From the NCBI GenBank assembly GCA_011524535.1, contig WTKD01000006.1, positions 43,601 through 107,600 on the forward strand: DNA of 64,000 nt, given 5' to 3'. The translations under genes were made by a program, and so were the position numbers. The stretch's first letter is position 1. Each line of letters starts with the position of its first letter. The notes under the pieces are model-generated. The model was not told where the DNA came from and made no database searches. It saw only the letters and a program-made list of their open reading frames with translations. Positions 1-64,000 of the stretch are shown piece by piece. This stretch comes from Spirochaetaceae bacterium (GTDB taxonomy: Bacteria > Spirochaetota > Spirochaetia > WTKD01).

Positions 1-77
1 GATCACGACGAAGAGCATGATGATCACGACGAAGAGCATGATGATCACGACGAAGAGCATGATGATCACGACGAAGC
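1..77 (+). repeat. 21-bp tandem repeat gatcacgacgaagagcatgat, three exact copies plus a partial fourth, encoding DHDEEHD
   Basis: Read directly: 1-21, 22-42, 43-63 identical; 64-77 partial. Confidence 0.95.
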
Positions 78-603
78 CGCAACAGGTTCCTATGACTACC
101 ACATATGGCTTGATCCATCCCTCGTTGGTGTAGTTGCTGAACATCTATTCGAAAAACTATCTGCTCTATATCCACAACACCGCACATTAATGAAAGAAAA
201 TTTGGATGAATTTCATGAAAAACTTGAAACCATCGCGTTAGATGTCGGGAATATTCTCACACCAGTACAGGAGAAATCCTTTATCGTAGTTCATGATGGC
301 ATGCAATATTTTGAAAACGCTTTTGGTTTAGAACGATCGTTTGCCCTCTTTCCTGAAGAAGCAGTAAACCTTTCGGGAAAACGAGCTACCGAACTCATAG
401 ATGAAATTGAGTCTAATGACATAAAAGTCATGTTTATAGAAAATCAATTTAGTTACGACGTCTATACCGAACTTGGAGAACAACTTTCACTTAACACCTA
501 TTCTATAGACCCTTTAGGAATAACCATAGACAGAAACAAGGATCATTATTTTGTATTGATTACATCACTCGCAGAAACGATAGCTGAAGCATTGAATAAT
601 TAG
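1..603 (+). CDS. Metal (Zn/Mn) ABC transporter substrate-binding protein, ZnuA/TroA-like, 5' truncated by window edge
   Basis: Frame is open from base 1 (DHDEEHD repeats...YDYHIWLDPSLVGVVAEHL...), upstream of the ORF-track start at 190. His/Asp-rich loop and the YHIWLDP motif are typical of cluster A-I metal SBPs. Confidence 0.9.
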   Translation, partial: DHDEEHDDHDEEHDDHDEEHDDHDEAATGSYDYHIWLDPSLVGVVAEHLFEKLSALYPQHRTLMKENLDEFHEKLETIALDVGNILTPVQEKSFIVVHDGMQYFENAFGLERSFALFPEEAVNLSGKRATELIDEIESNDIKVMFIENQFSYDVYTELGEQLSLNTYSIDPLGITIDRNKDHYFVLITSLAETIAEALNN

Positions 604-626
604 ACTTGTACCAATCGCGCTCGTTG

Positions 627-1487
627 CTACTTTAATGCTATGTAGTCAATGAGCGTTTTACAAATTCGCTCTAAAGATTGTCCTTTTGTATAATCTGCAG
701 GAGCGATATATCCCGCCCGCTTATGCTTAAGCAATGTCTCTGCCTGCATACGCGCTGAAGATTTATCGGGATCATAGACCACAACCGAATGACCCCCTTG
801 ATAATTAAGCATTCTCATAGCAGCAACGTCCGTTTCTCCGTCTCCAATATATATCATTCGAGAAAAGGGGATAGGACGGTATTCTTCTGGAAAAAATGCA
901 TTTAATTCTGTATCATCCCATAACTCGAAGGATCCTTTGTTGATACGAAACAAAAATTGGACCTTATTGGTATGGTTGATTGCAAGGGCCGGCCACGTTG
1001 CATGTCCTTGGTCATCAAAAGCAAATGAAGAAGCAAAAATATGAGAAAAATACTTTGCAATTGGAACTCCGAGTATCATCTCCCTTGGGCCACAAGAGAC
1101 AATAGCGTGCTCAACCAAATAGTCATGCTTTTTTGCATAATTGTTGATTCGCTTAAACCAATCATCGAGGCCAGCGAACAATCGCGCTTTTTGACCCGAC
1201 TGAGAAAAAACCTCCCTTGTTAGCAAAACTTTCGATTGTTGTGCCTTTTGAATAGTAAGCCACATATACGCCAATATGGCATCCATATCATGCGTTTTTG
1301 CAAGTTCATGGGCTTCTCTCCAAAAAGATTCTGAATCTACCCCTATTTTCTTAAAGAACACATCCTCCTGAATATTCCCACGAGCCAATGTTCCATCAAA
1401 GTCATATATAATAACTATGGTTCTGCATTTTTCTTCAGTTAATTTTCGTTTCTCTTCATACAATGCATGAGATCGAGTAGGGAGCAT
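627..1487 (-). CDS. HAD-superfamily hydrolase
   Basis: IIYDFDGTLARGN motif I, SCGPREMI, and IYIGDGETDVAAMR motif IV. Confidence 0.85.
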   Translation of the reverse strand: MLPTRSHALYEEKRKLTEEKCRTIVIIYDFDGTLARGNIQEDVFFKKIGVDSESFWREAHELAKTHDMDAILAYMWLTIQKAQQSKVLLTREVFSQSGQKARLFAGLDDWFKRINNYAKKHDYLVEHAIVSCGPREMILGVPIAKYFSHIFASSFAFDDQGHATWPALAINHTNKVQFLFRINKGSFELWDDTELNAFFPEEYRPIPFSRMIYIGDGETDVAAMRMLNYQGGHSVVVYDPDKSSARMQAETLLKHKRAGYIAPADYTKGQSLERICKTLIDYIALK

Positions 1488-1613
1488 ATCACACTGTACG
1501 TCAGGATTTACAGAGATTCAAGCTTCCTTTCTTTAGCAAAAAAAGGATATATATTACCATAACGCAGATATGCCAATATGCAAATCTTTAACTGTACATT
1601 TTGAAAAGCTCCT

Positions 1614-2147
1614 ATGGAATTAAAAACATTAATCACCCTCCTTCGTGGCATAAACGTAGGGAGAGCAAATCGAATCAGCATGAAAGAACTAAATGCGATT
1701 TTCTTACAGGCAGGATGCCAAGCCTGTAGTACATACGTTCAAAGTGGGAATGCTTGTGTGGTCCATGAATCAAAAAGGCAACTGATCGATCAGATTTCCC
1801 CTATTTTTGCAGAGCGTTTCGGCTCACTCGTTGCGCTATTTGTGTATACCTCCGAAGAATGGGGAAATATAATAAAGAATCTTCCCTATCCAATCGAACC
1901 TATGCCCTATGTAACATTTATGCAAACAGAGATATCTCCTGATCAACTCGAGAAAATTCGCAGTACACTCGAACCAACAGAATCGATTACATTCCAGGGC
2001 TCCTGTTTGTATTACACCGGAAAAACACCAGGCACATCCAAATTCAGCAATACATGGGTCGAACAATGCACTCAAAGTCTCACAACAACACGAAACTGGA
2101 ATACAGTCACAGCCATGCAAACAAAAATCCAATCATTCTATTGCTAA
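1614..2147 (+). CDS. DUF1697 family protein
   Basis: TLLRGINVGRANRISMKELNAIF N-terminus is characteristic of DUF1697. Confidence 0.85.
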   Translation: MELKTLITLLRGINVGRANRISMKELNAIFLQAGCQACSTYVQSGNACVVHESKRQLIDQISPIFAERFGSLVALFVYTSEEWGNIIKNLPYPIEPMPYVTFMQTEISPDQLEKIRSTLEPTESITFQGSCLYYTGKTPGTSKFSNTWVEQCTQSLTTTRNWNTVTAMQTKIQSFYC

Positions 2148-2186
2148 TCCATCGGTGAAAATCCTCTCTTACACCACAGTGCTAGA

Positions 2187-2208
2187 CCGCCCCGACTAAT
2201 TGGGGTGG
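2187..2208. terminator. Stem-loop between convergent genes
   Basis: CCGCCCC...GGGGTGG stem with one wobble pair. Confidence 0.45.
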
Positions 2209-2220
2209 CAGGATTGTTCA

Positions 2221-3549
2221 TTATTGAAGTTTTCTAACCAACTCTCTATATAGTGATTGGCTTTCTGCTGTGCCAATATATGACCCAGTAGGCATCTTGT
2301 ATAAAGAAGCAAATCCATCACCATCAATCTGTATGAGTTCTTGCTTCATTTTTGCGTACAATATCCTTCTCACCGATTCATCGATGCGTTCTTCTGATAG
2401 TTTTCCTGATCCGATTGCTTGCAGCAATGCGGCCCTCGCTCGCGTCATACTCGCAGGTTTTAGCAATATGTCATTGCCCGCCTGCACGGCTAATACAAAA
2501 ATGTCTTCTGATGAAACCGCCCCCACTACTCCCCTCATTCCCAAAGAATCTGTGATAGCTAATCCAGAAAACTTCAACTGTTCGCGCATGAGAACTTTCA
2601 ACTGGGGCGAAAGACTTGTCGGAAGCTCGTCATCAAATATATTTTTATATACAACATGCGAACTCATAAGAGCATCTGCGCCTGCATTTAACCCAGCTCG
2701 GAATGGACCGACTGCATCCATAATTTCTTCGACGGAATCATAACTCACCGTAACTTCTTCGTGAGTATCAGCTTGTGCCCCTCCCTGACCAGGGAAATGC
2801 TTCAATACAGCACTCACATTTTCAGATTGCAAACCCTCAACATATGCACTTACCATCCTGCTTACAAGAGCTCTATCATTACCAAAGGCACGATCGCCAA
2901 TTGAAGCATTATCTGGGTTCGTAAGAACATCAGCGAGAGGAGCAAGGTTCATCGTAATCCCCAAGGAACGCAACTGCTTGCCCGTATGCTGTGCAAGTTT
3001 CTCTATAAATGCTGCATCGTCTATAGACGCAAGTACGGCGGGAGAAGGATGATTCTTCATTAGAGGATCATCAATATCTTTAAGACGATTGACTCTTCCC
3101 CCTTCATAGTCGATGGCAACTGTGGCAGGAATGTTCATGTTCTCCTGTATGGTATGAAGCAGGGTTTTAATCTGTTCTGCAGAACGAATATTTTCACGAT
3201 ATACAATAATTCCGCCCGGTTGCAAATCAGAAATACTATTGATATAGTCTTGATTTGCCGCTGTTATGAATGAGCCCCGTGAAATCATCGGAATCATAAA
3301 CAACTGAGATACTTTTTCTTCCAAAGACATGGTCTCAATAAACATGTCTACGTACTCACGAGATCCCACTAGCCCTTCGATACCAGAAGGAGGGGTTACG
3401 GTTTCAAGCTCAAGTTCTGTCTGTGTTGTCGCTGATTCTGGAGATGAAGGGATAATTCCGTCAGAAAGATCGTATACCTGCGCATCCGATTGGCAAGATA
3501 TCAGCCCGATGAGCATGCATGCCACAAAACATTTCGCTATATATTTCAT
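2221..3549 (-). CDS. Glycoside hydrolase family 3 (beta-N-acetylhexosaminidase NagZ-like), lipoprotein
   Basis: Lipobox LIGLISC; VAIDYEGGRVNRL, LKHFPGQGGAQADTHEE and AITDSLGMRGV motifs. Confidence 0.9.
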   Translation of the reverse strand: MKYIAKCFVACMLIGLISCQSDAQVYDLSDGIIPSSPESATTQTELELETVTPPSGIEGLVGSREYVDMFIETMSLEEKVSQLFMIPMISRGSFITAANQDYINSISDLQPGGIIVYRENIRSAEQIKTLLHTIQENMNIPATVAIDYEGGRVNRLKDIDDPLMKNHPSPAVLASIDDAAFIEKLAQHTGKQLRSLGITMNLAPLADVLTNPDNASIGDRAFGNDRALVSRMVSAYVEGLQSENVSAVLKHFPGQGGAQADTHEEVTVSYDSVEEIMDAVGPFRAGLNAGADALMSSHVVYKNIFDDELPTSLSPQLKVLMREQLKFSGLAITDSLGMRGVVGAVSSEDIFVLAVQAGNDILLKPASMTRARAALLQAIGSGKLSEERIDESVRRILYAKMKQELIQIDGDGFASLYKMPTGSYIGTAESQSLYRELVRKLQ

Positions 3550-3761
3550 TTTTTTCTCCTTTGATGTCTGTCTTCACTCGTACAATTCTCACATAAATAT
3601 ACTATACTTTTAATACCTATTATGTCCATTGTATTAATAATTATTCATACAAATCTTTTTAATGATCCGCTGATACGCCCAATTTCTACCCATTCTTGAT
3701 GCTATTTACCTTTATACAACCCCAAAAATGTTTTTTTCTTAGACTTCAATCCACTCTCTGA

Positions 3762-4595
3762 TTATGCACGAGATACCATACCCTCTGGCGGTTTCTTACC
3801 AGAAATCTTTCGCATGTATCGATAGGTCACTACCGCAAATACTAGGGCTGATACCACACTCAAGATACTAAATCCCACGCGTATACTCGATCCTAAAAAT
3901 AAATAGAGCCCCCCTTTTGTAAGAATATATAACACAAACGCTATATTCATGTCGATCTGGCGCTGTTTTCGATTAAAAACACCCGCGATAACACAAAAGA
4001 TCAAAAGGAGCCCATAAAAATAGTTGAAATATAGCCCGCGGCTCACGCTATTCATGATACTAACCCCAAGAACCGTAGGATCTATCGGTATTTGGGTTGC
4101 CATAAGTCCTACTAATATTGCTACCACTAGGGATAATGATCGATATGTTGTTATTGATGTTGTCCTTCCATACATACCAAACAGCATAAGAAACATCGTA
4201 GACAATACCATACCAAACACGTATAGGCGGGTAAAGTTCACCAAATACTGATAAGAAAATTCCAAATCAATGCCCCACCAGATCCACTGCGGAATAAGGT
4301 CAAATATGCTCAATAAGAGAAGCAAAAACAGATAGTACATTTCGGCATTTGTGTTTTTTGTCATCCCACGCCACATACCAACTGCGGTGCAGATCATGCA
4401 CATAACAGAACAATATACAAGGATTATTTGAATATTTATGTTTGGAAGGTCTTCTAATGCCGAGCCAACAATAATTGCAATCCCTTCTGAATTCTGCATG
4501 ATGCTATATATCCCTTGTATCGTTGAAGCGAGTACACCCAAGATAGCAATCAATGCAAAAACACCCGAACAAATGACGAAAATCATCTGACGCAT
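3762..4595 (-). CDS. Hypothetical polytopic membrane protein
   Basis: 277 aa with multiple hydrophobic segments; no family recognised. Confidence 0.7.
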   Translation of the reverse strand: MRQMIFVICSGVFALIAILGVLASTIQGIYSIMQNSEGIAIIVGSALEDLPNINIQIILVYCSVMCMICTAVGMWRGMTKNTNAEMYYLFLLLLLSIFDLIPQWIWWGIDLEFSYQYLVNFTRLYVFGMVLSTMFLMLFGMYGRTTSITTYRSLSLVVAILVGLMATQIPIDPTVLGVSIMNSVSRGLYFNYFYGLLLIFCVIAGVFNRKQRQIDMNIAFVLYILTKGGLYLFLGSSIRVGFSILSVVSALVFAVVTYRYMRKISGKKPPEGMVSRA

Positions 4596-4665
4596 ACACG
4601 AATATACGACATTGGTGCAAAAAATTCTACATTTTCGATGGTATTGATCGACATATAATGTAGAT

Positions 4666-5349
4666 ATGTGTAGGTTGCGTCATGTGTACATGTTAGGATT
4701 TCTTTTTGTTGCGTTCTTCGTTCATGCAACCGATTATGCAGAGTTCGTAAACTTGGGATTTTCCAACGATTCAAAATATTTTATGTTTTCGCAGTATGGG
4801 CATGTAGACGATGATATCTTCGCCGAATTGATCGTAGTAGACGTTGAAAAAAACAGATACGCACCAAGCGGATATTTCTATGAACAATTCTCGGGTCCAT
4901 TTCCGGTCGGACAAACCGGTCAAGGCGCCATGCTCACAACATTGGCCAACAATAACGGTCTGAGAAATCGTTACAATATAGATCATGTCGAAACCGGGCG
5001 GATAATCTACTTTTCTCTTCTGGATAATCCAAAAAGCGATATCCAGTTCCGAGACACTGTAACCAACACTCAATATTCTGTATTGCTTACTCAGAGCAAT
5101 ATTCAAGCAACCTCAAGTATTGAGAGCAGTTTTTCAATAGAATTAACAACAACCCATCCTGAGGGAGGGCAACGTTTTTTTAAAATCGGGGAACCACACC
5201 GATACCGCGAGAACGTACAAGAATACTCTATACAACAAATCATTACATCAGAAGACAACCGGACCTTGGTGTTTCTAATCGCCATGAAAAAAAATGTTGC
5301 TGGAAAAATCTCATTCCGCTATATGGTTGAAACCGTTGTTATACGCTAG
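4666..5349 (+). CDS. DUF2259-like secreted protein
   Basis: Signal peptide then YAEFVNLGFSNDSKYFMFSQYGHVDDDIFAEL, resembling DUF2259. Confidence 0.7.
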   Translation: MCRLRHVYMLGFLFVAFFVHATDYAEFVNLGFSNDSKYFMFSQYGHVDDDIFAELIVVDVEKNRYAPSGYFYEQFSGPFPVGQTGQGAMLTTLANNNGLRNRYNIDHVETGRIIYFSLLDNPKSDIQFRDTVTNTQYSVLLTQSNIQATSSIESSFSIELTTTHPEGGQRFFKIGEPHRYRENVQEYSIQQIITSEDNRTLVFLIAMKKNVAGKISFRYMVETVVIR

Positions 5350-5358
5350 GATGATACC

Positions 5359-6786
5359 ATGTCAGATTCGATCACACCCCGCTCAAAAGACTATTCAAAC
5401 TGGTATCTTGATATAATCCTAAAGGCTAAATTGGCTGACTATTCTCCTGTCCGCGGATGCATGGTAATTCGACCAAGAGGCTTCGCCATCTGGGAAGCCA
5501 TCCAATCCCAACTCGACAGGATGTTCAAAGAATCTGGACATTTAAATGCCTATTTTCCTCTACTTATTCCTGAAGAGTACATTCAGAAGGAAGCAGACCA
5601 CATCGAAGGATTTGCACCAGAACTAGCAATAGTAACCCACGGAGGCGGAGAAAAGCTTGAAAAGCCCTATATAATTCGCCCTACCTCGGAGACAATCATC
5701 TGGAGCATGTATAAACAATGGATACATTCATACAGAGACCTCCCTCTATTACTTAACCAATGGGCGAATGTCATGCGCTGGGAGAAACGAACTCGATTAT
5801 TTCTAAGAACAACCGAGTTTCTATGGCAAGAAGGGCACACTGCTCATGCAACAAAAGAAGAAGCCCAAGAAGAAACCCAGCATATATTTGAGATATACAA
5901 AAACTTTGCCCACAACTACATGGCGATGTATTGTATCGGCGGGAAAAAAAGTGAATCAGAAAAATTTGCAGGCGCAGTCGAGACATATTCCATCGAATCG
6001 CTGATGCAAGATGGCAAGGTTATTCAAGCAGGAACTTCACATTTTCTTGGTCAAAATTTTGCTCGCGTCTTCGATGTGCAGTTTCAGTCCGAACAGGGAA
6101 GTCAGGAATATGTTTGGGCTACCTCTTGGGGAGTTTCTACGCGGCTTATTGGCGCATTGATCATGGCTCATTCCGATGACAAAGGGCTCCTCCTTCCACC
6201 GAGACTCGCTCCAACTCAGATTATTATTCAAGCAATCTATCGTGAAAATACGAAAAATGAAGTACTCACATGCGCACAGAGTATTTTTGATGAATTATCT
6301 GAATCATTCAGATGTGTGCTCGACACAGATGCTCGTCATTCTCCTGGATGGAGATTTGCCGAATCAGAATTACAAGGTATTCCAATACGTATAGAAATCG
6401 GACAAAAAGATATAGAAAAAAATTCATGCCTTGTATCAAGACGCGATACCGGTGAAAAAAACGCGATCCCACGTAATGCTCTGGGCTCTGCTATTGCCCC
6501 GTTGCTGAATGCAATACAAACAAATATGTTTGAACGGCACAAAGCATTCACAGAAGAACACACCCACACACCCGATAATTACACCGAGCTAAAATCGCTA
6601 TTTGAAGGTCCAATTCCGGGATACTGTATTATCCCCTGGGATGGAGAACTTTCTTCCGAACAAAAACTAAAAGAAGACACCAAGGCGACAATCCGAGCAA
6701 TACTCGATCAACCTCCTCCGCGTAGCACCTGTATAATCAGCGGACGCCCCGCAAAACAATGCGTTATCGTGGGAAAAGCTTATTAG
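5359..6786 (+). CDS. proS: Prolyl-tRNA synthetase, archaeal/eukaryotic-like (type 3)
   Basis: [55 protein letters not shown]; no bacterial editing insertion. Confidence 0.95.
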
Positions 6787-6821
6787 CCGAACATATTCCA
6801 ATAACACGTCCATATATATCG

Positions 6822-8102
6822 CTATCCATCTCTGTTCAAAACAAAATGTCTATCCTTGATAAAGGAAGTCTCTCTGGATTCTTCGACTACGCGTTCTTTT
6901 TTTAGTACCAAGACAAACATAACCCCCGCACAATCAAGTGCAGCTGCCAGGCGTTGTAGAATAGCCAGCATCGGATAAAGAATAAAATACATAGAAGAAC
7001 CTACCCCCAACAGTGGAGGGGCGATACTTGCGAGAACAAGGATGAAATTATTATAAGGGTTATTAAAGAGAAGAATTGTAAAAAAAGGAACGCCCAGAAT
7101 AACGATGAGGGTTTGTGTAAATGTTATCGTTAACGCACTATAGGAACGAAGAATAACAATGCAACACAGTGAAACTACAAACACAGTCCCTAACCTAAAG
7201 AGCAATGTGCTTGCAATCAGCCTTGATGAATACATGGGATGCGGAAAGGAAAACGATTCACTTGTACTCCGATACATACTCGGCAAACTGTAAAGAACAT
7301 CCCCAGTAGACAAGGCAAATAACATAGGTGGCACTATGGATGTAATCCACAGCCGATACATATTTTCTTTTCTGAAAACATTAAGAAGTAGTGGCAATAT
7401 TCCAAATATAATTACACTAATGGATAGGGCGACAATCAAAAATAGCGATGTAAAAACCGATTCAGAAAACAAGTCAAGCGCTTTCCACACGGTATCACTC
7501 CCGAGAACAATAAGAAATCCGGCGCAAACAGTGGTTGATATCCGCAATAATTGCCATACTGCATACCAGCTCAATTCCAAAAATTTGGCCACACTGTTCT
7601 TGCCAAGTTTTTTTTCCGTGAGCGCTAAACACGCTATCAGTATAGCTGCGACACAGAGCGGCAGCACGTTATCAGTTTGCGGCAGGAGTAATTCAAATCC
7701 ATTAGCTGGGAACATCTGTTGTAATGTATCAAATAGGGTTTGTTGTTCAAGCAAGATTTCGCTCTGGAACTGGGGTGGGAGACGATCCGAAACAAAAAAA
7801 ACCCCTACAAGATATCCAAAAAAACTCCCACACAAAAAAAGCACCAGTATTAGAATAAGAATACTGGCAACGTTTTTTATCTGTTGCCTACGCTGCACCG
7901 CAGCGATCATGGAAAGGGGAAGCCCAGCGACAATTACAAAACTCAAAACAAATCGACCAACTATTCGCATAGTCTCGACAACTTCGGGATAATAATCAGC
8001 AACAAATCCACGTAGGCCAGGAATATAGGCAAGGACAATACCTATAGCAAACCCTACTACACTTTGAATCCATAACTTCATACTACCTCCTCTTGCAATC
8101 AA
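6822..8102 (-). CDS. Dicarboxylate/amino acid:cation symporter-like (SDF family)
   Basis: Overall hydrophobicity pattern and N-terminal region resembling the family; conserved motifs are divergent. Confidence 0.65.
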   Translation of the reverse strand: MIARGGSMKLWIQSVVGFAIGIVLAYIPGLRGFVADYYPEVVETMRIVGRFVLSFVIVAGLPLSMIAAVQRRQQIKNVASILILILVLFLCGSFFGYLVGVFFVSDRLPPQFQSEILLEQQTLFDTLQQMFPANGFELLLPQTDNVLPLCVAAILIACLALTEKKLGKNSVAKFLELSWYAVWQLLRISTTVCAGFLIVLGSDTVWKALDLFSESVFTSLFLIVALSISVIIFGILPLLLNVFRKENMYRLWITSIVPPMLFALSTGDVLYSLPSMYRSTSESFSFPHPMYSSRLIASTLLFRLGTVFVVSLCCIVILRSYSALTITFTQTLIVILGVPFFTILLFNNPYNNFILVLASIAPPLLGVGSSMYFILYPMLAILQRLAAALDCAGVMFVLVLKKERVVEESRETSFIKDRHFVLNRDG

Positions 8103-8176
8103 GATATATGCTTAGACCTTGGTCGAAAAGTATCTATACCTTAAAACAAATTATATGATATCTTGTTAAAACCACT

Positions 8177-9937
8177 ATGAACATATACATACACCAGGTG
8201 AATTCAATCATTGGAAACATCAACCATAACGCAGAGATAATTATACGCTTAACCAATGAAACTCCCCCCGGGAGCATTTCCATTTTCCCAGAACTCATGC
8301 TCAGTGGATATCCAACCCTTGATCTTGCCGAAATGGATTGGTTTTTGGAGTCGATTGAGCGAAAATTAGAGCACATACAAGCCTCTGTAGAAGAAGACAG
8401 ACTCTGTATATTTGGAACCATTCTGCGATCTTTGCACTCTGATGGGAAAAAAGCCCAAAATACTTGTATTGGGCTCACTCGCAAAGGTATTATCCATAAT
8501 CAAGCAAAATTTCTATTGCCCAGTTATGATATTTTTCATGAAAGCAGAAATTTTGAACCCTCACGATCAACGAGCGTTCTTACTTGGCGATCGTTAACTA
8601 TTGCAACGGCCATTTGTGAAGACATATGGGGAGAAGTCGAAAATCGATACCAGGAATCTCCTATCCCATCCATACTCAGCTCCAACCCCCATCTCTTAAT
8701 CGTAATTTCCGCCTCTCCTTACACCAAGCAAAAAAAATACGAACGACATACCATTTTGAAACATATCGCGAAACAATACGCAGTACCTATATGTTATTGC
8801 AATCTAATCGGTGCAACCGACGGCATAGTATTCGATGGATGCTCTAGTTTCGTACAATGCGACGGATCAATCGCCGCAGAAGCATCTAATCGCACCCCAG
8901 ACACCATTCTTGCCAGTATCATTCCTCCAAGCGATACTCAAACCCTTCCAGAAAAATCGCTTGAATCGAAGAATACTACCGAAAAAATAGACGCTCACCC
9001 ACAGCTCCTCCTTCAGGAAAATGCACAGCCTCCTACCCCAAGCCCCGCCCCAATCTCCTTGCCCAACAATTATTCATTTGCGAGCCCTAAAAACTCCCAA
9101 GACATTGTTGACGCTTTATCACTTGGTATACACGATTTTTGCCACAAAAATGGCTTTGAAAAAGTACATATCGGATTGTCCGGAGGAATCGATTCAGCCC
9201 TAGTGGCCTGTCTAGCAAGTATAGCGCTTGGGCCACACCAGGTACTTGGCATCATGATGCCATCGCACATAAGCAGTCCGGCCAGTATTACCGACTCATT
9301 GGAATTAGCATCGGTTCTCGGTATACAAACCAAAGAAATCCCCATAGAGGATAGTGTTCAGGCTCTATCTACCACCCTAGAACATTCATTTTCTAATGCG
9401 CAGTCTTTTGACCTCATGAGAGAAAATGTACAGGCGCGTATACGAGGCACCATATTAATGGCTTATGCCAACACTACTCGATCCTTATTGCTTAGCACTG
9501 GAAACAAATCAGAAATGGCAACCGGATACTGTACTCTATATGGAGATATGTGTGGAGGATTGGCCGTTATAGCAGATCTGTATAAAACAGAGGTGTACAC
9601 ATTATATCGACATCTACAAAAAAATTACGCTCTCCTCCCTGAAAATATCTGTAAAAAACCCCCTTCTGCAGAACTCAGACCAGACCAGACCGATCAGGAT
9701 ACATTGCCTCCATACGCCGACCTCGACGAAATACTGCGTCTTTTTATCGAAGAACATCGCTCTACGGCCGATATTCTTGCTCTTGGGTTTCAAAAAGAAA
9801 TGATTGCAACCGTTCTTTCTCTTGTATCGCAAGCCGAATTTAAGCGACATCAAGCTCCACCTATCATAAAAATATCTCCGGTAAGCTTTGGAGATGGCAG
9901 ACGCATATCGATTAGTACCCAATTGCATTTCTTTTGA
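8177..9937 (+). CDS. nadE: Glutamine-dependent NAD+ synthetase
   Basis: N-terminal nitrilase domain (SIFPELMLSGYPTLDL, ICEDIWGE) and C-terminal GLSGGIDSALVACLA, STGNKSEMATGYCTLYGDMCGG. Confidence 0.96.
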   Translation: MNIYIHQVNSIIGNINHNAEIIIRLTNETPPGSISIFPELMLSGYPTLDLAEMDWFLESIERKLEHIQASVEEDRLCIFGTILRSLHSDGKKAQNTCIGLTRKGIIHNQAKFLLPSYDIFHESRNFEPSRSTSVLTWRSLTIATAICEDIWGEVENRYQESPIPSILSSNPHLLIVISASPYTKQKKYERHTILKHIAKQYAVPICYCNLIGATDGIVFDGCSSFVQCDGSIAAEASNRTPDTILASIIPPSDTQTLPEKSLESKNTTEKIDAHPQLLLQENAQPPTPSPAPISLPNNYSFASPKNSQDIVDALSLGIHDFCHKNGFEKVHIGLSGGIDSALVACLASIALGPHQVLGIMMPSHISSPASITDSLELASVLGIQTKEIPIEDSVQALSTTLEHSFSNAQSFDLMRENVQARIRGTILMAYANTTRSLLLSTGNKSEMATGYCTLYGDMCGGLAVIADLYKTEVYTLYRHLQKNYALLPENICKKPPSAELRPDQTDQDTLPPYADLDEILRLFIEEHRSTADILALGFQKEMIATVLSLVSQAEFKRHQAPPIIKISPVSFGDGRRISISTQLHFF

Positions 9938-9958
9938 ATCTAAACAACAATATTAGTA

Positions 9959-10513
9959 ATGAGAGAAGATACGTTAATCCCCGCAGAAATAGTTTCTGTC
10001 GCTATAACTAATAAAGGGGATGCAATATTCATCCGTCCAGAAAACGATGAAACCCATATTGTGCCCATTTTCATTAGACCCTTTGAGTCGCAGGCAATAA
10101 AGTTTGCTCTATCGAATGTATCCATCCCAAGACCCCTTACCCACGATCTGATCGTGGAATTACTGTTAAAACTCAAAGTAACCGTTGAGCGAGTTGAAAT
10201 CACCCATCTTCGTGAAAAAACGTTTTATTCACGTATTGTCCTAAAACAGGGCTTGAAACGCATGAACATAGATGCGCGACCTTCTGACAGTATAAACATC
10301 GCCTTACGATACCCCTGTCAATTGTTTATAGCTGAATCGATTATCGAAGAAGCCAGTGTAAACCTTGAACTCATTCAAGGCAAAGAACATCAACCTGAGG
10401 CTCCTAAAAAAACAAACACCGAAACCCTTGAAAAAATGTTGGAAAGAGCTATCGCGGAAGAAGACTACGAAGAAGCCGCCCATATTCGTGATCAGCTCCT
10501 ATCAGAATCATAA
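9959..10513 (+). CDS. Bifunctional nuclease family (DUF151) protein with C-terminal UVR motif
   Basis: IRPFESQAIKFAL...RPLTHDLI, DARPSDSINIALR; C-terminal LEKMLERAIAEEDYEEAAHIRDQL UVR motif. Confidence 0.9.
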   Translation: MREDTLIPAEIVSVAITNKGDAIFIRPENDETHIVPIFIRPFESQAIKFALSNVSIPRPLTHDLIVELLLKLKVTVERVEITHLREKTFYSRIVLKQGLKRMNIDARPSDSINIALRYPCQLFIAESIIEEASVNLELIQGKEHQPEAPKKTNTETLEKMLERAIAEEDYEEAAHIRDQLLSES

Positions 10514-10607
10514 CTCTTGATCGACTGCCCCTTCAAAGATTACTCGAAAGTCGTTTTTGAACAGGTTCCCTGAATGTGTATCTCGTTTATATGTCTTTCT
10601 TAATTAA

Positions 10608-11855
10608 TTATGATACTGGAACAATAGTTCCAAAGAGATCTGCGTAGGTTTCTGCCCGACGAATACAACTCACCGTTCCATCCTTGCCTAACAGTAATTC
10701 CTTTGAACGAAGTTTTCCGTTGTAATTAAAACCCATTGAATGACCATGGGCTCCTGCATCGTGAATTGCAACAAGATCATCTACTTCTATGGGAGGTAAT
10801 TCTCGCTGAATTGCAAACTTATCGTTATTCTCGCATAAACCACCGGTCACATCGTATACCATGCTTGGAGGAGCTTTGTGTTTCCCTAAGACGCTTATGT
10901 GATGATACGCGCCATACATTCCAGGCCGCATAAGGTTTGCCATGCACGCATCTAGACCAACATATTCTCGATAAGTTGATTTCTTATGAATCACAGTGCT
11001 GTATAATAATCCGTGTGGCCCTGTGATCGCTCGACCGTTCTCGGTAACTATTTCCAATGGATCTAATTCGGTGCCTTTGATAAGATCGTCGTAATGCTTG
11101 CGTGATTCTCGAGCCACAAAAACTATATCAATGGGTTTTTGATCGGGCTGGTAGGGTATCCCTATGCCGCCTCCAAGGTTCACATAATTAACACGAACAC
11201 CGGTTTTTTCATAGATTGTGAGAGCTAGTGTAAACATCATACGCGCGGTTTCCACAAAGAAACTAGCATCCAATTCATTTGAGGCCACCATAGTATGGAG
11301 TCCAATCGTTTTGCAATTCCAATTCGCAATATGCGCATATGCTTCTATAATTTGCGGAAGCGTCAGTCCATATTTTGCTTCTTCTGGTATTCCAATGGTT
11401 TTATTGCCAGACCTCAATGGCCCAGGATTGTACCGAAAACATATGTGATCAGGAATCGTTTCATGTCTTTCCAAATATTCAACATGAGAAATATCATCAA
11501 GATTTATCTTTGCCTCAAGCTCCTTCGCCTTCTTTAATTCATCTATCGGGGTATTATTCGAAGTAAACATGATATCCGGACCTGAAACCCCTATCATCTC
11601 TGCAAGCAACAACTCAGCAAGGGAGCTGCAATCAAGGCCCATGCCTTCTTCAACAAGAATTTTTAATATATGAGGATTGGGTAATGCCTTCACTGCGAAA
11701 AAATTCTTGTACTTGGGAGAAAGTGCCGAAAATGTCTCCAAAAATCGCTTTGCATTGCTGCGTATGCCTCGTTCATCATAAATATAGAATGGAGTTCCAT
11801 AGGTCTGCGCTAGTGATTTTATAAAAGAATGTGAAAACAAATCCGCACTATTCAT
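10608..11855 (-). CDS. lysA: Diaminopimelate decarboxylase
   Basis: YGTPFYIYDERGIR, FAVKALPNPHILK, NLGGGIGIPY, YVGLDACMANLMRPGMYGAYH. Start probably MNSADLF at 11855 rather than 11885. Confidence 0.9.
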   Translation of the reverse strand: MNSADLFSHSFIKSLAQTYGTPFYIYDERGIRSNAKRFLETFSALSPKYKNFFAVKALPNPHILKILVEEGMGLDCSSLAELLLAEMIGVSGPDIMFTSNNTPIDELKKAKELEAKINLDDISHVEYLERHETIPDHICFRYNPGPLRSGNKTIGIPEEAKYGLTLPQIIEAYAHIANWNCKTIGLHTMVASNELDASFFVETARMMFTLALTIYEKTGVRVNYVNLGGGIGIPYQPDQKPIDIVFVARESRKHYDDLIKGTELDPLEIVTENGRAITGPHGLLYSTVIHKKSTYREYVGLDACMANLMRPGMYGAYHHISVLGKHKAPPSMVYDVTGGLCENNDKFAIQRELPPIEVDDLVAIHDAGAHGHSMGFNYNGKLRSKELLLGKDGTVSCIRRAETYADLFGTIVPVS

Positions 11856-12036
11856 AATTAGGTAAATTATACACAGCGGACTCATTTAACTCCAGACAAA
11901 ATTCCTGTCACATGCTTGTCATTGGTAATCGTATTGGGCTATCTGTTTCCAGTGAGTATGAATAGTTTTCGAATATTTCTGCCGTACATGCGCCCTCACA
12001 ATAATTCACATATTGGATACCTATGCCATTAGTGCA

Positions 12037-12945
12037 TCAGGATTCTGTGACTATTTTGATGGTTTCTGGAAGGATTTTACGCGCACATATTTCATTATTC
12101 AATACATATAAATGGATTCCTGCGTAGCCACGCATCTGCTTTAGTTCACGAAAAAAATAATCTGTAAACAGCGTCTCTTTTTCGCTCTTCTGAAGATTTT
12201 GTGAATGCACAATTTCCATCAACGCAGCAGGCACACGTGCTCCTAGAGCAATACGATGTATTCGATCTAAACGGAACCTCGTCCTAAAAGGAAGCAATCC
12301 GAGAAAAACTGGTGTTGTAAGACCCTTGATACGTAGGCGCTGGATGTAATCATTCACATCATGATGCATAAAGCACATCTGAGTTATAATTCCTGAAGCC
12401 CCTGCATGGATTTTTTTCTGCAAATAATCGAATTCAATGCCTCGATTTGGTGTGTCGGGATGACCTTCAGGAAAACCCGCAACAAAAAACGCACAATCGG
12501 AAAACAATGATTTTAAATACACCAGACAATCGCTCGTAAATTGGAATGAATGTTTGTTGCGAGAATCCTTCGCGTTTTCGTCCTGCGGTAGTGGGTCACC
12601 TCGTATCAAAAGAAAATTTCTGATCCCTAAATCATAGAATCGACGAATACTATTCGCTAGACTATTCTTCATAAAAGACAGGTGTGTGATATGGGCTATA
12701 ATTGGTATACGAACCCTTTGTTTTAACATCGCAATGAAGTCTATGCTTTTTTGCCAGGAAGATCCTCCTGCACCAAATGTAACGCTAAGGAAATCTAGTG
12801 AGTATTCATTAAGAAAGGTCACATAAGAGTCAATTTTTTTATGAATTCGAGGGTCTGATACATCTTCGGGAAAGAGTTCGACCGATACGGTCTTCTGTTC
12901 ATCTTTTCTCCATGGATAGTCCAATCTGATATCTTGCGGTCTCAT
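12037..12945 (-). CDS. metF: Methylenetetrahydrofolate reductase
   Basis: VSVELFPE, DFLSVTFGAGGSSW, PIIAHITH, FLLIRGDPLP, GASGIITQMCF. Confidence 0.9.
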   Translation of the reverse strand: MRPQDIRLDYPWRKDEQKTVSVELFPEDVSDPRIHKKIDSYVTFLNEYSLDFLSVTFGAGGSSWQKSIDFIAMLKQRVRIPIIAHITHLSFMKNSLANSIRRFYDLGIRNFLLIRGDPLPQDENAKDSRNKHSFQFTSDCLVYLKSLFSDCAFFVAGFPEGHPDTPNRGIEFDYLQKKIHAGASGIITQMCFMHHDVNDYIQRLRIKGLTTPVFLGLLPFRTRFRLDRIHRIALGARVPAALMEIVHSQNLQKSEKETLFTDYFFRELKQMRGYAGIHLYVLNNEICARKILPETIKIVTES

Positions 12946-13112
12946 GGGAGCAATTTTTTCAGCATTTCACACCGCCGTGCGATTATAAAATTCCTTGCGA
13001 ACGGTACTTACCCTTTCTCGTCCCAGATAGCGCACAGAGGTTTGGTAGATATTTCATCAGCAATCTTATCCATATCTTCTGCTCCGAGGGTTCCAGAGGG
13101 CAAGAAAGAAAA

Positions 13113-14534
13113 TTAATAGCGATATTGTTCATGCTTGAATGGACCCGCTACATTAACTGCAATATATTCACCCTGCTCTGAAGTTATAGAATCAATCTCA
13201 GCCCCCAAGGCTGCAAGGTGCAATGTTGCCACTTCCTCGTCTATACGCTTATCCAATAAATACATCTGGGGCTTATGCGTCTCTTGCCACAATGTCATTT
13301 GCGCCAATACCTGATTGGTAAAACTAATGCTCATGATAAAGCTTGGATGTCCTGTTGCGCATCCAAGATTCACCAAACGCCCCCCAGCAAGCAGCAGAAT
13401 CGAATGCCCTTCTGTTTCAAATGAATATAAGTCGACCAGAGGCTTTATATTTTGTTTTGTAATATCAGACGCTCTTTCTAGCGAAGCAATGTCGATTTCG
13501 TTATCGAAATGTCCAATATTGCATACAATCGCTTGATTGCGCATCTGGCGCATATGCTGTTCGTTGATTACATGGTAATTGCCCGTTGTCGTAACAAATA
13601 TGTCTCCGATTGATAGGGCTTTTTCCATTTTGCACACTTCATAGCCTTCCATTGCTGCTTGGAGGGCACAGATCGGATCGATTTCAGTCACTAGCACTCG
13701 TGTATAACACCCTCGGAACGCCTGCGCAACTCCTTTACCAACATTTCCGTATCCACATACAACAGCGGTTTTTCCAGAAAGAGTAATATCGGTTGCTCGG
13801 CGTATAGCGTCTACAATCGATTCACGGCATCCATACAAATTATCAAATTTACTTTTTGTCACAGAATCATTCACATTTATAGCTGGAACCAACAAAGTGT
13901 TTTGTTCTTCACGAAGGCGTAATCTGAGCACTCCGGTTGTTGTTTCTTCGCTAATTCCCCGCAACGATTCTACTACGCGCGTCCAAAACCCAGCATCTTC
14001 AGCGTGTATCTTTTTTAAAACATTACGTATGCAACGTTCCTCTTCATTCTTGCTCTCAAGATAAACCCAGTTATCCCCATGCTCTAGTTCATACCCACGG
14101 TGCAAAAGTAAGGTCGCGTCTCCACCATCATCAACGATCAAATTTGGACCCTTCCCCTCATAAAAACAAAACGCCTTGTATAGCAAATCCCAATATTCTT
14201 CGATCGTTTCTCCACTCCACGCAAATACGGGAACCCCACCACGCGACGTCCCTTCCTCCCGTCCCTTCGCAACGGCCGCAGCTGCCTGGTCCTGGGTTGA
14301 ATATATGTTGCAACTCGCCCAGCGAATATCGGCACCCAGGTCTTGGAGAGTTTCAATCAACACCGCTGTTTGGACCGTCATATGTAGACTCCCAGTAATA
14401 CGTGCTCCTTTGAGTGGCTTGGTCGTTCCATATCTTTTGCGCAGGGACATGAGTCCCGGCATTTCATGCTCGGCTAATTGTATTTCTTTTCGTCCCCATT
14501 CTGCTAAAGATATATCTTTTACTTCAAATTCCAC
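13113..14534 (-). CDS. ahcY: Adenosylhomocysteinase
   Basis: [43 protein letters not shown]-terminal [10 protein letters not shown]. Start set at a GTG (14534) after an AAAGGA-like RBS; the ORF-track extension to 14657 overlaps lipA. Confidence 0.93.
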
Positions 14535-14538
14535 GTTT

Positions 14539-15462
14539 TTATCCTTTATTGCGGTATAATGGGTGTATTTTTTTTCTAAATGATTCGTAATCTTCCCCAG
14601 CATGATACGATGAGCGAACCAATGCTCCTGATTCACAATGAGTAAACCCAAGTTCATAGGCCTTCCCCTTCAAAAGAGCAAATTCATCTGGATGATAATA
14701 TTTTTGGACGGGTAGATGTGTTGCCGTTGGTTGCAAATATTGCCCTATATTGCAAATCGAAACATCAACCTTTCTAAGGTCTTGTAACGCTTCAACCACT
14801 TCTTCAACCGTTTCCCCGAGTCCTACCATCAATGATGATTTTGTAGTAACCGAAGAATCGTGCTCATAAGACATCTCCAACACACGTAGTGATCGTTCAT
14901 AGGAAGCACGAGATCGTATTTGCGGAGTCAATCGCTTAACCGTTTCGATATTATGACTCATAATGTCGGGTTTCGTATCAACAATCGAAAAAATATCAGC
15001 AGGACGAGCCATAAAATCGGATGTCAGCAATTCAACAGCACATTCTGGTGCATGCCTTCGAATTGCATGTACGGTTTCAACAACCATCTTGGCCCCACCA
15101 TCGGGCAAATCGTCACGATCAACCATGGTAATTACTACATGTTTCAGCCCAAGCTCTGCCACCGAACTACCCACTCGGTTTGGCTCTTTAAAATCTATTG
15201 TCCGAGGGAGTCCTGTCTTTACCGAACAAAATCTGCATCGTCGTGTACACACTTCCCCCAGGATCATGAAGGTTGCGGTTCCGTGCTGCCCCCAGCATTC
15301 ATGCAGGTTAGGGCAGTTTGCTTCTTCGCAAACGGTTGCTAATCGTTCATTTTTAACAACATTTTTTACTCGCTCGTGAGTAGCGGTCACCCTTCGGTCA
15401 ATTTTTAACCATGGGGGTTTTCGAAGCTTGCCGGTTTTATTTGATGCAGAAAGTGTATCCAT
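14539..15462 (-). CDS. lipA: Lipoyl synthase
   Basis: [14 protein letters not shown] and [10 protein letters not shown] cysteine motifs. Confidence 0.97.
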
Positions 15463-15467
15463 TGTAT

Positions 15468-15854
15468 TTACGTTTCTCCTGCTATGTATTGTTTGTATGA
15501 TTCTTCTGTCATAAGGGTTGCTAAGGATTCCAGCGAATCTAAGCGTATAACAGCCAGCCAGCCAGCCCCCTCGGGGTCACTATTCAGTAGATGTATTTCA
15601 GAACTAAGCTCGGCATTTACTTCGGTCACTTCCCCAGACACCGGAGCATATAGATCACTGGAAACCTTTGTACTTTCAATTTGAGCGAAAGGTGCTTCAT
15701 GCTTTATGCTAGTGCCGATTGCAGGGAGCTCCATAAATTCTATAGTGCCCAGTTCTTCAATCCCTTGCTTACTTATTCCAATTCTTGCTAAATTCCCACC
15801 GATTGGTTTGAGCCATTCGTGGGTTTTTGTATAATACATCTTCGAGTTATCCAC
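15468..15854 (-). CDS. gcvH: Glycine cleavage system H protein / lipoyl carrier
   Basis: YTKTHEWLK, IESTKVSSDLYAPVSGEV with the lipoyl lysine. Start is GTG at 15854 or ATG at 15839. Confidence 0.9.
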   Translation of the reverse strand: MDNSKMYYTKTHEWLKPIGGNLARIGISKQGIEELGTIEFMELPAIGTSIKHEAPFAQIESTKVSSDLYAPVSGEVTEVNAELSSEIHLLNSDPEGAGWLAVIRLDSLESLATLMTEESYKQYIAGET

Positions 15855-16055
15855 TAGTTATCCCCAATTGCAATTTTTTTTCACAGAAAATAACAAATTC
15901 AAGTAGACAAAATAAAGGATTTACGACATAAATAAAATAACAAAAAAGTCCATTTAAATCAGAAACTATATATTTATGCAAAAATGCACGAATTATCAGG
16001 GATTTTCTTAGAAATGTGCACATGTATGCACATATTTGTCCACAGGTTATCCACA
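15847..16055. other. Candidate replication-origin region: DnaA-box pairs flanking AT-rich DNA
   Basis: TTATCCACT 15847-15855, TTATCCCCA 15858-15866, TTGTCCACA 16036-16044, TTATCCACA 16047-16055 (exact consensus). Both pairs at 11-bp spacing, same orientation. Confidence 0.6.
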
Positions 16056-16058
16056 TAC

Positions 16059-16718
16059 TTATGACTCATCAATAAAAATTTCCACACGTTTTATATAGTC
16101 TTTTTTCTCTCCTCCGCTCATGGTTGCAATGCCCTTTACATCTGCTACCGCTTCATGGACTATCCTCCGCTCCTGTGGATTCATCGGAGGCATAAATACC
16201 GATTTTTTCGATCGACGTACCTGTTGTATTATTTTTTGTACTTGTCTTCTGATTTTTTCTTGCTGATGCATTCTATAGTTTTCTATATCAATGCGCACTC
16301 TTTTTTCATACCCCAATCCACGGGAAGCAGCTGAAATAAGTGTTTGCAAAGCAACAAACGTGTTTCCATTTTTCCCAATCAGGATCGATGGGTTTGAAGA
16401 GGTTATAGACAAATCAAGAATGGCATCTGTAGAATTTTCAATTTCCACTTTTCCTGATACATCAAAATAATGTAAGAGCTTGTTTACAAACTCGATAGTT
16501 TTTTGTTCTGGTTTGGTTAGCGATGTGATATCTTTCTTTTTTTCTACATATTTCGCTTGAGAGCCCTCTGAAACGCGAATACGAGCATATCTAGTAGTTC
16601 CAAAAAAGCCCTTTTTTTCTTCCAAGATTTCAACATCTATGTTTGAAAGAGTGAGATCTAATTCATCTATCGCTTTTTGTATGGCTTCTTCGACCGTTTT
16701 ACCTTCAAATTCATGCAT
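16059..16718 (-). CDS. jag: Jag/KhpB RNA-binding protein (Jag_N, KH, R3H)
   Basis: EFEGKTVEEAIQKAIDEL, ILIGKNGNTFVALQTLIS, RRIVHEAVADVKGIATMS. Confidence 0.9.
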   Translation of the reverse strand: MHEFEGKTVEEAIQKAIDELDLTLSNIDVEILEEKKGFFGTTRYARIRVSEGSQAKYVEKKKDITSLTKPEQKTIEFVNKLLHYFDVSGKVEIENSTDAILDLSITSSNPSILIGKNGNTFVALQTLISAASRGLGYEKRVRIDIENYRMHQQEKIRRQVQKIIQQVRRSKKSVFMPPMNPQERRIVHEAVADVKGIATMSGGEKKDYIKRVEIFIDES

Positions 16719-18378
16719 ATTGGTTCCTTTTTTTTATGAATGTAGAAATCCATTGCTGAACAACCGTAAGTACGTTAGAGCTTATCCAGTATACCAGCAA
16801 GCCCGAAGGAGAATTGTACAGTACAAAAAAGAGGAATATAGGTAAGCCGTATTTCATAAGCGCGGCTTGCCCTTGCGAAGTTCCTCCTGAATTTACATTC
16901 GGTTGTACAAAAATCGTTATTAACTGAGTGCCTATAAAAATAATAGGCAACCCACGAATAGCATCCCAGTTGACCAGGGGGATAGTAAACGGCAATTGAA
17001 ACAACATCTCTGGCGCAGACAAATCGTTTATCCACCCGGATATGAACGTTGCTCCGCGTAAATCAAAATGATTATTGAACAGCCCATACATCGCTATAAA
17101 GAAAGGAAACTGAATGAGCAGCGGCAAACACCCACCCAGAGGATTTACCTTCTCTTTTCTATACAATGCATTCAATTCGACATTCATTTTTTGTCGGTCT
17201 TCACCGTATTTCTCACGAAGCTCTTGCGTTTGCGGATTTAATGCTTGCATGCGCTCCATAGAACGTTGTCCCCTCAATGTAAGCGGCAACAGCATAAGTT
17301 TTACAAGCAAGGTAAGGATTATGATCGAAATCCCATAATTCGGGAATAAAACGTATAGCCACTGCAATCCGAATTTCAGAATGTTTTCAAGCCAACCAAA
17401 AAGCACTCGAGCATCTAGAACATCCTCAAGCTCAAGTCCCTGCAAGCCCAATGAATTATCTTCCGCATCGGAGTATTTCGATAATGTATTCTGCCTTTTT
17501 GGCCCCACATAAAATTTATACACATCTTGAACTACACCAGATTTTATAGGCGGTCTTTGCACAATCATTGCATGTTCTTCTATCGGTGAGGAATTATTTC
17601 TACGAAATGTGTATGCGTATTGGAGATTGTCCGGAATGAGGAGTATAGAAAAATACTTATCAGAAAACCCTATCCAACGAACACGGTCGACCAACGTTTC
17701 GCTTCTGTTATCACGAACATTCTTTGTTCTACGTCGATTATTATAATAGGAAAAAACGCGTACGTTTTGATTACTTTGCGTCTGCAAACTTTCTTCAACA
17801 AGTTGAGGTCCAACATAGAGAGCATAGGGCTCTATTGAAGAAGAACCCTCTTCCAGTTGAATGCGAATTTCTAAATCGTATATGTACTCATTCGGATAAA
17901 ATACATATTCTTTCTCAATAAGAACATCGGTCCCTACATTGGGATCCGTGTGGGTGAATGTTCTAGAGAATACATATCCCTGTGGTGTTTTCCGAGCATT
18001 ATACAAAACATTCAAAGCCTCACCACCCCACAAAAGGGAAAAAGGATCTGGATATGAATTATTATTAGAAATTAGCGCAACCGAATTATCACCAATTTGA
18101 TCACTTGGCAGCAACTCCATTGTCTTTATGCTACCGTTCTCCTGAGAGAATTCTATAGAAAAAATATTTGTCTGATGGTTAAGCGTAGACAGTATTTCAG
18201 GATCATCGCCTGTTGGAATCAATAATCCCGATGTAACATTATCGATTCTTTCATCTGCTAACTGACTCTCTGTTTCTGCTGTGCTTGTCGGCTGATTGGA
18301 TCTACCCTGCAAAAAAGTAAATACAAATACAATAAGAGTTGTAATTAAGATTGCAATTATTAAATTTTTTGTTTCCAT
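16711..18378 (-). CDS. yidC: Membrane protein insertase YidC
   Basis: Gram-negative-type periplasmic domain; NYGISIIILTLLVKLMLLPLTLRGQRSMERMQALNPQ. Confidence 0.96.
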   Translation of the reverse strand: METKNLIIAILITTLIVFVFTFLQGRSNQPTSTAETESQLADERIDNVTSGLLIPTGDDPEILSTLNHQTNIFSIEFSQENGSIKTMELLPSDQIGDNSVALISNNNSYPDPFSLLWGGEALNVLYNARKTPQGYVFSRTFTHTDPNVGTDVLIEKEYVFYPNEYIYDLEIRIQLEEGSSSIEPYALYVGPQLVEESLQTQSNQNVRVFSYYNNRRRTKNVRDNRSETLVDRVRWIGFSDKYFSILLIPDNLQYAYTFRRNNSSPIEEHAMIVQRPPIKSGVVQDVYKFYVGPKRQNTLSKYSDAEDNSLGLQGLELEDVLDARVLFGWLENILKFGLQWLYVLFPNYGISIIILTLLVKLMLLPLTLRGQRSMERMQALNPQTQELREKYGEDRQKMNVELNALYRKEKVNPLGGCLPLLIQFPFFIAMYGLFNNHFDLRGATFISGWINDLSAPEMLFQLPFTIPLVNWDAIRGLPIIFIGTQLITIFVQPNVNSGGTSQGQAALMKYGLPIFLFFVLYNSPSGLLVYWISSNVLTVVQQWISTFIKKRNQYA

Positions 18379-18695
18379 GGCATGCTTTTTAACAATTTTC
18401 CAAAAATAACTTGTATTTCCCCGTGAGAAAGATTAGTTCCTCGAATCGAAAACACAATCTGTACACCATTAGAAGACGAAAAAAAATTGTGTGCAAACTC
18501 CTTTCTCAACACTTCGCGAATCCTGCGACGAATTTTATTTCTCGCAACTGCATTCGGATATCCCCTTGCCAACACAGCTATCTCGACTGCTCGATGTTCG
18601 GAACCCAGCGCATACACACGAACACCAGAAAACATAACCCTCGGTCTCGAATAGAGAACACGCTTTATGTCGGATCCTTTCTTAATCGAACTAAT
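18360..18695 (-). CDS. rnpA: Ribonuclease P protein component; start codon uncertain
   Basis: NAVARNKIRRRIREVLRK is the RnpA RNR motif. Frame open to 18758; upstream residues ...ISSIKKGSDIKRVLYSRPRV match the RnpA N-terminus but contain no ATG/GTG/TTG. First canonical start is 18635. Confidence 0.85.
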   Translation of the reverse strand: MSSIKKGSDIKRVLYSRPRVMFSGVRVYALGSEHRAVEIAVLARGYPNAVARNKIRRRIREVLRKEFAHNFFSSSNGVQIVFSIRGTNLSHGEIQVIFGKLLKSMPWKQKI

Positions 18696-18696
18696 A

Positions 18697-18852
18697 CTAA
18701 TACGGTTTTTTTTCGTTTGAAACGGTAAGACTCCAGCGATTTTTTGCTCTTCTTCTACTTAGCACAGCTCTCCCAGCTTTTGTTTGCATACGCGCCCTAA
18801 ATCCCAATTTTCTATTTCTTTTGACTCTGCTTGGCTGATATGTTCTTTTCAT
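18697..18852 (-). CDS. rpmH: 50S ribosomal protein L34 (51 aa, absent from ORF track)
   Basis: [51 protein letters not shown] translated from the minus strand. Confidence 0.97.
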
Positions 18853-18898
18853 AACGATTTTCCCGGAGCTTTATACTACCCACCACTAACTAGTATTG

Positions 18899-19243
18899 TC
18901 AACGTTGTTTTGTAATTATGAATTGTAATCCTCTGAATTCAATCTGCACATCGTGTTCCTTGAGGTAGTTTCGCATATCTTGTTCTAAACTTTTTTGTAT
19001 CAATTGAGCATATTGAAGATGTGCCGAAGAATCAACAGACACAATGATTACCCCTTGTTCGCAACGATACACTTCCGAATGACCTCGAAGTTTTTCATGC
19101 ACAATTTGGTCCCATATTGAAAAAATGGTTAACGCGTTATCTGGGATGATTTTGTTTACCATTGCAAACAAGAAATCATCTATTTTCTGTATTCTTTGCA
19201 CCTCTCCCCCCTTCGATGGTATACACGATGCTATCGGTATCAT
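18899..19243 (-). CDS. DUF721 domain protein
   Basis: Small protein between recF and rpmH; IWDQIVHEKLRGHSEVYRCEQGVIIVSVDSSAHLQYAQ is DUF721-like. Confidence 0.8.
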   Translation of the reverse strand: MIPIASCIPSKGGEVQRIQKIDDFLFAMVNKIIPDNALTIFSIWDQIVHEKLRGHSEVYRCEQGVIIVSVDSSAHLQYAQLIQKSLEQDMRNYLKEHDVQIEFRGLQFIITKQR

Positions 19244-20264
19244 TGTAATATGAAAGCGATTCCGAAGGAAGAAATGTAAAAAAAGCCTGGGTGTATTTTG
19301 GCAAGCGCGCTATGAAATTCCTTTTTTTTTCTTCATCTAATTCGAGAAGAACATCGTCAAACAAATATACGACTTCCATACCATGAGCCTGTATATATAT
19401 CTGGGCTTGCATCATACGCAGCAGCAACGCTGCGATACGTTGTTGTCCCATGGATCCTCCCAGTGAAATAGGAACCTCGTTGAGATACAAACGATAAGAA
19501 TCCCGGTGAGGTCCAGAATGGGTTATCTTTGTAATACGCTCTCTTTCTCTGTTTGATTTCATTGATATATCTATCTCTTCGTACTCTGTGGATTTCCACG
19601 AAGGCCTATATTCCAGACGTATGGTGAATTCTCCGTCAGATACTTGGTGCGATAGATTCGATATAATCGCTGCATGATTTTCAAAAAACCGCTTTCGTTT
19701 TTCTTGTATTTCACATCCAATATGGATAAATTGATGCGTTAATGCATCTAATTCCTGTGTAGCTCCCTGTTTCAACGCCATATTTCTCTGTTTCAGTATT
19801 TTTAAAAACTGGGACAACTGAGTTCTTATCTGGACATCTTCAATTATTAGCGATTGGTTTAAAAATTTACGTTTATGTTCTGGAGAACCAACCACCATCT
19901 CTATATCCTCCGATACAAAGGGTATGCAAGGAAAATGTTGAATCATACTAGCCCGCGAATGGATTGGTTGATCATCAAGCTGGACCATTCTTTTTTTATC
20001 GCTGTAGGCGTATAGAACCGTTTGTATATTGCTTCGCGAACAAATTCCGCGCAACCACATCGCGTCGGTTCCAAAAGTGCATAAATGCCTCGGGGAATGT
20101 GTACGAAATGAATTCCCTCGAAACAAGCAATAAATAGATTCAAGAAGATTTGTTTTACCCTGCCCATTATTTCCCACAAAAAAAATGTGTTTATGGGAAA
20201 AATCCCAAGTAGCGTTGTGAATGTTCCTGTGGTTGTAGGTACTAAGAGAATCGAGACAAACCAC
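19176..20264 (-). CDS. recF: DNA replication/repair protein RecF
   Basis: FVGNNGQGKTNLLESIY Walker A, SLGGSMGQQRIAALLL, LFDDVLLELDEEK. Confidence 0.95.
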   Translation of the reverse strand: MVCLDSLSTYNHRNIHNATWDFSHKHIFFVGNNGQGKTNLLESIYCLFRGNSFRTHSPRHLCTFGTDAMWLRGICSRSNIQTVLYAYSDKKRMVQLDDQPIHSRASMIQHFPCIPFVSEDIEMVVGSPEHKRKFLNQSLIIEDVQIRTQLSQFLKILKQRNMALKQGATQELDALTHQFIHIGCEIQEKRKRFFENHAAIISNLSHQVSDGEFTIRLEYRPSWKSTEYEEIDISMKSNRERERITKITHSGPHRDSYRLYLNEVPISLGGSMGQQRIAALLLRMMQAQIYIQAHGMEVVYLFDDVLLELDEEKKRNFIARLPKYTQAFFTFLPSESLSYYNDTDSIVYTIEGGRGAKNTENR

Positions 20265-20270
20265 TGATCA

Positions 20271-21392
20271 CTACAGATGAACTTTCATAGGCATAATGAT
20301 ATGGTAGGACTGCATTGTTTGTTCTTCATCTGGAGTAATGGTTACAACTTTCTGTGGATCTGTAAAAGAAATTTTTACGTTCTTCGATTCTTCAACGAGC
20401 AATGGGTCCAGTAAGTATTTATGATTAAATCCAAACAACACATCCTCCCCAGAATACTCAGTGCTAATATATTCTTCAGCTTTCCCAAAATTATTATCAT
20501 TGGCATGTATATGTATTTTGTTTGATTGGATGTGGAATAGCACTTTTTTTGAAAGCTCTGCAAACAAAGATGCTTTTTTTAATGCCTGGATACATTCCTG
20601 CCTGTCTATACGAATATGATTTGTTTGAGTTTCTGGAATAACACGTTTATAATCTGGAAATTGTCCTTCAATATGGGGGGCAATTATACGAAGACCATCA
20701 CCAATTACCACAGAAAAAAATCGATCGTATACGGTGAGCGTCGCTATATCATCCGTATTCCCATGTTTTTGAATGAATTTGAGCATTTTTACCGGTAAGA
20801 TTTTCCCGGTGAAATCGCTGGGAATTTGTATGGTCGGATCCTTCACGATGGAGAGTCTTTTTCCATCGGTTGCTACTATATGCAATATTCCATTTTCTTG
20901 GGTGAAGTACACACCAGTCAAAAAGACGCGCGTGTCATCTGTCAGAACAGAGATAATACTTTTTGATATAAGGGCTAGCAATGTTTGTGTCCGTATTTCA
21001 ATAGATAATCCATCTGTTAATTCTGGAACTGTTTGGAATTCGCTTGCCTCTATTGTTTTCAATTCAAATCGTGCTTGAGTTTGTTTTGCTCCTATGCCTT
21101 TTATGATCATTGCATTGTTTTCAAATCGGAGATGTACGACGCTTTCGGTGATAGATTTTAATACAGATAACATTCGCGCTGCGTGTATTGCGGTTGTTCC
21201 ATTTTCTATACCTTCTACATGCATAGAATTATATGTATGTATTATGGAATCGCTAGCATATATAGATAGTATATCACCATCGATTTTTAAAACTGCATGC
21301 GAATATATATTCAAAAAATTTCTATCTGTTATGATATCTGAAGCTTCTTGTAAAATTTTTGTGATTGCGTGAAGAGGACATTTGCATTCCAT
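20271..21392 (-). CDS. dnaN: DNA polymerase III beta sliding clamp
   Basis: FLTGVYFTQENGILHIVATDGKRLSI, FPDYKRVIP; position next to dnaA and recF. Confidence 0.96.
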   Translation of the reverse strand: MECKCPLHAITKILQEASDIITDRNFLNIYSHAVLKIDGDILSIYASDSIIHTYNSMHVEGIENGTTAIHAARMLSVLKSITESVVHLRFENNAMIIKGIGAKQTQARFELKTIEASEFQTVPELTDGLSIEIRTQTLLALISKSIISVLTDDTRVFLTGVYFTQENGILHIVATDGKRLSIVKDPTIQIPSDFTGKILPVKMLKFIQKHGNTDDIATLTVYDRFFSVVIGDGLRIIAPHIEGQFPDYKRVIPETQTNHIRIDRQECIQALKKASLFAELSKKVLFHIQSNKIHIHANDNNFGKAEEYISTEYSGEDVLFGFNHKYLLDPLLVEESKNVKISFTDPQKVVTITPDEEQTMQSYHIIMPMKVHL

Positions 21393-21649
21393 ATAATTTC
21401 TCTTTTATGAATTATACTACGTGTATATATATAATAAAAGTAGTAGTAGGCTCGGTGAATTTGTGGGAAATCATCGTAACATATTATGCTAAAAACACTA
21501 AGACTTACCATCATATGTGGATGGGTATCAAGAAATCTCCAAATAAGTGAATAAAATTTGTGATGTTCAGATGTTTTCCCGAAGATGTTCAGAAGTGAGC
21601 TTAGAGAATTCACAAGAAACACATCGATTATTCACTATTATTAGCAAGT

Positions 21650-21711
21650 TATACACTATCGTTGATAGTGTATACACTGCTTTTTCAGAGTTTATCTCCA
21701 ATCTATCCACA
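21650..21711. other. dnaA-dnaN spacer: inverted repeat plus DnaA-box-like sites
   Basis: TATACACTATC(GTT)GATAGTGTATA at 21650-21674; TTATCTCCA 21692-21700 (2 mismatches) and CTATCCACA 21703-21711 (1 mismatch), 11 bp apart. Confidence 0.45.
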
Positions 21712-21773
21712 AGTAACACAAATAGACAAGGGATTTATAGTATAGTGAAGCCGTGACCAGATCTAAGAGGTGG

Positions 21774-23177
21774 TTAGATGGATGAGATAATTTCTTCTAG
21801 AACGTTTGGAAGGCTTGGATCGTCTGTAAGCATTTTTTTTACGCTGCGATATGCGTGTATGACGGTTGTATGATCTCTTGCTCCAAATTCGAGTCCTATG
21901 TCCTCATAGGAAAGATTTTCGTTATATGTTCTTGATAAATACATAGCGATCTTTCTTGGTTTTACTATCTTGCTGGTTTTGTTTTTGCTCTTTAATTCTG
22001 AAATGCTGACCGAAAAATAGTCTGACACAGCTTTCTGTATCGTAGGGATGGGTATATTTTTGCGGGAAGATTCGTTGAATAATGTGAGCAATGTAGGCTT
22101 TACGTTTTGGATGGTGACATCCTTTTGGAACACATTTGCGTAATGAATTACCTTTGTTAATGCAGCTTCAAGGTCGCGGACATTGGATCGTATGTTTTGG
22201 CATATGTAGGTTAGCACGTCGTTTGGGACAGAATATTTCTTTTCAGAGCTTTTCTTTTGTAGGATGGCCACGGCTGTTTCAACCAGAGGTGGCTTTAGAT
22301 CTACAATGAGTCCTCTAGTAAATCTATTTTGAAGGCGTTCGGTAATGTCCCGTATCTCTGAGACAGGTCTATCACAGGTAAATACCATTTGTTTTTTTGC
22401 TTCAAACAAGGCATTGAACGTGTGAAATAGTTCTTCTTGAGTCTCTATTTTTTTTTGTAGAAAATGGATGTCATCAATCAACAAAATGTCTGCCCTGCGA
22501 CGGTATTTTGATTTGAATGTGTTCATCGAATTTTCTTTTATCGCTTGAATGAATTCGTTTGTAAAATCTTCTGCAGTGATGCATATGATAGATTTTTGTG
22601 GACGATGCTCGAGTATGAAATTTCCAATGGATTGCAATAAATGTGTTTTCCCCAATCCAACCTTGCCATAAATCAAACAGGGGTTATACGCAATCCCGGG
22701 GTTGTTTGCGATGCTAAGGGCTGCGTGTGCTGCGAGGCGATTATTGTCTCCAATCACAAAGGATGAGAAGGTGTAGTCTTCACTCAGTCCGGACTGACTT
22801 CTTCGTGAGACAAATTCATTCTTGAGTATCTCTTGAGCATTCACACGGAACACGTCTGAAGGTTCTGTTTGATCCGATGAGAGGGGGGCTTGATTAAGAA
22901 CAGGATTGCTTGAAGATTGCTCTTGGTTTGTTTTTTTTTCAACGCGATAATCGAGTGAGTACGTTCGTCCAGAAAGAGTTTCGAGTTTTCTTTCTATACT
23001 TTTTTGGTACCTTCTTTTGAATTGATCTCGATAGAATTCAGAGGGAACGGTGACGATTATTGTTGAGTTTCCCATCTCGTCAAATGTTATATTTGAAAAC
23101 CATAATTCCTGCTCTTCTGGGCTGAGATCGGTCGACAATTCTTGTAATGCTTTGTTCCAGAAGGTGGATGTTTCCAT
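21774..23177 (-). CDS. dnaA: Chromosomal replication initiator DnaA
   Basis: NPCLIYGKVGLGKTHLLQSIGN, LLIDDIHFLQKKIETQEELFHTFN, GARDHTTVIHAYRSV domain IV signature. Confidence 0.98.
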   Translation of the reverse strand: METSTFWNKALQELSTDLSPEEQELWFSNITFDEMGNSTIIVTVPSEFYRDQFKRRYQKSIERKLETLSGRTYSLDYRVEKKTNQEQSSSNPVLNQAPLSSDQTEPSDVFRVNAQEILKNEFVSRRSQSGLSEDYTFSSFVIGDNNRLAAHAALSIANNPGIAYNPCLIYGKVGLGKTHLLQSIGNFILEHRPQKSIICITAEDFTNEFIQAIKENSMNTFKSKYRRRADILLIDDIHFLQKKIETQEELFHTFNALFEAKKQMVFTCDRPVSEIRDITERLQNRFTRGLIVDLKPPLVETAVAILQKKSSEKKYSVPNDVLTYICQNIRSNVRDLEAALTKVIHYANVFQKDVTIQNVKPTLLTLFNESSRKNIPIPTIQKAVSDYFSVSISELKSKNKTSKIVKPRKIAMYLSRTYNENLSYEDIGLEFGARDHTTVIHAYRSVKKMLTDDPSLPNVLEEIISSI

Positions 23178-23265
23178 GGTTCACCTAAAGGGTATATATC
23201 TGTACTCACTTGTGCAAGCAATGTACAATATGAACAACTAACCATATACTTTCTAGGAATCCGCA

Positions 23266-25170
23266 ATGTCAAATCGATATACTTCTGAAAACATACAAAT
23301 ACTTAAAGGTCTAGAGGGTGTCAGAAAACGCCCAAGTATGTATATTGGTTCGACCAGCGATACGGGTCTCCATCACTTGGTTTACGAACTAGTGGACAAC
23401 AGCGTTGATGAAGCTCTTGCCGGGTATTGTACGAGAATAACTATCACCTTGGAAAAAGATGGCTCGGTTACAACGGTAGACAATGGACGCGGAATACCGG
23501 TTGAAGAACATCCCGAGGAAAAAATGAGCGGCCTCGAAGTAGTTATGACGAAGTTGCACGCAGGTGGAAAATTCAACAACAAGTCATATCTTTTTTCAGC
23601 GGGCTTGCACGGAGTAGGGTTGTCGGTGGTGAATGCTTTGTCGAGCATGTGTGTCGTACGGGTGTGGAGGAGTGGCGTTGTTTGGGAACAATCGTATTGT
23701 CGAGGAATCGTACAATCTCCATTGCTGAATAAAGGGATAGCGGACAAAACGGGGACTCAGATCAACTTTCTTCCTGATCCCGATATTTTTTCGACCACTG
23801 TGTTTAATTTCGAAGTCTTGTCTCGACGTCTACGTGAGATTTCATTTTTGCACCCAGGTATTACCATTGAAATAATTGATTCTCGGGGAGAAAAGCCCGT
23901 TTCACAGAGCTTCTGTTTTGAAGGAGGTATAAAAGACTTCGTCCTGTATTTGAATAGATCGAAGTCTATGCTTCACAGGGAAGTTATCTATGGTAAGGAA
24001 GAGATAGAAACATCTGCGATTGAATTTTGCCTAGCGTATAATACGGGCATCAACGAACAGGTGTTCTCTTTTGTGAACACGGTCAGCACCCGGGACGGAG
24101 GAACGCATCTTTCCGGTTTTCGATCAGCTTTGTTGAAATCCATCAACGAAGTTTTTAAATCTATGAAGATCCAGAAAAAATCGATTACTTCGTTTGAAAG
24201 CGATGATGTGCGAGAGGGTCTTTCAGCGGTCGTCACGATAAAACTTAGAGATCCTCAATTTGAAGGACAGACGAAAACAAAATTGGGAAATGCAGAAATA
24301 AGAGGGCAGGTGGATTCAATGGTTCGCAGGCATCTCATGCATTATTTTGAAACCCATCCCAAAGAAACAGAGCTGATCATAAAGAAGATACTAACGGCAG
24401 CTGAGGCGCGTTTGGCAGCCCAGAAAGCAAAGGAGGTGACCAGACGTAAATCAATATTTGATAGCACAGGTCTTCCCGGGCTTTTGGTAGACTGCGCAGA
24501 AAAAGACCCGGCTAAATCAGAGATATATATTGTGGAAGGTGATTCTGCAGGGGGTAGCGCGAAACAGGGGCGGGACAGACATTTTCAGGCCATTCTTCCT
24601 CTGCGAGGAAAACTACTCAATGTTGAGAAAAATAGAATAGACAAAGTGCTGTCGAATGAAAAATTGCAGCCAATTATTATGACTCTCGGGGCGGGGATAG
24701 ATGACACGTTCGATATTCGGAAATTGAGGTATCATAAGGTGATCATGTTGGCGGATTCCGATGTAGATGGTTCGCATATACGGACGCTGATGCTAACATT
24801 CTTTTTTCGATATATGCGCCCAGCAATAGAAGCGGGATATATATATATAGCGCAACCGCCGCTATACAAAATCACATCAGGAAAAAAATCTCAGTATGCT
24901 CTTTCTGATAAAGAGAGAGACGATTATCTTGCAACGTTGGACCCCAAAGCAAAAGTCTCGATACAACGATACAAAGGGCTTGGAGAGATGAATCCAGACC
25001 AACTGTGGGAAACTACAATGGACCCAAAAGCCAGAACATTGTTACAGGTGCGCTTGCAGGACGAAGTGAGTGCGGATGTGCTGTTCAGTTTGCTTATGGG
25101 GGATGAAGTTGCTCCGCGGCGTGAATTCATCCAGGAGCACGCGTTGCAAATCAGCGAATTGGACGTATAA
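23266..25170 (+). CDS. gyrB: DNA gyrase subunit B
   Basis: KRPSMYIGSTSDTGLHHLVYELVDNSVDEALAGYC, EGDSAGGSAKQGRDRHFQAILPLRGKLLNVEK. Confidence 0.98.
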   Translation: MSNRYTSENIQILKGLEGVRKRPSMYIGSTSDTGLHHLVYELVDNSVDEALAGYCTRITITLEKDGSVTTVDNGRGIPVEEHPEEKMSGLEVVMTKLHAGGKFNNKSYLFSAGLHGVGLSVVNALSSMCVVRVWRSGVVWEQSYCRGIVQSPLLNKGIADKTGTQINFLPDPDIFSTTVFNFEVLSRRLREISFLHPGITIEIIDSRGEKPVSQSFCFEGGIKDFVLYLNRSKSMLHREVIYGKEEIETSAIEFCLAYNTGINEQVFSFVNTVSTRDGGTHLSGFRSALLKSINEVFKSMKIQKKSITSFESDDVREGLSAVVTIKLRDPQFEGQTKTKLGNAEIRGQVDSMVRRHLMHYFETHPKETELIIKKILTAAEARLAAQKAKEVTRRKSIFDSTGLPGLLVDCAEKDPAKSEIYIVEGDSAGGSAKQGRDRHFQAILPLRGKLLNVEKNRIDKVLSNEKLQPIIMTLGAGIDDTFDIRKLRYHKVIMLADSDVDGSHIRTLMLTFFFRYMRPAIEAGYIYIAQPPLYKITSGKKSQYALSDKERDDYLATLDPKAKVSIQRYKGLGEMNPDQLWETTMDPKARTLLQVRLQDEVSADVLFSLLMGDEVAPRREFIQEHALQISELDV

Positions 25171-25173
25171 GGC

Positions 25174-27618
25174 ATGGACACAAACAACAACAATATTATC
25201 TCAAACGTAGAACCGATAAACATCGAAAAGGAACTGAAGGAGTCTTACCTTACCTATGCAATGTCGGTCATTGTTAGTAGGGCCTTGCCCGATGTTCGAG
25301 ACGGCCTGAAACCAGTACATAGAAGAATTCTGTTTGCTATGCACGAAATGGGTATTACCCATGAGAAAGCTTTCAAGAAAAGTGGACGCGTAGTGGGGGA
25401 TGTTTTGGGAAAATATCATCCTCATGGGGATCAAAGCATATATGACGCCTTGGTACGTCTTGCTCAGGATTTTTCATTACGCTATCCCGTGGTTGAAGGA
25501 CAGGGGAACTTTGGGTCCATCGATGGAGATCCACCGGCTGCTTCACGATATACAGAAGTTCGCATGACACGACTTGCGGAACTTATGGTCGAAGACATCG
25601 AAAAAGAGACAATTGACTTCAGGCCAAACTACGACGTTTCCTTGCAAGAACCTTCCATTCTTCCAGGAAGATTCCCTTTCTTGTTGGTCAATGGTGGATC
25701 AGGGATAGCGGTTGGTATGGCAACCAACATACCTTCTCATAACCTCCGTGAAATCGCTTCCGCGATCGAAGCCGTTGTTGAAGACCCAAATATATCCACA
25801 AAAGAATTAATGCAGCATGTGCAGGGACCTGATTTTTCGACAGGCGGTATTATAATTGGAACAAAAGGTATTCTTGAAGCTTACGAACAAGGTAGAGGAC
25901 GCATTGTTCTTCGGGCTCGCACGACTCGAGAAGAGATTGATGGAAAATCGGCGATTGTGGTGACCGAAATACCATATCAGGTAAATAAATCAGAATTATT
26001 ATCAGGGATTGCGAAGCGCGTCAAAAACAAAAAACTGACGGGCATCCGCAATATTCGCGATGAATCCGACAGGAATGGTCTTCGAGTTGTCTTTGAATTA
26101 TCGAGAGATGCAAACGAGGATGTTGTTGAAAACCAGTTGCTTGCCCATTCTGAACTACAAAAGAATTTTTCGATAGTAAACCTCGCCTTGATTGACGGGT
26201 TACCAAAGGTTCTTTCTCTCAGAGATCAAATACAGTCATTCATAGATCATCGAAAAGAAGTAATCACGAGAAGAAGTGCATTTTTGTTGCGAAAAGCAAA
26301 AAACAGAGAACACATACTTGAGGGCTATATTCGAGCTCTTGATGTTCTTGATGAAATTATCGTGATTATCAGGAAATCACACTCAACATCCGACTCACGA
26401 AAAAACCTTATGGATCGTTTTGAATTCAGTGAAAAGCAAGCTCAGGCGATTCTTGACTTACGACTATATCGCTTGAGTCAATTAGAAATACTCGAGATAA
26501 AAAATGAAATAGAACGAATACGAAATACGATAAAAGACCTTACCGAGCTGATATCAAATGAATCTCGAATACTTGAAACCGTTGTTTCTGAAACACGCGA
26601 GATAGCGGATAAATTCGGAGATGATCGTCGAACAAGTATAGAACGAGAAGAGGTTTCTGAACTCGATATAGAAGATCTTATGCAAGAAGAAGGCATGCTC
26701 GTCACCTTGTCTGCAGAAGGGTATGTGAAACGAATTCCGGTGAGTCAACTTAGGGTTCAGTCGCGTGGAGGCACTGGGGTAAATTCATCAACTAGCCTAC
26801 ACCGTGGTGATCATATTTCACATCTCTGTGAATCTTCCACACATGAAAACGTATATTTTGTTACATCTTTCGGCAAATTGTTCTGGATGCGCTGTTACCT
26901 GATTCAAGAAGGGCGGCGGGATTCTCGAGGAGCACACATCTCTTCTTTTGTGCTGCTCGATGAAGGAGAGAAAATAACTTCCATTTTTGTAGCTTCACCC
27001 AAGGATGTAAAAAAATCGATCATATTTGCGACGAAGAAAGGTAAAGTAAAGCGTATGATGCTTTCTTTGTTTGATCATGCGAAATTGCGAAAAATAAACG
27101 CCATTAATCTTGGAGAAGGGGATGCCTTGATTGCAGCCGTTGTTATGAATGACCCAGAGGACGATGTGCTTTTTGTTACGAAAAAAGGAAAGGCCCTTCG
27201 ATGTTCGGGGAATCATATAAACAATGTTGGACGATCTGCCGCAGGAGTGCGAGGAATTCGTTTGATGGATGGAAATACACTGGTGTCCGCACATTGCATT
27301 GCTGAAGATGAAAAATTGTTGCTTGTGACCGAAAAGGGATACGGAAAGCGCGTTGAATACAATGCTTTTGTTCCGCATGCTCGAGGAACAAAAGGGCAGC
27401 GATGTTTTGCCATCAGTGAGGAAAAGACGGGCGATGTTGTCGCCGGCGTTTCTGTTGCCGGAGACAATTCGTGCACACTCGTAACTCATTTAGGGAAGTT
27501 GATAAAATTTGACGTTAACAGTGTTTCTGTTCAAGGAAGAATTGCCTCAGGGGTTCGCGTCTTAAACGTTAAAGAAGGCGACTCGATTATTTCTCTTTCA
27601 GCAACTCAATCTTTTTAG
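25174..27618 (+). CDS. gyrA: DNA gyrase subunit A
   Basis: [50 protein letters not shown]. Confidence 0.98.
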
Positions 27619-27628
27619 CCTTGACGAG

Positions 27629-27652
27629 TAAATGTTTCACGTGAAACATTTA
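27629..27652. promoter_or_regulatory. parS centromere site
   Basis: TAAATGTTTCACGTGAAACATTTA is a 24-bp perfect palindrome containing the consensus parS TGTTTCACGTGAAACA (27633-27648). Confidence 0.95.
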
Positions 27653-27968
27653 TAGCTTGCTAGCTGTGCTTGCATAGCCTGCGTGATTGAATGAATATTG
27701 ACTAATTAGCATGACGCAGCAGACTAGAAAAACAAATTTTCTCAGTGCGTAGATAAGACAATTCGGATGAAGGGAAATTTCAGATTTCAAAGTTGGGGCG
27801 CTATGTAGGTAAGCCGGCGACACTAGACGGATGGTTTGTGGCGTGCATATCATTGAAATGATGATGCTCACGTTGTTGTAAAATGAAATTTTTCTACAGA
27901 ACATAACCCTTTTTTACAGTCCTAATCAAGCGTATAATTCTTTTGCTATACTATGTTTACAGAAGCAG

Positions 27969-27997
27969 TTGACCTTAACTATTCTTTATGTTAGTAT
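27969..27997 (+). promoter_or_regulatory. Sigma70-type promoter for the 28022 ABC operon
   Basis: TTGACC-17-TAGTAT upstream of 28022. Confidence 0.55.
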
Positions 27998-28021
27998 AAC
28001 TCTCAAAAAGAGAGGGGTTCT

Positions 28022-29287
28022 ATGAACTTTAAAACGATCGTAATACATCTTGGGTGTATTGTTTTTGGTTTTTTTCTTTTTGCCGCGTGTACGCCAGCAG
28101 AAGAAGAAGTGTCTTCCATTTCTATCATAACTTTTACAAGTGAATTCAATGATCAAGGGATTGTAGATGATTTCATTGCGCGAACTGGGATAGAAGTTGA
28201 TCTACAAGTAATTCCAATTGAAAATTATGAAGCAAAGATTAGGCCTTTGCTGGCAACTGGCCAAGAAGTTCCAGACATATTTGTCGGAGAGGCTGCCTAT
28301 GTTCGCCAATTTGTAGAGGCTGGACATTGGGATAATTTGTCCGCAGCTCCATACAATGCTGATGTTTCTGGGATGTATGATTATGCAGCTGAAATGGGAA
28401 CCAATGAGGATGGAGAAGTTGTTGCTTTGACATGGCAGACAACACCAGGAGGTTGGTTCTATCGCAGAAGTATTGCCAATGAAGTATTTGGCACAGATGA
28501 TCCCGATGAAGTTGCAGCCTTGTTTGCCGACTGGGATGCTGTCTTGGCAAATGCTGAAATATTAAAGAACGCCGGGTATACGATGTTTGCGGGCATTGGT
28601 GAAACAATTTTCCGTATTTTTTATTCAAATCGTGCCGCCCCCTGGGTTGAAAACGATGAATTCATCATTGATGACCAAATCAAAGAATATTTTCGTGCCG
28701 CGAAGACCATTCGAGACGCAGGCTATGACGCAAAACTTTCAGATTGGACAGGACCATTTATGGAGGCCATGAACACAAGCCCCGAGGATGCAGACGTGTT
28801 TGTATACGGTTGGCCAACATGGGGATTACAGTTTGTACTAGCAGGTCAAGAAAACTCTTCGGGGGACTGGGCGGTAACAACGGGTCCTGGACCATTTTTT
28901 TGGGGAGGAACGTGGCTAGGAATTTATAAAGATTCTGAAAACAAAGAAGCTGCTTGGGAGTTTGTGCGTATGCTTACACAAGACGAAGAATACATGAATG
29001 CCTACACAAGAAAATCGGAAGATTTTCTTTCCAACCGAAATGTTATGGAAAGTGTCATTGCAGATTTTTCCAGTGAAACGCTTGGAGGACAGAACCATTT
29101 TGCATATTTTGCAGAACAGGCCGAAGGGATCGACGGTTCAACCATTCAAGGATATGACTACCAGATAAATCAAATTCTTTCCCAGGTTATGAATGAATAT
29201 CTTGAGGGTTCATTGAATTATGATGAGGCATTAGAATCTTTGACCGATCAAGTTCTTACGGCCTTTCCAAGGTTGACAGCTCGATAA
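28022..29287 (+). CDS. Carbohydrate ABC transporter substrate-binding lipoprotein
   Basis: Lipobox LFAAC; family 1 SBP pattern; followed by two MalF/MalG-like permeases. Confidence 0.9.
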   Translation: MNFKTIVIHLGCIVFGFFLFAACTPAEEEVSSISIITFTSEFNDQGIVDDFIARTGIEVDLQVIPIENYEAKIRPLLATGQEVPDIFVGEAAYVRQFVEAGHWDNLSAAPYNADVSGMYDYAAEMGTNEDGEVVALTWQTTPGGWFYRRSIANEVFGTDDPDEVAALFADWDAVLANAEILKNAGYTMFAGIGETIFRIFYSNRAAPWVENDEFIIDDQIKEYFRAAKTIRDAGYDAKLSDWTGPFMEAMNTSPEDADVFVYGWPTWGLQFVLAGQENSSGDWAVTTGPGPFFWGGTWLGIYKDSENKEAAWEFVRMLTQDEEYMNAYTRKSEDFLSNRNVMESVIADFSSETLGGQNHFAYFAEQAEGIDGSTIQGYDYQINQILSQVMNEYLEGSLNYDEALESLTDQVLTAFPRLTAR

Positions 29288-29300
29288 AGGGAGCGTAACG

Positions 29301-30212
29301 ATGGACCAAACGAAGACATCACGGATTTCACGAGAAGGATACGGGTATCTATTTGTTTTACCCTTCTTTCTTGCGTTTGCGGTGTTTTGGGTGTATCCAA
29401 TCGTAAACACGTTTGTAACGAGTTTGACGAATGAGGATTTCACCCTCCCCGATCGTGTTTTCGTTGGGTTTCAAAATTACATAGATGAACTACTAAGGCC
29501 AGAATTTTGGGGTTCTCTTGCAAATACTTTTATCATTTGGATTCCGAATATTATAGCCCAGCTTTCATTGGCGCTCTTCATTGCAGTGGTGCTTACCGAA
29601 GAGCGTCTGAAACTCCGTGGAGTGGGGGCTTTTCGGGCTATTTTCTTTTTTCCAAATTTGGTCACAATTGCCTCCTTGGGTATACTCACCTATGCAATAC
29701 TCGACTGGCAGAGCGGAGCGCTTAACCAGCTCATATTTGGAACTGGGGAGGGAGCAAGTGAGAACTATATATTTTGGTTGAATTCTCCTGAATATAGCCG
29801 GGCAACCGTGTCTATCGTGCAAACGTGGATGTGGTTCGGATACACCATGATTCTTTTTATGGCGGGGATTCAAACAATTCCACAAAGTTTGTTTGAAGCT
29901 GCGCACATCGATGGTGCCTCACGGTGGCAGAATTTTTGGAAAATAACGTTTCCGCTTCTATCTCCGGTGATGGTGTACATTATTATAACGTCATTCATCG
30001 GAGGGCTAAATATGTTTGATTTTCCTTGGGTGTTGACTCAAGGACGTGGTGGACCAGAACAATCATTAACTACTGCAGCGGTATATATGTATAAACGCGC
30101 GTTTCAATGGTATCAATTAGGGTCGGGGTCTTCTGTATCCTATATTTTGTTCTTTTTTACCGCAATTTTTTCTGCGTTCTATCTTCGGATGACCGCAAAA
30201 TTGAAGGACTAA
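29301..30212 (+). CDS. Carbohydrate ABC permease (MalF-like)
   Basis: EAAHIDGASRWQNFWKITFPLLSPV EAA motif. Confidence 0.92.
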   Translation: MDQTKTSRISREGYGYLFVLPFFLAFAVFWVYPIVNTFVTSLTNEDFTLPDRVFVGFQNYIDELLRPEFWGSLANTFIIWIPNIIAQLSLALFIAVVLTEERLKLRGVGAFRAIFFFPNLVTIASLGILTYAILDWQSGALNQLIFGTGEGASENYIFWLNSPEYSRATVSIVQTWMWFGYTMILFMAGIQTIPQSLFEAAHIDGASRWQNFWKITFPLLSPVMVYIIITSFIGGLNMFDFPWVLTQGRGGPEQSLTTAAVYMYKRAFQWYQLGSGSSVSYILFFFTAIFSAFYLRMTAKLKD

Positions 30213-30223
30213 GGTTAGTTAGC

Positions 30224-31126
30224 GTGGCAGAACAACAAAGCGTAGCAGAACAAAAAAACATCATTATAAAAAACAAATCTTTAGTAGGGTTGGGGAAAGT
30301 GCTATTATATGTTTTTTTGATTGCTCTGGTGATAGTGTGTATAATCCCATTTTATTTGATGATTATAAATGCGACGCGTACAAACATAGAAATAACTCGT
30401 GGTCCAACTTTTTTACCGGGGAGTAATCTCTTAGAAAATCTCAATGCGTTTTCTTATAGCTTTTCATCTGTGAACAGTGAGAAATTGAACGTGGTCCTCG
30501 GGCTGTGGAATTCTTTTCTGGTTTCAACAGCTGCAACCCTATTGGCGGGTTATTGTTCTGCTCTTACCGCATATGGTTTTTCTATATACAGATTTAGAGG
30601 ACGTAAATTACTTTTTGGGTTATTGCTCTCTGTGATCATGCTTCCTCCAACAATTACTCTTATTGGAACATTCAAACTTATGTTGTCATTGCAACTGTTT
30701 AACACACGGTGGGCATTGATTCTTCCCGCAATAGCAAGCCCGTATACAGTTTTTTTTCTCAGAGGCTATATAGGGTCTGCAGTGAATAAACATATGATAG
30801 AAGCTGCTCGAATTGATGGGGCTGGTGAACTTCGAATATTTCATCGAATCGCATTCCCTCTTATTATGCCTGGGGTTGCTACGATGTCAATTTTTGGTTT
30901 TCTTGCGCAGTGGAACAGCTATATACTTCCGCTTACATTGTTGCAAGATCAGAGTAAATACACGCTTCCGCTTATCATTCAGCAATTGAATGTTTCGAAT
31001 TACAATCGTGATCTTGGGGCCTTGTACACGGGAGTGGCAATTTCGGTTGTTCCCATACTTATAGCCTTTGCAATTTTTTCGCGGTACTTAGTTGCTGGAA
31101 TCAGTTTTGGAGCTGTGAAAGAATAG
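30224..31126 (+). CDS. Carbohydrate ABC permease (MalG-like)
   Basis: EAARIDGAGELRIFHRIAFPLIMPG. GTG start at 30224 avoids the long overlap of ORF 30107. Confidence 0.9.
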   Translation: MAEQQSVAEQKNIIIKNKSLVGLGKVLLYVFLIALVIVCIIPFYLMIINATRTNIEITRGPTFLPGSNLLENLNAFSYSFSSVNSEKLNVVLGLWNSFLVSTAATLLAGYCSALTAYGFSIYRFRGRKLLFGLLLSVIMLPPTITLIGTFKLMLSLQLFNTRWALILPAIASPYTVFFLRGYIGSAVNKHMIEAARIDGAGELRIFHRIAFPLIMPGVATMSIFGFLAQWNSYILPLTLLQDQSKYTLPLIIQQLNVSNYNRDLGALYTGVAISVVPILIAFAIFSRYLVAGISFGAVKE

Positions 31127-31127
31127 A

Positions 31128-32819
31128 GTGACCAGGATACAAAACCCTATACTTCCCGGGTTTAATCCAGACCCTTCAATCTGTCGTGTAGGAGATGATT
31201 TCTACGTTGCGACTTCTACATTTGAGTGGTTCCCAGGAGTACAGATATGGCATTCACAAAATTTGAAAGACTGGCGATTATTAACGCGACCACTCAATGA
31301 ACCACGATTGCTGAATTTAAGAGGTGTGCAAAGTTCAGCAGGGATATGGGCTCCTTGTCTCTCTTTCCATGATGGCATTTTTTATCTAGTGTATACCGTT
31401 GTTTCTAAGTGGCGTGGTGAAACACCAGTTGACGCGGGCTGTTTCAAGGATACGCCCAATTTCTTGACTACAACCAATTCTCTTGAGAATGGATTGTGGT
31501 CTGATCCAGTTTATTTAAATGCAAGCGGCTTCGACCCTTCATTCTTTCATGATGACAATGGGAAAACATGGCTAACCAATATGGAATGGGATTATCGAGG
31601 TGACCCAACATATTTTTCGGGTATAGTATTGCAGGAATATAGCAAAGCAAAACAGATGCTTGTGGGACCTGTTCGTAAAATATTTACAGGAAGCCCGATT
31701 GGAAGGACAGAAGGTCCCCACGTGTACAAAAGAAATGGGTGGTATTATCTTATGACAGCGGAAGGGGGAACCTCCTACGAACATGCCGTGAGCCTTGCGA
31801 GATCGAAGCAAATTACGGGACCGTATGAAATTCATCCCAAAAATCCATTATTGCAAAGCTTTGAAAACAGGACAGAGGACAAGAAGCTATTGTTAGAACT
31901 TGCAGGATCATCGGATAATCAAGTTTTTTTTCCTGAACATTGGTATTCTCGCCCCCAGCGAGCGGGTCATGGGTCCATGTGTATTCTTTCAGAAAAAGAA
32001 TGGGCTTTGGTACATCTTTGCGGGCGTCCTATACAAGGATCGATTGCCTGCACTCGAGGACGCGAAACAGCCGTGCAGCGTATCATATGGAAAGAAGATG
32101 ATTGGCCCTACGTGGTAGATGAAGAGGAAAAAGAAAACAATCTTGCTGAATTTTCGGTTTCTTTCACGTGGGAAAATGAAAATGCCGACACGCAATCAAC
32201 ACATTTTTCTTTTACGGATACATTTAATGACCCGCAAGGAATAAATCCGCATTTCCGCTTTTTGCGTCATCGACCCGGTATGAGACAGGATTCGGATAAA
32301 GGATGCCTTTACTTACAAGGCAAGGAATCACCGGTATCCGAAATCAATCAAAGCCTGGTCGCTGTTTCGGTGCCATTTTCTGATTATCGAATTGAAACAA
32401 GACTGCACTATTCTCCAAAATCATTTCAACAGATGGCTGGATTGCTGGTGAGGTATGATGAACGAAACCAATACTATCTGCACATTACATACGATGAGCT
32501 ACGAGGATGTGTAATTGGCGTGTTACGTTTTATTAAAGGGGTATGTTTATACCCAACGTATCAGGTGGCAAAAAATGCCGATGAATACCGATTTGCTGCA
32601 GAAATTCGTGGGCTTTCAGGACAATATTTCTATGGAGATAAACAGGGAAAGTGGAAAGAAATTGGTCCAGAATTAGACATGCGACAGCTTTCTGATGAAT
32701 ACACTTGGCCTGAAGGATTCACTGGGACTTTTGCCGGTATGGGCTGTCATGACCTTACAGGAAAGGGCACAGAGGCTATGTTCACCTATTTTTCAATGCA
32801 CGAACTACAACATGTATAA
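31128..32819 (+). CDS. Glycoside hydrolase family 43, xylan 1,4-beta-xylosidase-like
   Basis: NPILPGFNPDPSICRVGDDFYVATSTFEWFPGVQIWHS; ASGFDPSFFHDDNGKTW; EGPHVYKRNGWYYL. Confidence 0.93.
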   Translation: MTRIQNPILPGFNPDPSICRVGDDFYVATSTFEWFPGVQIWHSQNLKDWRLLTRPLNEPRLLNLRGVQSSAGIWAPCLSFHDGIFYLVYTVVSKWRGETPVDAGCFKDTPNFLTTTNSLENGLWSDPVYLNASGFDPSFFHDDNGKTWLTNMEWDYRGDPTYFSGIVLQEYSKAKQMLVGPVRKIFTGSPIGRTEGPHVYKRNGWYYLMTAEGGTSYEHAVSLARSKQITGPYEIHPKNPLLQSFENRTEDKKLLLELAGSSDNQVFFPEHWYSRPQRAGHGSMCILSEKEWALVHLCGRPIQGSIACTRGRETAVQRIIWKEDDWPYVVDEEEKENNLAEFSVSFTWENENADTQSTHFSFTDTFNDPQGINPHFRFLRHRPGMRQDSDKGCLYLQGKESPVSEINQSLVAVSVPFSDYRIETRLHYSPKSFQQMAGLLVRYDERNQYYLHITYDELRGCVIGVLRFIKGVCLYPTYQVAKNADEYRFAAEIRGLSGQYFYGDKQGKWKEIGPELDMRQLSDEYTWPEGFTGTFAGMGCHDLTGKGTEAMFTYFSMHELQHV

Positions 32820-33051
32820 GATGCAGTTTATTTTTTTGTGTTCGAATTATTATCTAACATCAATAATGCCTTTGCAAGATCTACAGGCATGATTTCTTAT
32901 AATTCAGTACATCATACCGAGAATATCCTTCCTGAACAGTAGTCTAAGATAGTTCTTATATAGTATTTTTATTGACATAAATGTTCACCAGAATACAATA
33001 GTAAGTACATAAATGTAAGAAATAACAAAAAATTACAAAAAGGGAGCAAAA

Positions 33052-34812
33052 ATGAAAAATATTACACAAAAGTTCACAGTCTTGTTGATAGGTATAGCTG
33101 GTGTACTTTTTGCGTCGTGCTCGGATGCATCTCCAACGGGATCGTTGGAAAATGGAATGCTGAGTGTAGGAGATGAAGAAAGTGCATCTTTTGCGAGACA
33201 AATTCGCTTTGGAGGAAGTCCACGCTTTGGAGAAAAAGGGACTCATGATCGTATTATTGGAATGAGGACTAACTCGCACACTATCATAGAATTTGGTGAA
33301 GGTACGCCTCTAAGGCCCAGGAGGCTTGTGGTTGATGAAGCACTCATTGATATCCCAGAAGGCTATTTTGCAAATATGAGACTTAGTGTGATTATTCTTC
33401 ACGATAAGGTGAGAAGTATAGGAGAGAATGCGTTTGTAGGTAATGAAATAAAAGAAATGACTATACCAGCCGAGCTATACAAGAGTATTCGCCAGGGAGG
33501 AGAAGCAGAAAAGATATTTGGAGAATCAAACTCTAGTCAAATTCGATATACTCTTATGATCTCGGATTCCACAACAAGAATCGAAGAATCGATGTACTTT
33601 TCCAATAATCTTGTGAAGGTAGAAATTTCTAATTCGGTTACAAGTATCGGGCGGGCAGCCTTTGCTGATAATAAATTGAAAAGTCTAACAATTCCTGATT
33701 CGGTTACAAGTATCGGGCAACAAGCTTTTCGCAAAAATGAACTTGAGCTACTTGTGATATCCTCTTCAATCACTCGAATAGAAGAGGGAGTTTTTTCAGG
33801 CAACAGTCTAGTGAGTGTGGAGATTCCTGATTCGGTTACGAGTATAGGAGATTCTGCATTTGAGGGTAATAATTTGACGAGTGTAGAAATTCCTGATTCG
33901 GTTACGAGTATAGGAGATTCTGCATTTGAGGGTAATAATTTGACGAGTGTAGAAATTCCTGATTCGGTTACGAGCATAGAGTTGAATGCATTTCGATTTA
34001 ATGATTTGAAGCATGTTACAATATCAGGATCATTGTACAAGGATTTGTGGGAAAATAAATCGTTATACCTCATATTTGGAGATGTGGAATACACTGTTTT
34101 TATTCCAGATGGTGTTACGGATATTGAACCTGACTACCTTCGTTCGATGAAGATATCACATCTTCGCCTCCCTTCCTCTGTTCAAAGAATTGAACGAGCA
34201 GCATTTTCCTGGAATAATTTGCGTTCTTTGGAAATTCTTGGATCGATTGATTACATAGGTGATTTTGCATTTACGGGGAACAAACTCGAAAGCCTTGTAA
34301 TAAGAGGCTCTATTGGAAGTATTGGAATCTACGCGTTTAGTAATAACAAATTAAATATAATTACGATAAACGGCAGGATTGGACATATTGAGCCTGGAGT
34401 GTTTGCGAACAATGAGTTTGAAGAAGGAAGTAGGATAAGGATCTACGGGATGACAAACATAGCACAAGGAATGTTTTCAAATAATAAATTGAGAAATATC
34501 AAAATCCCTTTATCGACTAGATCTATTGGGCGAGAAGCTTTTCTAAATAATAACATCAGAAAAGTAACTATTCCAGATTTGGTTACGACTATTGGGGAAA
34601 GAGCTTTTGCAGGCAATAGCATGTTAGAAGTTACACTGTCTCCAAAATTGAAGGCTATTCTTGAAGGAACTGGTACGCTTGCGAGTAGATTTGGAGCTGA
34701 AGCTCGATACTTCAGCCCTGAAATCAGGGAGGAAGTTTGTAAAGATCCAGGAAAAGCCCCTAAGAGCTTTGCGAGGTGTGAGATTAAAGTTACTCCACGC
34801 AGGGAATATTAG
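33052..34812 (+). CDS. BspA/LRR_5-type leucine-rich repeat lipoprotein
   Basis: Lipobox VLFASC; repeated IPDSVTSIGDSAFEGNNLTSVE units. Confidence 0.9.
   Translation: MKNITQKFTVLLIGIAGVLFASCSDASPTGSLENGMLSVGDEESASFARQIRFGGSPRFGEKGTHDRIIGMRTNSHTIIEFGEGTPLRPRRLVVDEALIDIPEGYFANMRLSVIILHDKVRSIGENAFVGNEIKEMTIPAELYKSIRQGGEAEKIFGESNSSQIRYTLMISDSTTRIEESMYFSNNLVKVEISNSVTSIGRAAFADNKLKSLTIPDSVTSIGQQAFRKNELELLVISSSITRIEEGVFSGNSLVSVEIPDSVTSIGDSAFEGNNLTSVEIPDSVTSIGDSAFEGNNLTSVEIPDSVTSIELNAFRFNDLKHVTISGSLYKDLWENKSLYLIFGDVEYTVFIPDGVTDIEPDYLRSMKISHLRLPSSVQRIERAAFSWNNLRSLEILGSIDYIGDFAFTGNKLESLVIRGSIGSIGIYAFSNNKLNIITINGRIGHIEPGVFANNEFEEGSRIRIYGMTNIAQGMFSNNKLRNIKIPLSTRSIGREAFLNNNIRKVTIPDLVTTIGERAFAGNSMLEVTLSPKLKAILEGTGTLASRFGAEARYFSPEIREEVCKDPGKAPKSFARCEIKVTPRREY
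33823..33974 (+). repeat. 66-bp exact tandem LRR-coding repeat (two full copies plus a partial third)
   Basis: 33823-33888 and 33889-33954 identical; 33955-33974 begins a third copy before diverging. Confidence 0.92.
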
Positions 34813-34837
34813 CCGACTGTTTTTTTCAAGATAGGTG

Positions 34838-34872
34838 AAGGGTCGTCACTGTGCAAAGGATTGACGGCCCTT
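34838..34872 (+). terminator. Stem-loop after LRR gene
   Basis: AAGGGTCGTCA...TGACGGCCCTT, one wobble pair; weak T tract. Confidence 0.5.
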
Positions 34873-35174
34873 AGCTTTATACATCATTAAAAAAGAAAAC
34901 AGAATATTCCGGCGAATTTCATGCCTATTTTAGCGTTGTTCAAATAGCGTAGAAAAGGCAAAAATATTTTAAATAATACAGTAGATTGCATGAAGTGAGA
35001 GATTTTCTGCGAGCTCTGTAAGGCAGGAGGTTTTAGAATTTTGAAAGGTTCATGAATATATAATTAATGCATTTTTTTGAATATGACCAGGAACATTCAT
35101 AAGATAATTTTTTAGCAGATATGTAGAAAATTTCTCTCTATATGTATAGAACAAAATATTTTAATTGATTCATA

Positions 35175-36467
35175 ATGGGTATGGAACCACAACAAAAAAT
35201 TTCTAGTTTGAGGGGGACGTTCAATGCCAGGGAGCTTCGTGCTGGTATTGTTACCTTTCTCTCGATGTCCTATATCGTTATAGTAAATCCGATAATACTT
35301 TCAAATACTGGTATGCCAAGTTCGGCGATTTTGACGGCGACAGATATTAGTATCTTGTTTGTCTTCAATTCTCATGGGCGTTTGGGCAAAACTTCCGTTT
35401 GCACTTGCCCCGGGAATGGGGATCAATTCATTTTTTGCGTTTTCGTTGGTACTTGGTTCAGGGCTATCCTGGCAAACTGCACTTGCAGCAGTGTTTTTGT
35501 CGGGCGTCATTTTTGTGCTATTGTCTGTGTTTAAGATTCGCCAGTTGATATACGATATGATTCCACAATCTCTTCGTATTGCCATTGGCGTCGGGATCGG
35601 ACTTTTTATCGCGCATATTGGACTCCAGTGGAGTGGAATTGTTGTCGACAACCCGGCAACATTAGTTCAGTTCGGAGGCATACATTCAAACACATTGTTC
35701 TTTTTGTTCTCGATTAGTTTTCTAGGATTTTTACTGCATAGAAAAGTTGTTGGGGCATTGCTTATTGGTATTGTGTGCAATGTTCTTGTTTTGTTTGTTC
35801 TTACACAAACGAATATGGTTGTTTTTGACGGAGTTTCTTTTCCAGAAATAAAAAATTTGGTTGCACTTCCTGATTTTTCTGGTTTTCTCCAAATGGATAT
35901 CGGTTCTGTACTCACCATTGGTATTATATTACCTGCGTTTACTTTGTTATTCACGGACTTGTTCGATAGTATCGCAACTTTGACAAAAACACGGGGCGTC
36001 CACTGAATTTGAACAGGGCTTTGTTGGTAGATTGTATTGCTACTACAGCATCTGGATTATTTGGAACATCAAGCGCTACCGTATATCTTGAAAGTGCAAC
36101 AGGAATACAAGAAGGAGGAAAAACCGGATGGACAGCCATCGTTACGGGACTTTTGTTTCTCCCTTTCTTATTTTTTAGTCCATTGATTTCCTTGGTTTCT
36201 TCGGTCGCAGTTGCCCCAACTCTGGTAGTCGTTGGGATTTTTATGATAAAGAATCTTATTAAGATCGATTGGAATCGATATGAAGTTGCCGTTCCTAGCT
36301 TCCTCACCATTCTTCTTATCCCTTTGACATATAGCATAACACAGGGGATTATCTGGGGTCTGGTTACCTATCATTTGCTGATGCTCTTGCAAGGAAAATT
36401 CAAGGAGGTTCACCCACTGCTTTGGTTTACCAATCTTGTTTTAGTGCCTATGTATTTTCTCGCATAA
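35175..36467 (+). pseudogene. AzgA/NCS2-type purine permease, disrupted in three frames
   Basis: 35175-~35345 (LRAGIVTFLSMSYIVIVNP), ~35347-36006 (SSILMGVWAKLPFALAPGMGINSFFAF... FTDLFDSIATL), 36009-36467 (NRALLVDCIATTASGLFGTSSATVYLESATGIQEGGKTG) are consecutive family segments in different frames. Confidence 0.88.
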
Positions 36468-36613
36468 GATAAAAAGAGAATATTCTTTTAACGAGTATTC
36501 AGTATTGCTGAACAAAAAGAAGAGAGTCAGGCTCTAGGGAGGTGTTGCAGCCGGACTCTTATTGATACGTTTATGGAGTGCCTTTCTTAAGCGCTGCTTA
36601 TATTTAATATAGC

Positions 36614-36644
36614 GAGGAGGATTTTTTTGAGTGGAATCCTCCTC
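36614..36644. other. Inverted repeat / hairpin
   Basis: GAGGAGGATT...AATCCTCCTC, 10-bp perfect stem, 11-nt loop. Confidence 0.5.
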
Positions 36645-36819
36645 TACTAAAATAGCGCTCTGATTAGCAAAAGAAAAATTTGGCAGCACACAGTATTTTT
36701 TAATAATTGTGAGGAGTTAGAATGAACTTGGCGGAGGCTGAGGGCTTTCTTTTAAGATGACAGGCTTTGCTAATTATTCTTAAAAATTTCAAGAAAAGAC
36801 GGCTATGCAGGCGGTATGG

Positions 36820-37785
36820 TTAATCTTCATTTGGTAGGTGAAGCAATTCGACAATTCTCATGAGATCGTACGTGTCGTAATAGGTGAGGCTCAGTTCTCC
36901 TCCAATTTTCCCTTTCTTTAATTGAATTTTGGTTCCAAAATGAACCATCATCCGATCAATAAGGAATTTTTCTTCACTGTTCAGTGTTTTCAAAGAAGAT
37001 TCCTTCTGTTTTTTTGATAACTTTTGTGCATTTTTTGATGATCCCATACCAGGATTAGGTGATTTATTTTCTTTTCTCACATGAAGAATCGCATCTTTCA
37101 AGGGCATATTATTTTGCATGAGAGCAACCAATTGTTCTGTTTCCCGAACAGAGCAGTGGTGATCAATAACATGAACACAGAGAGAAGCCTGTTTTACATT
37201 CTGTAAGCCTCCTATGGCTCGAGCATGTGATGCACTAATTATTCCCGATTTCAAACAAGACTGTACCGATTCGTGTAAATCGAGCAATCGAAGCAAATTG
37301 GTAAGCTTACTCCGGCTCATTCCCAAATGCTCGGCCGCTTCTGCTTGGGTCCAATGTGTCACGCGTATGAGATTCTCAATGGAATTCGCGATATCCAACG
37401 GATGTAAGTCTTCCCGTTGAATGTTTTCAATAAGAGCAATTTCCCTTTTTTCTATATCGGTGTAATGTGATATGATCGCCGGAATTTCGGTTAAGCCTGC
37501 TTGAAGGCTCGCTCTGTAACGTCGCTCTCCTGCGATAAGTTTTAAATCTCCATCGACGCGCTCGAGCAATACAGGCTGCAACACTCCATGCTGACGAATG
37601 GAAGTGGCAAGTTCTTCCAACAATTCGGGATCAAAACTGGTTCTTGGTTGAGAATCGTTCGTAGATATAGAATACAGCGGAATCATTTCTACCAACATTT
37701 CTGAAGAATTGTCGGTACTGGGTGAAGGCTTTGCTTTTTGTAATAATGCTTTTAACCCTCGACCGAGGGCTTTTTCTGATTTCAT
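36820..37785 (-). CDS. parB: Chromosome partitioning protein ParB/Spo0J
   Basis: ALGRGLKALL, GVLQPVLLERVDGDLKLIAGERRYRAS, HTH AAEHLGMSRSKLTNLLRLL. Confidence 0.96.
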   Translation of the reverse strand: MKSEKALGRGLKALLQKAKPSPSTDNSSEMLVEMIPLYSISTNDSQPRTSFDPELLEELATSIRQHGVLQPVLLERVDGDLKLIAGERRYRASLQAGLTEIPAIISHYTDIEKREIALIENIQREDLHPLDIANSIENLIRVTHWTQAEAAEHLGMSRSKLTNLLRLLDLHESVQSCLKSGIISASHARAIGGLQNVKQASLCVHVIDHHCSVRETEQLVALMQNNMPLKDAILHVRKENKSPNPGMGSSKNAQKLSKKQKESSLKTLNSEEKFLIDRMMVHFGTKIQLKKGKIGGELSLTYYDTYDLMRIVELLHLPNED

Positions 37786-38531
37786 CGGTTTACTATCTCT
37801 TCAACAAGATTTGCATAACTCTTGGCTCCTATGCTTTGTGGATCGTATGAAAAAATACTTTTTCCGTGCGATGGAGCTTCGGCCAAAGTGATGTTCCGTG
37901 GAATGATTGTATCAAACACAAATTCCTTGAATGCAGATACAACCTCTCGTACTACCTCTCCCGCAATACGAGTACGTTTGTCATACATAGTAAACAAAAT
38001 TCCGTAAACATTCAACATAACACCCTGGGCTTCTATTATGGCTTCAATGCTATTCATCAATTGACTCAATCCTTCGAGTGCAAAATATTCGCATTGTAGA
38101 GGGATAAGAATATTGGTGGAGGCTATAAGACAATTTATAGTTATTAAATCTAATGATGGAGGTGCGTCCAAAATTATATATTCATACTTGTCTAGACGCG
38201 CCGAGGATATGGCCTGCTTGATTTGCGTTGTTTGTGAATCAGACTCTTGAAATTCTACCCCAGTCCCTGCAAAATCGATGCCTGAAGGAACGAGGTCTAC
38301 TTCATCCAATGTTTGTACAATGGTGCTCTCTAGGGGTCGCCCACGAACAACATCGTAGATAGTGTGATCAGGCTCAAAGATGCCAAGTCCGCTAGTTAAA
38401 TTGGCTTGTGGGTCACAGTCGATAAGTAGAACTCTTTTTCCTTTTCTCGCCAAGCCGCAGCCCATGTTTATAGCTGTGGTGGTTTTTCCAACGCCCCCTT
38501 TTTGGTTAGCACAACAGATAATTTTGGGCAT
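37782..38531 (-). CDS. parA: Chromosome partitioning ATPase ParA/Soj
   Basis: CANQKGGVGKTTTAINMG, LLIDCDPQANLTSGLG. Confidence 0.96.
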   Translation of the reverse strand: MPKIICCANQKGGVGKTTTAINMGCGLARKGKRVLLIDCDPQANLTSGLGIFEPDHTIYDVVRGRPLESTIVQTLDEVDLVPSGIDFAGTGVEFQESDSQTTQIKQAISSARLDKYEYIILDAPPSLDLITINCLIASTNILIPLQCEYFALEGLSQLMNSIEAIIEAQGVMLNVYGILFTMYDKRTRIAGEVVREVVSAFKEFVFDTIIPRNITLAEAPSHGKSIFSYDPQSIGAKSYANLVEEIVNR

Positions 38532-38722
38532 GAATCAGTATACTGGGCCTAGCATCTGAAATCAATAATGCTCTTTTGAGAAGTCTATATCTCTAGATGT
38601 GCGAATAAGTAAAAATAACTTTTTTGTTAGCATTTTTTGCAAAATATACACAAAAGTAACAGACTATCTATATTGATACATACGCAACATATGTAGTATA
38701 GTTAGTCAAAAAGGAGCTAATA

Positions 38723-39475
38723 ATGAGAAAATTGCTTGTTTCTGCAGCAATCTTAATGATCTGCAGTGCATTTTTATTTGCTGGAGGTGCAGAAGAATCA
38801 ACCAACAGCATAGTAGTAGCAACCGATGCTACTTGGCCTCCAATGGAATTCATGAATGATAACTCAGAAGTTATCGGATTTGCCATTGATATGTTTGATG
38901 AGGTTGCCGCTCGTGCTGGGCTAGAAGTTGAGTACTTGCCTACCGCTTGGGATGGGATTTTTGCTGGACTTTCGAACGGAGCATACGATGCTATATTATC
39001 TTCAGTGACTATAACTGAAGAGCGACAAGAAAAATATGATTTTTCGATTCCCTACATAAATGCGGGTCAAATTCTGGTTGTCCGCAGTGATTCTGATTCT
39101 TCGCTTACCCATTTGGATGATTTCGCTGGGCTCAGTGTTGGTACACAGATTGCCACAACCGGTGAACTAGAAGTGAAAAAGTATCCCGATGTCGTATCCA
39201 AAACATACGATGAAATAGGGTTTGCTTTTGAGGATTTGGTAAATGGGCGTATCGATGGAGTTATGACAGACACTCCTGTTGCTGCAGATTTTGCATTGCA
39301 AAGTTCTGCCTACGAAGGCGTTTTGAAAATCGTTGGTGAACCATACACGAGTGAATCTTACGGTATCGTTTTTCAAAAAGGTAATGATGAGCTTCGTGAA
39401 ACAATAAACACCGCATTGCAATCAGTTATTGATGATGGGACCGTCGAAGAACTTATCAAGAAATGGCTTCGCTAG
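38723..39475 (+). CDS. Amino-acid ABC transporter substrate-binding protein (family 3)
   Basis: VATDATWPPMEFM...GFAIDMFDEVAARAGL; SVTITEERQEKYDFSIPY. Confidence 0.92.
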   Translation: MRKLLVSAAILMICSAFLFAGGAEESTNSIVVATDATWPPMEFMNDNSEVIGFAIDMFDEVAARAGLEVEYLPTAWDGIFAGLSNGAYDAILSSVTITEERQEKYDFSIPYINAGQILVVRSDSDSSLTHLDDFAGLSVGTQIATTGELEVKKYPDVVSKTYDEIGFAFEDLVNGRIDGVMTDTPVAADFALQSSAYEGVLKIVGEPYTSESYGIVFQKGNDELRETINTALQSVIDDGTVEELIKKWLR

Positions 39476-40266
39476 GAGATTTAAAACCTAGTAAAAAGAT
39501 TGTACCTTTTGTTAACGAGAGCACTCTTGTTCCTGTAAAATCGAACAAGCAGATACTTTGGGCATGGCGCATTTCATTGTGCTGTGCCCTGGCTCTTATA
39601 GTCCTTCTTCCAATACTTTCGCCAGATCCCTATGCTCGTATTCTCAGGGTTTTGCCCGACGGAATTCTTAATACTTTTTTGGTGACGATTTGTTCGATGG
39701 CCCTAGCTCTCATCATTGGTGTACTTACCGGTCTAGGACAAATTACAACTTTTACACCAGTTCGTATTCTCTGCACCACATATGTAGAGATCGTGCGAGG
39801 AATCCCTCTCCTTATCCAATTGTTTTACATATACTATGCCCTTGGAAAATTTGTGGCCTTACCTGCGATGATTTCAGCAATCATTGCCATGGCTGTGTGT
39901 TATGGAGCGTATATAAGTGAGATATTTCGATCTGGTATGCAATCAATCCCAAAGGGACAAATGGAAGCTTCTATGGCGTTGGGGCTTTCACGTTCGCAGA
40001 GCATCATTTATGTTATTCTACCGCAAACCTTTCGTATTGTTTTGCCTCCTATCGGTAATGAATTTATCGCATTGTTGAAAGACTCATCTCTAGTTTCAAT
40101 TTTGGCGATATCGGATCTATCACGACGTGGGAGAGAATTTGCCGCAGCAACATTTACCCATTTTGAGACCTATACCATGATTGCACTTATATATCTTGCT
40201 ATAACCCTTGTGATGTCGAAAGGCGTTGCTTATTTCGAAGAGAGGACGAATTATTATGAAAACTGA
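39463..40266 (+). CDS. Amino-acid ABC permease (HisM/GlnP-like)
   Basis: [55 protein letters not shown]. Confidence 0.93.
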
Positions 40267-41008
40267 CCAAACAAAAACAAAACTTCGTATCGAACAACTA
40301 AGCAAGACGTTCAACAATGAAGTGAACGCATTACAAAATGTTAGCCTAGAAGTTGAAACAAAAGAAGTGGTTGTTATAGTTGGTCCCTCAGGAAGTGGAA
40401 AAAGCACATTGCTGAGGTCTATAAATGCCTTGGAAATTCCCGATTCTGGTTCAATATATTTGGGTGATGAACTCATCCATATGGACCCCAAGCATATTCG
40501 TTTGGTTCGTGAGCGAATTGGAATGGTTTTTCAACAATTCAATCTATTTCCTCATCTAACCGCCCTACAAAACATAATACTCGCTCCCACTCGAGTAAAA
40601 CATATTAGAAAATCACAGGCAGAAGAGCGTGCCCATGATTTGCTTAGGACTGTGGGATTAACAGACAAGGCGAAGAGTTATCCGGGCCAACTCTCCGGAG
40701 GACAGAAGCAACGCATTGCAATTGCTCGGGCTTTGGCCATGGACCCTGAAGTTATGTTATTCGATGAGCCAACTTCAGCCCTGGACCCAGAAATGATCAA
40801 AGAAGTACTCGATGTTATGGTTCATCTTGCAAAAAATGAAGGGATGACAATGATTGTTGTTTCTCATGAAATGGGGTTTGCACGGGCAGCAGCTGATCGG
40901 GTTATATTTATGGATAAGGGCCAAATCATAGAAACAGCACCGCCACAGGAATTATTTAATAATCCAAAGGAAGAACGCACAAAACGTTTTCTGAATCATA
41001 TCCTGTAG
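40256..41008 (+). CDS. Amino-acid ABC ATP-binding protein (GlnQ-like)
   Basis: [44 protein letters not shown]. Confidence 0.95.
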
Positions 41009-41202
41009 TCTTCGATCTGCCCTGAGACATTCTAAACTAACTTTGCCTTACATCGTTTATACGACGCAATCTATGTAATAGATTCTTCTGTATTCAATGA
41101 AGAAAACAACACCCATCTGTGATGATGAGCGCATAAAAATCGTAATTATAAGAGGTGGTGAATTACAGGTCTTTGCAAACATGTAATTGCGTACCGCCGA
41201 AC

Positions 41203-41553
41203 TTATGGGTTAAGTTGCGTTTGAAGATTAGCCACATCGTAATACTCTATCGGATTCGTTCCAAAATAATTTGTAAGGTTGGAAGAAAGAGTATTAAACA
41301 ACGTTGATGATAGAGTGACCATTGAAAAATTAGCACTAAGCACAAAGGCATTATTTCCTATGCTTACTACTGAAGCAGGAATTTCTATTTCTGTAATGTC
41401 TGTATCTAGAAAAACAGACCCTTCTAGGGTCATCAAAGAAGTCTGGATCTCTGAAGAACCTAGAAATGTGATTGATATGAGGCTTGTTTTTGAAAAAGCT
41501 CCTTCTTCTAGTGATGAATAGCACTCCTGAAAATTAGAAAAGATCCGAACATA
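41203..41553 (-). pseudogene. Truncated BspA-type LRR protein remnant
   Basis: Open frame reads ...SSLEEGAFSKTSLISITFLGSSEIQTSLMTLEGSVFLDTDITEIEIPASVVSIGNNAF...; no signal peptide or ATG start upstream before a stop near 41554. Confidence 0.65.
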
Positions 41554-41826
41554 CTACGTCATCCGTACAAAACAGTATGAAAAAGTGCAGTGCATTGGTG
41601 AACGTGCACAAGTTAATTTCATGCATAGTCGTGCACCAGAAGAGCGCGAACACATTGTTACTTTTCTGAATAGGCAAAAGCATAAGATATAGTTTGACGA
41701 CAAAGAAGAGCGCAGCTAGTAACAGATTGTTGCTAAAAGAATGTGCTATATGTTTGAAAGATACATGAAGAATAGAGTAAGGTTCATAGTGGCAGTAGAT
41801 ACTGTACACATAATAAGGAGTAAGAG

Positions 41827-43902
41827 ATGAAGTATATATACATGGCACTGGTTATTGTGGGGGGTTTGATGGGGTGTTCGTCTGGGGGGACAGGATCTCC
41901 TGACGATCGGGTTAGTGCATTCGAGCTACCGAGTGCTGTGGTTGTAGATATAACGAATGGGGAGTCAGTATATCGATCGACTCGGAAGCTGACGTGGGAT
42001 CTGTTTGGAGAAGTTGGCGAAGGGGTGACCTACAAGGTAGACCTCACTGATGCGCGCGAAGCAATGCCAACAGTTCTTGAAGACGAGAGCGGAGTGGTGT
42101 ACGAAGTAAAAGCAGGAGAAGATACAGCAGGGGTTATACCATCGAAGATAACGATTACGTTTCCGTCACCAGCGATGCCAGGAGTTTTGGAAGCAGGGAA
42201 GGGATACGAGTGGAAAGTGGCTCGCTTTGAAAACGATCAAGAGATAGAGAGTAAGGAAGGGAGTTTTACGGTTGAAGAGCGTGAAGAAGTGGAATGGAAC
42301 AAAGGATTTGAGGTAGGAGTGGATATTTCAAACATACGAGAAGCGGGAGCGTTTGCGATTGGTGCGGACATTCGGATACACATACCCGCAAGATTGATGC
42401 ACGCTACAAAGACGAATAACAATGATACCAAGCTGTGGATAGCGGTGCGGGATTACGAGACAGGGTTGGAAGACAAAACAGAAAATAACGATAGATACAC
42501 GGAGTACATACGCAATGCTGAGGCGTTTGGAGGGATACTTCCTCGTTTTTTGGTTGACCGTGAAGGGGCAGGACATACAGTAGCGAGTATTATAGAATCT
42601 AAAGCGAGCATTGGGCTTGGGTTGTTGGCTGACTTGCGGTTATTCTATCAAGCGTATGGTTTTTTGGGTGTTGAAGAGCTTAAATCACTGAGCGGCGACA
42701 AGCTGGGCTTAGGCACTCTATTTAGTAGAGAAGAGGATGGTGGGTATGTGATTTCGTATCCCAATGTTGGATTTTGGGAAGTGGGGACAGGTGATGTGAG
42801 TCAAGATCCATACGATTTGTTGGTGGGGTACAATGCAGACCATCCAGAGCAACGGGAATTTGAGTACAAGATCTATTACACAAGTAATGCGAGGGTACAG
42901 ACAACGGAGGGGATTACGTTTAAACGACCCGATGGAGAACGAACGAACCGCCAAGACTTGGGATACGAAGACATGGTAGGGGAGCTTAATCTCACTGATG
43001 ATCAGCTAGATAGGCTGACACAAGACGAAGCCAGTGATGATGTAGGCACATCTCTTATTGGAAAATACGCACAGACAGAGCATTTTAAAGAAAATTACAA
43101 TCAGTCCCCTACTAATAATTTAGAAACACGAGTAGTTCCGTATGGAGCAGTGTCGTATGGGCGTCGGTACGACAGACATACGGTAGCACATGTGGCACAC
43201 CTTACATCTGTGTTTAATCTGGCGATTTTGAACTTGGATTTGAACTTGGAGAAGTTGAAGGAAAGCGGCGACCTAGTGCTGAAAAGTAATTTTCAATTCC
43301 CCTCTTCAGGAGGAACAACGATAGATGAAGATTACACAGAGAAGATACTTGATGTGCCCTTGCAAGATACAGAGGGACAGGACTACAAGAGCCTAGAGAG
43401 CTATTTGAAGGTTGCTGAAGCAGTGAACAGCCGATGGGCTGATGCTGGAAAGAGCCCGTTAAAAGAGGGAGAACTCATCGGGGGAACGCCTGCGCAACAA
43501 GAAGAGCGACTGAATGCTTTGGAAGATCTGTCGAAATACATGGCTCCGCTTGGATTTTCAGCGGACGGAGTACGTGCGTATATGCTCATAAAAATGGATG
43601 TTGACGACAATGACACTGGTGTTTTTTCGTGGCGCTATTATGATATGTCGTCTGACGTAACAGAAGGCAGAGATGAACAAGAACTTGATAACAGATCACG
43701 AGGTTGGTGGACTATCGAGGACCGCGCAGCATACTATGATGCGAATGGTGTACGAACCACGCTGAAAGATACGCTTAATGAGTACAATGATGAGCGGTTG
43801 CTTCCGTTTCATCGCATGGTAAGGATAGCAAATGGGTGTGCCGGAGCTCATGTGTCTGCTGAGTTCGCAGCGCAATACCCTGGATACTCCGTGGTCCAAT
43901 AA
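41827..43902 (+). CDS. Hypothetical lipoprotein, 691 aa, no recognised family
   Basis: Lipobox VGGLMGC; RBS aaggag upstream; long purine-rich ORF. Confidence 0.8.
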   Translation: MKYIYMALVIVGGLMGCSSGGTGSPDDRVSAFELPSAVVVDITNGESVYRSTRKLTWDLFGEVGEGVTYKVDLTDAREAMPTVLEDESGVVYEVKAGEDTAGVIPSKITITFPSPAMPGVLEAGKGYEWKVARFENDQEIESKEGSFTVEEREEVEWNKGFEVGVDISNIREAGAFAIGADIRIHIPARLMHATKTNNNDTKLWIAVRDYETGLEDKTENNDRYTEYIRNAEAFGGILPRFLVDREGAGHTVASIIESKASIGLGLLADLRLFYQAYGFLGVEELKSLSGDKLGLGTLFSREEDGGYVISYPNVGFWEVGTGDVSQDPYDLLVGYNADHPEQREFEYKIYYTSNARVQTTEGITFKRPDGERTNRQDLGYEDMVGELNLTDDQLDRLTQDEASDDVGTSLIGKYAQTEHFKENYNQSPTNNLETRVVPYGAVSYGRRYDRHTVAHVAHLTSVFNLAILNLDLNLEKLKESGDLVLKSNFQFPSSGGTTIDEDYTEKILDVPLQDTEGQDYKSLESYLKVAEAVNSRWADAGKSPLKEGELIGGTPAQQEERLNALEDLSKYMAPLGFSADGVRAYMLIKMDVDDNDTGVFSWRYYDMSSDVTEGRDEQELDNRSRGWWTIEDRAAYYDANGVRTTLKDTLNEYNDERLLPFHRMVRIANGCAGAHVSAEFAAQYPGYSVVQ

Positions 43903-43986
43903 TTAGGACGATAGGGCAGAGCACACGAGTACGAATGGCTTACGCATCTCTGAAGTGAGAGCGCTATGCTATCAAGTGGGACATGT

Positions 43987-46458
43987 TCATGTGTAGGAAG
44001 TACGTAGATGACATATGCTTATGTCATCTAATACAGGCTGGATTGTTCGATCGGTGCATTGTAACCGAATAGAGCGGTCCATGCCTGGGTACACATGGAA
44101 TCCATTGTCTGAAAATTGCAATCTAGGATGTTTGGGAGCTTCGAGGCGAACAAAAAAAGCAGGAACCGTGGTTGAAAGGGTTAGAGTTTTTCCACTTAGG
44201 GATGTTGAGAGGTGAGGGGATGGAAGCAGGAGCTGTTTCGGAGGAGAGAGAAACATAGTTTTTTCGCATAGAAGGGGCTCTGGTACCGAGGCTTCGTTCT
44301 CAAGGCGAGCATACAGGACATGCTTATTCCAGGCATTTGGTAGGTCCTGAAGGGTTACAGTATTCAATGTCTGTTGAGAACGTTTTGGAATGATAATGCT
44401 TTTGACTCCAAGAGAGCGATTTTCTGCGGTCGTTGTCAACGGAATGAGAGAGGTTTTCAAAAGAGCCCGTTGAGGTTCGGCTGTTTCGTTGATGCCGATC
44501 AAGCGAAGATACTTTTCGGTTCGTTGCCATACAAGACGTAGAGGCGAGAAAAAGCGCTTGGCTGCATAGTGAAGGAGCTTCCAGCGTCCTGAATACTCGA
44601 TGGAGGACCATGAAGTTACGGGCCAGCAATCGTTCAGTTGCCAATACAGAAATCCAGCGGATTGTTCAGGAAAGCAGGACCAATGATCTACAGCTTTTTC
44701 TATTGCCATTGCCTGTTGCACCTGACTCAGATAGAGCATGTGTTTGAACGAATGAGGCATACGAAAATAGCGCATCATAGTTTCTACGATAATGGTGTTT
44801 CCCCGTTCGTTTTTTTGATGATGTTCCATCTGAGGTGCGCTTACATTCATATCGCTGGAATCACAGAAAGATTGAACCGTAGGCAGGGAGGGAAAAGATT
44901 GGAATCCAAATTCACTACAAAAGCGTGGAATTATCTCTTCATAGGCCTCAAAGGGTTTTCCTTCGTGCCAGACATCCCAGAAATGCATATCCCCTCGGCT
45001 ATCATCATGCCAACAATCTGAATAATCATTTGAACCGGCACTCGGCGACGAAGGCCACCAAGGACGGTTTGGATCAAGTTTTTTTACAAGGCGCCCGACG
45101 GTGCCTTCATACAAACGGTCGTAATCAACCAGATAGACATCTCTATTTTTGCGAGTTTCCTCAAACCAGGACAGGGCTCCGAGATTTTCGTTATTTCCGC
45201 ACCATATCGCAATGCACGGATGATTCATGAGTCGTTTGGTTTGATAGGTTACTTCTTCTTCCACCGAAGCGAGGAAATCTGGGTCTGCAGGATAGGTTGA
45301 ACAGGCGAACATGAAATCTTGCCAGACGAGGATACCTTCACGGTCACATATGTCGTAAAAGACATCGTTTTCGTACTGCCCACCACCCCATACGCGAATC
45401 ATATTCATGTGGGCTTTTTTAGCAGATTTGAGGAGGTATGCATATGTATCTGGTATTTGTCGAGCGGGTAATGCGTCCACGGGTATCCAGTTACTCCCCT
45501 TGCAAGTGATGGGATGTCCATTCAGAAGAAATCGAAAAGCACTCCCGTGGGCATCTTTGGAAGTGTCTAGCGCTATGGTTCTGAATGCAATCGTTTGTGT
45601 TTTTGAATCATGCGATGATTGTACTCTAACCTGATAGAGTGGTTGATCCCCGAGATCATGGGTCCACCATAGTTTGGGATTCTCCACAATCATTGTTGTA
45701 GAGAAAGAATTTGTACCAGGCAAACAATGCACAGAGGATGAAGATTCTGCGATTGGTGTGTCCGCATAATAAATCGAACATGAAAAATGGTGTGTGGATT
45801 CTATCCGGGCATGCATGTCGACATGTACAATGACTTCCCAGCGATTGAAGTTAGTGTTTTGTACGTGAGTATGGAGATTGCTCATATACCCGTTTGGACT
45901 ATGCAGCAATGTAATTGAGCCATAAACCCCACTCGTCATAATGCAAGGACCCCAGTCCCAGCCCCCGTGGCATTGAGTTTTTCTCAGAAGATTTCGATGG
46001 GGCGATTGGACAACCGCGGACATATGAGGCAATGGATAGGCTAAGCCAGAAGCACGGGTTGCGGCTTCCAGTTCGGGTGATTGTAGGCATATCTGGATAC
46101 GATTTTCACCGATCTTCAAGACTGATGAGAGGTCAATATGATGCATTAAGAACGCATTATCGCTTGTATGTACCAATGAATTATTGAGATAGACGCTGGC
46201 TACTGTATCGATGCGATCGATGCGCAAAGTCCATAATGAGTTCTCTAATGAATCCGCTTCGAGTACGAATGTCCGCTCAAGAATCCATTCTTCTCGAGCA
46301 ATCCATAATAATTCTATTTCGTTGGTCCCATAGAAAGGGTCTGGTATATTCCCGGCTTTAAACAATGCAGAAACTATGTCTCCAGGGAGTTCTATTGAGC
46401 AATCTTTTATGGAGTCGGATCGAGATGAAAGTGTCCATGTTCCGGTGAGGGTCAGCAT
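43987..46458 (-). CDS. Beta-mannosidase (GH2)
   Basis: GSNWIPVDALPAR, MNMIRVWGGGQYENDVFYDICDREGILVWQDFMFACSTYP, WCGNNE, CSEFGFQSFPS. Start probably MLTLTGTW at 46458. Confidence 0.93.
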   Translation of the reverse strand: MLTLTGTWTLSSRSDSIKDCSIELPGDIVSALFKAGNIPDPFYGTNEIELLWIAREEWILERTFVLEADSLENSLWTLRIDRIDTVASVYLNNSLVHTSDNAFLMHHIDLSSVLKIGENRIQICLQSPELEAATRASGLAYPLPHMSAVVQSPHRNLLRKTQCHGGWDWGPCIMTSGVYGSITLLHSPNGYMSNLHTHVQNTNFNRWEVIVHVDMHARIESTHHFSCSIYYADTPIAESSSSVHCLPGTNSFSTTMIVENPKLWWTHDLGDQPLYQVRVQSSHDSKTQTIAFRTIALDTSKDAHGSAFRFLLNGHPITCKGSNWIPVDALPARQIPDTYAYLLKSAKKAHMNMIRVWGGGQYENDVFYDICDREGILVWQDFMFACSTYPADPDFLASVEEEVTYQTKRLMNHPCIAIWCGNNENLGALSWFEETRKNRDVYLVDYDRLYEGTVGRLVKKLDPNRPWWPSSPSAGSNDYSDCWHDDSRGDMHFWDVWHEGKPFEAYEEIIPRFCSEFGFQSFPSLPTVQSFCDSSDMNVSAPQMEHHQKNERGNTIIVETMMRYFRMPHSFKHMLYLSQVQQAMAIEKAVDHWSCFPEQSAGFLYWQLNDCWPVTSWSSIEYSGRWKLLHYAAKRFFSPLRLVWQRTEKYLRLIGINETAEPQRALLKTSLIPLTTTAENRSLGVKSIIIPKRSQQTLNTVTLQDLPNAWNKHVLYARLENEASVPEPLLCEKTMFLSPPKQLLLPSPHLSTSLSGKTLTLSTTVPAFFVRLEAPKHPRLQFSDNGFHVYPGMDRSIRLQCTDRTIQPVLDDISICHLRTSYT

Positions 46459-46602
46459 TTGGATATGATCATTTTTCTGAACGATAAGAGTATTGTTGGT
46501 CACTATACACACAATAGCAAGCCCATATTGTTTGGTAAAGAAAAAGCATGCATGGAAGAATCTGTACTTACAAAAGTAAATAATCACAGTTAATATATTT
46601 GC

Positions 46603-46632
46603 TTGAAAAAGTACTAATTTGTGTGGTACAGT
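46603..46632 (+). promoter_or_regulatory. Putative promoter of 46741 ABC operon
   Basis: TTGAAA-18-TACAGT. Confidence 0.45.
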
Positions 46633-46658
46633 TACTCAAAGTAGCTCCTGCAGACGTA

Positions 46659-46691
46659 TTGCTGAGGTGCTTCTCGGATTCCCCTCAGCAA
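46659..46691 (+). promoter_or_regulatory. 5' leader hairpin / operator-like inverted repeat
   Basis: TTGCTGAGG...CCTCAGCAA, perfect 9-bp arms, 15-nt spacer, between putative promoter and SBP gene. Confidence 0.45.
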
Positions 46692-46740
46692 ATAACGGTT
46701 TGCAAAAGTTACACCATCACACATACAGGAAGGAGTAAGT

Positions 46741-48036
46741 ATGAACAAACTATTTTTCATAGTATTTATAGCGTTTTTGATTATTACTGCTGGTCCTTTA
46801 TTTTCAGAAGGTTCCAGTGAAACGGATGATCCCAATACGTTAACCGGATTTCACTATCTCGATCAAGCAGATCGAGCAGCGGTGGATAATTTTGAGGCAT
46901 TGAAAGCTCGTTTTGCTGAATTGCACCCAGAAATAACAATCGAATGGGAGTACTTGGTAAATGAACCATACCATAACAAGCTGCAGACCTTGGTCACATC
47001 GGACCAACTGCCAGATATAGTATTTTTGTGGCCAGGAAAAAGAACAGGAAATGTGACGGGTAATGGGAACATAAAAGATTTATCACCCTGGTTGGAGGGC
47101 AATAGAGACAATTTTTCCGTAGCAGCCATGGCTCCTCAAGGTCAAAATGGAGAAATATGGGAACTTCCTGAGCAAGTTACGTCAACCCATGTCATGTTTA
47201 CCAACGATAGACTGCTCGAAGAATTGGGGCTTTCATTCCCAGAAACCATGGAAGAATTGATTGAGCAGGGCGAAGTCATACGAGAAGCCGGCCTTATACC
47301 AATTGCGATGGATAACAAAGATGGATGGCAAATGCAATCAACCTTTCTCAGCGCCCTAGTTGAACGCACAGGTGGCATGGAGTGGTATGATCGAGCGGCA
47401 AAGGGTGATGCACAATTTACAGACCCAGAATTTATTGCTGCCCTGGACGTAATAAAAACACTAAACGACAATGATATGTTTTCACCTGGAATCAATCAGG
47501 CGGAATACGGCACAGCTCTCACCGATTTTGTGAACGAACGAGCTGTATATCTGATTGATGGTGGTTGGAGGACAACAAACCTCACTACCGAACTTGATGA
47601 CGATCTCAAGCCACATATTTCATACAATACATTCCCAGATATTCCAAATCAAAAAGGACGTTCTGGTTCTACGGCCATAGTGACAGGCACGGGATTTGGT
47701 ATGAATGCAAATTTGGAAGGGCAAAAAGCAGATAATGCTTGGAAATGGATATGGTTCTATTCTGGTCCAGAAGGTTCGAAAATCAGAAAAGAGTTTGGAA
47801 GCCTTCCAGCGTACAATCTTCCTGCCGACAGCAATGACCCAATCCTGCTCCAAAAACTTGGAACTTTTCTTAGCGAAACGCCAGGAGGGTATGTGTTAGA
47901 TGCCGTTCTTGACGGAGAAGGAATGGCAGTATTGCACCCGCAAATCCAAGAAATGATGTTTGGAAACGTCACCCCCGAAGAAGCGGCTGCAACCTATGAG
48001 GAATGGGTTGCTGCAAACGATTCAAGTCGAAAATAA
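46741..48036 (+). CDS. Carbohydrate ABC substrate-binding protein (family 1)
   Basis: Signal peptide; FEALKARFAELHPEITIEWEYL; LPDIVFLWPGK. Confidence 0.92.
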   Translation: MNKLFFIVFIAFLIITAGPLFSEGSSETDDPNTLTGFHYLDQADRAAVDNFEALKARFAELHPEITIEWEYLVNEPYHNKLQTLVTSDQLPDIVFLWPGKRTGNVTGNGNIKDLSPWLEGNRDNFSVAAMAPQGQNGEIWELPEQVTSTHVMFTNDRLLEELGLSFPETMEELIEQGEVIREAGLIPIAMDNKDGWQMQSTFLSALVERTGGMEWYDRAAKGDAQFTDPEFIAALDVIKTLNDNDMFSPGINQAEYGTALTDFVNERAVYLIDGGWRTTNLTTELDDDLKPHISYNTFPDIPNQKGRSGSTAIVTGTGFGMNANLEGQKADNAWKWIWFYSGPEGSKIRKEFGSLPAYNLPADSNDPILLQKLGTFLSETPGGYVLDAVLDGEGMAVLHPQIQEMMFGNVTPEEAAATYEEWVAANDSSRK

Positions 48037-48044
48037 TCTAACAA

Positions 48045-48077
48045 AACCAGCGGGATAAATATGTCCTGCTGGTTTTT
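48045..48077 (+). terminator. Intrinsic terminator/attenuator between SBP and permease genes
   Basis: AACCAGCGGGA...TCCTGCTGGTTTTTT hairpin with T tract. Confidence 0.65.
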
Positions 48078-48093
48078 CATTGGGAACTTTTTC

Positions 48094-49014
48094 ATGCCAT
48101 TATTATCAGAAGGAATAGAAACTCGCCAAAAACAACGTAGGAAAAAGAGAAACAGCTATGCCTTGTTGGTTGGACCATCTGTCTTTCTTTATGGTGTATT
48201 CATAATCTTCCCGGTTATTTTCAGTGGTGTGTTTGGATTCACCGAGTGGGACGGAGTAGGGATACCACAATTCATTGGATTTGATAATTACGTATCTATA
48301 TTTTCTGACCCGGTATTTTTGTTTGACCTCAGAAACAATTTTTTGATCGTAGCTATTTCTGTGTTTGGACAATTACCGATCGGATTCGTAGTAGCCTATA
48401 TCATATACCGGAAGCTTGTTGTGGGCGGAAAAGTGTTTGAAACGGTTCTGTTTCTCCCGATTACCATATCAGCGGTAGTCATCGCGATTCTGTGGAACCA
48501 AATTTTTGGTCCATCGGGGCTTCTTACGGCCTTAATGCGATTATTGGTCAATGATCCGCGATATGTATTTGCAGTATTTGAAAACCGTGTTTTTGCAATG
48601 GTGCCAATATTGTTTGTGATTTTGTGGATGTATACAGGGGTTTATATGATTATATTCATAGCGAACCTTCAAAGTATTTCGCCATCGGTGTTCGAAGCCG
48701 CGGTTATCGATGGGGCATCGGAGGGTCAGATTCTCTGGCGGATTGTTATCCCTGCGATGACAAATATATTGTTTACTACATCAATTTTTGCGATCTCAGG
48801 AAGCCTTAAAAGTTTTGATCTCATTTTTGCAATGACAGGAGGAGGACCAGCCCATTATACTGAGGTCGTTGCAATATATATGTATCTTCAGACATTCAGG
48901 TTTTATAATTTTGGATACGGAAGTGCGGTATCGGTAGTCATCGTTGCTCTAAGTCTTGGATTAATTACCTTGCTGAGAGTGTCTTACAAACGCATTGAAA
49001 AGAGATTTGGATGA
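48094..49014 (+). CDS. Carbohydrate ABC permease
   Basis: EAAVIDGASEGQILWRIVIPAM. Start at MPLLSEG (48094), as 48061 lies inside the hairpin. Confidence 0.92.
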   Translation: MPLLSEGIETRQKQRRKKRNSYALLVGPSVFLYGVFIIFPVIFSGVFGFTEWDGVGIPQFIGFDNYVSIFSDPVFLFDLRNNFLIVAISVFGQLPIGFVVAYIIYRKLVVGGKVFETVLFLPITISAVVIAILWNQIFGPSGLLTALMRLLVNDPRYVFAVFENRVFAMVPILFVILWMYTGVYMIIFIANLQSISPSVFEAAVIDGASEGQILWRIVIPAMTNILFTTSIFAISGSLKSFDLIFAMTGGGPAHYTEVVAIYMYLQTFRFYNFGYGSAVSVVIVALSLGLITLLRVSYKRIEKRFG

Positions 49015-49850
49015 TAGCACATCAACGCAAACTTGGCATAGTAATCGTTTCGTACGTTGTTCTCATAGTGCTCGCCCTCATCACAATTCTTCCCTTGATT
49101 TGGTTGTTGTACACATCATTCAAACCCCATAAAGAGATTATCGAGAATGTATTTGCATTACCACGAGTCTTCAGTATGGACAATTATCAGCGTACCTGGG
49201 AATTTGGTAGGTTTGGTATTGCTTCGTTTAACAGTATTTTCTACTCGACTGTAGCAACGCTGCTGACAACACTGCTCGCACTCATGACGGGCTATGGATT
49301 TGCAAAATTCGGATATAAGCGCCTTTCTGGCTTTTTGTATTATTTTTTCATCCTCGGACTACTCATTACGGTGCATTCGGTACTTGTTCCTTTATTTATT
49401 ATGGAATCATTTTTGAACCTGGACGATACGCGATTGGGTATCCTTTTACCTTATATAGCATTTGGACTTCCTTTTTTGGTATATCTTTCAACATCCTATA
49501 TACGTACTATTCCAACAGCACTCGAGGAAGCGGCCCTTATCGATGGAGCCTCGTACATACGTGTGTTTTGGAGTATTATTGTGCCCATGTCACGCCCAGT
49601 GATAGGAACTATGCTTATTTTTTCTTTTTTGAGCAATTGGAACGAGTTCGTCTTTGTTTTCACACTCACAAGCAAAGCAACATTGCGTAGTTTACCGGTT
49701 GCTGTAAACGCTTTCGCTGGAGGTATGGCGCGTGATTTTGGTCTTTTGTTTTCCGCCTTGACCATCGCAACGATTCCGATGATTGTGTTTTATTTTGTAT
49801 TCCGCAAGAAAATCGCCCAGGGCTTTGCGGCAGGGTCGATCAAAGAATAA
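49011..49850 (+). CDS. Carbohydrate ABC permease
   Basis: EAALIDGASYIRVFWSIIVPMSRPV; ATGA overlap with upstream gene. Confidence 0.93.
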   Translation: MIAHQRKLGIVIVSYVVLIVLALITILPLIWLLYTSFKPHKEIIENVFALPRVFSMDNYQRTWEFGRFGIASFNSIFYSTVATLLTTLLALMTGYGFAKFGYKRLSGFLYYFFILGLLITVHSVLVPLFIMESFLNLDDTRLGILLPYIAFGLPFLVYLSTSYIRTIPTALEEAALIDGASYIRVFWSIIVPMSRPVIGTMLIFSFLSNWNEFVFVFTLTSKATLRSLPVAVNAFAGGMARDFGLLFSALTIATIPMIVFYFVFRKKIAQGFAAGSIKE

Positions 49851-49851
49851 T

Positions 49852-50706
49852 CTACAATTTGTGGGATTTTAGATAAGATTCCAGTTTTCTCACCCCCAGC
49901 GTAAGACTGATCGTCAGAATTAAATATAAAAGAGCCAATATACTATAAGATTCAAAAAATCGAAACGTGGATGCTGTGTATAATCTGGTGTTCAGGGTGA
50001 GGTCAGCAACTCCGACTGCCGAGACCAATGCCGAATCCTTAATAATAGCCACTAGCTCGTTTCCAAGAGGAGGGAGAACGTTTCTTATAGCCTGAGGAAG
50101 CACAACTCGATAAAGTACATTACTCCGACTAAATCCTAATGCGAGAGCAGCTTCGTATTGTCCATCATCGATTGATTCGATTCCAGCCCGAAAAATTTCT
50201 GCTATAAAGGCACTGTACCCGATGGTCAAAGAAATTATTGCACGACTAGTAAAAGATATAGATCGGATGTTGATGGGGTCCATCAATCCGAGAGATTGCA
50301 AGGGCTGAGTTATCGCGTTTAGCAACCATACTAGGCCTGGAGCTCCTACAAAAGCGATATAGTATAATAGCACCAGCATAGGAATACCACGAATTAATTC
50401 GATGTATAAAGTAGCAAATTCACGCAACACGCGAAAGGCTGATATTCTTAGGAGTGCCATAATAAGGCCAAGGGTGACCGATGCTATATACGCAAAAACA
50501 GAGACCGCGAGGGTTATTCCCCAGCCTTTGGATATCTTTGAAAATATATTTGTTAGTGTTTCATTGTATGCAATGTTCCAAAAGGCAATGAGCATAATGA
50601 GAACACTGCAGAGGAGCCAAATGGGTAACTTTGTTGCATATCCCCGATGCGGCAATACCCTGAGGATATGCCGCCGAGGAATAGAATTATTGGGATCCAT
50701 TACCAA
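49852..50706 (-). CDS. Amino-acid ABC permease
   Basis: LYIELIRGIPMLVLLYYI; YEAALALGFSRSNVLYRVVLPQAIRNVLPPLGNELVAIIKDSAL. Confidence 0.93.
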   Translation of the reverse strand: MVMDPNNSIPRRHILRVLPHRGYATKLPIWLLCSVLIMLIAFWNIAYNETLTNIFSKISKGWGITLAVSVFAYIASVTLGLIMALLRISAFRVLREFATLYIELIRGIPMLVLLYYIAFVGAPGLVWLLNAITQPLQSLGLMDPINIRSISFTSRAIISLTIGYSAFIAEIFRAGIESIDDGQYEAALALGFSRSNVLYRVVLPQAIRNVLPPLGNELVAIIKDSALVSAVGVADLTLNTRLYTASTFRFFESYSILALLYLILTISLTLGVRKLESYLKSHKL

Positions 50707-50736
50707 TTATAGACTAACGTCTAAATTACTTGGTAA

Positions 50737-51567
50737 TCAGTCAGCCAAGGTTTTTTCAAAAAACCAATAATTTTCTATTGATGCAAGGGTCCCATCTTCA
50801 CGAATGGTTGCCAATGCCTGATTCACAGGAACGGATAGGTCAGATCCCTTCGGAAAGACATACGCAAATGCGTCGCTTCCAACGGGGCTACCAATGATCT
50901 TTAGTTCACCCTCATAGGTATCTATATATCCCTGACTGGAAGGGCCGTCCATCAAAACAAGATCAACGTCTCCGGATCGGAGTGCTTGAATGAGAGAACC
51001 GAAGGATTCAAACAAAACAATGCGTGGGTTTTCTTCGTTTCCATCGAGAACACTATAGACTGCGGTATAGAAGTTTGTATTTCCCGGATTTGCTCCCACG
51101 AGTAATTCTTCGTTTGCAACAAAGGATTCGGCATCGGAGAATCGCGATTCGTCGGAGCGTACAACCATAAATTGTTCTGATTCTAGGTAAGGTTCAGAAA
51201 AATCGACGATCTTTTGTCGCTCATCGGTGATAGAAATTCCATCCATGGCTATATCGTATTCACCGTTGGAAACGGCTGCGAGCATGGTTTCCCAGCTTGA
51301 TAATCGCCAATCTATCGATAGGTTCAGTCTCTCCGCAATTTCCTTTGTGAGATCGTACTCGAATCCTACAGAATCCCCCGTTTCTGGGTCGAGCATACTC
51401 AATGGTGGATAATCATTACTTGTAACCGCAATGATAGTACGTCCTTGAAAATCTGGAAGTCCAGATTCGCTCAGCTCAGAACCAGAAGAATCACCCTCTG
51501 ATGATCCACCAGCGTAAATGAGTCCGACAAGGAACATCATAATAAACAGAAAACTGTGTTTTCTCAT
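50737..51567 (-). CDS. Amino-acid ABC substrate-binding protein (family 3)
   Basis: VTSNDYPPLSMLDPETGDSVGFEYDLTKEIAERL; GISITDERQKIVDFSEPY. Confidence 0.92.
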   Translation of the reverse strand: MRKHSFLFIMMFLVGLIYAGGSSEGDSSGSELSESGLPDFQGRTIIAVTSNDYPPLSMLDPETGDSVGFEYDLTKEIAERLNLSIDWRLSSWETMLAAVSNGEYDIAMDGISITDERQKIVDFSEPYLESEQFMVVRSDESRFSDAESFVANEELLVGANPGNTNFYTAVYSVLDGNEENPRIVLFESFGSLIQALRSGDVDLVLMDGPSSQGYIDTYEGELKIIGSPVGSDAFAYVFPKGSDLSVPVNQALATIREDGTLASIENYWFFEKTLAD

Positions 51568-51759
51568 AGCGCCCTCTTTTTAAGCATAAATATTTTAAAT
51601 AATTTTACTCAAATATAGCTAATATAACAAGAGGTCAAGGATATCTTTGATAGAAGCCGCAACACCTTCAAAAATGCCTAGAATTGATACAGAATCAGAA
51701 AGAAGCAATATTTAATTAATACTCTACATGCGAAGAAGCTATTGTAGCAAGGAGAACAT

Positions 51760-52776
51760 ATGAAAACAGAACAAACTATGCGAGTAGCAGTTTTTGAGTC
51801 CTACAAGAAAGGGGCAGATGCGCATAAATCGATTCATTTGGACACTCGCGCCGTTCCAGAGCCACGAGCTAATGAATTATTGGTGCGTGTTCACATGACA
51901 TCATTGAATGCGGCGGATGGTTTGTTGTTGCAGGGGAGCCCCTGGGTTATTCGTATGTCGCAAGGGGTATTCCGTCCAAGGAAGGAAAATCGTGTGCTGG
52001 GTTCAGATCTGGTTGGCAAAGTTGTTGCTTGTGGCAGCCCAGAGGATCGCCATTTGATTGGATCCATGGTCATGGCAGATGTTAGCGATTCTGGGCGGGG
52101 AAGTCTTGCAGAATATATCAGAATTCCTCGGTCTACTAGCATTGTTATTTCGGACGAAATTTCTCTTGAGTCTGCTGCTGCTCTTCCCCTGGCAGGAAGC
52201 ACTGCGCTCCAAGCACTCAGGAACAAACTTGCTATCAGCACGGGAGAACGAATATTAATATTGGGTGCGTCGGGCGGGGTAGGACATTTAGCGGTTCAAT
52301 TGGCGCGGAATATAGGGTGTATTGTATGTGCAGTCTGCAGTGAAAAGAATATAGAATTGGCAAAAAAATCGGGGGCAGCTGAAGTATTTGATTATAGAAA
52401 AATAAATATTATAGAACAATCCGAGTTGCTGGGTTCTTTTAATTCGGTGCTTGATGTGGCTTCATCCTATACCATGGCAGAAATAGAACCGCTCCTCGCG
52501 GATGGAGGAAAATATGTTCGCATAGGAGGTTCTTTGAAACGCTTGTTCGGCGTTATGTTTGGGGGAAAGAGGTTTGGTAAGAAAACAAAAAAATCTTTTG
52601 GTACTTATTTGCAAAAAGTTGACCTATCAGACCTTGAAACGCTGGTTGAACTATTAGTCGGCGGGCATCTAACTCCTCATATCGATGCGGTATATCCACT
52701 CGAGAACGTGCAAGAAGCATTTCGTTATTTCATCGAGGAACACCCTCAAGGAAAGGTTTTGATTTCTTGTTTGTGA
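51760..52776 (+). CDS. NAD(P)-dependent zinc-type alcohol dehydrogenase / quinone oxidoreductase-like
   Basis: LLVRVHMTSLNAADGLL, GSDLVGKVVACG, ILILGASGGVGHLAVQLARNIG. Confidence 0.9.
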   Translation: MKTEQTMRVAVFESYKKGADAHKSIHLDTRAVPEPRANELLVRVHMTSLNAADGLLLQGSPWVIRMSQGVFRPRKENRVLGSDLVGKVVACGSPEDRHLIGSMVMADVSDSGRGSLAEYIRIPRSTSIVISDEISLESAAALPLAGSTALQALRNKLAISTGERILILGASGGVGHLAVQLARNIGCIVCAVCSEKNIELAKKSGAAEVFDYRKINIIEQSELLGSFNSVLDVASSYTMAEIEPLLADGGKYVRIGGSLKRLFGVMFGGKRFGKKTKKSFGTYLQKVDLSDLETLVELLVGGHLTPHIDAVYPLENVQEAFRYFIEEHPQGKVLISCL

Positions 52777-52846
52777 ATGGGCAGATATGACCCGCATGAA
52801 AAATTATCCAGTCTAGAAATTTTCTCTGTGGTGGGTATACTTAATA

Positions 52847-53110
52847 ATGCATTCTGTTATTACAGTATTAGGAAAGGACAAAACGGGTATAATCTCGACC
52901 GTATCACGCGTCATTGCGGCTCATAAAGCAAATATTCTTGATATTTCACAAACAACCATGCAAAAAACATTTGTGATGATGATGATGATCGATGTTGAAG
53001 AAAACAACTATAAGTCCTTACGAGAAGATCTTCAGAATGAAGCAAAAGAACTACAGATGACCATCAATACATATCATGAAGATGTGTACAACGCGATGCA
53101 CCGGATATAA
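52847..53110 (+). CDS. ACT domain protein (UPF0237 family)
   Basis: VITVLGKDKTGIISTVSRVIAAHKANILDISQTTM. Confidence 0.93.
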   Translation: MHSVITVLGKDKTGIISTVSRVIAAHKANILDISQTTMQKTFVMMMMIDVEENNYKSLREDLQNEAKELQMTINTYHEDVYNAMHRI

Positions 53111-53115
53111 AAAGA

Positions 53116-54471
53116 ATGCATTTTACTCCCTTTGAGATAGAAGAAACGAGGCGAATGTTTCAAGAACAACATCTTGATGTTCGAACCGTAACCGTAGGTA
53201 TTTCTTTGTACGATTGTGTTTCTCATTCACTATCAGTATTCATAGATAGAGTATACGAGAAAATGCAGCGGGTTGCGGGGAATATTCGGGCATGCGCTCA
53301 AGAAATTGAATCGCTGTATGGTATACCAATTATAAACACTCGAGTGTCACTTACTCCGTTAGCGCTTGTTTCCGCCGGAGCTTGTACATCTGTGGAGGAT
53401 CTATGCCTCTTGGGTGAGCGGGTTGATGAAGCAGCGCAGGCGATAGGAATTGATTTTGTGGGGGGATTTTCGGCTCTCCTGCACAAGGATATGACCGATC
53501 ACGATACGCTGTTTGTTGAATCTATTCCACAGGTTTTGACTCGATCGACTTGTTTGTGCTCCTCGCTGAGTCTCGCTCATTCATCGAGTGGTATTAATGT
53601 TGATGCTGTGTACGCAACGGCAGATCTAATTCTTAAAGCTTCAAAAGCCGGCCCGCTTGGTCCTGCGCGGTTCGTAGGATTCGCAAACGTACCCGATGAT
53701 AATCCTTTTATGGCAGGAGCTTTCCACGGGGTTGGAGAGGGAGAATCTGCGGTTCATGTTGGCGTTAGTGGTCCTGGGGCCGTGCTTGCCACCGTTCGTG
53801 AGTATCCTGACGCCCCATTGCATATTCTTGCAGATAAAATAAAACGCACCGCATTCAAAATTACTCGCCTCGGGCAACTGGTTGCCGATGAAGCTGCAAG
53901 ACGCCTTGGTATCAATGCCGGCATAGTGGACCTGTCTTTGGCTCCAACTCCGGTTGTTGGAGACAGCGTTGCGCGTATATTGGAATCTATCGGAGTATCG
54001 GTGTGTGGAGCTCCGGGCACGACGATGGCTCTATCCTTGTTGAACACCGCTATAAAAAAAGGTGGAATGATGGCATCGACCAATGTGGGAGGCTTGTCTG
54101 GTTCTTTTTTACCCGTAAGTGAGGATGAAGGCATGGCTGAGGCGGTTGCCAAGGGTGTTCTTACATTACAAAAGCTCGAAGCGCTCACATCGGTATGTTC
54201 TGTGGGGTTAGATATGATTGCGGTTCCTGGGGACATCTCGGTGGGAACTTTGGCGGGGATTATTGGTGATGAAATGGCGATAGGGGTTGTGAACCACAAA
54301 ACAACCGCAATACGTATTGTGCCAGCAAAGGATAAGAAGGTAGGAGATTGGGTTCACCTTGGTGGATTGCTCGGTGAAGCTCCTGTAATAGATGTGACAA
54401 ATTTTCCCGAAACAAAACTTTTTAGCAGGGGTGGTAGGGTTCCTCCTCCCATCACCGCATTCAGAAATTAA
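53116..54471 (+). CDS. PFL/DUF711 family protein (UPF0210)
   Basis: Long conserved protein directly after UPF0237; IDFVGGFSALLHKD, NVGGLSGSFLPVSEDEGM. Confidence 0.92.
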   Translation: MHFTPFEIEETRRMFQEQHLDVRTVTVGISLYDCVSHSLSVFIDRVYEKMQRVAGNIRACAQEIESLYGIPIINTRVSLTPLALVSAGACTSVEDLCLLGERVDEAAQAIGIDFVGGFSALLHKDMTDHDTLFVESIPQVLTRSTCLCSSLSLAHSSSGINVDAVYATADLILKASKAGPLGPARFVGFANVPDDNPFMAGAFHGVGEGESAVHVGVSGPGAVLATVREYPDAPLHILADKIKRTAFKITRLGQLVADEAARRLGINAGIVDLSLAPTPVVGDSVARILESIGVSVCGAPGTTMALSLLNTAIKKGGMMASTNVGGLSGSFLPVSEDEGMAEAVAKGVLTLQKLEALTSVCSVGLDMIAVPGDISVGTLAGIIGDEMAIGVVNHKTTAIRIVPAKDKKVGDWVHLGGLLGEAPVIDVTNFPETKLFSRGGRVPPPITAFRN

Positions 54472-54575
54472 ATACCTTTCAACTCCTATTGAAATAACTA
54501 TTTGGCACTGATATGAATAATTATTCGTATTCAAACCGGCCAAGAGATTCCAAAAAGCACTGCCCAAAAACTAGT

Positions 54576-54604
54576 TTGAATTTTTGTGATATCTGTGGTA
54601 CAAT
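54576..54604 (+). promoter_or_regulatory. Sigma70-type promoter of 54629 operon
   Basis: TTGAAT-17-TACAAT. Confidence 0.6.
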
Positions 54605-54628
54605 TAGTATTATTTTTTAGGAGGGTTT

Positions 54629-55951
54629 ATGAAGTTAACTTTCATGCCATTATGCGTAATTTTGTCTGTACTGCTTATCTTTGCAGGATGTGTCCCAAGC
54701 GAAGAAGATTCAGATCCAGCAAATGCATCGTATGTAAATAATCCATACACCAATGGAGAAGATCTGTCCGGTACAACCGTGAACATATTTGGAGCTTTTG
54801 TAGACGTTGATGAGTCTAGATTTGAAGATTCAATGCTTCTATTTGAAGAGGCAACGGGCATAGATATTGTATATGAAGGATCTGGTGATTTTGAGAGCTT
54901 GATTCTTGTTCGAGTTGAAGGAGGAAATCCCCCAGACCTAGCTGCATTTCCTCAGCCTGGGTTACTAAATGACTTTGTTAAGTCAGGAGCCATAATCGAT
55001 CTTAATGACTGGTTTGATACAAGCTATCTGTCTCAACAATATTCCCAAAGTTGGCTAGATATGGCAACGATGGAGGGTATTATGGCGGGGATATGGCACC
55101 GTGCAAACATAAAGTCATTGGTCTGGTACCCAATCCCAGAGTTTTATGATGCAGGATATGAAATCCCAGAGACATGGGATGAGCTTATAGCACTCTCTGA
55201 TCAAATGGTCGCAGATGGTGGAACTCCATGGTCGATAGGTATTGAGAGCTCAGGTGCAACAGGATGGGTTGCGACAGATTGGATCGAAGACATTATGCTT
55301 CGAACCGCACCACTTGAAGCCTATGACGCCTGGACAAGAGGTGAGTTGCCATTCGATTCTCCAGAAGTTCGTCGTGCGGTCAGCTATCTCGATCAGATTT
55401 GGAGCAATCCTGACTACGTGCTAGGAGGAAAAGAGGGTATTCTTCTTACTCCATTTGGAGATGCTCCGAGACCATTGACGGATAATCCTCCCGCTGCTTG
55501 GTTACACCGACAGGCATCCTTTATCCCTGCATTTTTTCCAGAGGGAACAGTTGTAGGGGAAGAGATAGACTTTTTCTACTTCCCACCAATCGATCCAGAA
55601 TTCGGAAAACCTATGCTTGGAGCTGGTGATATATATGGGATATTCAACGATCGCCCAGAAGTTCGTGCGGTTGCTCGATACCTAACGACTGGACTTTCAA
55701 CCAAGGCGTGGGTTGAGGCTGGCGGATTTATTTCCCCACACAGTGATGCTTCAATAGATTGGTATCTAAACCCAACCGACAGGAAATTTGCTGAACTGCT
55801 AAATGCAGCCGATACTTTTAGGTTTGATGGTTCAGACCTTATGCCTGGAGCCGTTGGAGCTGACTCGTTTTGGACCGGTATGGTCGACTACGTGAATGGC
55901 GCGTCAATCGACGAAGTTTTGCCACAGATAGACGCTAGCTGGCCAAACTAA
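54629..55951 (+). CDS. Carbohydrate ABC substrate-binding lipoprotein
   Basis: Lipobox IFAGC; family 1 SBP pattern; upstream of permeases. Confidence 0.9.
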   Translation: MKLTFMPLCVILSVLLIFAGCVPSEEDSDPANASYVNNPYTNGEDLSGTTVNIFGAFVDVDESRFEDSMLLFEEATGIDIVYEGSGDFESLILVRVEGGNPPDLAAFPQPGLLNDFVKSGAIIDLNDWFDTSYLSQQYSQSWLDMATMEGIMAGIWHRANIKSLVWYPIPEFYDAGYEIPETWDELIALSDQMVADGGTPWSIGIESSGATGWVATDWIEDIMLRTAPLEAYDAWTRGELPFDSPEVRRAVSYLDQIWSNPDYVLGGKEGILLTPFGDAPRPLTDNPPAAWLHRQASFIPAFFPEGTVVGEEIDFFYFPPIDPEFGKPMLGAGDIYGIFNDRPEVRAVARYLTTGLSTKAWVEAGGFISPHSDASIDWYLNPTDRKFAELLNAADTFRFDGSDLMPGAVGADSFWTGMVDYVNGASIDEVLPQIDASWPN

Positions 55952-55968
55952 GTTTTTAAACTGTATCG

Positions 55969-55996
55969 AAAGAGTGGGCTCTGACCCACTCTTTTT
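55969..55996 (+). terminator. Intrinsic terminator
   Basis: AAAGAGTGGG CTCTGA CCCACTCTTTTT. Confidence 0.9.
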
Positions 55997-56091
55997 GCTA
56001 ATAATGAACTTCTATTGAAATAGTTGCTTCTGAATAACATATATTTTCTGGTATAGATATCGGAAAAACTCAACACATGTGAGGTCATATT

Positions 56092-56499
56092 GTGAGTGAT
56101 GTTGACGAAAAAAAATCTAATGAATCAAAAGAAAGCCTTTTCTTAAAGCATCGGAATTCAAAGATTGTTTTGTCCTTGTTATGTATTTTTTTGGGGATAT
56201 TTGGAGTCCATCGCTTTTATGTTGGAAGGATATGGACAGCATTAATATATCTTTTTATGCACCTGTTTGCGAGTGAGATACCTCCCTTTTTTATGGATCG
56301 CGCAATATTGGGAATCAGTATACCAGGTAATCTGTTTGAGTCAGTAGGAACCATCAGCGAACCTATAGTTAGATGGACTCTTACCGGTCTTTTGATTCTT
56401 GATTTGGTGCGTATTCTTCGGGGGAGATTCAGAACTCCGCTACCTATTTTTGCGAATTGGGATCCCAAGAAAGCCACAAAGGAGAAAGACAATGAATAG
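56092..56499 (+). CDS. TM2 domain membrane protein
   Basis: KIVLSLLCIFLGIFGVHRFYVGRIWTAL TM2 motif; GTG start. Confidence 0.75.
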   Translation: MSDVDEKKSNESKESLFLKHRNSKIVLSLLCIFLGIFGVHRFYVGRIWTALIYLFMHLFASEIPPFFMDRAILGISIPGNLFESVGTISEPIVRWTLTGLLILDLVRILRGRFRTPLPIFANWDPKKATKEKDNE

Positions 56500-56540
56500 T
56501 CTTACAGGACAGGTACAATGAATAGTCGTACAGAACAGGT
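56489..56540 (+). repeat. 26-bp tandem duplication spanning a translation start
   Basis: acaatgaatagtcttacaggacaggt / acaatgaatagtcgtacagaacaggt, 24 of 26 identical. Confidence 0.92.
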
Positions 56541-57630
56541 AACACAGAATTCTCTTGGTGGATTACAAACAAGAGACTTAATTATAAAGGGATTGATGTT
56601 TCTTGGTGTCATTGGGGTGATAATTTTAAGCGCCTATGTGATGACAATACCAGATACTCCAAAAATAATATTAGGACTTTTTGCTATAGTAGCTGGTATT
56701 GGGGGTATTTGGGGCATTTTTTATTCTTTGAATGGAATTGCTGAATCCATGCCATCTCGATGGCACGATAAGTTGCTGCCATGGGTTTTTGTAAGTCCTG
56801 CGGTGTTGTTTCTCGGATTTTACATCGTGTACCCAACAATATCGACTATCTTGGATAGCTTTTTTGTGTACACTCTCTCAACGGGAGGCTGGGCTGGATT
56901 TACATTTGATAATTATTCAAAACTTTTCACTGATCCAAAATTACTAACCGCCTTGCGCAATAACGCATTCTGGTTGCTCACAGTGCCTGTTTTTTCGGTC
57001 TCTTTAGGTCTGATTCTTGCAGTTATGATGGATCGTATTCCATGGGAAAAGCAGGCAAAGGCATTGATATTTATGCCTATGGCAATCTCATTTGTCGGCG
57101 CTTCTGTAATTTGGCGATTTGTGTATTTCTATTCTACATATGGAGAACAAATTGGTTTATTAAATGCGATAGTCACCTTTTTTGGCGGTGCTCCCCAAGG
57201 ATGGTTGGTGATTGAACCGTGGAACAATTTTTTCCTTATTACCATTATGGTATGGCTCCAAACCGGGTTTGCGGTTGTTGTGTTATCCGCTGCGGTAAAA
57301 TCGGTTCCGGTCAGTCTTTTGGAGGCTGCAAAGCTCGATGGAGCGAGTGAGATCAAAATATTTTTTAGCATTATTATTCCGGTTGTGGGAGGAACGATTC
57401 TCACGGTTACAACAACGATGATAACGCTAGTTCTGAAGATATTCGATATTATTTTTGTGATGACGAGTGGACAATACAATACAGATGTCATTGCAAATAT
57501 GATGTATTCGCAGATGTTCAAGGTGGGCAATTTTGGATACGCTTCCGCAATTGCCGTACTCATTTTTGTGGGGGTTATTCCTATACTCATCTATAATATT
57601 CGAAGTTTGGATCAAAGGAGTCTCTCATGA
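56518..57630 (+). CDS. Carbohydrate ABC permease
   Basis: EAAKLDGASEIKIFFSIIIPVVGGT. Confidence 0.93.
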   Translation: MNSRTEQVTQNSLGGLQTRDLIIKGLMFLGVIGVIILSAYVMTIPDTPKIILGLFAIVAGIGGIWGIFYSLNGIAESMPSRWHDKLLPWVFVSPAVLFLGFYIVYPTISTILDSFFVYTLSTGGWAGFTFDNYSKLFTDPKLLTALRNNAFWLLTVPVFSVSLGLILAVMMDRIPWEKQAKALIFMPMAISFVGASVIWRFVYFYSTYGEQIGLLNAIVTFFGGAPQGWLVIEPWNNFFLITIMVWLQTGFAVVVLSAAVKSVPVSLLEAAKLDGASEIKIFFSIIIPVVGGTILTVTTTMITLVLKIFDIIFVMTSGQYNTDVIANMMYSQMFKVGNFGYASAIAVLIFVGVIPILIYNIRSLDQRSLS

Positions 57631-58517
57631 ACAAAATAGAATCACGCGTTGGCGCTAGCACAACTCAACGATCTTTGATGACTTCAAAAATAGTTATCAA
57701 TTTGATCGTTTTGGGGGTGGTCATTCTGTGGTCTATTCCTACGTTTAGTCTGCTTGTCAGTTCTTTTCGCGGAGCAAACGCTATACGTTCATCTGGATGG
57801 TGGACCGTTTTTGGATCACTGTTTGAAGCAGGACAATGGACCTTGGATAATTATGTGTTTGTTATTACAAATGACAAAATGGGACTTGCTTTTTTGAATA
57901 GCCTCTTGGTTACTTTGCCAGCAACCGTGATTCCAATTACCATCGCTGCTTTTGCTTCATACGGTATTGCTTGGATGAATTTCCGAGGGCGAAAACTTAT
58001 ATTTGTGTTTATTGTTGGGATGCTTGTTGTACCTTTGCAAATGGCTCTCATTCCATTGTTTAAGCAATATACTTCGCTGGGCATAAATGGGACCTTTTTG
58101 GGGATATGGATGGCACACACCGGCTTTGGGTTGCCTCTTGCTACGTATTTGCTTTTTGGATTTATCTCGGGTTTGCCACGCGACATCATTGAGGCTGCTC
58201 GTATTGATGGGGCAACTCCTATGACGACATTCGTGGTATTGATTTTGCCGTTGACAGGGGCTGCTATCGCAGCATTTGCTGTATTTCAATTTTTATGGGT
58301 ATGGAATGACCTTTTGGTTGCATTAATATTTTTGGGGACCAGAGAAGACGTTGCCTTGGTTACTACGCGTCTTTCCGAGATGGTTGGTTCACGAGGTCAG
58401 GATTGGCATGTACTAACAGCGGGGGCATTTATTTCGATGACGATACCACTCGTTGTGTTCTTTTCGTTACAGCGTTTTTTCGTACGCGGTATAGTTGCTG
58501 GATCGGTAAAAGGATAA
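57627..58517 (+). CDS. Carbohydrate ABC permease
   Basis: EAARIDGATPMTTFVVLILPLTGAA; ATGA overlap with upstream gene. Confidence 0.93.
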   Translation: MNKIESRVGASTTQRSLMTSKIVINLIVLGVVILWSIPTFSLLVSSFRGANAIRSSGWWTVFGSLFEAGQWTLDNYVFVITNDKMGLAFLNSLLVTLPATVIPITIAAFASYGIAWMNFRGRKLIFVFIVGMLVVPLQMALIPLFKQYTSLGINGTFLGIWMAHTGFGLPLATYLLFGFISGLPRDIIEAARIDGATPMTTFVVLILPLTGAAIAAFAVFQFLWVWNDLLVALIFLGTREDVALVTTRLSEMVGSRGQDWHVLTAGAFISMTIPLVVFFSLQRFFVRGIVAGSVKG

Positions 58518-58570
58518 AAGCAACCGATACGAAGTAATACGCGATAACTAAATCAAATGATGTTGCAAGG

Positions 58571-58599
58571 ATAAGGCGGAAGGTTGTCTTCCGTCTTAT
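58571..58599. terminator. Bidirectional terminator between convergent genes
   Basis: ATAAGGCGGAAG...CTTCCGTCTTAT, one wobble pair, T-rich downstream. Confidence 0.75.
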
Positions 58600-58603
58600 T
58601 GTT

Positions 58604-60907
58604 TTATTTGTTTGCGGGTTTCATTTCGTTTAAGAAACCATTTACGTCCATTTCTTTCAAATAGATAAGTCCTCGAGTTGCTCGAATAAAGGCACTCGGG
58701 TGTGAAAAGAAGAACGACTCTCCAAGACAAGTTTTGATCATTTCGTATTGTTGAACTTGGGCTTTCTGTGTGGCTAGAGAAAAAGGACCTTGAAAGCGAG
58801 GGGAGGGAAATGAGGCGTCTTTTTGTGACATATAACTACTCATAAACGAAGTGTGTTGTAGCGCAAACATATTTAGCGATACCGGAACGAAAATATTTGC
58901 TTCGCTGGGGTGGAATTGGAACCACACGTTTCTATAGCCAAGGATGCGTATTTCTTTTTGCCTTGTCTTATCTGCATATTGTTCTATAGCAGCAGCATAT
59001 ATTTTCAGCGTTTCATGGTGGGCCGCGGGGGCACTTTCTTCTGGATCAAACGCCAGGGTTATAATCGATGGGTTTACTTGAGTAAGCAAAGACAGAACAA
59101 ATTCCACGTTTTTCTGAAATAATTCTTTACTAGGTATTCCATTTTCATCTACAAATCGCATATTTGTATGCGTTAGAGACGATTTATCAAACCCAAAATA
59201 GCCCCAGAGACATTCTGATTCCCATTCACGACAGCGTCCTTTTAGAACTTGAATATGTGGAAGGTCTTCTTTTCCTGGATATTGTGTTGCAAAATAGTTT
59301 ATTAGTTCTTCAAGTCGTGCTGAAAGGCCTTCGGGAAGGGTTTCATCGAATATTTCTGTTAGAATTGTATATAAACGAGAGAGGAGGGCAATTTTTCTTT
59401 TTTCTTTTGAAAAAGACGCTATCCCATCTAGGTAATCAAGAACTTGGACACCACCTCTATCTTTTTTGTCATAATTTTCTAGATATTTTCTTATATGAGA
59501 AGAAAGAGTTTTATCCTTGAGATGTGTCTTTAGTTCTTCGCATAAATCTAGCATGTAGGCATTTGTCACGGCGCGAAAACCATAGGTCATAGACGCGAAA
59601 TGATGTGAATTAGAATGTTCTCGCACATTTCTTACTACGTAGGGTAAATATCCAAGCATAATGTCGTCGTGGTGGGGCTCGGAATGAAAAAGTGTTTGAT
59701 TTTTTTGTGGATGCACTCCTCGTTGTATGTTTTCGATGAGGCGCCGTTCGATTTCCTGGAGTGTTTTTTGTAATGAACTACCTGAGACATGTAAGAATTC
59801 TTTGATTGGAATGTGAGAGAAATCGTCTTGAGTCAAGGCATTAATTTGTTTGCCTTGTGCTAAGGCTGTGTCTATAATTATTTTTTCCAAGTCTTGTTTG
59901 GTTACTTTCTTTGTTTGTTTCATACGCAACATAGCGCGAGAAGTAAGATGTTGTGCAGACCCCGTGGTGAGATAGACTCGTGCTGTGGGTATATCGTGTA
60001 AAAAGGTTCCCGGTGTTCGTATACTTTTTTCGTTGAGCAATGTTTCGGCAATTTTCACGGCTTTCGCAGCACCCGAGGCGATAATTATCGGTGTGACATT
60101 CGGGTTGTGCCGAATAGTACCAATACCGATTGTGATTGCATGGCAACGGTTCGCCGTTTCGATTCCTCCAAGGTCATTTGCAGCAGCAGCTTTTGTTTCG
60201 TAGTTTAGGGGGCATAGACGGGTTGTTGAAAAGAAATTACTACCTTCGGTGTTGAAGGCGATGTGTCCATCGGGGCCAATACCACCAAGAAAAAATGCGA
60301 TGCCTCCATCCATGGACCGGATAGATTCCTCGTATTGCATACACCACTCATCTACCGAAAGGATCAGGTCTTTTTGTCTTCGTTCTAGTCTTGTTGTAGG
60401 TTGCCGATCGCGAAGGGATAAATCGACCGGTTTGTTTTGCCAAATTGATTCGAGTGTTTCGGTAGAGGATAATCCAATAGTTGATCCGTCGATAGTCAAA
60501 GCCCTTTCCGGAGAAAAACCAATTCCTTCAAAATAGTGCTTTTTCACGAAATACAAGAAACTGTTTGTTTGAGAGCTGTTGATGGGATAGAATTCATCCA
60601 TCTGTACAAAACGTATTCCGTCTAATCGAGGGCGAGAGTGCGTTAACCCAAAATGGTTGAGTTTTTGTTGTGTTTCCTTTGTATTCCAGGTATTTAAAAG
60701 ACGCTGTGTCTCGCGTATAAATGGAAGGGGGGAATTTCCGGTTGGAAGAGATATAACCCCATCTGGATGATTTCGATGCCATTCAAGAAATCGTAATGCG
60801 GTGACTTCCCCCAACTGCTGAGCATTGGCGGTAACTAAGACACCAATTTTTTCTCCTTTATATTGGAGGGGTTGATCATTCAGAAATATTTTTTCAACAG
60901 TTGTCAT
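58604..60907 (-). CDS. Glucosamine-6-phosphate deaminase (NagB-like) fused to C-terminal PIG-L/LmbE-type deacetylase-like domain
   Basis: N-terminal SLPTGNSPL, VQMDEFYPI, GGIGPDGHIAFNTEGS, ITIGIGTI; C-terminal LFHSEPHHDDIMLGY PIG-L-type motif. Confidence 0.88.
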   Translation of the reverse strand: MTTVEKIFLNDQPLQYKGEKIGVLVTANAQQLGEVTALRFLEWHRNHPDGVISLPTGNSPLPFIRETQRLLNTWNTKETQQKLNHFGLTHSRPRLDGIRFVQMDEFYPINSSQTNSFLYFVKKHYFEGIGFSPERALTIDGSTIGLSSTETLESIWQNKPVDLSLRDRQPTTRLERRQKDLILSVDEWCMQYEESIRSMDGGIAFFLGGIGPDGHIAFNTEGSNFFSTTRLCPLNYETKAAAANDLGGIETANRCHAITIGIGTIRHNPNVTPIIIASGAAKAVKIAETLLNEKSIRTPGTFLHDIPTARVYLTTGSAQHLTSRAMLRMKQTKKVTKQDLEKIIIDTALAQGKQINALTQDDFSHIPIKEFLHVSGSSLQKTLQEIERRLIENIQRGVHPQKNQTLFHSEPHHDDIMLGYLPYVVRNVREHSNSHHFASMTYGFRAVTNAYMLDLCEELKTHLKDKTLSSHIRKYLENYDKKDRGGVQVLDYLDGIASFSKEKRKIALLSRLYTILTEIFDETLPEGLSARLEELINYFATQYPGKEDLPHIQVLKGRCREWESECLWGYFGFDKSSLTHTNMRFVDENGIPSKELFQKNVEFVLSLLTQVNPSIITLAFDPEESAPAAHHETLKIYAAAIEQYADKTRQKEIRILGYRNVWFQFHPSEANIFVPVSLNMFALQHTSFMSSYMSQKDASFPSPRFQGPFSLATQKAQVQQYEMIKTCLGESFFFSHPSAFIRATRGLIYLKEMDVNGFLNEMKPANK

Positions 60908-60924
60908 GTGTTTCTCCTAGGGTA

Positions 60925-62313
60925 CTAAATATGGCTATATGGTACTTCATATGAATTGCATATGTCATGAGCAAGGGGTAAGTCTTTTTTTTCGAGGATA
61001 TTTGATGACCAAAACCGGTGTGCGAGTACAATCAGTCTGGGAAAAACGAGGTGTTCAACTTCCCATTCCGCACACATTCCCTCAGTCCAAATGGCTGCTT
61101 GCGCCCCGAGAACCATTGTTTCATCCAATTCTGGAAATGTTAGACGCATTGTTTCCTCGATACTACAGGTTCCAATCCTTCCCATATGGGTAGGACCCTT
61201 AGCGTACCCGTGATCAAGATAACATCCTGCATCTTGTGGACATAAAATAATAGAATATCCTGCATTTATAGCAGCTTGCGCATATTCCTGGCTTTGCCAA
61301 ATCATGCCCACTGTGCCCTTTGGAGGTGTATGGGCTATGGCTTCGTCCCATGCGATAGGGATTTTATTGTGAGAGATAAGAAAATCACAGATATCCTTAA
61401 AGAAGTCATCGAGAAGAGATTGAACATTTGGAAATGAACCAGTTGATCCGATTAGCGATTCTGAAGGAACTTCATCTCCTCCAATATGAAAATACCTACC
61501 CGGGAACAATTCCATAAGATTTTTTAGGATTTCTTTTAAGACAGTACGGACCTTTGGTTCAGAAATATTATAGGCGTCTTCCAGAATGCCCCAATGCGAA
61601 GGCACTTGAGAATAGGCCTTTTTTGAAGCCAATTCGGGGTATGCAACCAAGGCGGCTGCACAATGTCCGGGCATTTCGCATTCAGGGACAACGGTTATTC
61701 CTCGTGTTGCAGCATAGGCAATCAAGGAACGGATATCTTGCTCGGTATAATACCCGCCGTGTATTCGATCGCCATCGGTTCGCCAAGCCCCCACCTGTGT
61801 AAGTTGAGGAAAATCTGGCAGCTCAATTCTCCATCCCTGGTCATCACAAAAATGTAGATGGAACACGTTTATCTTGAATATGCTACACATGTCTATTAAT
61901 TTCTTCAGGAAACGAAGAGGAAAAAAATGTCTTGAACAGTCAAAATGGCATCCACGCCATGAATATTTGGGGCTGTCGGTGATGGTTTGACAGGGGATTG
62001 ATCGATCTGCAGAGTGGCTAAAAAATAACAAAAACAAGGTCGCTGAAGCAGAAAAAAAGCCAGTTTCGCTGGATGCTTCGAGTAAAATTTTGGAAGTGGA
62101 AATAGTAATGCGGTAGGCATGCTCTGGCAATGAGGAGGTATTCCATTGTATTTGAGCCGCAGATTGATGTTTGCGCAAAGTGGCGATAGCATCGAGACGT
62201 TCTGTGAGCAATGTTGCGGCGGAGTTAGCAAGGATGTCTGCGTTAAAAGTAATTACAGGAGCTATACGAAATACACCTGTGTGAAGTGTAATGTTGGATG
62301 GATGAGGTATCAT
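60925..62313 (-). CDS. Beta-N-acetylhexosaminidase (GH20)
   Basis: YSWRGCHFDCSRHFFPLRFLKKLIDMCSIFKINVFHLHFCDDQGWRIEL; RYFHIGGDEVP. Confidence 0.95.
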   Translation of the reverse strand: MIPHPSNITLHTGVFRIAPVITFNADILANSAATLLTERLDAIATLRKHQSAAQIQWNTSSLPEHAYRITISTSKILLEASSETGFFSASATLFLLFFSHSADRSIPCQTITDSPKYSWRGCHFDCSRHFFPLRFLKKLIDMCSIFKINVFHLHFCDDQGWRIELPDFPQLTQVGAWRTDGDRIHGGYYTEQDIRSLIAYAATRGITVVPECEMPGHCAAALVAYPELASKKAYSQVPSHWGILEDAYNISEPKVRTVLKEILKNLMELFPGRYFHIGGDEVPSESLIGSTGSFPNVQSLLDDFFKDICDFLISHNKIPIAWDEAIAHTPPKGTVGMIWQSQEYAQAAINAGYSIILCPQDAGCYLDHGYAKGPTHMGRIGTCSIEETMRLTFPELDETMVLGAQAAIWTEGMCAEWEVEHLVFPRLIVLAHRFWSSNILEKKDLPLAHDICNSYEVPYSHI

Positions 62314-62417
62314 TTATTAGTATCATATCGCAAACAAATGAATACCGCTAATCACTTGAAAAAGGAGAGGAGTTAGCAGAATACTCAGGGAAATGTAGCG
62401 ATGGGTTGGGCTGAAAA

Positions 62418-64000
62418 TTATCGGGATGTCTCTATAAAAATTGTCGATTCCCAGGGGCGAAGCTCTTTTTGCGAGGTGATTGTTTGCTCATCAATGTAAT
62501 TAGAACAGAGTATTTTCATTCCGGTACTAGGTATATCCCTTGGTATTGGCGCATAATGAGATGAAAGGTTTGAACAAACAAAGATTTTTCCTTGTTCTGA
62601 TGATCTAGAGAATACCAGTATGGATTGTTCATCTGATGAATGCGGTTGATGAATATTCATGTCGCCGTAGACCATCGAAGGATTTGTTTTTCGGTACGTG
62701 ATGAGCTTCTGAGTATAGGCATAGATGGACTGTGGGTCCTTACGCTGTGCAGATGCATGTATTGTTTTGAAATTTGGATTTACAGATAGCCAGGGCGTTC
62801 CAGTAGTAAATCCGGCATGTGGGGAGTTATCCCATTGCATGGGGGTTCGTGAATTGTCCCGGCTGTTTGGTCGTATTATTTCTAGGATTTCATCGTCTTT
62901 TAGCCCTTTTGCTCGTTGTGCTTCGATGAAATGTAATGCGTCGACGTCTTTGAAATCGTCAAAGCTAGTGAATGGATAATTAGTCATACCCAATTCTTCC
63001 CCTTGAAATAAGATAGGGGTTCCGTGGGCAAAGAGTGAAATACTCAAAAAGGCCTTTGCTGCCTGTTCTCGATATTCGGTGTCATTTCCAAATTTAGAGA
63101 CGACACGCGGAAGGTCATGGTTGTTGAAATAGTTTGTTAACCAGGCCTTACCGTACAATTCAGACAGCCAGGAAGTAAAATATTTTCTGAGTTTCGTTGC
63201 AATGTTTTTCTCACGATCGCGGGCTTCCTGGGATTTCATAAGGTCGTTCTTCGTGAGGTCAAAAGAATACAAGAGGTTTAAGGCATCATTTTCATAGCCA
63301 ATAAGCGGGAGGGCTGTGTGCGCATACTGCTCAGGGCATTCTCCTAACATGAGAAAATCATCTCCGGCATAGGCTCTCGTTTTCTGACACAGTTCTTGAA
63401 GATATTCTTGTAGCCGTGGTCCATTCAAAAAATCAAACGCGGAAAGGGTATCTGTTTTGGAACGTTTTGAGAAGAGAGAGGTGTCCTTTGAAATCGCATT
63501 CGCAACATCTATGCGAAATCCATCAATACCACAGTCTTTCCAGAATTTCACCACGTCGAGCATTTCCTTGCGAACGGCTGGGTTGTCCCAGTTGAGATCT
63601 GGTTGCTCTTTCAAAAACATGTGCAAGTAGTATTCGCGGGTGGCTTCGTTCCATTCCCAAGCATTTCCTTGAAAAAAACCGATATGGTCGCTTGGGGAGC
63701 GTCCCTGCTCTCCGGGATGCCATATATAGTAATCGTGATATTTATTATCTATCGAACTACTCGCCTGGTGAAACCATGGGTGTTGGTGAGAACTATGGTT
63801 TGCAACCAAATCACCGAGTATGTGTATGCCTCGTGAATGCAGTTCGGATGCCAGAATTTGCCATTCTTCCAGCGTTCCATACATCGGGTCTATGTTTCGG
63901 TAGTCTGCAACATCGTATCCATTATCGTATTGTGGGGATGTGTAGATAGGACTCAACCAGACAGCACTCACTCCCAAATCCGCTATATAATCCAATTTTT
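62418..64000 (-). CDS. GH13 alpha-glucosidase / oligo-1,6-glucosidase, 5' end beyond window
   Basis: LDYIADLGVSAVWLSPIYTSPQYDNGYDVADYRNIDP, GFRIDVANAI, NNHDLPRVVSKFGND, MTNYPF. The M at 63995 is an internal TTG. Confidence 0.95.
   Translation of the reverse strand, partial: KLDYIADLGVSAVWLSPIYTSPQYDNGYDVADYRNIDPMYGTLEEWQILASELHSRGIHILGDLVANHSSHQHPWFHQASSSIDNKYHDYYIWHPGEQGRSPSDHIGFFQGNAWEWNEATREYYLHMFLKEQPDLNWDNPAVRKEMLDVVKFWKDCGIDGFRIDVANAISKDTSLFSKRSKTDTLSAFDFLNGPRLQEYLQELCQKTRAYAGDDFLMLGECPEQYAHTALPLIGYENDALNLLYSFDLTKNDLMKSQEARDREKNIATKLRKYFTSWLSELYGKAWLTNYFNNHDLPRVVSKFGNDTEYREQAAKAFLSISLFAHGTPILFQGEELGMTNYPFTSFDDFKDVDALHFIEAQRAKGLKDDEILEIIRPNSRDNSRTPMQWDNSPHAGFTTGTPWLSVNPNFKTIHASAQRKDPQSIYAYTQKLITYRKTNPSMVYGDMNIHQPHSSDEQSILVFSRSSEQGKIFVCSNLSSHYAPIPRDIPSTGMKILCSNYIDEQTITSQKELRPWESTIFIETSR

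Follow-up and report, generated by a model that had tools for sequence, protein, structure and literature searches.

The spacer between jag and gcvH in this Spirochaetaceae genome carries four DnaA boxes arranged as two tandem pairs, a module that recurs behind jag in about a dozen families of Spirochaetia. The reading that we favour, with some reservation, is that of an auxiliary DnaA-box cluster, close to oriC, that holds DnaA and tunes initiation. Chromosome replication itself most likely starts in the dnaA-dnaN spacer, 5.4 kb from the jag-gcvH boxes. This corrects a tempting mis-call, in that the best near-consensus DnaA-box cluster differs from the likely origin, which combines degenerate boxes with a DnaA-trio array and is missed by box scans.

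Architecture of the jag-gcvH spacer

The assembly (1.42 Mb in 14 contigs, 96% complete) has as its best-matching named DnaA relatives members of the Spirochaetales/Spirochaetia, and the nearest relatives compared share only the class with it. In the window, i.e. the whole stretch of 64,000 nucleotides analysed here, the minus strand reads dnaA, dnaN, recF, dciA (DUF721), rpmH, rnpA, yidC, jag, the spacer, gcvH, lipA, ahcY and a metF-like gene, while gyrB and gyrA lie on the plus strand and point away from the dnaA cluster. The features discussed below are located as follows.

15468..15842, minus strand: gcvH, glycine cleavage H protein (Pfam GCV_H)
15847..15866, plus strand: gcvH-proximal tandem DnaA-box pair, TTATCCACT-AG-TTATCCCCA, in the gcvH 5' UTR; pair position kept in relatives
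15867..16035, no strand: AT-rich interval separating the two box pairs, 25% GC
16036..16055, plus strand: jag-proximal tandem DnaA-box pair, TTGTCCACA-GG-TTATCCACA, directly past the jag stop codon; kept in relatives
16059..16718, minus strand: jag (khpB), final gene of the dnaA-to-jag cluster, with Jag_N, KH and R3H domains
20271..21392, minus strand: dnaN, with the skew change point at its 3' end
21393..21773, no strand: dnaA-dnaN spacer, most likely oriC, with extra weak boxes at 21516, 21546, 21628 and 21649 and a weak pair at 21692/21703
21424..21470, minus strand: predicted unwinding module, consisting of box TTTCCCACA, a degenerate second box, a GC-rich link, the DnaA-trio array CTACTACTACTTTTATTA (21432-21449) and then TATATATA
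21774..23177, minus strand: dnaA
23178..23265, no strand: gyrB-dnaA spacer of 88 bp, without DnaA boxes; many relatives carry a two-pair DnaA-box module here

All four boxes are found on the plus strand where the original prediction had placed them, as two same-strand pairs stepped by 11 bp, with starts at 15847 (TTATCCACT), 15858 (TTATCCCCA), 16036 (TTGTCCACA) and 16047 (TTATCCACA). They are arranged head-to-tail throughout, with start-to-start distances of 11 bp within each pair and 189 bp between pairs, and the gcvH-proximal pair lies 4 bp ahead of the likely gcvH ATG at 15842. The DNA between the pairs (169 bp), which had been described as AT-rich, indeed has a GC content of 24.9%, versus 41.6% across the window.

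The window shows no enrichment of single DnaA boxes with at most one mismatch (25 versus 19.4 ± 4.4 expected). Their clustering here is unusual, four boxes within 220 bp being matched by 1 of 300 dinucleotide shuffles. The strict tandem-pair pattern TTDTNCMCWNNTTDTNCMCW occurs twice in the window and in none of 100 shuffles, and a search of all 1.42 Mb of the assembly gives only these two copies at jag-gcvH, with no occurrence of the reversed-pattern controls; since the pattern was composed after the boxes were known, this specificity is partly circular, and relatives therefore provide the weightier, independent test.

Prediction scans for a terminator or promoter at the jag-gcvH site gave no call above chance, and no Rfam family matched between 12 and 24 kb of the window. 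We note that a short palindrome, ATGTGCATACATGTGCACAT on the minus strand (16012-16034), adjoins the jag-proximal pair, and could be a weak hairpin or a protein site.

GC skew and the predicted unwinding module

The jag-gcvH spacer had initially been put forward as oriC itself. It does contain a DnaA-box cluster, the best near-consensus one of the window, and adjoins the stretch with the lowest GC content between 10 and 30 kb. GC skew, computed on stretches of contig C2 alone, places the origin elsewhere: the cumulative curve, which spans 207.6 kb, has a single clear minimum, and the change-point fit locates it at approximately 20.18 kb of the window, 3.0 kb past the dnaA start, at the 3' end of dnaN and near the dnaA-dnaN spacer. 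With respect to the best point, the difference in log-likelihood is -30.5 for jag-gcvH, -22.7 for the gyrB-dnaA spacer and -6.6 for the dnaA-dnaN spacer; the latter is the best of the three candidate spacers by skew in the window, though 6.6 log units under the optimum, and the fit treats bases as independent, which makes the intervals too narrow. In eight relatives, the jag-side site falls 10.6 to 113 log units below the best fit. The hand counts of bases that had accompanied the oriC proposal were accurate to within one base (C 40/G 10, G 48/C 26, and C 37/G 19 where C 38 had been given), and the accompanying suspicion that the skew flips nearer to 21 kb was well founded, the minimum being at about 20.2 kb.

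The dnaA-dnaN spacer also carries the features of an unwinding site. In B. subtilis and other bacteria, a DnaA box, a GC-rich link and DnaA-trios make up, in this order, the basal unwinding system (PMC8287927, PMC6669920), with the box located 0-16 bp from at least three trios (PMC8287927). On the minus strand of the window, from 21470 to 21424, the sequence reads TTTCCCACA-AATTCACCGAGC-CTACTACTACTTTTATTA-TATATATA, with TA repeats at its end; here the box TTTCCCACA (2 mismatches) is separated by 12 bp from six YTW triplets. This trio array (21432-21449) is the sole such array in the window, and its trio score was reached by none of 1000 spacer shuffles. Most Spirochaetia loci that were examined show the same layout directly ahead of dnaN, frequently with better boxes. 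In the jag-side spacers examined, including that of the window, we found no comparable trio array, and thus no unwinding module beside the AT-rich DNA at jag-gcvH; in most relatives the jag-side spacer is merely moderately AT-rich. In Borrelia, oriC has been placed between dnaA and dnaN (PMC9879097).

The jag-gcvH spacer was rejected as oriC on account of the skew change point and the absent trio array. Taken together, the skew, the trio module between dnaA and dnaN, the layout in relatives and the position of the Borrelia origin leave this assignment with a very small probability.

An inverted repeat in the dnaA-dnaN spacer, AGTGTATACACTATCAACGATAGTGTATAACT (minus strand, 21647-21678), holds weak DnaA boxes resembling TTATACACT in opposite orientation.

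Conservation of the jag-side module

Relatives have DnaA-box clusters at three addresses: ahead of dnaA, in the dnaA-dnaN spacer, and behind jag. At the last of these, the first pair lies soon past the jag stop codon and the second approximately 140-280 bp further on, on the same strand and with 11 bp within pairs. Of 116 jag loci, 29 have one pair or more no further than 450 bp from the jag stop codon; the corresponding figure for background windows is 7 of 513. Carriers come from families f1 (that of the window), f6, f18, f26 (some members), f27, f28, f31, f33, f37, f39, f40 and f42, and the module is absent altogether from several other families.

On a tree built from five proteins of 57 loci, presence of the jag module requires 5 changes, versus a mean of 17.3 and a minimum of 11 when shuffled. 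In 10 of 11 comparisons between relatives, identity is higher in the boxes than in the remaining spacer (81-100% versus 29-87%), for example 89% versus 29% for genomes G067 and G095, and 97% versus 63% for G027 and G068. Box constraint was not seen in the remaining comparison (G116 and G135), whose alignment may be poor. The jag-side two-pair module is thus a vertically inherited, sequence-constrained element. Comparison with relatives had been suggested as a check on the boxes, which turned out to be kept in about a dozen Spirochaetia families; to judge from sequence, those at jag-gcvH appear to be authentic, conserved elements for DnaA binding in the vicinity of the origin.

In G027 (locus L094, post-jag spacer), the jag-proximal pair apparently lies inside the loop of a terminator-like jag hairpin.

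Candidate roles of the jag-side boxes

The location of the gcvH-proximal pair in the gcvH 5' UTR raises the idea that it is a DnaA-responsive operator, through which DnaA would repress or time the gcvH-lipA-ahcY-metF operon and couple methyl and lipoyl metabolism to replication. Most carriers have gcvT, gcvH or ahcY as the following gene, as would be expected of a promoter-control site. Of 31 loci with gcv or ahcY no more than 1.3 kb from jag, 22 have pairs, compared to 7 of the 85 remaining loci; this count is uncorrected for phylogeny, and common inheritance of a syntenic block could equally well produce the association. There is also a precedent in B. subtilis, where trmE-noc, immediately following jag, is apparently repressed by DnaA (PMC4447404). 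However, the promoter scan gave nothing above chance, and the pairs do not behave as companions of gcv genes: among the matches listed, and compared by eye, gcvT located away from jag has no strict pair beside it, so that a dedicated gcv regulator is weakened as a candidate; in family f18 the module precedes an unrelated gene, without gcv; and f8 has gcvH directly behind jag, yet no pairs. Pairs are also retained without gcv by members of f26, behind jag or murA and flanked by convergent genes, an arrangement in which a promoter is unexpected, and gene control is therefore not the common denominator. In the window genome (96% complete), neither gcvT nor GDC-P was found above the cut-off, and the module is still present. 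Together, these observations speak for a function linked to DnaA and the surroundings of the origin. We regard the operator as unlikely, albeit the foremost of the alternatives; we found no paper naming both gcvH and a DnaA box.

With gcvH and lipA retained and neither gcvT nor GDC-P detected above the cut-off, GcvH may function here solely as a carrier of lipoyl groups.

A further possibility is that the jag-gcvH pairs loop to the unwinding module between dnaA and dnaN and deliver DnaA to it, replacing the two-pair module absent upstream of dnaA. In Spirochaetia that lack the dnaA-upstream module, the window included, the post-jag module would then act as the far arm of a bipartite origin whose two parts are separated by a whole operon, with a loop of approximately 5.4 kb. 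Its architecture equals that of the gyrB-dnaA module of relatives, the gyrB-dnaA spacer of the window has no boxes, and distal boxes do work by looping in B. subtilis (PMC6669920). The window also resembles the bipartite oriC of B. subtilis and H. pylori in having a (predicted) unwinding module between dnaA and dnaN and a separate cluster without one. In those origins, however, the second cluster lies across dnaA, whereas that of the window is 5.4 kb off, past seven more genes, and this spacing far exceeds the roughly 2 kb that bipartite origins are reported to reach at most (PMC4285127). As to the distribution of the modules, among 51 scored loci, 16 carry the dnaA-upstream module only, 15 the jag module only, 11 both and 9 neither, so that strict complementarity is rejected. 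We consider both the looping role in the window and its extension to other Spirochaetia improbable.

The auxiliary, DnaA-holding role is the one that we favour, as stated above. By its structure, the element can be classed as an oriC-proximal DnaA-box cluster, a known kind: its boxes are clustered outside oriC, 5.4 kb from the predicted unwinding site, and are conserved as an element. DnaA binding at the pairs and an effect on initiation are what we infer beyond this. DnaA probably binds each pair cooperatively, since the 11-bp step sets both boxes on nearly one helical face. The module, being 5.4 kb from the unwinding site, would be copied very soon after origin firing and its number doubled; the doubled module would take up DnaA, which could lower the amount of free DnaA near the origin or buffer it by the unwinding site. 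Such uptake would tune the timing of initiation and help to prevent early re-initiation.

Clusters of DnaA boxes outside oriC (DBCs) were reportedly studied in B. subtilis by Okumura in 2012. Removal of six such clusters leads to early initiation, according to PMC5295017 and PMC13220808, and it is on this observation that the titration model is based; in the texts consulted we found no statement that the jag-trmE site was one of the six. The jag-gcvH module is like the DBCs in consisting of consensus-like boxes away from the unwinding site (PMC5295017, PMC13220808), and differs from them in its recurring two-pair layout and recurring address. It also resembles E. coli datA and DARS, which modulate DnaA, in being a DnaA-box locus outside the likely origin; datA and DARS require a specific box geometry as well as IHF/Fis sites.

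A parallel in position is again found in B. subtilis. There, DnaA binds three adjacent regions around the origin, of which one precedes dnaA, one separates dnaA from dnaN and one follows jag (PMC4447404); they match the three box addresses of Spirochaetia. The region downstream of jag and upstream of trmE has 4 sites and a high affinity in vitro, with a Kd of 0.33 uM for ATP-DnaA (PMC4447404). Both organisms thus have multiple DnaA sites (predicted in the present case) right after jag and a few kb from oriC, but the gene that follows is trmE in B. subtilis and gcv or ahcY in the Spirochaetia carriers. A general jag-side cluster across phyla was not seen in Clostridia, where none of six loci has post-jag boxes, and the parallel may therefore be convergent, cross-phylum homology being unproven. 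The rpmH-rnpA-yidC-jag genes of B. subtilis, moreover, are on the opposite side of dnaA from their arrangement in the window. The module provides an inherited candidate DnaA-binding address in Spirochaetia, a class on whose initiation control we found little in print; its position behind jag is the one at which B. subtilis DnaA, too, binds strongly, and there are culturable carriers, such as Alkalispirochaeta alkalica.

A second conserved address of DnaA-box pairs was observed in several Spirochaetia families (L175:2778, L176:2882, L183:2842 and L201-L204). It adjoins a cluster of genes for STAS-domain, PspA-like and response-regulator-like proteins, named by eye from their translations; its place in f26 is behind murA, 3-5 kb beyond jag.
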